In this document: piece by piece, positions 1 to 32,898 of the stretch
How the letters are laid out: each line of letters begins with the position of its first letter
How positions within the stretch are numbered: the first letter of the stretch is position 1
Assembly: GCA_947447225.1 (NCBI GenBank)
Contig: CANFJV010000008.1
Span: 1-32,898 of the forward strand
DNA: 32,898 nucleotides
DNA from: Acidimicrobiaceae bacterium
GTDB taxonomy: Bacteria > Actinomycetota > Acidimicrobiia > Acidimicrobiales > RAAP-2
Direction: 5' to 3'
Notes under the pieces: generated by a model
Databases searched by the model: none
Told to the model about the DNA's origin: nothing
The model's input: only the letters and a program-made list of their open reading frames with translations
Translations under genes and position numbers: made by a program

Positions 1-83
1 CCGGCACCGTTGGGCCAACGGTGACCATCAAACCCACGCTGGAGGCGTTCGACGACGCCCTTCGTCATTCCCTTCCCGCCTAA
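1..83 (+). CDS. C-terminal end of an upstream gene (partial)
   Basis: The frame is open from the left edge to a TAA at 81-83 and encodes about 26 residues ending in HSLPA. The fragment is too short to name from sequence. It ends 23 nt before the cysO-like start, so it is probably in the same operon. In related actinobacteria a threonine synthase or cysteine synthase often precedes such a carrier, but that is only a context guess. Confidence 0.5.
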   Translation, partial: GTVGPTVTIKPTLEAFDDALRHSLPA

Positions 84-106
84 TCTGTTCTCCAGAAGGA
101 GTTTCC

Positions 107-382
107 ATGTCCTGCACCATTCGTATTCCCACCCAACTTCGCAACCTGACCAACCAAGAGGCCTCCATTGAGGTGGAAGGCGCAACCGTCGGTGAGGCCT
201 TAAAGGCCCTGGCTGCTACCTATGACGGCTTTGGCGAGCGCTTGTTTGATGACGCTGGCCACCTTCGTCGCTTTGTCAACGTGTTTCTGGCCGACGAGGA
301 CATCCGGTTCCTTGACCACTTGAACACGGCGGTTGCTGCTGGCCAGACGATCTCCATCGTCCCAGCCGTCGCTGGTGGCTGA
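107..382 (+). CDS. cysO: MoaD/ThiS-family sulfur carrier, CysO-like
   Basis: A 91-residue ubiquitin-fold protein ending in the diglycine (AVAGG) typical of sulfur carriers, whose terminal glycine is activated by adenylation and then carries a thiocarboxylate. The internal stretch RRFVNVFLADEDIRF and the ending SIVPAVAGG match what I recall of mycobacterial CysO, which feeds sulfide to the cysteine synthase CysM. A good ribosome-binding site (AGAAGGAG) lies 6 nt before the ATG. No CysM or Mec peptidase is visible in the window, so the route (cysteine, methionine or molybdopterin synthesis) is inferred from family. The carrier identity is strong; the CysO subtype is likely. Confidence 0.85.
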   Translation: MSCTIRIPTQLRNLTNQEASIEVEGATVGEALKALAATYDGFGERLFDDAGHLRRFVNVFLADEDIRFLDHLNTAVAAGQTISIVPAVAGG

Positions 383-431
383 GCTGCGCTCTTTGCGTCA
401 CGAACGGTTCACGACCGTTGACCTGTGGCCG

Positions 432-458
432 TTAGCACTCGAGCACTGAGAGTGCTAA
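432..458 (+). promoter_or_regulatory. CIRCE operator (HrcA binding site)
   Basis: A perfect 9-9-9 inverted repeat: TTAGCACTC at 432-440, a 9-nt spacer, then GAGTGCTAA at 450-458. This is the canonical CIRCE element recognised by the heat-shock repressor HrcA. It lies 70 nt upstream of the groEL ATG, so groEL is expected to be derepressed on heat or protein-folding stress. hrcA itself is not in the window. Confidence 0.96.
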
Positions 459-2153
<1,695 letters not shown>

Positions 2154-2174
2154 GTCTCCTTCCACAATTTCAAC

Positions 2175-2205
2175 AAAAAGGGCGCCCTTTTGGGGCGCCC
2201 TTTTT
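2175..2205. terminator. Strong bidirectional intrinsic terminator
   Basis: AAAAAGGGCGCC (2175-2186) pairs perfectly with GGCGCCCTTTTT (2194-2205) around a 7-nt loop. The A-tract and T-tract make it work on both strands, so it serves groEL and the converging gene that ends at 2227. Confidence 0.92.
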
Positions 2206-2226
2206 GCTTGGCCGAAGAACGTTTCC

Positions 2227-2553
2227 CTAGGACTTCACCGTTACCTGCAGCAAGCCAATGCGACGAATGATGGCGGCGAGTTCGTTTTCGCTACTCGCAA
2301 TCACCGTGAGCACCGGTGGCAAGGTTGGTTCCCACTGATTGAAATACCAGACCGACCGTGGCAGTTTCCACACCACTCGCCGACCTCCGTCGAGATCGAA
2401 CTCTGACATGATCCGCCGGGCTTTTTTGTCCTCACACAGCTTCACCTGCAGGCGGTCATAGGCCTCTTCGGCCAGTACTGCCTTGAACCGCCACTTCGCA
2501 AGGTTGCCATCGAGCGCGTTGATCAACTTCTTGTCCCACCAACTGAGTAACAC
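2227..2553 (-). CDS. Hypothetical protein
   Basis: A 108-residue soluble protein with a GTG start at 2553 preceded by a GAGGGG-type ribosome-binding site. It has aromatic-rich patches (LLSWWDKK near the N-terminus, VWYFNQWEP in the middle) and a basic centre with DKKARRIMSEF. I see no known catalytic motif and do not recognise the family. It converges on groEL and shares its terminator. Both flanking genes are on the other strand, so it is probably monocistronic. Coding is supported by its clean fit between signals and its genome-like codon use. Confidence 0.6.
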   Translation of the reverse strand: MLLSWWDKKLINALDGNLAKWRFKAVLAEEAYDRLQVKLCEDKKARRIMSEFDLDGGRRVVWKLPRSVWYFNQWEPTLPPVLTVIASSENELAAIIRRIGLLQVTVKS

Positions 2554-2567
2554 GTCTCACCCCTCAT

Positions 2568-2591
2568 CTCCCTACCTCTCGTAGTAGGGAG
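2568..2591. repeat. Inverted repeat upstream of the 2227-2553 gene
   Basis: CTCCCTAC (2568-2575) and GTAGGGAG (2584-2591) are perfect 8-bp arms with an 8-nt spacer. It lies 15-38 nt upstream of the GTG start of the minus-strand gene, so it may be an operator or a leader hairpin. Confidence 0.4.
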
Positions 2592-2732
2592 CGCGAACCT
2601 AGCGGGAGGTTGCGCGCTTTGCCAGAGGGGTAGGAAACGTTCTTGGCCCGAAAGGCGCGACTCGCTGCCAAGGAGTCGTTGCTAGGGTCGGGTTCCCGCT
2701 GCTCGCCACAGCCTGAACAGATTGAGGCAGCG

Positions 2733-3125
2733 ATGACCGAGACCACGAACACCCTGCATCACACCTACGTCGGCACCTGGGTCGGTGCGAGCTTTGGCAC
2801 TACGACGCGGCACCACCCACGTTTTTTGAGCCACGGCCATGAAGAGCCGTCTTTCCACGCCGTTGAACTCGACCTCACCATCACCATCACCGAGCGCCAT
2901 GGACGTGCGCTTCAAGTCACCGTGTCGAGCAACCACCACGATGACCACGCTGTTGGCGTCGTGAGCGAAGACGGCACACGCCTGGTGATCTCGACCAACA
3001 CCACGGTGTTTCACTTAAGCGTTGAGGGCGAGAACCTAACCGGTGAGGCAACGGGCCGTCCTCACGGTGAAGACCGAGCCGGAGAAGCCTTCTCCGTTGG
3101 CATGATTTCCCTCACCGCTCAGTAG
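2733..3125 (+). CDS. Hypothetical beta-rich protein
   Basis: A 130-residue protein read from the ATG at 2733, preceded by a weak GAGG box. An in-frame start at 2643 would add a 30-residue basic extension with no protein character. The sequence alternates short beta-prone stretches (LDLTITIT, ALQVTVSS, TRLVIST, VFHLSV) and is rich in histidine (HHPRF, HGHEEPSFH, NHHDDH). The GTWVGASFG start recalls small beta-barrel proteins, but I cannot assign a family. No signal peptide or membrane segment is visible, so it is likely cytoplasmic. It converges with the MFS gene. Confidence 0.6.
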   Translation: MTETTNTLHHTYVGTWVGASFGTTTRHHPRFLSHGHEEPSFHAVELDLTITITERHGRALQVTVSSNHHDDHAVGVVSEDGTRLVISTNTTVFHLSVEGENLTGEATGRPHGEDRAGEAFSVGMISLTAQ

Positions 3126-3166
3126 GAGCGACACTTCGCTGGTTCGCCAGCTTCGAGGTCGTGGCC

Positions 3167-4657
3167 TTACGTCGTGGGTTCTTCAAGCGCCAACTCAAGT
3201 GACGTTTCGTTTGGATTCTTGTCCCAGGACCCACCGCGCTCGGTGTGCGCTGGTAACAACAACGTCGGAATGACGGCCAGAATCGACGCACCAATGGCCC
3301 ACCAAAACGTCGAGGCAAAGCCGTGGGCCAAGGTGGCTGACCAACCGGCGCTACTTGGACTTCCTGCGTGGTCAAACTGCTGCTGCAGCAATACCGCCAA
3401 AACCGCGGTGGCAATTGATCCGCCGATTTGGCGAAGGATTGATGTGGTGGTCGTGGCGCGGGGGACGTCACGATGGGCGAGGCCTCGATAACTCGCGGCC
3501 GTGAGCGGCATCATGGACATTCCCATACCAACGCCTCGCACCACCATGGCAAGGGCCAACACCACATAGGAGGTGTGGTCGGTGAGAAAGGTAAACGGCA
3601 AGGTCCCAACCACGATGATGGCCGAACCAAGTGGCACCACCGCCCGTGCCCCTCGACGATCCGACATCGATCCCGACCAGCGCATCACCGCCATGGCACC
3701 AAGTCCTTGCGGACACATCAGCAGTCCGGCCACAAGCGCTGATTGGCCACGCACGATTTGGTAATACAGCGGCATCAAGAACAAGCCGCCATACAGCGCT
3801 GCTCCCATCAAGAAAATACAAAGACTCGCAATTGAAAACGTTCGATGTCGAAAAAGCCGTAAATCAAGCAACGGCGTCGTGGTCCGAAGCGCCCATACGC
3901 AGAACGCCACGAGCAACACCACACCGCCAATGAGCAGTGACAGCACCTTTGGCGTCGTGAAGGTCTGTCCATTGACTCCAGCTTCAGACAGTCCGTAGAC
4001 AAGGGCGGCAAGTCCAGGCGAGATAAGCGCCAGGCCGACCGTGTCGAGTTTGTGGGCGTGATTTTCTTCGCCTTTTGGTAACGCCTTTAGGGCAAAGAAA
4101 ATCGCAATGATGCCAATGGGCACATTGACCCAAAAGATCAGCCGCCAGCTAGCAAAGGTGACAATGAGACCACCAAGTACTGGACCTAAGACCGGACCCA
4201 ATACTGAAGGCACGCCAATGACACCCATGACTCGGCCCATGCGGGCAGGGCCGGCTGCTCGAGCAACGATGGTTTGCCCAATGGGCATGATCATGCCGCC
4301 ACCGAGACCCTGGAGGAGTCTGAAGATGATGAGGCTCTCGGCTGACCAGGCCAGGCCACACAAAGCAGACCCCGCAATAAACAACGTGAGCGCGACCAGC
4401 CAACTCCGGCGAGCACCAAAACGGTCAACGGCCCAGCCGGACAACGGAATCACCAGCGCAAGTGCGAGCAGGTAGCCAGTCGTCACCCACTGAATGGTCG
4501 AAAGTGAGGCACCAAAGGCCTTTTGGAGATCATGGAGGGCAACGACCACGATGGTGGTGTCGAGAATCGACATGATCGTGCCAAGTACGACCGCAGTTGC
4601 GGTCAGCTTGAGTGCCTTGTCTAACGGTTCGTTTGCTGCCGCTACTAAGTTGGCCAC
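3167..4657 (-). CDS. MFS drug exporter, DHA2 (EmrB/QacA) family, 14 TMS
   Basis: A 496-residue integral membrane protein, the usual length for 14-helix DHA2 drug:H+ antiporters. Diagnostic motifs are LDTTIVVVAL in helix 1 (motif D1), GWAVDRFGARR after helix 2 (motif A), RLLQGLGGGMIMP in helix 4 (motif B region) and GVPSVLGPVLGPVLGG in helix 5 (antiporter motif C). I place the start at the GTG at 4657 because a TAGGTT -10 box sits 7 nt upstream; a TTG at 4666 would add CPV residues and overlap that box. It is divergent from hemQ. The substrate cannot be read from sequence; efflux of hydrophobic drugs or metabolites is the family role. Confidence 0.92.
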   Translation of the reverse strand: MANLVAAANEPLDKALKLTATAVVLGTIMSILDTTIVVVALHDLQKAFGASLSTIQWVTTGYLLALALVIPLSGWAVDRFGARRSWLVALTLFIAGSALCGLAWSAESLIIFRLLQGLGGGMIMPIGQTIVARAAGPARMGRVMGVIGVPSVLGPVLGPVLGGLIVTFASWRLIFWVNVPIGIIAIFFALKALPKGEENHAHKLDTVGLALISPGLAALVYGLSEAGVNGQTFTTPKVLSLLIGGVVLLVAFCVWALRTTTPLLDLRLFRHRTFSIASLCIFLMGAALYGGLFLMPLYYQIVRGQSALVAGLLMCPQGLGAMAVMRWSGSMSDRRGARAVVPLGSAIIVVGTLPFTFLTDHTSYVVLALAMVVRGVGMGMSMMPLTAASYRGLAHRDVPRATTTTSILRQIGGSIATAVLAVLLQQQFDHAGSPSSAGWSATLAHGFASTFWWAIGASILAVIPTLLLPAHTERGGSWDKNPNETSLELALEEPTT

Positions 4658-4664
4658 AGGACAC

Positions 4665-4670
4665 AACCTA
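4665..4670 (-). promoter_or_regulatory. -10 box of leaderless MFS gene
   Basis: TAGGTT on the minus strand with exactly 7 nt to the GTG at 4657, so transcription should begin at or next to the start codon. Confidence 0.6.
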
Positions 4671-4722
4671 ACGGGACGAGGAACTCCCCTCCCAATCGGT
4701 GTTGAACGACAAGTGTGATGGC

Positions 4723-4728
4723 TACGCT
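4723..4728 (+). promoter_or_regulatory. -10 box of leaderless hemQ
   Basis: TACGCT with 6 nt to the ATG at 4735. It supports 4735 over the in-frame TTG at 4699. Together with the MFS box at 4665-4670 it defines a compact divergent promoter region of about 60 bp. Confidence 0.65.
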
Positions 4729-4734
4729 TGGGAC

Positions 4735-5424
4735 ATGCCTACAGCCACTTCCGGACACGCTCCCCTTGAGCCACAGATCGGCCAGGCGGTTCTCCACCTG
4801 TTTTGCAAGCCTGAAGCTGCGGTTGACCTGCGCAAGATTGCAACCGCGGAGCGAGCACTTATCAAAGCCGGTGGACAAATGGTTGCCGCGTCGATTCTTG
4901 GTCACAAAGCCGATGTCTGCTTCATGGTGTTGGCCAAAGACCTCTGGGTACTGCGCAAGTTCCAAACTGCTGTCCAAGCCGCTGGTCTTGCCGTGGTTGA
5001 CTCCTATGTCTCGTTGACCGAGATCTCTGAATATGCCAAGGGTGTTCCAGAGCAGATGCGCCAAGCACGCCTCTACCCGCAACTTCCCCCTGAAGGTATG
5101 ACCGCGTTCTGCTTCTACCCAATGAGCAAGCGTCGAAGCGAAAACCACAACTGGTTCTCACTTCCCTTTGAGCAGCGCAAGGCGCTCATGATGGGACATG
5201 GCAAGTCTGGTCGCGAGTTCCATGGACGAGTACTGCAAGTCGTGACCGGATCAACAGGACTCGATGACTGGGAGTGGGGCGTCACCTTGTTTGGTGTCCA
5301 CCCAGATGACTTAAAAGACTGCGTCTACACGATGCGCTTTGACGAAGCCTCAACGCTGTATGCCGAATTTGGCCCGTTCTACACCGGCATGGTTGGCACA
5401 CTTGCTGAAGTGGTGCCCCACTGA
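4735..5424 (+). CDS. hemQ: Coproheme decarboxylase HemQ/ChdC (chlorite dismutase family)
   Basis: A 229-residue cytoplasmic enzyme that converts coproheme III to heme b by two oxidative decarboxylations, the last step of the coproporphyrin-dependent heme route of Actinobacteria and Firmicutes. The family signature is clear: CFYPMSKRR holds the conserved tyrosine, then NWFSLPFEQRKALMMGHGKSGR holds the proximal histidine (in MMGHGKSGR), then GLDDWEWGVTLF, and MRFDEASTLYAEFGPFY near the C-terminus. It lacks the secretion signal of true respiratory chlorite dismutases and has the heme-synthesis type motifs. It is apparently a single-gene unit with a leaderless start at 4735; other heme genes are outside the window. 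Confidence 0.93.
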   Translation: MPTATSGHAPLEPQIGQAVLHLFCKPEAAVDLRKIATAERALIKAGGQMVAASILGHKADVCFMVLAKDLWVLRKFQTAVQAAGLAVVDSYVSLTEISEYAKGVPEQMRQARLYPQLPPEGMTAFCFYPMSKRRSENHNWFSLPFEQRKALMMGHGKSGREFHGRVLQVVTGSTGLDDWEWGVTLFGVHPDDLKDCVYTMRFDEASTLYAEFGPFYTGMVGTLAEVVPH

Positions 5425-5473
5425 GATACGTTGACCTCATCGAAGTAGGTTTGGCAACACCAAAGGAGACATC

Positions 5474-5713
5474 ATGGTGAGTCCACATGTGAAGTTGACG
5501 TTCCCAGAGAACCTCATTCGCACCCCAGTGCTCGCCGAGATTGTTCGCCGCTTTGATGTGGCGCCGAATATTCGCCGAGCAGCAGTTGAAGAGCATTCCG
5601 GATGGATCATCTGCGACCTTGAAGGCACCGCCGAACAAGTGGTGGCAGCCACGGAGTGGCTTCGCACCCAAGGCATTGGCGTCGACCTGTTAGGCGACGT
5701 CTTAGAGAGCTAA
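5474..5713 (+). CDS. NIL-domain protein
   Basis: A 79-residue protein that is almost entirely one NIL domain, a ferredoxin-like alpha/beta fold also found at the C-terminus of methionine ABC transporter ATPases. Matching features are VKLTFPENLIRTPVLAEI at the start, the NIRRA core, GWIICDLEG in the middle and the helix AATEWLRTQGIGVDLL at the end. A strong AAAGGAG ribosome-binding site lies 6 nt before the ATG. Stand-alone NIL proteins often accompany sulfur or amino-acid metabolism genes, possibly as ligand sensors. It follows hemQ by 49 nt and may be co-transcribed. Confidence 0.8.
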   Translation: MVSPHVKLTFPENLIRTPVLAEIVRRFDVAPNIRRAAVEEHSGWIICDLEGTAEQVVAATEWLRTQGIGVDLLGDVLES

Positions 5714-5714
5714 T

Positions 5715-5885
5715 TCAGCTCTGCGACCAACCCGTTGTCGCAATCCCTCGAGGTTCATAAAACAAGCAACCTTCTGGGCAGGCAAAGGGAACCTGTTCAC
5801 CAGCATCGATCTTGCAACGCTCCACTTTGTCCCCACTTGGTGTGGATTGCATCACGTAGTGACGACAGTCTTCATTCACGGCCAT
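5715..5885 (-). CDS. Small cysteine-rich protein (possible metal-binding)
   Basis: A 56-residue protein on the minus strand, from the ATG at 5885 to the TGA at 5715. It contains CRHY, RCKI and a compact FACPEGCLFYEPR block, giving four cysteines and one histidine in a pattern that could hold a metal. I recall similar short conserved proteins in Acidimicrobiia, but cannot check this. It is easily missed because the open frame runs on to 6236, antisense to the Nudix gene; only the part after MAVNEDC looks like protein. A GGAG box lies very close (2 nt) to the ATG. Its stop ends 2 nt from the NIL stop, so the two genes converge. Confidence 0.65.
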   Translation of the reverse strand: MAVNEDCRHYVMQSTPSGDKVERCKIDAGEQVPFACPEGCLFYEPRGIATTGWSQS

Positions 5886-5924
5886 GACTCCATTCTGCCC
5901 GATGTGGACGTGAGTGCAACCTTG

Positions 5925-5930
5925 TAGCGT
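5925..5930 (+). promoter_or_regulatory. -10 box of leaderless Nudix gene
   Basis: TAGCGT with 7 nt to the GTG at 5938. The opposite strand of the same bases falls in the promoter area of the divergent small cysteine-rich gene. Confidence 0.6.
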
Positions 5931-5937
5931 GGGGTTT

Positions 5938-6633
5938 GTGGAACGCGACGTGCCGATGAAGACGCTGCACCGTTGGGCTGAAGCGCTCGCCGGTATTGCC
6001 AGAACGGGTCTTGGTTTTACCGAGAGCCAGTATGAGCGTGAACGCTTTGAAGAGGTGCTGCGCGTGGCGGCCGATATTCGCGTCCACGCCGACCATGGGC
6101 TTCCCCATGATGATGATGCTCGCGGTGTAGTCACTGAATGGCTGAGCTCTGTTGGCCGGGGCGTGCCGGGATATGTCACCCCAAAGGTCGCCGTTGGCGC
6201 CGCGGTGTACAACGAAAAGAACGAACTGCTCCTCATGCAGCGGGCAGATTCAGGCTTCTGGCTCTACCCAACAGGGTGGTGCGACCCTGGCTACTCCGCC
6301 CCAGAAGTTGTCGTCAAAGAAGTCGAAGAAGAAATTGGACTAACGGTTGTGCCAGAGCGGCTCATTGCGGTCCTCGATGGTGCTCGCATGGGCATGACTC
6401 GCTTGCCGCTGTATTCCCTCTTGTTCCTCTGCCGAGTTGAAAGTGGCGAGATCAACCTCCACCCACTTGAAGCCTCAGATGCTGGGTGGTTCCGGCCAGA
6501 GAACTTGCCGCGCCCGCTCATTGGCTATGAGCGTTGGGGGTCACACGTGTTTTCCATTCTTGATGGTGAAGATTTACCCGTGCTCTACGACACCATTCGC
6601 GATCCCATCTGGCGAGGTGAAGAATCCTCGTGA
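5938..6633 (+). CDS. Nudix hydrolase with N-terminal NUDIX_N-type domain
   Basis: A 231-residue hydrolase of nucleoside-diphosphate-linked compounds. The N-terminal 60 residues (HRWAEALAGIARTGLGFT and following) look like the helical NUDIX_N domain; the Nudix fold follows from KVAVGAAVYN. The Nudix box is GWCDPGYSAPEVVVKEV followed by EEEIGL. It keeps the metal-binding glutamates at the end, but the first glutamate of the canonical box (GX5E) is tyrosine and the RE is KE; KE is usual in this subfamily. The GTG at 5938 is chosen because of the leaderless -10; an ATG at 5956 is the alternative. The substrate is unknown. It is coupled to the GNAT gene. Confidence 0.88.
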   Translation: MERDVPMKTLHRWAEALAGIARTGLGFTESQYERERFEEVLRVAADIRVHADHGLPHDDDARGVVTEWLSSVGRGVPGYVTPKVAVGAAVYNEKNELLLMQRADSGFWLYPTGWCDPGYSAPEVVVKEVEEEIGLTVVPERLIAVLDGARMGMTRLPLYSLLFLCRVESGEINLHPLEASDAGWFRPENLPRPLIGYERWGSHVFSILDGEDLPVLYDTIRDPIWRGEESS

Positions 6634-7073
6634 GCCCCGTGCGCATCGAACAAGCAACGGTCGCAACTGATGAACTTCGAACAGCACTTGAGCGACTCTT
6701 ACCGCAACTGTCGAGTAGTTGGAGTGGCTTTGACGAAGGTGACCTCGAGAATCTTGTTGCCGATGAGGCAACCTGTCTCCTCGTTGCCCGAAATGACGAT
6801 GGAGTCATCATTGGCACGACATCACTGCTGTGTGCACCAATTCCAACGGGAATAAAGGCGCTCATTGAAGATGTCGTCGTCGATGAAGCCGCACGTGGAC
6901 TCGGTGCTGCCAAAGCGCTGGTTACCGCCGCTCTCAACCACGCCCACGCACTCGGGGCCACGTCGGTCGATCTGACGTCTCGGCCGAGCCGAACGGCAGC
7001 GAACTCGCTCTACGTGGCGCTCGGGTTCACGCAACGCGAAACCAATGTCTACAGATTTTCTTTGGAGCATTGA
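6630..7073 (+). CDS. GNAT family N-acetyltransferase
   Basis: A 147-residue acetyltransferase of the GNAT fold, which transfers acetyl from acetyl-CoA to an amine. The acetyl-CoA-binding motif A is visible as IEDVVVDEAARGLGAAKALV near the middle, and motif B as NSLYVALGFTQRETNVYRF at the end. The GTG start at 6630 overlaps the TGA of the Nudix gene by 4 nt, so the two are translationally coupled and probably functionally linked. The substrate cannot be told from sequence. Confidence 0.9.
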   Translation: MSPVRIEQATVATDELRTALERLLPQLSSSWSGFDEGDLENLVADEATCLLVARNDDGVIIGTTSLLCAPIPTGIKALIEDVVVDEAARGLGAAKALVTAALNHAHALGATSVDLTSRPSRTAANSLYVALGFTQRETNVYRFSLEH

Positions 7074-7120
7074 GCGCCCTGAGCCGAACACTCCGGCGTG
7101 AGTGACGTTGGATTCCATTC

Positions 7121-7145
7121 CTCAGCCTCGTGGTTTGAGGCTGAG
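7121..7145 (+). terminator. Hairpin after the Nudix-GNAT operon
   Basis: CTCAGCCTC (7121-7129) pairs perfectly with GAGGCTGAG (7137-7145) around a 7-nt loop. There is no clear T-tract, so it may be an actinobacterial-type terminator or an mRNA 3' end stabiliser. Confidence 0.5.
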
Positions 7146-7638
7146 TCTCGCTTGAGGTAATGAGTCCCATGGGACAACCCCGCTTGCGAAAATCTGGAAC
7201 CCGAGCGTGCCGCGGATGATCGTCCTGTGGCCCCATGGCCGGCTCTTGGATCTCACTCACCACGCGCCACGGCTGACGAGCCTTGTGATTGCTCTCTCCT
7301 TTGGCGGCGCCTTGCTGACAGTCGCGGGACTACTCGCAGTCTGGTTCAAGCCGAAGGGGCTCCGCACATCTAAGAAAAACTGCACGCCGAAAGAGCGGGT
7401 CAGGCCCAGCGCCTTATTCGCTCCATGGCCGGTCAAGCCTTGGGCGTTGAGTCCCGAATGATTCACGCCTTGATTTCAAGAAGTAGTCGTTGGGCCTGTC
7501 AACGTCATGCACTCCCACGCGGACGCGCTCGAAGGCTTCAGCCGTCAGTTGGAGAGTCTCGTCTTGTTCGTCTTTGGATTTGACTAACGGAGCCACTGGA
7601 AGGGTTTTCCACTCCTGTGTTCGCTTGCGAACTTCGCA
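7146..7638. other. Poorly coding gap with two weak ORFs
   Basis: A stretch of about 490 nt with no gene I can support firmly. On the plus strand, 7207-7461 encodes 84 residues with one convincing hydrophobic segment (RLTSLVIALSFGGALLTVAG) followed by a basic tail, but without a ribosome-binding site. On the minus strand, 7414-7596 (60 residues, GTG start) is charged and codon-plausible and sits just after the stop of the giant gene. They overlap each other antisense, so at most one is likely real. Gene remnants are an alternative. Confidence 0.4.
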
Positions 7639-10600
7639 CTAGGCCGTGCGCACGACCTTCACCGACGATGCTGAACCAATTCCTGCGCTATTGACCGCTC
7701 GAAGTTGCAGGCGATAGGTCTTGTGTCGCAAAAGACCGGTGATCGTGATCTTGGTCGGCGTTCCATAGGACACAAGATTCCACGTCACGCCACGGTCGAG
7801 TGAGTACTGGTAAGCAACAATTGGCGTGCCACCCGTTGACGACGGCGCAGCGTAATTCACGACCACCGACGTCTTCTGGCTGTTCACCGAAATGATCTTT
7901 GGCGAACTCGCTGTGGTCACATAGGTGGCCGAGACTGCCTCGGAACGTGAAGAAGCGCCAGCACTGTTGACCGCCTTGAGCGCCACCGAATAGGTCGACC
8001 CAGCAGTTAGTCCAGTCAAGTGCAGCAGCGATCCCGTCAGGCTCTTAGATGCAACAGCAGCAAAGGTCGCCCCACCGTTCACACTCACGAGATAGGAAGT
8101 CACCGGAGCGCCACCATTGACGGTCGGTGGCACGAATGCCACTTCAAGCCCAGTTGCAATCGACGTCACCGAAGAAATTGTTGGTGCGCCAGAAGTCGTT
8201 GCTGGGACAACCTGCACACTTGGTGAAGCAATGGAAGGTCCCGCAGCGTTCTGGGCATAGGCCCTAAAGACGGAAGCCTGACCATTGGTGAGGCCAGTGA
8301 CCGTGCAGGTCTTTGACGTCGTCTCGCAGAAGTTGACGCCATTGGTCACTCGGTAGGACGTGACCGCTGCGCCATTGGTGTTCTGTGGTGCGTTCCATGA
8401 GAACGTCGCTGCTCCGTCACCTGGCACTGCCACCAAGTTCTGTGGTGCTGTTGGTGGAGCAGATGGGGTGACTTCGTTGCTCGCTGCAGAGGGATTTGAC
8501 GTGCCGAGGGCATTGGTTGCTTTCACGATGAAGAAATAACTCTCGCCATTCCTCAGGCCGCTCACCGTGCACGAAGAAGTTGTTGAGGTGCAGCTTTGCC
8601 CCGCACTACTCGTCACGGTGTAGCTCAGCACCGGGCTGCCATTGTCTGCAGGTGGCATCCAGACAACGAGCGCTTTGCCGTTTTGTGCTTGAGCAATCAC
8701 ACCCGTTGGCCGAGATGGAGGACCTGCAGGCATTGCTTGAACGCTGACTGCAGTTGAAGGACCCGCTGCATTGATGGCGACAACAGCAAACGTGTAGTTC
8801 TGGCCATTGGTGAGGCCGGAGATGCGGCAACTGCCCGCAGCTTGCTTCCAACAGGTGTCGCCAAATCCGTCACTTGCGACGTAACGGGTGACGATTGAAC
8901 CGCCGTTGAATGCGGGAGGTCCAAAGGAGATGACGGCACTGCCATTTCCAGCAACGACCGACACTTGTTGCGGGGCCGTTGGCACACCAATCGGGGTCGC
9001 TCGCACACTGGCGCCAAGCGACGATCCAGCCAGTGAGTTAGCCACGACGTAGAAGGAGTAGGTCTGGCCATTGGTGAGACCAGAGATGGCACACGTGGTT
9101 TGCTCGCCATTTGGCGTGTCACACGACGAACCATCATTTGCCGACACGGTGTAGGAGGTAACGGGGGTTCCATTGGTTGATGACCCGGTCCAACTCAGCG
9201 TGACTGATCCGTCACCAACAACAGCCGTCAGATTTGTTGGGCTGTTTGGAACTCCCGCGGGAACAACCACCGGCGAAAGCGTCGAGGCATCACTTGTGCC
9301 AACGCCATTGGTTGCTTTGACCGTGAACTGGTAGGGGGCGCCATTGTTGAGTCCGCCAATGGCACACGAGGTCTGTGACGTCTGGCAGAGAACAACTGGT
9401 CCGGCTAGCCCAATACTTGAGACCTTGTAGGAGCTAATGGTTGAGCCATTGTCTGCTCCGGCCTGCCATGAGATCAGCACCGAGTGATTCCCACCAGTGA
9501 CGAAAAGGTCATGAGGAGCTTCGGGCAAGGCTGCGGCCAACACGTCAACCGACGACAGCGACTTCGCCGAGTCTCCTCGACCATTGGTGGCCACCACGTT
9601 GAAGCGATAGGTGTGACCAAGGCTGAGGCCACTGACCGTGCATGAGGTTGACGTGGTCTCACAGTAGTGACCATTTCCGTCACTCACGGTGTAGTGATCC
9701 ACGCTCAGCCCTCTGCCGCTTGACGCGTTGAACTGCACGACAACGGAGCCATTGTCTTGGGCCGTTGCCACCACGCCAGTTGGCGCGGTTGGAACATCAA
9801 CGGCCATGGCATCCGCCGATGCTGAATAGAGCGATGACCCAAACTCATTGTTGGCGAACACTTGAAAACCGAGACCAATCCCGCCATCAAGTTCGGTAAT
9901 GAGGTAATTCGTCGACTCCGTTGTGTAGGACTGCCCATTGGAGACCACCACGGTGTAGTTCTGAATGGGAACGCCGCCTCTGAAGAACGGTGCCGTCCAC
10001 TCAAGGTAGACCTCGTTCTTGCCCCCATATGCGTGGAGGCCAGTTGGTGCGTCCGGCAACGATCCGGTCACGCCAGTCACTGGTGCTGAGCTCTCAGATG
10101 ACAGACCATCGAGGTTGACGCCAACAACGGTCACGGTGTCAATCGCCGAGTTCACCAGGCTTTGGCCAGACAGCACACAGGAGGTTTGATCCGTCATGCA
10201 GGTGTTGCCAAAAGAATCCGTCACGAGATACTTCGAAATCTCTGATCCACCGTTGGTCAAAGACGCACTCCACGACACAAGCAGCGATGAGAGTTTTGGC
10301 GTCACGGTGACACCTTGTGGGGCGGACGGGGTGGCCGAGATCACGACAATATTGGAACTGACCGACAGCGGCGAGGTGCCAACTCCATTGGTCGCTGTCA
10401 CAAAGAAGGCGTCATTTGCTCCGGGCACGAGTTGAGAAATCGTGCACGACAGCGTTTCGGTTGAGCAACTGTTTCCCTGTTCGTCGGTCACGGTGTAGGT
10501 CGTGACGGCACTTCCTTGAGCACTCGCCGCCGACCAGCTAATTGTGGCGCTTCGGTTGCCTGCAACAGCGGTCACATTGAGGGGAGCAAGCGGTGCACCC

Positions 10601-13563
10601 GCTGGTGCCACCGGGTCACTGAGCACACTTGACAGCAAATTGCCCTGATCGTCATAGGCATCAATTTGGATGACTTGTGTCACACCGTTTTTCAGCCACG
10701 AGATCGTGCAGGTGGTCTCTGTTGTCGTGCAGATCGTTCCATCGCCAGAAACGGTGGAGACAAGGTAGGAATCAATTGCGCCTTCCGACGAAGGGGTCCA
10801 CGAAACCTGCAACTTCTTTGACTGAGCAACAACTGCAATATTGGCGGCAAACGGCTCAGGAGTGACAAGGCCGGTCGAAAGACTGGCAACCGAGGTGTAA
10901 GCGGAGTTGGTTGCCGTTGCGGTGAAGCCGTAGGCGTCGCCATTGGTGAGACCACTGATGGTGCACGAAAGCGAGTTCGTCGCACCTGAGACCTGGCAGG
11001 TTGCGCCGTTGGTGCCACTTGAAGGATTGGTCACGTCTTGAGCGGTCACGGTGTAGCTCACAACTGGCGAGCCACCATCATCTGCTGGAGCAGAGAACGT
11101 CACTGTGGCTGAAGCATCGCCTGCCGAAGCGTTCAGTTGTTGCGGGGCACTTGGCGGTCCAGCAATGGCCACCTCCTCGCTTGTTCCAGGCGAAGAAGAT
11201 CCCGTCATGGTCGTTCCTGGAATTGAGTAGTCCGCCACCACCGTGAAGGTGTAGTGGTGGCCAGTCAAAAGTCCAGTGACCATGCAGGCGGTCCAAGTCG
11301 GCGAGTAGCCAGGTCCAGCGACACAACCCTGACCGCTCTCAGGTGCACCGGGGTTCGCCAGGTCGTGGGCAAGGACTCGGTAGGCGTAGGTGCTTGCTCC
11401 ACCGGTCATCTCTGATGGAGCGTAGGAGACATAGGCGCTTCCGGTTGGAACCCCATTGGTGGAGGCCACGACCGAAGTTGGAGCACCTGGCGCCATCGCC
11501 ACGTTCACCACGACGATGTTGGAGTCGGCACTCCACGTTGGGCTTGCGACCGTAATTTCTCGGAACGTCCACGATCCGACAGCGAGATTCGTGAATCTCG
11601 CATTTCCAGAAGCGTCGGCGAAGGTGCTGGCATGTGCTCCATTTGGACCATCAGCTCCAACGATGTAACCGGCTAGCGCTTCACCGTGAAGGTTTGGTGG
11701 GGTGAAGTGGACCTGAACGGTTCCTACGCTGTCCGTCAACCACGCCTGAAGGTCAGTGACCGTTGACGGGGTAGAAGTCGGCACCGCAGGTGCACTCGGG
11801 ACACTCGCAACTGAAGTACCCCCAGCGCTCGTGGCAGTAACGGTGAAGGTATAGGTATCGCCATAGGTCAGTTGACTAATAAGACACGCGTACCAATTCG
11901 ATGAAATCCCAGGACCAGCAACGCAGGTGCTTCCATCCGACGGGCTACCAGGGCTTGACTGATCATGTGCAGTGACGGTGTAACTCGTGACGTTTGCGCC
12001 ACCGTTATCTGCCGGTGGTGTAAAGCTCACAAACGCAGAAGCATCATCAATCGAGCCAACAACTTGAACCGTGACATTTGTTGGAGCCTGTGGGGCGCTG
12101 AGCAAAGTGAACGGGGAACTCGCCGCACTTGCGGGGCCCGAACCAAACGCATTGTTTGCAATCACTCTGAAGGTGTAGGTGTGTCCTGTGGTGAGTCCTG
12201 AAACCACGATTGGGCTGGAAAAGCCATCCGTCCCAAACGAAGCAAGTGAACCTGTGTCCGTTGCAATGACGGTGTTGCTCGTCGCCTGGTACGCCGTTGG
12301 TGCAGAACTGTTCGACGATGGCGCATTGAATTGCACATAAGCCGAAGTTCCCGATGCAGTTGCCGATACCTGAGAGGGGGCACCCGGTGTGATGGCGACG
12401 GAATAAACCCGACGGTTCGTGTCGTCAGCGATATAGACCGTTTGATCGGGTCCAACAGCTACCGCGTACAAACTTCCGAAGTAGCACTTTGCCGCTACGC
12501 CACCCAATACGCAGGGCATGGTGTTGCTCGCGCCACCGGCGAACGTCGAGATGTTGCCATTGGGATCAACTCGAGCAATCCGGCCGTTAAGATTGATGTA
12601 GAGGTCGCCAACTGAGTCGAGGGCTAGGCCTCTCGGGGGGTTCAACTTGGACTGTGTCGCAAGAGCACCTTCGGTGATTGCCCCCGAGATGCCGGTTCCA
12701 GCAACCTTTACGAGATAGCCATTCGGCAAAACCTTCACCACTTGGTACGTACCGGCACATGCGATGTACAAGGTGCCTTGCGAATCAAGTGCGAGACCTA
12801 GCGGTGTGGCGAGTTTGGATGAAACTGCAAGACCTTCCGTGGGGCTGCCCGCTACCCCCGTTCCGGTAATGACGCTCAGCATTCCGTTCTTTACTGCTTC
12901 AACCACCTGATTCCCGGTATCGGCGATGTAGATCGTTCCGGTGCTGCTGACCGTAACTGCGGAGGGTCCATTCAAGCCTGCAGTCAACGCAGATGTTGAT
13001 CCTTGCAAGGCACCCGAGCCGACAGCACCAGAGCCGGCAACGGTGAAGATCGTGCCTTGAGGGGTGACAAGGAAGATCCTGTTGAGTGATGAATCGGCGA
13101 TGTAGACGTTGTTGTAGTAGTCGGTTGCTAGCCCCTGAGGCGAGCCCAACGCGACACTAACGGCCGAGTATCCGTTAGAAGGAGCCGAGAAGCCACCACC
13201 AGCAACGACGGAGATCTGGCCATTTGGTGAGACTTTCTCCACCATTGCTCGACTGACATCGGAGATGTACACGTTGCCGAGTGAGTCACTCGCAAGCCCT
13301 CTCAACGACCCGAGTGATGCCGAAGTGGCTGTCCCGCTTGGGCCAGCAGAAGCGTCCCAATACGAGCCATTGCCAGCGAAGGTCGTGAGATAACCAGGAG
13401 TTTGGACATCGGTTGCCGCTCCAGCCGGAGAAGGCGCCGAGAGTGCCACTCCACTGAGGGCAAGAAACCCTGCGAGGACTCCCCCGAAAACGTGACGAAG
13501 ACGCACTTTGAGAGATACCGCTTGGCCTCCCTTTCCATCATTGACTTGAACAGTGGTGAGCAT
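7639..13563 (-). CDS. Giant secreted protein: NHL beta-propeller plus ~17 fibronectin type III repeats
   Basis: About 1974 residues. The N-terminus has a Sec signal peptide (basic KVRLRHVF, a hydrophobic run, then APSPAGA before ATD). Next come about six NHL-type blades (residues ~60-390), each with a GLA.D..GN.YI.D pattern and a V.AG.G ending, forming a likely six-bladed propeller. The rest is about 17 fibronectin III domains of 85-100 residues joined by SAP/TAP linkers. Most domains carry two cysteines, usually 7 or more residues apart, suggesting one disulfide each. No LPXTG sorting motif is visible at the C-terminus (KVVRTA). I take the ATG at 13563; a GTG at 13581 is possible. The likely role is surface or extracellular adhesion or polysaccharide contact. 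It is divergent from two TetR genes. Confidence 0.9.
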   Translation of the reverse strand: MLTTVQVNDGKGGQAVSLKVRLRHVFGGVLAGFLALSGVALSAPSPAGAATDVQTPGYLTTFAGNGSYWDASAGPSGTATSASLGSLRGLASDSLGNVYISDVSRAMVEKVSPNGQISVVAGGGFSAPSNGYSAVSVALGSPQGLATDYYNNVYIADSSLNRIFLVTPQGTIFTVAGSGAVGSGALQGSTSALTAGLNGPSAVTVSSTGTIYIADTGNQVVEAVKNGMLSVITGTGVAGSPTEGLAVSSKLATPLGLALDSQGTLYIACAGTYQVVKVLPNGYLVKVAGTGISGAITEGALATQSKLNPPRGLALDSVGDLYINLNGRIARVDPNGNISTFAGGASNTMPCVLGGVAAKCYFGSLYAVAVGPDQTVYIADDTNRRVYSVAITPGAPSQVSATASGTSAYVQFNAPSSNSSAPTAYQATSNTVIATDTGSLASFGTDGFSSPIVVSGLTTGHTYTFRVIANNAFGSGPASAASSPFTLLSAPQAPTNVTVQVVGSIDDASAFVSFTPPADNGGANVTSYTVTAHDQSSPGSPSDGSTCVAGPGISSNWYACLISQLTYGDTYTFTVTATSAGGTSVASVPSAPAVPTSTPSTVTDLQAWLTDSVGTVQVHFTPPNLHGEALAGYIVGADGPNGAHASTFADASGNARFTNLAVGSWTFREITVASPTWSADSNIVVVNVAMAPGAPTSVVASTNGVPTGSAYVSYAPSEMTGGASTYAYRVLAHDLANPGAPESGQGCVAGPGYSPTWTACMVTGLLTGHHYTFTVVADYSIPGTTMTGSSSPGTSEEVAIAGPPSAPQQLNASAGDASATVTFSAPADDGGSPVVSYTVTAQDVTNPSSGTNGATCQVSGATNSLSCTISGLTNGDAYGFTATATNSAYTSVASLSTGLVTPEPFAANIAVVAQSKKLQVSWTPSSEGAIDSYLVSTVSGDGTICTTTETTCTISWLKNGVTQVIQIDAYDDQGNLLSSVLSDPVAPAGAPLAPLNVTAVAGNRSATISWSAASAQGSAVTTYTVTDEQGNSCSTETLSCTISQLVPGANDAFFVTATNGVGTSPLSVSSNIVVISATPSAPQGVTVTPKLSSLLVSWSASLTNGGSEISKYLVTDSFGNTCMTDQTSCVLSGQSLVNSAIDTVTVVGVNLDGLSSESSAPVTGVTGSLPDAPTGLHAYGGKNEVYLEWTAPFFRGGVPIQNYTVVVSNGQSYTTESTNYLITELDGGIGLGFQVFANNEFGSSLYSASADAMAVDVPTAPTGVVATAQDNGSVVVQFNASSGRGLSVDHYTVSDGNGHYCETTSTSCTVSGLSLGHTYRFNVVATNGRGDSAKSLSSVDVLAAALPEAPHDLFVTGGNHSVLISWQAGADNGSTISSYKVSSIGLAGPVVLCQTSQTSCAIGGLNNGAPYQFTVKATNGVGTSDASTLSPVVVPAGVPNSPTNLTAVVGDGSVTLSWTGSSTNGTPVTSYTVSANDGSSCDTPNGEQTTCAISGLTNGQTYSFYVVANSLAGSSLGASVRATPIGVPTAPQQVSVVAGNGSAVISFGPPAFNGGSIVTRYVASDGFGDTCWKQAAGSCRISGLTNGQNYTFAVVAINAAGPSTAVSVQAMPAGPPSRPTGVIAQAQNGKALVVWMPPADNGSPVLSYTVTSSAGQSCTSTTSSCTVSGLRNGESYFFIVKATNALGTSNPSAASNEVTPSAPPTAPQNLVAVPGDGAATFSWNAPQNTNGAAVTSYRVTNGVNFCETTSKTCTVTGLTNGQASVFRAYAQNAAGPSIASPSVQVVPATTSGAPTISSVTSIATGLEVAFVPPTVNGGAPVTSYLVSVNGGATFAAVASKSLTGSLLHLTGLTAGSTYSVALKAVNSAGASSRSEAVSATYVTTASSPKIISVNSQKTSVVVNYAAPSSTGGTPIVAYQYSLDRGVTWNLVSYGTPTKITITGLLRHKTYRLQLRAVNSAGIGSASSVKVVRTA

Positions 13564-13633
13564 TTCAATCCGCTTTCTCACGAGATCTGGAGTGGTCTTG
13601 AAGAATTAGTCAATCTTCATATCACAAAAATCA

Positions 13634-13676
13634 TCATTGAGTAAATGAACTACTCAATGAGTTAAAGTGAACACTT
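13634..13676. promoter_or_regulatory. Nested inverted repeats, candidate TetR operators
   Basis: TCATTGAGTA (13634-13643) and TACTCAATGA (13651-13660) form perfect 10-bp arms with a 7-nt spacer. The right arm also starts a second dyad, ACTCA-A-TGAGT (13652-13662). A third, AAGTG-AA-CACTT (13665-13676), follows. They lie in the AT-rich 154-bp region between the divergent giant gene and the first TetR gene, the usual place for a local TetR autoregulator to bind. That these TetR proteins bind here is inference. Confidence 0.6.
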
Positions 13677-13723
13677 GGTGAATGCGAAGGTGCGAATCAG
13701 GGAGTCTTCGCTCGCTCTAGAAC

Positions 13724-13729
13724 TAGGAT
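13724..13729 (+). promoter_or_regulatory. -10 box of leaderless TetR gene
   Basis: TAGGAT with 6 nt to the GTG at 13736. AGGA within it could also serve as a ribosome-binding site. Confidence 0.5.
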
Positions 13730-13735
13730 TGAGTT

Positions 13736-14338
13736 GTGGCAGGAGCAGCAATTCCAGAGCAAACCAGCAAGAGGTCCTATGTTCCTCGTGCCGAAGGCCG
13801 GATTCTCTTGGTGAACGCCACGATTGATCTCTTGCGGGAACTGCCCTTCCCCGACGTCACCGTGCGAAGAATCGCCGAGGACTCCGGACTCAACGTTCGA
13901 GCGATTGTGAACATCTTTGGTTCTCAGCAAGGCCTCTTTGTGGCCGTTGCCCGAGAGCTCGGTGACCGATTTGCCGCCATGATGGCGTCGCTTCCAGCTG
14001 ACCAGATCCAATTCACCCTGCTGTTTAACGAAGATGTGGTCCTTCGGACTCGCCTCGTCTCCTGGCTCATCGGACAAGGTGCGGACCCGCAGGACTTCAA
14101 GGTCGAGTCCGAATTTCAAGTCAGCCAAACCTTTATGGCGCGTCATCAACCAGGTACGGCGACCGAGGCCCAGGCGTGGTTGTTTGCGCAGATCCTGCAG
14201 TACATCGGTGAAGGATTCATCATGTTTGGTGATGCCCACGACCGCCGCCCCGGCGATCTCGCTGGTGCCGCCATTCTTCTTGGACGGATCCGAGACGAAC
14301 TCCCCCGACTCGCAGAGGGAATCTCGTTCGGCGAATAA
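13736..14338 (+). CDS. TetR-family transcriptional regulator, first of a tandem pair
   Basis: A 200-residue one-component regulator. The N-terminal helix-turn-helix region covers about residues 17-63 (ILLVNATIDLLRELPFPDV, then the recognition part VRRIAEDSGLNVRAIVNIFG, then SQQGLFVAVARE). The C-terminal ligand domain is unassigned. It shares the lead KRSYV.(K/R)AE.R.LL.NA.I.L with the next gene, so the two are paralogues. It is divergent from the giant NHL/FN3 gene, with dyads between them. The GTG start is supported by the -10 spacing. Confidence 0.88.
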   Translation: MAGAAIPEQTSKRSYVPRAEGRILLVNATIDLLRELPFPDVTVRRIAEDSGLNVRAIVNIFGSQQGLFVAVARELGDRFAAMMASLPADQIQFTLLFNEDVVLRTRLVSWLIGQGADPQDFKVESEFQVSQTFMARHQPGTATEAQAWLFAQILQYIGEGFIMFGDAHDRRPGDLAGAAILLGRIRDELPRLAEGISFGE

Positions 14339-14401
14339 TCAGCGAACAAGACGCGTTGTGCTCGCCTCGTGAAGTCACCGAGGTGCTATTACTGTTGGCC
14401 G

Positions 14402-14430
14402 TTGACGTCTGACACGTCTGAGGATTACAG
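14402..14430 (+). promoter_or_regulatory. Candidate promoter with direct repeat upstream of the second TetR gene
   Basis: TTGACG (14402-14407), a 17-nt spacer and TTACAG (14425-14430) make a plausible promoter. ACGTCTGA occurs twice at 9-nt spacing (14405-14412 and 14414-14421) across the spacer and could be a regulator site. Confidence 0.4.
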
Positions 14431-14454
14431 GGTCAAGTTCCTGAGGGAGAAGTA

Positions 14455-15063
14455 GTGAGCGCGAAGGCAACAACTAAGCGGTCCTACGTTCGAAAAGCTG
14501 AAGCTCGCTCACTGCTCATCAACGCCGCCATTGAACTCTTTCGCACACGCACTTTTTCGCAAGTGACAACCAAAGATATTGCCGAACGAGCAGGACTTAC
14601 TCCCGTCGCCATCCAATCTGCTTTTGGTGGCCAACTCGGCCTGTATGAAGAAGTTGCGAAAACCCTGATTTCAAATGTTGGTGAGGCCTTCGAACAATTA
14701 GAAGGTGCCCAAGCAAATCCAGCCCTTGTTCTCCACCCTGATCTTGTCCTGAGTGCTCGGCTTGTGGCTTGGCTTCGTGGGGAAGGGGTTCGCTTGAGCA
14801 CCTTTGCCCTTCCCGACGACAACAACATCGTCATCAAGATCTTGAAGCAAATAGGTGACGCGCCAATGGACCCCGTCCTTGAGCGGACCTACGCGCAGGT
14901 CCTCGGCTTCGCCATCACGGGCTTTGTTGCATTTGCTGATGAACAAGCCTTTCCGACCGAGGATCTCGTGCTCGGTATTGCCCTGATCCGGCGGTTCAGG
15001 CAATTCCTGTCCGAGAACCAAGAAGAACTCAGCGCCCTCGACCCGAGAATTCAACCGACGTAA
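14455..15063 (+). CDS. TetR-family transcriptional regulator, second of a tandem pair
   Basis: A 202-residue regulator with a GTG start and a clear GAGGGAG ribosome-binding site. The helix-turn-helix runs from LLINAAIELFRTRTFSQV through TTKDIAERAGLTPVAIQSAFGG to QLGLYEEVAKTL. It is paralogous to the preceding gene, most clearly in the first 50 residues and in the SARLVAWL motif (TRLVSWL in the paralogue). It sits 116 nt downstream with its own promoter-like sequence. Its role is probably local control in this neighbourhood; the ligand is unknown. Its TAA overlaps the ATG of the XRE fragment by one base. Confidence 0.88.
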   Translation: MSAKATTKRSYVRKAEARSLLINAAIELFRTRTFSQVTTKDIAERAGLTPVAIQSAFGGQLGLYEEVAKTLISNVGEAFEQLEGAQANPALVLHPDLVLSARLVAWLRGEGVRLSTFALPDDNNIVIKILKQIGDAPMDPVLERTYAQVLGFAITGFVAFADEQAFPTEDLVLGIALIRRFRQFLSENQEELSALDPRIQPT

Positions 15064-15209
15064 TGATTGCATTCAATCGGAACCTTCGTCGATTACAGAA
15101 TCTGACCCAGCGACAACTCAGCCAAATTGTCGGGATCACTCCAGAACATCTCTCTGCCTACGAAAACGATTCACGTTGCCTTGGCAAAAGGTCGATGGAC
15201 TCCTTGTGA
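15063..15209 (+). pseudogene. XRE-type helix-turn-helix fragment
   Basis: 48 residues starting at an ATG that overlaps the TAA of the second TetR gene. It reads FNRNLRRLQNLTQRQLSQIV then GITPEHLSAYEN, an XRE helix-turn-helix, and then stops at a TGA (15207-15209) before the last helix. The usual domain is about 60 residues and would end in further helices, so I read it as a truncated antitoxin-like regulator. A +1 shift near the stop keeps a frame open to about 15312. It could still make a small peptide. Confidence 0.6.
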
Positions 15210-15315
15210 AGATTGGCCCGAACACAACGCTGAGGGCCGAGCTCCCATTTACTAGGGACTCACCGTCGACACACCGAGCGATGTTCGCGCCGCTGTCATT
15301 CGATGAGTGTTGACT

Positions 15316-15892
15316 GGCGTCAAGGTTCTTCGAGGCTCAGATCATTCTTGACTGCCTCATTGATGTCGATCGGGTACTGACCTCACAAGGGATCGCCTAC
15401 ACGTTCGGGGGAGCACTTGCTCTGGCCAACTACGCCGATCCTCGAGATATCAATGGCATTGGCGTCAACGTGGCGACACCATTCAATGATGCAGGAGCTG
15501 TTCTCAGGGCACTCGAACCCGAAGGCTTTGCTCCAATGAGTGAGCCCCCCTCGCGCTACCTGCTACCTGAGCGCAAATGGTTCGAGGATTTGACGTGGTC
15601 TACCTCTATTTTAGTTTTGAACCATTCCACCAACGAATGCTTGAACGCAGGCGGTCAGCGGCGACTTAGATTGGCGCCAAACGGCAAACATTCGATGTCG
15701 TTGGTCCAAGATGATCTTGTCGTGTTCAAGGTGAGCTTCAACCGAGGCAAGGACTGGGTCGATAGTGAAACCATGATTGTTGCCGGGACAGTCATTGATC
15801 TTGTTCGCAACGAGTTGTTGGCGCTCCGAGGTCCAACGCTGCTTCTTCGAATTGCTCGCCTCTTACGACTGCTCGAGAACACCGCGCAGTAG
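15316..15892 (+). pseudogene. Decayed nucleotidyltransferase-fold gene (AbiEii/AbiGii-toxin-like)
   Basis: The frame is open from just after a TGA near 15313 to the TAG at 15890-15892, but has no ATG, GTG or TTG before 15470, which is already inside the domain. The N-terminal part reads GIAYTFGGALALANYADPR, the nucleotidyltransferase GG motif, and the C-terminal part reads LVVFKVSFNRGKDWVDSETM, typical of this toxin-like family. The expected DxD metal-binding pair is GIG (15455-15463); each Asp-to-Gly needs one base change. Loss of both start and catalytic acids indicates a dead gene. Its original partner was probably the XRE protein upstream, as in toxin-antitoxin-like or abortive-infection pairs. 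Confidence 0.75.
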
Positions 15893-15979
15893 TCTGCACG
15901 GACGAAGGCTGAAAGGAACAGCAATATCAACAACGACTCTCATTGGCCCTGGACCACTAACAGGGGTCCCCGCACCAGG

Positions 15980-16207
15980 GTCAAGAAGCTCCACGGCGAT
16001 CTCCAGCGGATCGCCCTACGAAAGCTCGCGGTCTTAGATGCAGCAGAAGTGCTTGAAGACCTTCGAGTGCCTCCGGGGAACCGACTCGAGAAGCTCGGCG
16101 GTGACCGAGCCGGTCAGTACAGCATCAGAATCAATGACCAATGGAGGATCTGCTTTCGATGGACGAAGGCGGGACCCGAAGAGGTCGCGATCACGGACTA
16201 CCACTGA
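15980..16207 (+). pseudogene. higB: higB toxin, N-terminally broken
   Basis: The last 75 residues of a HigB/RelE-type mRNA endonuclease are intact, including [33 protein letters not shown] and the ending ITDYH. The frame is open back to the nucleotidyltransferase stop at 15892, but it contains no ATG, GTG or TTG before a GTG deep inside the domain, and the first ~17 residues expected for the family are not recognisable. A frameshift or deletion near 15980 is likely. The stop is 11 nt before higA, the usual toxin-first order of higBA. Confidence 0.8.
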
Positions 16208-16218
16208 GAGGAAAAGCG

Positions 16219-16515
16219 ATGACGATCACGATGCCCCCAATCCACCCTGGCGAGGTCTTGATGGCCGACTTTCTTGAGCCCCTTGGGGTGACCCAGCACC
16301 ACGTGGCCATCTCGATTGGTGTCCCACCGCGCCGTATCAATGAAATCGTTCACGGTAAGCGTCGGGTGAGCGCAAATACGGCACTGCGCTTGTCGAAGTA
16401 CTTCGGGACAAGCGAGCGCTTCTGGATCAACCTTCAGGCTCGATACGACCTTGAAATCGAAAAGGATCAGCTCGGTCCAGTCCTCGATACCATCACGCCG
16501 CTCGCGGTGGCGTAG
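16219..16515 (+). CDS. higA: HigA-family antitoxin (XRE)
   Basis: A 98-residue DNA-binding antitoxin. It starts at the ATG at 16219 after an AGAGGAAAA ribosome-binding site. Family features are MPPIHPGEVLMADFLEPLG, the helix-turn-helix around VAISIGVPPRRINEIVHGKR, then TALRLSKYFGTSERFW and NLQARYDLE. Full length and all motifs are present, so it should still fold and repress, although its toxin partner is broken. It may act as an orphan antitoxin or regulator. The in-frame start at 16141 lies within higB and is rejected. Confidence 0.92.
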   Translation: MTITMPPIHPGEVLMADFLEPLGVTQHHVAISIGVPPRRINEIVHGKRRVSANTALRLSKYFGTSERFWINLQARYDLEIEKDQLGPVLDTITPLAVA

Positions 16516-16591
16516 CGGGGAATCGGTTCCTGTGTCTGGAACGGTTTGGTTGTTACCAATAAAAGAGAGATGAGCGTGCAGTTGTTCAGCC

Positions 16592-16609
16592 TCGAGAGAG
16601 AACTCTCGA
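16592..16609. terminator. Hairpin between higA and the VOC gene
   Basis: TCGAGAG (16592-16598) and CTCTCGA (16603-16609) form a 7-bp stem with an AGAA tetraloop between two convergent genes. There is no T-tract, so the terminator role is tentative. Confidence 0.4.
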
Positions 16610-16628
16610 TTGAAGCGATGCCAGTTGG

Positions 16629-16991
16629 CTAGTTGAGCATGAAGTGCGGATTGAAGATAAAGCCCACGACACTGCCACTCGGCGTGCGAACGGTGGCAGT
16701 CACAATGCCGTCGCCAACATCAGCCACTGCCGACACTGCGATAGCACCATGGGCGATTGCTCGTTCCACGGCTTGCCTCACGTCGGCGACGCCCCAGTAG
16801 GTCTGAGCCCCGTCTGCTGGATCTGCGTCTGGCAACAGACCAAGTTCGTAGCCTTCGACGTTGAAGCCCACATAGAAGGGTTCATCGAAATATGGCTCAA
16901 AGCCGAGAAAATTGCTCCACCACTCCTTAGCATTTTCGAGATCTGGGGCAGGGTAGATAACCGTACGGAGTCCGAGAAGAGGAGATGACAT
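16629..16991 (-). CDS. VOC (glyoxalase/bleomycin-resistance) family protein
   Basis: A 120-residue protein of the vicinal oxygen chelate fold. The first half reads LRTVIYPAPDLENAKEWWSN then FLGFEPYFDEPFYVGF, the second TYWGVADVRQAVERAIAHGA and RTPSGSVVGFIFNPHF, the usual two beta-alpha-beta-beta-beta units. Metal-ligand positions are not obvious, so it may be a binding protein rather than an enzyme. The start at 16991 (MSSPLLGLR) is chosen because upstream in-frame residues have no family match; the ribosome-binding site is weak. It converges with higA. Confidence 0.85.
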   Translation of the reverse strand: MSSPLLGLRTVIYPAPDLENAKEWWSNFLGFEPYFDEPFYVGFNVEGYELGLLPDADPADGAQTYWGVADVRQAVERAIAHGAIAVSAVADVGDGIVTATVRTPSGSVVGFIFNPHFMLN

Positions 16992-17097
16992 TTCTGAAGT
17001 ATCTCGCAGGGCGACGAGGCCCGGAGTCGGCACTGTTTTCAATATCCGACGGCATACCAATGTGTATCGGTTCGCACTCGATTGACACCAGTTGTGA

Positions 17098-17358
17098 CTA
17101 TGGCGCGTAGTGAAAGCGTGCTTGGAGGATTACCAAGTCCTCGCCATCAACCAAGTAGACCAAACGGTGCTCTTCGTCGATGCGCCGGGACCAGCAACCC
17201 GCCAAAATGTGGCGCAGAGGCTCAGGTTTGCCGATTCCTTCAAACGGCTCACGGAGTGATTCCTCTATCAATCGGTTGATTCTCTTGAGCGTTGCCCGGT
17301 CCCTCGCAAGCCAAAACCGGTAATCATCCCAGCCGTTGGGAGTAAAAACCAGCCTCAC
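17098..17358 (-). CDS. yoeB: YoeB-family mRNA interferase toxin
   Basis: An 86-residue ribosome-dependent endoribonuclease of the Txe/YoeB family. Key residues fall at the same numbers as I recall for the E. coli enzyme: Glu46 (in GKPEPLRH), Arg65 (in EEHRLVY), His83 and Tyr84 near the C-terminus. The family core PFEGIGKPEPLRH and WSRRIDEEHRLVYLV is complete, so the toxin looks active. Its GTG start overlaps the antitoxin stop by 4 nt (GTGA), giving translational coupling, with antitoxin first. It is a compact intact pair inside a patch with much decay. Confidence 0.95.
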   Translation of the reverse strand: MRLVFTPNGWDDYRFWLARDRATLKRINRLIEESLREPFEGIGKPEPLRHILAGCWSRRIDEEHRLVYLVDGEDLVILQARFHYAP

Positions 17359-17600
17359 AATTCAAGCGAGTGTTGCAGTCGTTCCCCAGTTTGCGCTTGG
17401 TGGAGGCTTTCGATGAGACGGGTGGCGTTAGCTGGCGATCGTAAAAGCCATGCCGTCTCCGTCAGAGCGTCGTAGTCAGCTCGCGACATCAGCACTGCAT
17501 CCCCTCGACGCGAGGTGATTTCAACGGGCTGCCGATCATTATTGACCTGTTCAATGAGGGGGAAAAGGTTCTTCCTAGCTTCACTCGCTGTTATCGTCAT
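17355..17600 (-). CDS. yefM: YefM/Phd-family antitoxin
   Basis: An 81-residue antitoxin. The N-terminal DNA-binding and dimerisation part is typical (MTITASEARKNLFPLIEQVN, then VEITSRRGDAVLMSRADYDAL); the C-terminal tail should wrap the toxin. An excellent TAAGGAG ribosome-binding site lies 5 nt before the ATG. The pair is expected to repress its own promoter as a complex with YoeB. Confidence 0.95.
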   Translation of the reverse strand: MTITASEARKNLFPLIEQVNNDRQPVEITSRRGDAVLMSRADYDALTETAWLLRSPANATRLIESLHQAQTGERLQHSLEL

Positions 17601-17614
17601 GGAGGCTCCTTACC

Positions 17615-17634
17615 AGTACCGTTTATTGTACCAT
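17615..17634 (-). promoter_or_regulatory. yefM-yoeB promoter and repeat
   Basis: On the minus strand TACAAT (17625-17630) is a near-consensus -10 box 24 nt before the yefM ATG. GTACC occurs twice at 12-nt spacing on the plus strand (from 17616 and 17628), next to and over the box, a plausible YefM-YoeB operator. No clear -35 is seen. Confidence 0.5.
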
Positions 17635-17640
17635 AATGGA

Positions 17641-17894
17641 CGAACAGCGCTGCGTCACGTCCACACACAACGGTCGTACCTCCAGGTCACTTTCGGCGAT
17701 GGGGTAAGAGCGCTACTAGGTGGCTCAACGTGCTCGCAAGGATCTCTGGGATGCTCGAGAGTGGCGAACGCATCTCCTTGCGTCCCTCCGCACTGATGTT
17801 GCACTCCACTAAGTGAGCACTGCATTTCAAGAACCAGAGACCCTGCCGAGCGTCACCCTCACCGCCGACGCAGAGCAGGGCTAGATTCAACAGC
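17641..17894 (+). other. Gene-relic stretch with coding-like fragments
   Basis: No intact gene here. In one plus frame, 17720-17812 reads VAQRARKDLWDAREWRTHLL and onward to a TAA, and the same frame continues 17813-17884 as 23 residues (VSTAFQEPETLPSVTLTADA...) to a TAG. Both pieces look like protein but I cannot name them. They sit between the YefM promoter and IS-like repeats, so they are probably debris of an inserted or deleted gene. Confidence 0.35.
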
Positions 17895-17933
17895 AGTGTT
17901 CACTTTTCGCCCGGCGAAAGTGTTCAGTTTTCG
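17895..17933. repeat. IS-like double terminal repeat
   Basis: A 15-bp motif occurs twice with one mismatch at 24-nt spacing: AGTGTTCACTTTTCG (17895-17909) and AGTGTTCAGTTTTCG (17919-17933). Between them CACTTTTCGCC and GGCGAAAGTG form an imperfect palindrome. Repeated motifs of this kind are typical of the ends of IS21-like elements. No transposase is nearby, so this would be a solo or remnant end. It sits exactly where the methyltransferase relic begins. Confidence 0.5.
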
Positions 17934-18164
17934 AGCGTCACCGACAGCTTTGACAGCGCCTTGGCCTCGGTCGCCGTTCACCAGTGGAGAGACCTCGAGC
18001 GTGGACTGAGCGAATTTCGCCGGGTGACACGGGGACCAGTCGTCATCATGACCTTTGATCCATCGGCGCTCAGGAATTTTTAGTTGAAGGATTACACTTC
18101 TTGGCTGATGGAACATGAAACAGGCAGGATGCCCGAAATTTCAGGCCTCGTCGACCTCACCGCA
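17934..18164 (+). pseudogene. C-terminal half of a class I SAM methyltransferase (relic)
   Basis: The frame from about 17934 reads SVTDSFDSALASVAVHQW, then GLSEFRRVTRGPVVIMTFDP, then ALRNF and a TAG at 18081. This matches motifs after the SAM-binding half of methyltransferases (SFDAA...HHW.D...GL.E..RV.RGP). After the TAG the same frame goes on as LKDYTSWLMEHETGRMPEIS, which fits the family continuation FW-L.DY; the TAG thus probably replaced a Trp TGG. The N-terminal SAM-binding half is missing and IS-like repeats stand at the break. Confidence 0.65.
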
Positions 18165-18809
18165 GTGCTCGATGCCGTGGCAAAACGAGAATCAAAAGTC
18201 AACCAATCCGAGCTTGCCAACACAAAAGATCGGCTTCTCGCCGAGACGATTTCGGTGATCGAGCGAGGTGGTGAGACCTCGGTCAAAATTCGAGACATTG
18301 GCGAGGCGTGTGGGGTCACGTCTCCAATCATCTACAAAGCATTTGGCAGCCGCGACGGCCTGATCGTTGCGGCACAAGCTGAACGGTTCCGCCGGGCAAT
18401 TGCCTCGATTGCCTCACCGTTCGCCATCACGATCCAAGCGGCGACCACGGTTGACGAATTGAAGGCAATCATGGAACTTTTGCTCGCCGCGACCCATCAC
18501 CCTTCTCGGGCCCAATTTCGGCGCCTCCAATTTGAGGTACTTGGCGCGAGTATTCACCGACCAGCCCTCCAAGCAGCCATTGACCGAGAGCTGCAAGTTC
18601 TCATCAATGAAGGTGCCAGTGCGATTCGGTCCGCCCAAGACCGAGGTCTTGTTCGAAACGATGCGAATGCGACCGAGGTGATGTGGTGGTTCTATGGCCA
18701 AGTCCAAGGCCGCCTACTCATTGAACAGTCAACGGCGACGCTCAACGAACAGCACTGGAATACCACGTCGACTCGTGCGGTGTTCGCGGTGCTCTTTGAT
18801 GAACCCTGA
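18108..18809 (+). CDS. TetR-family transcriptional regulator
   Basis: About 233 residues if started at the ATG at 18108. The helix-turn-helix region is DRLLAETISVIERGGETSVK, IRDIGEACGVTSPIIYKAFG and SRDGLIVAAQAERFRRA; the C-terminal domain resembles other TetR ligand domains (QVQGRLLIEQ). The start is uncertain: the first ~25 residues in this frame belong to the methyltransferase relic, and GTG codons at 18165 and 18177 would give a normal TetR length. A TACACT box at 18093-18098 sits 9 nt before 18108 and favours a nearly leaderless start there. It converges with the PPOX gene. Confidence 0.82.
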   Translation: MEHETGRMPEISGLVDLTAVLDAVAKRESKVNQSELANTKDRLLAETISVIERGGETSVKIRDIGEACGVTSPIIYKAFGSRDGLIVAAQAERFRRAIASIASPFAITIQAATTVDELKAIMELLLAATHHPSRAQFRRLQFEVLGASIHRPALQAAIDRELQVLINEGASAIRSAQDRGLVRNDANATEVMWWFYGQVQGRLLIEQSTATLNEQHWNTTSTRAVFAVLFDEP

Positions 18810-18824
18810 GCACCACGGTTGGGG

Positions 18825-19220
18825 TTAGGCCTCTTCGCCCACTGCTCGACGCTCCATCTTCGGGATGCCAGGAGTCGTGTCGTTAATCGCCCAGCTCACG
18901 ATGACCTTCGGGCGTATGCGGAAGCGTTCGCCACCGTCAAAGGCTTCAATACTCGCCGTTCCCATCACTTTGATCCCCCGAGGCGACCAAGGGTTCACCG
19001 AGGCAAGGTCGTCAATCACGACCGTTGTTTGAGGATTCTTCTGCAAATTGCGATACCGGACCGTGTGGGTGATGTCGAATCCAGCAGTCACAATGTCATC
19101 CCCGTCGACCTCAAACACGACTGGGGCCACGTCTGGCTTGCCTTCTGGCGATGCCGTGGCAAAGCGCATGAGTGGCTGCGCAGCAAGATACGCGCGTTCG
19201 GCGTCAGTGAAGGTGCTCAT
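18825..19220 (-). CDS. PPOX-class, probably F420-dependent, oxidoreductase
   Basis: A 131-residue split-barrel protein of the pyridoxamine-phosphate-oxidase-like superfamily. The lead LMRFATASPEGKPDVAPVVF and the block VRYRNLQKNPQTTVVIDDLA are typical of the actinobacterial F420-dependent group, which reduces quinones and other oxidised compounds. The ATG overlaps the TGA of the upstream YciI-like gene by 4 nt (ATGA), so they form a coupled operon driven from the SoxR-box promoter. A role in handling redox-cycling compounds fits that control. The F420 preference is inferred from family. Confidence 0.85.
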   Translation of the reverse strand: MSTFTDAERAYLAAQPLMRFATASPEGKPDVAPVVFEVDGDDIVTAGFDITHTVRYRNLQKNPQTTVVIDDLASVNPWSPRGIKVMGTASIEAFDGGERFRIRPKVIVSWAINDTTPGIPKMERRAVGEEA

Positions 19221-19498
19221 GCCGGTGCTCCTGGAACAACTGGAGCACCTAGGGGGAACACGTCAAGGTTCCACCACTTGGCCATCGGGAGTGACAACAC
19301 CGTGTCGCGGGCTTCGTCGTCGCTTTGCGCAAAGGTTTGGATGAATACCGTTCCGCGTGCCAAGGACAAGTAGAGGTGACCGACTCGGCCTTCGTCTTCG
19401 AGCACCTTGACCCGCGCTTGTTCCTCGGCCACGACGGCGAAAACTTCTCGCATGTCGGTTCCTTCTTGAAAGGTGGCAACCACCATGAATGCGTCCAT
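19217..19498 (-). CDS. YciI/muconolactone-isomerase-like dimeric alpha-beta barrel protein
   Basis: A 93-residue protein starting MDAFMVVATFQEGTDMREVF, with VAEEQARVKVLEDEGRVGHL and TVLSLPMAKWWNLDVFPLGA further on. The layout (beta-strand, helix with EEQ, L.DEG, LPM...V.PL) matches muconolactone-isomerase-like and YciI-like proteins. The start at 19498 follows a GAGAGA ribosome-binding site; the 28-residue upstream extension is rejected because it would include the SoxR box. It is first gene of the operon with the PPOX gene. Its reaction is unknown; it may act on an oxidised aromatic or quinone. Confidence 0.8.
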   Translation of the reverse strand: MDAFMVVATFQEGTDMREVFAVVAEEQARVKVLEDEGRVGHLYLSLARGTVFIQTFAQSDDEARDTVLSLPMAKWWNLDVFPLGAPVVPGAPA

Positions 19499-19527
19499 TG
19501 GAATCTCTCTTTGTTGGTGAGAGTTCC

Positions 19528-19558
19528 ATTCAACAACCTCAACCAAGGTTGAGGTCAA
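19528..19558 (-). promoter_or_regulatory. SoxR box within a 19-bp-spaced promoter
   Basis: CCTCAACC (19537-19544), AA, GGTTGAGG (19547-19554) is a perfect 18-bp dyad matching the SoxR consensus. On the minus strand it sits between TTGACC (-35; plus 19553-19558) and TTGAAT (-10; plus 19528-19533), 19 nt apart. The overlong spacer is the hallmark of promoters twisted open by MerR-family activators. It drives the YciI-like/PPOX operon. Confidence 0.92.
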
Positions 19559-19562
19559 GCAG

Positions 19563-19568
19563 TAACAT
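19563..19568 (+). promoter_or_regulatory. -10 box of leaderless soxR
   Basis: TAACAT with 6 nt to the GTG at 19575. The SoxR box lies just upstream, near the soxR -35 region, so SoxR may also affect its own transcription. Confidence 0.6.
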
Positions 19569-19574
19569 GGATGG

Positions 19575-20054
19575 GTGGCCAATTCAACGACGTCGTTTCA
19601 TGAATGGTCGGTTGGCCAAGTAGCAGCGAGAACGGGGGTCTCAGTCTCCGCGCTCCACTTCTATGAGCGAGAAGGTCTGATCTCGAGTTGGCGAAATGAC
19701 GCCAATCAGCGCCGCTTTGGCCGTGAGGTACTTCGCCGCATTGCCTTTATTCGTGCGGCACAACGGGTCGGGATTTCGCTCGAAGAGATCCGGACGGCAC
19801 TCGACAATCTGCCGAAGCAGCGAACGCCACGAGAAGACGATTGGGAAGCGTTGTCGGCGACCTGGCGAGATCGACTCGATGTCCAAATCGACCAGCTCCT
19901 CCGGTTGCGAGAGGACCTCACCAATTGCATTGGCTGTGGTTGCCTGTCGTTCAAGCGATGCTTGCTCATCAACCCCGCCGACCATATGGCCAAAGAAGGC
20001 CCGGGGCCACGGCGCTTTCTTCCAGGCACGCCACGACCCGAGCCGGACCAATGA
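19575..20054 (+). CDS. soxR: Redox-sensing activator SoxR (MerR family, [2Fe-2S])
   Basis: A 159-residue MerR-family regulator. The N-terminal winged helix is SVGQVAARTGVSVSALHFYE then REGLISSWRNDANQRRFGRE. The long helix follows, and near residue 118 is CIGCGCLSFKRC, the CxxCxCxxxxxC set that holds the [2Fe-2S] cluster of SoxR. On cluster oxidation by redox-cycling drugs the bound protein activates. The target is visible next door: the SoxR box between this gene and the divergent YciI-like/PPOX operon. The GTG start at 19575 is supported by a leaderless -10; an ATG at 19571 is out of frame. Its TGA overlaps the next gene's ATG. Confidence 0.95.
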   Translation: MANSTTSFHEWSVGQVAARTGVSVSALHFYEREGLISSWRNDANQRRFGREVLRRIAFIRAAQRVGISLEEIRTALDNLPKQRTPREDDWEALSATWRDRLDVQIDQLLRLREDLTNCIGCGCLSFKRCLLINPADHMAKEGPGPRRFLPGTPRPEPDQ

Positions 20055-20602
20055 GAAGCGTTGCCTTGCCGGACGGCCTTCCACCACAGCTCATTGTGAT
20101 CTCTGGTCTGCCTGGCGCAGGAAAGTCGACCATCGCGAGCCTCCTAGCAACTCGCCTTGGTCGCGCCGCTCACGTTGAAGCCGACGTGCTGCACCAAATG
20201 ATTGTGTCCGGAGCAGATCAGCCGACCGTGGAAGGCACGAGCGAAGAAGCCGCACAGCAATTGGCACTGCGGCTCCACCACGCATGTCTTGTCGCCAAGT
20301 CCTTCCTTGCGGCTGGGTTTTCCGCCGTTATCGATGACATCATTCACGGGGCACGATTTCATCAACTCACCGAAGAACTGCGTGACACGCCCTTTACTTT
20401 CGTCATGCTCCATCGCAACTACGACGAACTTCGTGCCTCGTGGATCAACATGGGTAGCCCCTTCATTGACGCATGGAAATGGGTGAGTGAAGAAATTGAC
20501 CACGACACCCCTCGACAGGGTCTGTGGTTCGACAACGCCTCGCTCAGCGAAACCGCAACGGTTGACCGAATTGTGGAGTATCTCGGTCGATCGCAACGTT
20601 GA
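20051..20602 (+). CDS. P-loop kinase-like ATP-binding protein
   Basis: A 183-residue protein with a Walker A motif (VISGLPGAGKSTIASLLATR) near residue 15. The following layout (EADVLHQMIVSG, then AVIDDIIHG, then FVMLHRNYDELRASW) looks like small nucleoside, gluconate or chloramphenicol-phosphotransferase-like kinases. The ATG at 20051 overlaps the soxR TGA by 4 nt, so it is translationally coupled to soxR. The upstream in-frame 70 residues are antiparallel-frame noise inside soxR. The substrate is unknown; coupling to soxR suggests modification of a redox-active or toxic small molecule, which is inference. Confidence 0.85.
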   Translation: MRSVALPDGLPPQLIVISGLPGAGKSTIASLLATRLGRAAHVEADVLHQMIVSGADQPTVEGTSEEAAQQLALRLHHACLVAKSFLAAGFSAVIDDIIHGARFHQLTEELRDTPFTFVMLHRNYDELRASWINMGSPFIDAWKWVSEEIDHDTPRQGLWFDNASLSETATVDRIVEYLGRSQR

Positions 20603-20622
20603 ACAGAGGGTGAACTGCGGCC

Positions 20623-20628
20623 TACGCT
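20623..20628 (+). promoter_or_regulatory. -10 box of leaderless YdeI-like gene
   Basis: TACGCT with 7 nt to the GTG at 20636. Confidence 0.55.
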
Positions 20629-20635
20629 GAGCGAC

Positions 20636-20905
20636 GTGGAAGACGTGACTGCACTCACCGGACCGCTCCATTTACTCCCCGATGACCTGCGCCTTTCACT
20701 CGAGGCCAATGCAGTCGCCTTGGCCGCGTGGAATGACCTCACCCCACTAGCTCGCAATGAATTCATTTGCTGGGTCACCGATGCCAAAAGAGCAGAGACG
20801 AGAGCTCGTCGCATCCGCCGGACCCAAGAAGAATTGGAAGAGGGAATGCGACGCCCCTGTTGCTGGCCCGGGTGTCGCCACCGAGAACGCACCGGTCGCG
20901 TGTAG
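20636..20905 (+). CDS. YdeI/OmpD-associated (OmdA) family protein
   Basis: An 89-residue protein matching the C-terminal OmdA-type domain: LPDDLRLSLEANAVALAAWN, LTPLARNEFICWVTDAKRAE and TRARRIRRTQEELEEGMRRP. These helical repeats occur in YdeI-like proteins linked to stress and peptide resistance in other bacteria; the biochemical function is not established. It is shorter than full YdeI because the N-terminal domain is absent, a common stand-alone form. The tail PCCWPGCRHRERTGRV holds three cysteines. The GTG start is chosen by the -10 spacing. Confidence 0.8.
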   Translation: MEDVTALTGPLHLLPDDLRLSLEANAVALAAWNDLTPLARNEFICWVTDAKRAETRARRIRRTQEELEEGMRRPCCWPGCRHRERTGRV

Positions 20906-20923
20906 CGCTTTTGTTCTTCGTTC

Positions 20924-20929
20924 TACGCT
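20924..20929 (+). promoter_or_regulatory. -10 box of leaderless glycosyltransferase gene
   Basis: TACGCT with 6 nt to the ATG at 20936. Confidence 0.6.
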
Positions 20930-20935
20930 TCATCT

Positions 20936-22003
20936 ATGGATCGCCGCTCAACTCGCACTGCGACGATTGGCATTCCTCAAAGCACCCTTCCTGAGGGTGC
21001 ACCCATCAGCGGACACAGCCGCGTGTGGACCTCGGTCCGAGCCGCATTGGCACAACTCGCCGTCCTTGATGCGTCAGGTACTCCTGACGTCTGGTTCTTC
21101 AGTGCTCATGGTGGACTTCCGGAAGTAACAGGGCGCCTCGTCGCCGTTGCCTATGAGGCGGGCTGGACGGTTGAGGGTGCCTATGTTGGCTATCCCAAGA
21201 GCTATCTCGATGCCATTGATTCGGCGACGCGAGAAGGGGTCACTGGTGCTGATGCGGTCATTGTTGGGGCGGAGTCAGCCAAGCGTGAACTCATCAATGC
21301 CTATGGTCTTGTACCCGAATCCATCCATGTGATTCCCTTCGGTGTCGACCTCACCTCCTTTCATCCCGACCGTCGACACGAGGCGCAACAGCTACCAGCC
21401 CTCCAACATCTCGGACCAGATCCTTTCGTTGCGTTTGTGAATTCACTCGCGCCACGCAAAAACGTCGGCCTTGTCCGTGACGCGCTGCAGCAACTCATTG
21501 CCGAGGGCTACCCCCACCGGTTAGTCATGGTGGCGAGTGCGGCCAAACATTTAGGCGGCGACGTCGAGGCCATTGAGCGCGCTGCATTTGCGGAGTTCGA
21601 AGCAGGCGACAACAAAGTGGTGCGCCTGAAGGGTTTGTCTGACGCCGAACTCGCCGGAGTGTTAGCCACCGCGTCAGTGCTGTGTGCGCCAAGCAGTCAT
21701 GAAGGATTTGGTCTGACGGTGCTTGAAGCAATGGCGTCGGGCACACCGGTTGTGGCGTCGACACGCGGCGCACTACCAGAGGTTGTTGGCGCTGGAGGCC
21801 TCTGCGTTGAACCGGAACTCAGTGAGGTGGTGGCAGCGCTCAAGACCATCCTTGATGGCGATGAGCCAACCTGGCGGTCAAGAGCTCGCACTCAAGCGGA
21901 GCAGTTTCCTTGGCAGCGCACGGCGAGCGGATGGTCAGCAGTTGCCAACCTCGTTGCCACACCTGCGGTCAAATCTCGCCGACTGTTCTCTCGCAAAAAG
22001 TAG
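20936..22003 (+). CDS. Family 4 glycosyltransferase (GT-B)
   Basis: A 355-residue retaining glycosyltransferase of the GT4 type. The acceptor half includes ADAVIVGAESAKRELINAYG and VIPFGVDLTSFHPD; the nucleotide-sugar half has VRLKGLSDAELAGVLATASV, then SSHEGFGLTVLEAMASGTPV with the EX7E motif, then GALPEVVGAGGLCVEP. It has no membrane segment and a basic tail (KSRRLFSRKK) that could touch the membrane face. It is not in a polysaccharide cluster here, so its product is unknown. It may glycosylate a lipid, cell-wall sugar or small molecule. Confidence 0.92.
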   Translation: MDRRSTRTATIGIPQSTLPEGAPISGHSRVWTSVRAALAQLAVLDASGTPDVWFFSAHGGLPEVTGRLVAVAYEAGWTVEGAYVGYPKSYLDAIDSATREGVTGADAVIVGAESAKRELINAYGLVPESIHVIPFGVDLTSFHPDRRHEAQQLPALQHLGPDPFVAFVNSLAPRKNVGLVRDALQQLIAEGYPHRLVMVASAAKHLGGDVEAIERAAFAEFEAGDNKVVRLKGLSDAELAGVLATASVLCAPSSHEGFGLTVLEAMASGTPVVASTRGALPEVVGAGGLCVEPELSEVVAALKTILDGDEPTWRSRARTQAEQFPWQRTASGWSAVANLVATPAVKSRRLFSRKK

Positions 22004-22077
22004 GTGGTGCGAAGAGGTTGACGCGACCGTCACCTCGGCGAAACGAGCCGGAAATACTCCTCGGGTTACCTAGACCC

Positions 22078-22218
22078 ATGGAACTGATCACCAACATTTC
22101 AAACACTTCCCGTGGGCCAACGACACACCGGCCCGACCCAGACGCAGGCTTTTGCTTGGTGTGTCGCGAAAGTGTTCAGCGCGCAGGGCTCGATGAATGG
22201 ATTCACCAAGCGTCCTGA
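22078..22218 (+). CDS. Small CxxC protein (putative)
   Basis: A 46-residue reading frame from the ATG at 22078 to the TGA at 22218. The core HRPDPDAGFCLVCRESVQRA followed by GLDEWIHQAS looks like a short conserved domain, with a CxxC pair that could bind metal or act in redox chemistry. There is no ribosome-binding site, but TTACCT ends 6 nt before the ATG, close to the leaderless pattern used by neighbours. The antisense frame on the other strand reads less like protein. I cannot assign a family. Confidence 0.45.
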   Translation: MELITNISNTSRGPTTHRPDPDAGFCLVCRESVQRAGLDEWIHQAS

Positions 22219-22248
22219 CTTGCCAAAGTGGCCACGTAGTGGTCGAAG

Positions 22249-22254
22249 TACTGT
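22249..22254 (+). promoter_or_regulatory. -10 box of leaderless deaminase gene
   Basis: TACTGT with 6 nt to the ATG at 22261, which decides this start over the in-frame TTG at 22255. Confidence 0.6.
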
Positions 22255-22260
22255 TTGGCT

Positions 22261-22665
22261 ATGCCCAGTCCACTCACCGGAGATGACCTCGAGCTCATTG
22301 CCGCGGCGGCCAAGGTCATTGCCGAACATGGAGAATTCGAACGCGAAATCCACACCGTGGGAGCAGCAGTTCGTGACGGGAGTGGCCAAATTTTCGTTGG
22401 GGTGAACCTCTATCACTTCACTGGTGGACCCTGTGCAGAACTTGTCGCACTTGGGGCGGCAAGAGCAAACGGCGCCGGCGAGATCACCACCATCGTGGCC
22501 GTTGGATCAGCCGAGCGTGGCGTGATGGCACCGTGCGGTCGAGACCGACAAGTGTTCATTGATTATTACCCTGACATTCGAGTGATTACCCCAACGAAGG
22601 AAGGACCACTCGTGTTTTCCGCTCGTGAGTTGCTCCCCTTTTCCTACCTTCAGCCACTCGACTAA
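22261..22665 (+). CDS. Blasticidin-S-deaminase-like cytidine deaminase family protein
   Basis: A 134-residue zinc-dependent deaminase-fold protein. From memory it closely follows the Aspergillus blasticidin S deaminase: IFVGVNLYHFTGGPCAELVA, IVAVGSAERGVMAPCGRDRQ and SARELLPFSYL. The first zinc cysteine (Cys58), the catalytic Glu60 (CAE) and the second cysteine (Cys92) are present. The third ligand, normally a cysteine in PCGxCRQ, is Asp95 (PCGRDRQ). Aspartate could still bind zinc or mark a substrate change. The family deaminates cytosine nucleosides or related antibiotics. It is a single gene with a leaderless start. Confidence 0.88.
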   Translation: MPSPLTGDDLELIAAAAKVIAEHGEFEREIHTVGAAVRDGSGQIFVGVNLYHFTGGPCAELVALGAARANGAGEITTIVAVGSAERGVMAPCGRDRQVFIDYYPDIRVITPTKEGPLVFSARELLPFSYLQPLD

Positions 22666-22696
22666 CCACGTCTCGAACGTGCTGCTTGCTCGAAGG

Positions 22697-22702
22697 TAGC
22701 GT
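22697..22702 (+). promoter_or_regulatory. -10 box of leaderless amidohydrolase gene
   Basis: TAGCGT with 6 nt to the ATG at 22709. Confidence 0.6.
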
Positions 22703-22708
22703 GAAGAT

Positions 22709-24451
22709 ATGTACGACCTCGTTCTTCGTAATTGCGACCTCGTCGATGGCACTGGATCGAAACGACGACCTGCCGATATCGCCATCAGCGGCGGCATGAT
22801 TGTTGAAGTCGCCAAGGCCGGCACCCTCGGTCGAGCGACTCGTGAGGTTGATGCGGCAGGTCGACTGGTGACACCAGGATTTGTTGACGTCCACACCCAC
22901 TATGACGGGCAAGCCTCCTGGGACCCGTGGCTGACCCCTTCGAGTTGGCATGGCGTCACCACTGCAGTTGCCGGGAACTGTGGAGTTGGGTTCGCCCCTG
23001 TGCATCCCGATCGCCATGCGTGGCTGGTGCAACTCATGGAAGGGGTTGAAGACATCCCCGGTTCAGCGTTAAGTGAGGGAATTTCCTGGGAATGGGAGAG
23101 TTTTCCGGAGTTTCTTGATTCCATTGCCAAGCGACCACATGTCTTAGACGTTGGATTCCAACTCGCCCACGGCCCACTTCGCGGGTATGTCATGGGTGAA
23201 CGAGGAGCGGCCAACGAAACAGCCACCAGTGATGACCTTGTCATGATGAATCGGCTCGCCACCGAAGCCTTGGCTGCTGGCGCTATGGGTATTTCGACCT
23301 CGCGAACGTCACTACATAAGTCACGTGATGGTGAATTTGTGCCGGGCACCTTTGCTGAACTTGATGAACTTCTGGCCCTCGCCGATGCGCTTCGGGCTGA
23401 AAGGACGCGCTCTGGTCGCGCAGGGGTCTTTCAGCTCGCGATGGAACACACTGATGTGCCGACCCAATTTGGTTGGATGCGCGAATTCGTCACGAGGTCA
23501 GGGGCGACCGTGTCGTTCAACTTCAGCCAGCCACGTCATGCTCCGGAGATCTGGCGTGAGGTGCTCGATGAACTCGAAGCCGCCAATGCCGAGGGGTACT
23601 CCATTGTTGGCCAAGTCGCAGGTCGATCAATTGGCGTGCTCGAATGCCTTGAAGGAACCGTTCACCCCTTTGCCCTCCACCAAACGTTCCAGGCCCTGGC
23701 TGGTTTGGCCCCGCAAGAAAAAGTGAAGGCGCTGCGCGACCCCAGTGTCGTAGCGGCACTGCTGGCCGAATCGCTTCCTCCCATCACCCCTGTTGTTGAT
23801 TTGCTGACCTCAGGCTGGGAACGGATGTACCCCGTTCAAGGCGGTGCTATTGACTATGAACCCGACCCCTCGACGGATTCTTTGGCTGCGCTGGCAGCCA
23901 GGTCGGGCAAGAGCCCAGCCGAACACGCGCTTCAAGCACTGCTCGCCAATGACGGCCAAGGGATGCTCTATGTGCCGTTGTTCAACTACTCCGGTGGCGA
24001 CTTAGATCTCGTCTATGAGCTCCAAGAGCACAAGAACACTCGCCTTGGGCTTTCTGATGCTGGGGCGCACTGTGGGTCGATTTGTGATGGTGGCATGCCA
24101 ACATTCATGCTCACCCACTGGACTCGTGATCGCACACGAGGAAAAAAGGTGGCGCTCGAAGAAATGGTCCGACGTCAGACGTCTGACACCGCACAGTTGT
24201 TTGGACTCTTCGACCGCGGCGTGATTGCCCCTGGGATGAAGGCGGATCTCAACGTCATTGACTACGACCGTCTTGGTTTTGACGCCGCAACTATGGCCTT
24301 TGACCTGCCAACAGGTGCTCGGCGCCTCGTGCAACGCGGCCGCGGCTACGACTTGACCATCAACAGCGGGGTCGTGACCGTTCAAGACGATGAATTCACT
24401 GGAGAACTTCCTGGAAAGGTCCTCCGCGGCGGCACCATTCGAGCCGCATAG
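22709..24451 (+). CDS. N-acyl-D-amino-acid deacylase-type amidohydrolase
   Basis: A 580-residue metal-dependent hydrolase of the amidohydrolase superfamily, D-aminoacylase branch. The small N-terminal beta domain starts DLVLRNCDLVDGTGSKR, followed by GFVDVHTHYDGQASWDPWLT with the metal-binding HxH at His62 and His64. GVTTAVAGNCGVGFAP and the late LGLSDAGAHCGSICDGG (the catalytic Asp region) are characteristic of D-aminoacylases. Such enzymes remove acyl groups from N-acyl-D-amino acids. The substrate is not readable. No partner gene is coupled; it converges closely with the PhnB-like gene. Confidence 0.9.
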   Translation: MYDLVLRNCDLVDGTGSKRRPADIAISGGMIVEVAKAGTLGRATREVDAAGRLVTPGFVDVHTHYDGQASWDPWLTPSSWHGVTTAVAGNCGVGFAPVHPDRHAWLVQLMEGVEDIPGSALSEGISWEWESFPEFLDSIAKRPHVLDVGFQLAHGPLRGYVMGERGAANETATSDDLVMMNRLATEALAAGAMGISTSRTSLHKSRDGEFVPGTFAELDELLALADALRAERTRSGRAGVFQLAMEHTDVPTQFGWMREFVTRSGATVSFNFSQPRHAPEIWREVLDELEAANAEGYSIVGQVAGRSIGVLECLEGTVHPFALHQTFQALAGLAPQEKVKALRDPSVVAALLAESLPPITPVVDLLTSGWERMYPVQGGAIDYEPDPSTDSLAALAARSGKSPAEHALQALLANDGQGMLYVPLFNYSGGDLDLVYELQEHKNTRLGLSDAGAHCGSICDGGMPTFMLTHWTRDRTRGKKVALEEMVRRQTSDTAQLFGLFDRGVIAPGMKADLNVIDYDRLGFDAATMAFDLPTGARRLVQRGRGYDLTINSGVVTVQDDEFTGELPGKVLRGGTIRAA

Positions 24452-24459
24452 CCACACTG

Positions 24460-24885
24460 CTACTGGGCGACGTTCAACATCCAGCGAATGCCGAAGCGAT
24501 CAAGCGTGCAACCCCAGTACGCGCCCCATGGCATCTGATTCATGCCGGTTGACGCTGAACCACCTTCTGACAACGCCCCATAGAGCGCGTCGGCCTGTTC
24601 ACTTGTGTCTGGCTCCAAGTTCATCGTCACATTGTTGCCAATACGCAGCTCGTGACCCATTGATGGCAAAAAGTCAGTCGCCATGATCACGTGACCACCC
24701 AAGATCTCGACTTCTGCATGCAAGATGAGCGACTGCTCTTCGGCGCTCAGTTGTGGACCATCAGGACTCGCCATGTCAGAAAAGCGCTGCAACATCGTCA
24801 CTTCACTGCCAAACACGCTGGCGTAGAAGGAAAAGGCCTCTTCCGAGGTGCCAGGGAAGTTGAGATAGGTGCTGACGCGGGCCAT
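24460..24885 (-). CDS. PhnB-like VOC family protein
   Basis: A 141-residue protein of the PhnB/3-demethylubiquinone-methyltransferase-like group of the VOC fold. Typical parts are VSTYLNFPGTSEEAFSFYAS and FGSEV at the start, HAEVEILGGHVIMATDF in the middle and MPWGAYWGCTLDRFGIRWML at the end. The ATG at 24885 is preceded by AAGGAG at 10 nt; an upstream in-frame start would add 18 residues without family match. The function of this group is largely unknown. Confidence 0.9.
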   Translation of the reverse strand: MARVSTYLNFPGTSEEAFSFYASVFGSEVTMLQRFSDMASPDGPQLSAEEQSLILHAEVEILGGHVIMATDFLPSMGHELRIGNNVTMNLEPDTSEQADALYGALSEGGSASTGMNQMPWGAYWGCTLDRFGIRWMLNVAQ

Positions 24886-24998
24886 GGTGATGCTCTCCTT
24901 GTTCGGCGCAACTGTACCGTTGCGACCTTCGGCGAACAAAGTTCGAAGGTCGCGGTGGAAACTCTTTGCTGCCTCTTCCCTTGGCGAGCAATCGGCCG

Positions 24999-25004
24999 TA
25001 GGAT
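24999..25004 (+). promoter_or_regulatory. -10 box of leaderless secreted-protein gene
   Basis: TAGGAT with 7 nt to the ATG at 25012, which marks the true start and rules out the long upstream extension in the same frame. Confidence 0.6.
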
Positions 25005-25011
25005 TGGGGAC

Positions 25012-27021
25012 ATGGCTCCTACCAAACGACTCCGTACGTCACTCGCGCTTGCCACCTTGGTTGGTGGTCTCACCGTTGCGGCTCCGCTCGCTGGTGCAGC
25101 ACCTCGCACCGTGCACGCTGCTGCGCACTCTGGCAAGGTGGTCTTCCTCGTGAAGCCAACGGCCAAAGTAGCCAAAGCCCTCAAGATCCGTCGAGCCAAC
25201 GCCGTCACCAATTTGAGCGCCCACGGTGGCATCAACGGCATTGAAGTCACCACCGGTCCACCTCAGGTCTATGTCGTGTTCTACGGCTCCCAGTGGGGCA
25301 CCCAAGGCACTGACGGCAATGGCTATGCCACCTTCACTGGTGACACCGCTGGCATGGCACCTCGGATTCAGGCCATGTTCAAAGGCCTCGGCACCAATAA
25401 CGAACTGTGGTCTGGCGTTCAAACCCAGTACTGCGATGGTGCGGCAAATGGGGCACAGACCTGTGCTGCTGGCCTTCCACACGTTGGCTACCCAACCGGT
25501 GGAGCCTTAGCCGGTGTTTGGTATGACAACTCCGTTGCCTCTGGCGCTCAAGTGAACGGCAACACCTTGGCCAAAGAGGCCGTGTTGGCCGCTGCGCACT
25601 TTGGCAACACGACTGCCGCACAAAATCGCTCAGTGCAGTACGTGATTGTTTCACCAACCGGCACCCACCCAGACGGCTTCAACACCCCAACTGGTGGCTT
25701 TTGTGCTTGGCACGACTACAACGGTGACGCCGGACTCACCGGTGGAGCTGCGCCATCGTCCTATGGCGACATTGCCTTTACCAACCTGCCCTACATCCCC
25801 GACATGGGTGGAAGTTGTGGCGCGAACTACGTCAACGCTGGAGCCGCCGGCACCCTTGACGGCGTCACCATTGTTGGTGGTCACGAATTTGCGGAAACGA
25901 TTACCGACCAGAACCCAGGTGGTGGCTGGTGGGACAACGCCACGGGCATGGAGAACTCTGACAAGTGCTCATGGAACGGCGTTGGTGGAACCACCGGTGC
26001 ACAAAACATCACCTTTGCCACCGGTTCGTTTGCGATGCAGTCCAACTGGTCAAATGAAGTCTCCGCCTGCCAAATCGCTCACGCCATCGTGACCGGTGGC
26101 CCAGCGGCGAATGACTTCTCCGTTGCGGTCTCGCCTGCTTCGGCAACCGTGACCGCTGGTGGCGCTGCTTCGGCGAGCGTTTCGACGGCTACTACCTCAG
26201 GCACGGCTCAATCGGTGGCCCTCACGGTTACTGGCGCTCCAACTGGCGTGACCGCAACCTTGGGTTCTGCTTCGGTCAACTCAGGATCGTCAACAACGTT
26301 GTCGATTGCCACGACCTCTGCAGCAGTTGCTGGCGTCTACCCGCTCACCGTGACTGGGGTTGCGACCTCAGGGACCAAGACCGCCACGTACACCTTGACG
26401 GTGAGGGCCGCATCAGTCAATGACTTTGCCATTGCGCTCTCGCCAACTTCTGGTGCAGTGAACCCTGGATCGAGCGCGTCGTCATCCCTGACGACGCAAA
26501 CGTTGTCCGGCACCTCCCAGACGATCTCGTTGTCGGTTTCTGGTGCCCCAACTGGTGTCACCGCACGCCTCGGGTCAACCTCACTGAGTTCTGCCAACCG
26601 CTCAACCACCCTGTCGATCACGACCACCACCTCAGTGGTCCCTGGCACCTACCCCTTGACCGTTACGGGTCGGGCAACGTCTGGAACCAAGACCGCCGTC
26701 TACACCTTGACCATCAATGTTCCAAATGACTTCTCGGTGACCCTGACCCCAGCGTCGGGCACGGCAGCCGTTGGTGGCTCGACAACAACCACCGTGTCAA
26801 CCGCCGTGGTGTCGGGCACCTCCCAGAGTGTGACCCTCAGTGCAACGACGTCGAACAGCCGCATCACTGCTTCGTTGTCGCCCTCGTCGGTTACGACCGG
26901 TGGATCAGCCACCCTCACCATTAGCGTGAGCAGCCGAGCAACTAAGGGCACCTACACCGTGACCGTGTCAGCTCGAGCAGCCAGTGGGACAAAGACCACC
27001 ACCTACACCCTGACCGTTTAG
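25012..27021 (+). CDS. Secreted HExxE protein (putative metalloprotease) with three Ig-like repeats
   Basis: A 669-residue exported protein. The signal peptide is MAPTKRLRTSLALATLVGGL and a hydrophobic run ending in AAPLAGA. The N-terminal domain (to about residue 365) holds TIVGGHEFAETITDQNPGGG with His291, Glu292 and Glu295, followed by WWDNATGMENSDKCSW; this resembles secreted proteins with an HE..AE.ITDP motif, which I think are metalloprotease-like, though activity is unproven. Three repeats follow, starting NDF at residues 367, 470 and 572, each about 100 residues, rich in Ser/Thr and ending YTLTV. These look like bacterial Ig-like or BACON-like domains, suggesting surface or matrix binding. 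The start at 25012 is set by the leaderless -10. Confidence 0.85.
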   Translation: MAPTKRLRTSLALATLVGGLTVAAPLAGAAPRTVHAAAHSGKVVFLVKPTAKVAKALKIRRANAVTNLSAHGGINGIEVTTGPPQVYVVFYGSQWGTQGTDGNGYATFTGDTAGMAPRIQAMFKGLGTNNELWSGVQTQYCDGAANGAQTCAAGLPHVGYPTGGALAGVWYDNSVASGAQVNGNTLAKEAVLAAAHFGNTTAAQNRSVQYVIVSPTGTHPDGFNTPTGGFCAWHDYNGDAGLTGGAAPSSYGDIAFTNLPYIPDMGGSCGANYVNAGAAGTLDGVTIVGGHEFAETITDQNPGGGWWDNATGMENSDKCSWNGVGGTTGAQNITFATGSFAMQSNWSNEVSACQIAHAIVTGGPAANDFSVAVSPASATVTAGGAASASVSTATTSGTAQSVALTVTGAPTGVTATLGSASVNSGSSTTLSIATTSAAVAGVYPLTVTGVATSGTKTATYTLTVRAASVNDFAIALSPTSGAVNPGSSASSSLTTQTLSGTSQTISLSVSGAPTGVTARLGSTSLSSANRSTTLSITTTTSVVPGTYPLTVTGRATSGTKTAVYTLTINVPNDFSVTLTPASGTAAVGGSTTTTVSTAVVSGTSQSVTLSATTSNSRITASLSPSSVTTGGSATLTISVSSRATKGTYTVTVSARAASGTKTTTYTLTV

Positions 27022-27028
27022 GAATCTC

Positions 27029-27844
27029 ATGGGGAGCGCTCGCCAGGAGAGTTCTGGCGAGCGCTACATCCATGGCCACCACGAGTCAGTTCTTCGGAGC
27101 CACCGCTGGCGCACTGCGGAAAACTCCGCGCAGTATTTCACGCCGGTACTTCGTCCCGACGATCTTGTTCTCGACCTTGGCTGTGGCCCGGGAAGCTTAA
27201 GTGTTGATATTTCGGCGGTCAGTGGCGCACGGGTGATTGGCGTGGACAACGCCCGAGCGGCAATTGCGGCAGCAACCGCCGAGTTCAACAACAACCACAT
27301 GGTCAGCTTCAGCGTTGCTGATGGCTACCTCCTGCCCTTTGCCGACAACACGTTTGACGCAAGCCATGCTCATCAGGTGTTGCAACACAGCACCCAACCA
27401 GTGGCGTTGCTCAACGAGCTATTTCGCGTCACCAAAAAGGGAGGTGCAGTCGGGGTTCGTGACGCAACCTATTCGCACTTTCGCTGGAGCCCAGAGAACC
27501 AGAATTTGCAGGAGTGGCTCTCGCTCTACCTCGATCTCGCCCGCAACAACGACGGAGAACCTGATGCCGGTGAGCACCTCGCCACTTGGGTAACTGCTGC
27601 TGGATACAAGGACCTTCACGTCACGCAGACCACGTGGGTCTTTGACGACGAGGCCACTTGTGCGTGGTGGGGGAACCTCTGGGCCGAGCGAATCTTGTCG
27701 TCGAACTTTGGGTTACAACTACAAGAGCTCGGCTGGGCAACGCCGGAGAAACTCGAAGCGTTGGCCAATGCCTTTCGGACCTGGGCAACCTTGGCAGATG
27801 CCCGATTTGAGGTTCCAAGTACTGAAGTACTGGCGTTCAAGTAG
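27029..27844 (+). CDS. Class I SAM-dependent methyltransferase
   Basis: A 271-residue methyltransferase. The sequence includes RYIHGHHESVLRSHRWRTAE near the start, the SAM-binding motif I LDLGCGPGSLSVDIS, the acidic loop VIGVDNARAAIAAA, then FADNTFDASHAHQVLQH and LFRVTKKGGAVGVRD. It starts 7 nt after the preceding stop with an AGGA ribosome-binding site. A strong hairpin (27035-27065) covers its first codons. The substrate is unknown. Similar proteins act on small molecules such as quinones or sterol-like lipids. Confidence 0.92.
   Translation: MGSARQESSGERYIHGHHESVLRSHRWRTAENSAQYFTPVLRPDDLVLDLGCGPGSLSVDISAVSGARVIGVDNARAAIAAATAEFNNNHMVSFSVADGYLLPFADNTFDASHAHQVLQHSTQPVALLNELFRVTKKGGAVGVRDATYSHFRWSPENQNLQEWLSLYLDLARNNDGEPDAGEHLATWVTAAGYKDLHVTQTTWVFDDEATCAWWGNLWAERILSSNFGLQLQELGWATPEKLEALANAFRTWATLADARFEVPSTEVLAFK
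27035..27065 (+). terminator. Perfect hairpin overlapping the methyltransferase start
   Basis: AGCGCTCGCCAG (27035-27046) pairs perfectly with CTGGCGAGCGCT (27054-27065) around a 7-nt loop. It lies 14 nt after the stop of the secreted-protein gene and within codons 3-13 of the next gene. There is no T-tract. It may end or attenuate read-through from the secreted-protein gene or control translation of the methyltransferase. Confidence 0.5.
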
Positions 27845-27949
27845 GCCTACGTACCTTCGCCACAAGGTCTTTCTCGTAGTTATGAAGGACAACCATGAGA
27901 TTGGCGCACGGCGACATCGCTTTTTGGGGTTGTCACGTCGCAAAGGCCG

Positions 27950-27977
27950 CTCGGCACCGCATCTCTGCAGTGCCGAG
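27950..27977 (-). terminator. Hairpin after the second giant FN3 gene
   Basis: CTCGGCAC (27950-27957) and GTGCCGAG (27970-27977) form an 8-bp stem with a 12-nt loop, 10 nt past the stop on the minus strand. A short T-rich run follows on that strand. It is a plausible terminator of moderate strength. Confidence 0.45.
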
Positions 27978-27986
27978 CCTCGCGTT

Positions 27987-30900
27987 CTAGTTGCCGTAGT
28001 TGATGGTCACTCGGCGGCTCGTTGCACCTTGCGTTGAACGGTAGGTCCGCACAATCAGTCGGTTGGAGCCATAACTAAAGATCCGGAAGCGAACTCCAGT
28101 TACGTGGAGTTTGCGGAGCTCTTGCTTCAACACACCAAGGGTTGCCTGGGTGCGCTTGATGCCAAGGGCGATGTCCGCACGCGAACCGAGTTCTCGAGAT
28201 CCATGGCCAACAAGCGCCACGAAGTGGTAGCGCTCTGTCTTGATGAGCTGTGCCCACTTGCGAATGGTCAGTGTCATTGGCTTCGTGATCTTGTAACTCT
28301 TAGGCGCGAAGTGGTCAATGACTGCTGGTGGCGCAACCATTGGCGTTCCCTTGGTCGGAGCGACTGCACCCTTGAACTTTGCATTGTTTGCCGAAACGGC
28401 GACCTTGTACTCGGTTGAGTTTTGCAGTCCAGGAACCACACAGGCCGTAGCGGTCGCCGGAGCGGTGCAGGTACCAACCACCTTGCCGGCGGCGTTGGTC
28501 ACGACCACGGTGTAACCCGTAATTGGCGATCCACCGTTTGATGCTGGTGGGTTCCAGTGAACAATCACCGACCTGTTCCCCGGGAACACCAAGATGTTTT
28601 GTGGTGCTGACGGAGGTGCAATGCCTGCCTTCACTGCAGCAGACGGGACAGACGCTGCACCATCGCCTAGGACGTTGGTGGCAACCACCACGAAGGTGTA
28701 CGAGGTGCCGTTCGTGAGGCCCGTCACGGTACACGTCAGCGAACCGGTCGTGGTGCAGGTGAAGTCACCCGGCGTTGACGTCACGGTGTACAGCGTGATT
28801 GGCGTGTAACCATTAGAAACCGGCGCCGTCCACGAAACCTTCACCGACTTGTCCGCGCTCACCCCGGTGACCGTTCTTGGCGCAGATGGCAGAGTCGGGA
28901 TCGTGACCGCTGACGATGATGACGAGTCAGGTCCAGCACCTTCGGTGTTCGTGGCCGAAACGGTAAAGGTGTACGAAACCCCTTCAGAAAGCCCAGTCAC
29001 CACACAACTGAGCGTGGTTCCATCTGTGGTTGTGCAGGTACGTCCGTCTGGGGTCGAGGTCACCGTGTAGCTCGTAATTGCCGAGCCACCGTTCGAGAAC
29101 GGTGCTGACCACGACACGGTTGCTTCATTCTTTCCAGCGACTGCGCTAGGTGAAACTGGAGGACCAGGAAGTGACGACGGCACGATTGGTGAGGTTGGAT
29201 TCGACAAAATGGAATCACCATTTGCATTCGTCGCGATCACACTGAACGTGTAGCTCGTGCCGTTGGTAAGTCCCGTCACCGTGCAGGTCAATGCACCGTT
29301 CGTGGTGCAGCGAGCGCCGCCTGGGTTTGCCGTCACGGTGTAACCCAAGATGGCTGAACCACCATTGGTCGATGGCGCAAGCCAACTCACCGTTGCCGAG
29401 TTGTTGGCAGCAAATGCCGACACCGATAACGGTGGGTTTGGCGTCGTTGACGGCGTCACCGAGTTCGATGCTGACGAAGCAGCACTTTGCCCAGTGCTAT
29501 TTGTGGCCTTCACGGTGAAGGTGTAGGCGGTCCCGTTGGTAAGGCCCGGAACCGTGCAAGAGAACTCTGTGGAGCTGTCGAGTGTTTGGACTTGCACGGT
29601 GCAGGTCTTGCTACCAGGCAACGAGGTTGCGGTGTAGGAGAGGATTCGCGAACCACCGTTGCTCGCCGGGATGCGCCAACTCACGAGAGCGTTGCCATTG
29701 CCTGCGCTCGCCGACACATTCTGCGGTGCAGTTGAAGCAGCAGCAGGCGTTGCTGGCTGCTGTGACGCCTGTGAGGCAACCGAGTCACCATTGGCATTGG
29801 TTGCAATGACCGTAAACGTGTAACTCGTACCGTTCGTGAGTCCAGTCACCGTGCACGACGTTGCACCTTGCGTGGTGCAGGTTCGAAAGTCCGGAGCAGA
29901 CGTCACGGTGTAACCCGTGATCGCCGATCCACCGTTGAAACCTGGAGCCGACCACGACACGGTTGCTTGGCCAGAACCAGCAACTGCGGAAACATTCGTT
30001 GGCGCATTTGGCTTCGTCGATGGCGTTGCCGATGACGACGCCAGTGAAGCGACGCCAGTGCCGTTGACATTGGTGGCCGTCACCTTGACGGTGTAGGCGG
30101 TGCCGTTCGTGAGGCCGGTAATGACACACGTCGTCGTCACGCCGTCAGGAGTCTGACAAGACTCAATGGCCGTTAAACCGCTGTATGCGGTGGCGGTGAA
30201 CTGCGTAATCGACGATCCACCGGTCGACACAGGTGCCGTCCACGTGGCGGTCAATTGACCGTTACCGGCCGTTGCTTGGACACCAGTTGGCGCGCCAGGG
30301 TTACCGGTTGGAGTCGTTGACGGTGACGAGGCCAGCGAGGCTGGGCTTTGACCATTCGCGTTCGTGGCCGTGACCTTGAAGGTGTAGGCGGTGCCATTGG
30401 TGAGGCCCGTCACGTTGCAGGTCAGGGTGGAGCCATCTGGCGTGGTGCAGGTGGTCACTGGTGTCGAGTTCACATACGCCGTCACGGTGTAGGAAAGAAT
30501 TGTCGATCCACCACTCGTTGCAGGAACTGTCCAGCTCACTTGCACCGACGCGTTGCCCGCAACACCGCTCACGTTGACCGGCGCACTTGGCTTGGTCGAT
30601 GGGGTTGCGGTCAGTTGGCCAGATGCCGTTCCCGAACCGTTGACGTTGGTGGCAACGACAGTAACGGTGTAGGTGAGGCCATTGGTAAGTCCATTGATCG
30701 TGCAGTTGAGCGCTCCGCTTGTGGTGCAGGTCGCGATGGGGTTTTGGCTCTGGTCATAGGCCGTTGCGATGTAGCCAGTAATGGTTGCGCCGTTGGACAA
30801 GCCAGGGGCAGTCCACGCAACCACAATCTGACCATTACCAGGGGTAGCAGACACAATGGTCGGTGCCGATGGCGTCGTCGATGGCGTTACGGCCGAGCTT

Positions 30901-32898
30901 GGGTCTGAGTTGGGACCGTCGCCATTGACGTTGGTTGCGTACACCTTGAAGGTGTAGGCGGTGCCGTTCGTCAGACCGGTCACCACACACGAGAAGGCGC
31001 CAGCAGTCGTGCAGTTACCAATTGGCGTGGCGCCACTGAAGGCCGTCACGGTGTAACCCGTGATTGGAGATCCACCAGTGGACGATGGAGCGACCCACGA
31101 AACCGTGGCCTGTCCATTTCCACTTGTAGCGGTCACCGTGAGTGGCTTCGTTGGAATTGCCGAAGGTGTCACCGCCGCTGAAGGAGCGGAGGAAAGACCA
31201 GTGCCGTTGATGTTCGATGCTGCAACGCTGAACGTGTAGGCAATGCCGTTGGTCAAGTTGAACACTGCACATGACAGTGCTGAACCGTCAGCAGTCGTGC
31301 ACGTACCGGCAACTTGACCGTTCGGGTCAAAGGCGGTGACGGCATAACCAGTAATTGGGGTACCACCGTCACGTGCCGGTGGGTTCCACGAAACAACTGC
31401 TTGGCCATTTCCAGGAACTGCACCCACGTTTTGTGGGGCAGAAGGAATCGACGAAGGTGTCACCGCATCTGACGGAGCAGAAGCAAGGCTCGTGCCATTG
31501 CCATTGGTGGCCGTCACCGTGAAGGTGTAGGCGGTGCCATTGGATAGACCTGAAACCACACAGGTCGTGGCGCCGGTCGTCGTGCAGATGAAACCACCAG
31601 GACTTGAGGTCACGGTGTAACCAGTGATTGCTGAGCCGCTGTCAGAAGCAGATGGCAGCCAGCTCACCACTGCTTGACCACTTGAGGCCAATGCCGTGAC
31701 ATTTGATGGGGACGACGGTATTGCCGAGGGGGTTACCGCGTTCGACGTCGACGATGGGTCACTCGTGCCGTTCGCGTTGGTGGCGGTCACCGTGAAGGTG
31801 TAGGACGTTCCATTTTGCAGGCCATTTACGGCGCAACTAAACGCTCCAACCGTCGTGCAGATGAAACCACCAGGACTTGAGGTCACGGTGTAGCCGGTAA
31901 TTGGCGAGCCACCATACGAAGCAGGAGCGGTCCAAGAAACCACTGCTCCACCGTTCTTTGCGCTAGCAGAAACGTTTTGTGGCGCACTTGGCAGTGCCGA
32001 AGGGGTGACACCAGAAGTTGGGGCGGAAGGAAGACTCGTACCGTTGTTGTTCGTAGCCGTCACCGATGCGGTGTAGGTCAAACCATTGGTTAGGCCACTG
32101 ACCGTGCAGGTAGTCGTGACACCATCAACCGTGCAGGAGTCGACCACATTGCCGTTGCCGTCGCGGATGGTTGCGGTGTAACTCGTTACTGGAGTTCCAC
32201 CATTTGACAACGGTGCACTCCAAGACACGGCAATAGCTCCTGGCGTTGGGACCGCGGTCACCGAGGTCGGTGCCGTGGGGAGACCAGAAGGCGTCACTGG
32301 GTCGGTCATTGCTGATGCAGGTCCACGACCGTTGGCATTCACTGCCTCCACCGAAACGGTGTAGGTCGTGCCATTTTGCAGGCCACCAATGACACACGTC
32401 GTCGTCGATCCGCCGACCGCACAGGTTCCCGCAACGGTGGAGTCAGGGTCGTAGGCAGTCGCGAGATATCCGGTCAACGAAGAACCACCGTCAGTTGCTG
32501 GAGCGCTCCAGTTCACAACTACTTGGCTTTCACCGGCACTGGCCACGACAGCGGTTGGCACTGACGGCGTGCCAGAAGGCGCAACAGGGGTGACTGCGGA
32601 CGACACTGACGAGGCATCACTCGTGCCGTTGGCATTGGTGGCCGTCACTGTAAAGGTGTAGGCCGTGCCATTTTGAAGACCCGTGACAATGCAGGAGAAC
32701 ACGGCAAGCGTGGTGCACGAACCAGATGGCGTGCTGAGCGCATTGAACGCGGTGACGGTGTAGCGAATGATTTGGGCGCCGCCGTTGAAACCAGGAGTCC
32801 ACGAGACCGTGGCTGCACCGTTACCGCCTAGCGCAGTCACAGAAGTTGGGGCGGACGGGACCGTCGAAGGCGTCGCCGCGATGGAGATCGAGATAGAG
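27987..32898 (-). CDS. Giant fibronectin type III repeat protein with C-terminal OmpA-like domain (5' partial)
   Basis: At least 1636 residues, open through the right edge, so the N-terminus and signal peptide lie outside the window (32840 is an internal GTG). Sixteen fibronectin III repeats of about 90-98 residues are visible, each with V.W.AP...GG..I..Y.V, two cysteines (CTT...C.V.GL) and LTNGT.YTF.V.ATN.NG. The repeats are much more alike than those of the first giant gene. The last ~110 residues read HFVALVGHGSRELGSRADIA, then RTQATLGVLKQELRKLHV and end SRRVTINYGN, which matches the OmpA-like peptidoglycan-binding fold (GH.D..G...., RA..V...L, NRRV). The likely role is an exported, cell-wall-attached adhesin. 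The OmpA call is by pattern only. Confidence 0.88.
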   Translation of the reverse strand, partial: SISISIAATPSTVPSAPTSVTALGGNGAATVSWTPGFNGGAQIIRYTVTAFNALSTPSGSCTTLAVFSCIVTGLQNGTAYTFTVTATNANGTSDASSVSSAVTPVAPSGTPSVPTAVVASAGESQVVVNWSAPATDGGSSLTGYLATAYDPDSTVAGTCAVGGSTTTCVIGGLQNGTTYTVSVEAVNANGRGPASAMTDPVTPSGLPTAPTSVTAVPTPGAIAVSWSAPLSNGGTPVTSYTATIRDGNGNVVDSCTVDGVTTTCTVSGLTNGLTYTASVTATNNNGTSLPSAPTSGVTPSALPSAPQNVSASAKNGGAVVSWTAPASYGGSPITGYTVTSSPGGFICTTVGAFSCAVNGLQNGTSYTFTVTATNANGTSDPSSTSNAVTPSAIPSSPSNVTALASSGQAVVSWLPSASDSGSAITGYTVTSSPGGFICTTTGATTCVVSGLSNGTAYTFTVTATNGNGTSLASAPSDAVTPSSIPSAPQNVGAVPGNGQAVVSWNPPARDGGTPITGYAVTAFDPNGQVAGTCTTADGSALSCAVFNLTNGIAYTFSVAASNINGTGLSSAPSAAVTPSAIPTKPLTVTATSGNGQATVSWVAPSSTGGSPITGYTVTAFSGATPIGNCTTAGAFSCVVTGLTNGTAYTFKVYATNVNGDGPNSDPSSAVTPSTTPSAPTIVSATPGNGQIVVAWTAPGLSNGATITGYIATAYDQSQNPIATCTTSGALNCTINGLTNGLTYTVTVVATNVNGSGTASGQLTATPSTKPSAPVNVSGVAGNASVQVSWTVPATSGGSTILSYTVTAYVNSTPVTTCTTPDGSTLTCNVTGLTNGTAYTFKVTATNANGQSPASLASSPSTTPTGNPGAPTGVQATAGNGQLTATWTAPVSTGGSSITQFTATAYSGLTAIESCQTPDGVTTTCVITGLTNGTAYTVKVTATNVNGTGVASLASSSATPSTKPNAPTNVSAVAGSGQATVSWSAPGFNGGSAITGYTVTSAPDFRTCTTQGATSCTVTGLTNGTSYTFTVIATNANGDSVASQASQQPATPAAASTAPQNVSASAGNGNALVSWRIPASNGGSRILSYTATSLPGSKTCTVQVQTLDSSTEFSCTVPGLTNGTAYTFTVKATNSTGQSAASSASNSVTPSTTPNPPLSVSAFAANNSATVSWLAPSTNGGSAILGYTVTANPGGARCTTNGALTCTVTGLTNGTSYTFSVIATNANGDSILSNPTSPIVPSSLPGPPVSPSAVAGKNEATVSWSAPFSNGGSAITSYTVTSTPDGRTCTTTDGTTLSCVVTGLSEGVSYTFTVSATNTEGAGPDSSSSSAVTIPTLPSAPRTVTGVSADKSVKVSWTAPVSNGYTPITLYTVTSTPGDFTCTTTGSLTCTVTGLTNGTSYTFVVVATNVLGDGAASVPSAAVKAGIAPPSAPQNILVFPGNRSVIVHWNPPASNGGSPITGYTVVVTNAAGKVVGTCTAPATATACVVPGLQNSTEYKVAVSANNAKFKGAVAPTKGTPMVAPPAVIDHFAPKSYKITKPMTLTIRKWAQLIKTERYHFVALVGHGSRELGSRADIALGIKRTQATLGVLKQELRKLHVTGVRFRIFSYGSNRLIVRTYRSTQGATSRRVTINYGN

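Follow-up and report, generated by a model that had tools for sequence, protein, structure and literature searches.

Organisation of the FN3 repeat proteins

The window analysed here is a stretch of 32,898 nucleotides from an Acidimicrobiaceae bacterium (contig CANFJV010000008.1). On its minus strand, as are all of the features of the two proteins described below, lies the gene for P0002 (7639..13581). This protein of 1980 aa is predicted to be secreted, having a likely signal peptide (by eye), followed by an NHL beta-propeller and 17 FN3 domains. The Pfam matches are to fn3 (7.9e-122) and TEN_NHL (2.2e-21), and the repeats are tandem copies that belong to PF00041 with a match above the Pfam cut-off. 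When P0002 was compared with a collection of genome contigs, the single match was a distant NHL one from Clostridia. The NHL propeller (12397..13404) contains cysteines at residues 275, 357 and 366. This odd number contrasts with the FN3 part, where all of the further cysteines are paired, with one pair per domain.

A total of 12 of the 17 FN3 domains contain exactly two cysteines, five (1, 3, 9, 16 and 17) contain none and no domain contains one. The pairs are at residues 553/566 in FN3-2 (11884..11925), 753/766 in FN3-4 (11284..11325), 862/873 in FN3-5 (10963..10998), 951/958 in FN3-6 (10708..10731), 1039/1046 in FN3-7 (10444..10467), 1128/1135 in FN3-8 (10177..10200), 1307/1314 in FN3-10 (9640..9663), 1399/1406 in FN3-11 (9364..9387), 1487/1497 in FN3-12 (9091..9123), 1577/1585 in FN3-13 (8827..8853), 1664/1671 in FN3-14 (8569..8592) and 1752/1759 in FN3-15 (8305..8328). 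In 7 of these 12 pairs the second cysteine comes 7 residues after the first, which agrees with the preliminary description of two cysteines in most repeats, often seven residues apart. Of the domains without cysteines, FN3-1 is at 12112..12387 and the divergent FN3-3 is at 11497..11772, with boundaries set by eye. Complete agreement of this kind would have a probability of 1/6188 for two sites occupied independently of each other, each in 12 of the 17 domains. The second giant protein, P0001 (27987..32897), has its N-terminus past the end of the window and contains 16 FN3 domains, all of which have the pair.

An orthologue of P0002 in the related genome G001 is 88% identical, covering residues 1368-1714 only. 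In this orthologue (L206, G001:C29:1-2500) the frame is broken after FN3-14 and a C-terminal part resembling FN3-17 is found in another frame.

Cysteines are present or absent in pairs

An FN3 HMM was made from the window repeats with every cysteine masked, all fetched loci were searched with it, and duplicates were removed. The resulting set contains 848 non-redundant domains from the same genome, the family, the order, the class, the phylum and three Pseudomonadota plasmid loci, and covers dozens of related genomes. In this genome there are 69 FN3 domains, of which 60 have both cysteines, none has a single one and nine have neither (Fisher p = 1.8e-11). Across the 848 domains, both sites are occupied in 500, only the first in 22, only the second in one and neither in 325. 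The 23 singles compare with 406 expected under independence (Fisher 2.8e-207), a value calculated from domains that are non-independent through repeat duplication, for which the tree described below corrects partly, with weak support from domains of 85 residues.

When all cysteines in a domain are counted, there are none in 305, one in 5, two in 534 and four in 4. The number is therefore odd in only 5 of the 848 domains and even in 99.4%, because nearly all of the positional singles have a second cysteine elsewhere. Independent variation of the two cysteines, named in the preliminary description as evidence against a functional pair, is not what the alignment contains; the sites vary together. 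A third cysteine is almost never present in a paired domain. Both states can occur in one protein, with 26 proteins containing paired as well as unpaired FN3 domains.

The number of residues between the paired cysteines is 4-17, mostly 6-9. Counted from the tryptophan of strand B, the usual arrangement is W-X(22-32)-C-X(6-14)-C, with both cysteines after the tryptophan. For most of the 23 positional singles the partner is at another place in the domain, as CxxC, as a pair from strand C to strand F or as some other doublet. In L049, one cysteine is near strand C and its partner is on F, and other doublets are found in the FN3 domains of L122 and L134. The single pair of a domain can thus be placed in several ways. 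Two adjoining FN3 domains in each of L083, L088, L095 and L099 have a CxxC in the C' region and do not have the C'-E pair.

Position of the pair in the FN3 fold

Structures were predicted with AlphaFold2 for domain 14, using 82 related domains, and for domains 8-10, using 56 three-domain stretches. The mean pLDDT was 97.5 and 94.1, respectively. The model is a seven-strand beta-sandwich with the topology A-B-C-C'-E-F-G, and it is matched by Foldseek to FN3 domains of titin, contactin and chitinase A1 (TM up to 0.88). In the modelled domains 8, 10 and 14, one cysteine of the pair is the second residue of the fourth strand, C', and the other is likewise second in the fifth strand, E. By this strand mapping, the two cysteines are at facing positions of neighbouring strands. 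In domain 9, Tyr1219 and Tyr1226 are placed at the same C' and E positions as the cysteines of its neighbours, and the hairpin is equal in length to those of the paired neighbours.

Domain 9 and the C-terminal repeats

The ninth FN3 domain (QSYTTESTNYLI) has tyrosine at both of the exactly aligned cysteine sites (9904..9927), each encoded by TAC, at 9925-9927 and 9904-9906, as originally noted. A tree was made from 493 FN3 domains of this genome and the family, with cysteines masked. Domain 9 groups with the paired domains 12 and 15 (support 0.83-0.84), domain 12 of P0002 being the nearest, in a clade in which 14 domains are paired and 2 unpaired. On this tree the pair state changes approximately 24 times, against 51 times with shuffled labels. 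Only one domain in the tree has an odd number of cysteines, its lone cysteine being at another site, so there is no genuine half-pair.

Because domain 9 nests among paired domains in a tree from which cysteines were masked, the joint loss of both cysteines, as first proposed, is supported. It is not proven, given the level of branch support and an orthologue of domain 9 that was found in none of 100 family genomes, where the next matches are 39-44% identical. It is possible that the loss involved two TGC to TAC transitions. Both TGC and TGT serve as cysteine codons in the paired domains, with TGC-TGC in 29 of the 60 in this genome. The alternative, that domain 9 is an old unpaired repeat that never held a pair, would gain from the lack of an orthologue to polarise the change and from the fact that repeats without cysteines can persist between species, as seen for the C45 protein and the one corresponding to it in G004 (L011/L031). 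It is considered unlikely, however, as the domain sits in the tree among 14 paired domains and has a hairpin as long as those of its paired neighbours in the protein.

The two tyrosines might themselves be a selected aromatic substitute for the disulfide rather than a by-product of its loss. Their structurally equivalent positions in the model, and a similar tyrosine pair in one order-level domain (L121), would fit with this. Yet 39 of the 247 domains without cysteines have tyrosine at the second site, and the second tyrosine of domain 9 is therefore ordinary, while Tyr-Tyr occurs in just 2-3 of the 247. Selection for the tyrosine pair is accordingly judged quite unlikely, and Tyr-Tyr as a recurrent swap for the cysteine pair was rejected at this frequency.

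The absence of the pair from repeats 16 (7927..8163) and 17 (7663..7905) was correctly described, both being free of cysteines, as are domains 1 and 3, making 5 of 17 unpaired when domain 9 is included. Repeat 17 belongs to a YxYS..G..W subtype, here YQYSLDRGVTW, of which all six members found are free of cysteines, and domain 16 (SYLVSVNGGATF) is similar to it by eye. For these reasons, repeats 16 and 17 are better read, from their sequences, as a separate subtype than as losses of the pair.

A probable disulfide in each paired repeat

The preliminary description took the pair to act as a disulfide. This is sustained by the 5 odd counts among 848 domains, by the location of the pair on adjacent strands, C' and E, in models of high confidence, and by the presence in this genome of genes for oxidative folding, VKOR (3e-24) and DsbA (2.4e-42). 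In mycobacteria, exported proteins are oxidised by DsbA-VKOR (PMC12421883). It is thus very probable that each paired repeat has one intradomain C'-E disulfide, although the bond is deduced rather than observed. It would link these two strands at the second residue of each and would be made after export via the DsbA/VKOR pathway. Such a staple would lie at the sandwich edge, at the crossing from C', of the sheet C-C'-F-G, to E, of the sheet A-B-E, and may make the tandem repeats of these giant surface or secreted proteins more resistant to unfolding and proteolysis. A free thiol could be worse than none, in which case both cysteines would tend to be gained or lost together. The stabilising effect need not be large, as reduction of comparable disulfides in human IFNGR2 lowers the melting temperature by only about 1 C (PMC5013595).

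Two other accounts of the pairing have to be considered. The pair may simply have been copied with the repeats as they duplicated, the cysteines being inherited together without functional coupling. The repeats are indeed paralogous, those of P0001 are nearly uniform, and the pair state clusters on the tree, with less than half as many changes as with shuffled labels. However, copying does not account for some 24 changes of state from which no half-pair has survived, nor for the alternative pairs elsewhere in the fold that preserve an even number of cysteines, nor for the 26 proteins with a mixture of paired and unpaired domains, and it is very improbable as an explanation. Alternatively, the cysteines may bind metal or serve as redox-active thiols, a role of which two spatially close cysteines are capable and which the CxxC domains of the four relatives L083, L088, L095 and L099 would suit. 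The usual pair is not a CxxC, though, and the near absence of a third cysteine also speaks against this role. A spacing that ranges from 4 to 17 would be expected of a bond that closes a loop, not of a metal or redox motif of fixed form, and this role is scarcely credible.

Relation to known FN3 domains and distribution

The paired FN3 repeats are a modest variation on a well-known domain. In fold and profile they are like the classic FN3 domains (PF00041) of fibronectin, titin, contactin and Bacillus chitinase A1 (1K85). Classic FN3 domains are not known to have a C'-E disulfide. The pair is not conserved in the top PDB sequence alignments to FN3 domains, and the PDB sequence-search alignments inspected contained no recognisable solved structure of a bacterial FN3 domain with the pair. 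The earlier statement that ordinary FN3 domains lack such a disulfide thus stands for the classic domains, but not for the D1 domain of class I and II cytokine receptors, which has an FN3 fold with a cysteine pair after the strand-B tryptophan at a spacing similar to that of the bacterial pair. The D1 bond likewise joins C' and E. The class I D1 motif is C-X(9-10)-CXW-X(26-32)-C-X(10-15)-C (PMC1963337), and in the class II receptor IFNGR2 the pair is Cys86-Cys94 (PMC5013595). The class I receptors differ from the bacterial FN3 domains in having a further cysteine pair around the tryptophan and WSXWS in D2; that first pair, C-X(9-10)-CXW, is absent from the bacterial paired domains, which have exactly two cysteines, both after the tryptophan. 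The receptors are also animal proteins with one D1, whereas here 16-17 domains are arrayed in tandem. It is unlikely that the two pairs share a common origin, and convergence is the better guess.

The same pair before the GLTNG turn is found in 3 of 3 domains of choice-of-anchor/IPTL-CTERM proteins of the Comamonadaceae, on plasmids of Acidovorax and Diaphorobacter. These differ in coming from Gram-negative bacteria and in having few repeats. No description of paired bacterial FN3 repeats was found in a literature search with little reach into subscription journals. In the family sample, which was gathered mostly via the Cys-less domain 9, 89% of FN3 domains are paired, compared with 11% among those sampled from the order outside the family and 5% among those from the class outside the order; the phylum sample, having been chosen with a Cys-rich alignment, is biased toward paired domains. 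Among loci chosen by PF00041, the paired share is 18 of 194 at the order level, 1 of 61 at the class level and 58 of 67 in this genome.

A related NHL protein from the same genus, L201 (G004:C25:500-5500), contains about eight repeats of 53 residues (SVSCTSASFCVAGGYY), each with a cysteine pair 6 apart, as well as Ig-like domains (SVCTVTSGTVNYIGVGTCTL) in which the spacing of the pair is 15. Here, one cysteine pair per repeat is thus also seen in repeat types other than FN3.

It may be, although we hold this only tentatively, that in this lineage nearly all of the tandem repeats at the surface have come to contain one disulfide each, in FN3 domains and, in a related species, in Ig-like and 53-residue repeats, through paired gain and loss and with several alternative staple positions within one fold. 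The cysteine pair is a two-residue feature that switches state without visible intermediates. The hundreds of FN3 domains with or without a C'-E staple are a natural series in which the effects of single disulfides on the stability of repeat proteins could be tested, and this series would be useful for scaffold design. The paired FN3 proteins would also suggest that DsbA/VKOR probably has a large class of clients among the exported proteins.

Other ORFs in the window were assessed by eye. Adjoining small ORFs at 17098-17600 and 16141-16515 are like a YefM/YoeB toxin-antitoxin pair, with a HigA-like ORF nearby. The ORF at 19575-20054 is MerR-like and contains CIGCGCLSFKRC, which is similar to the iron-sulfur motif of SoxR.
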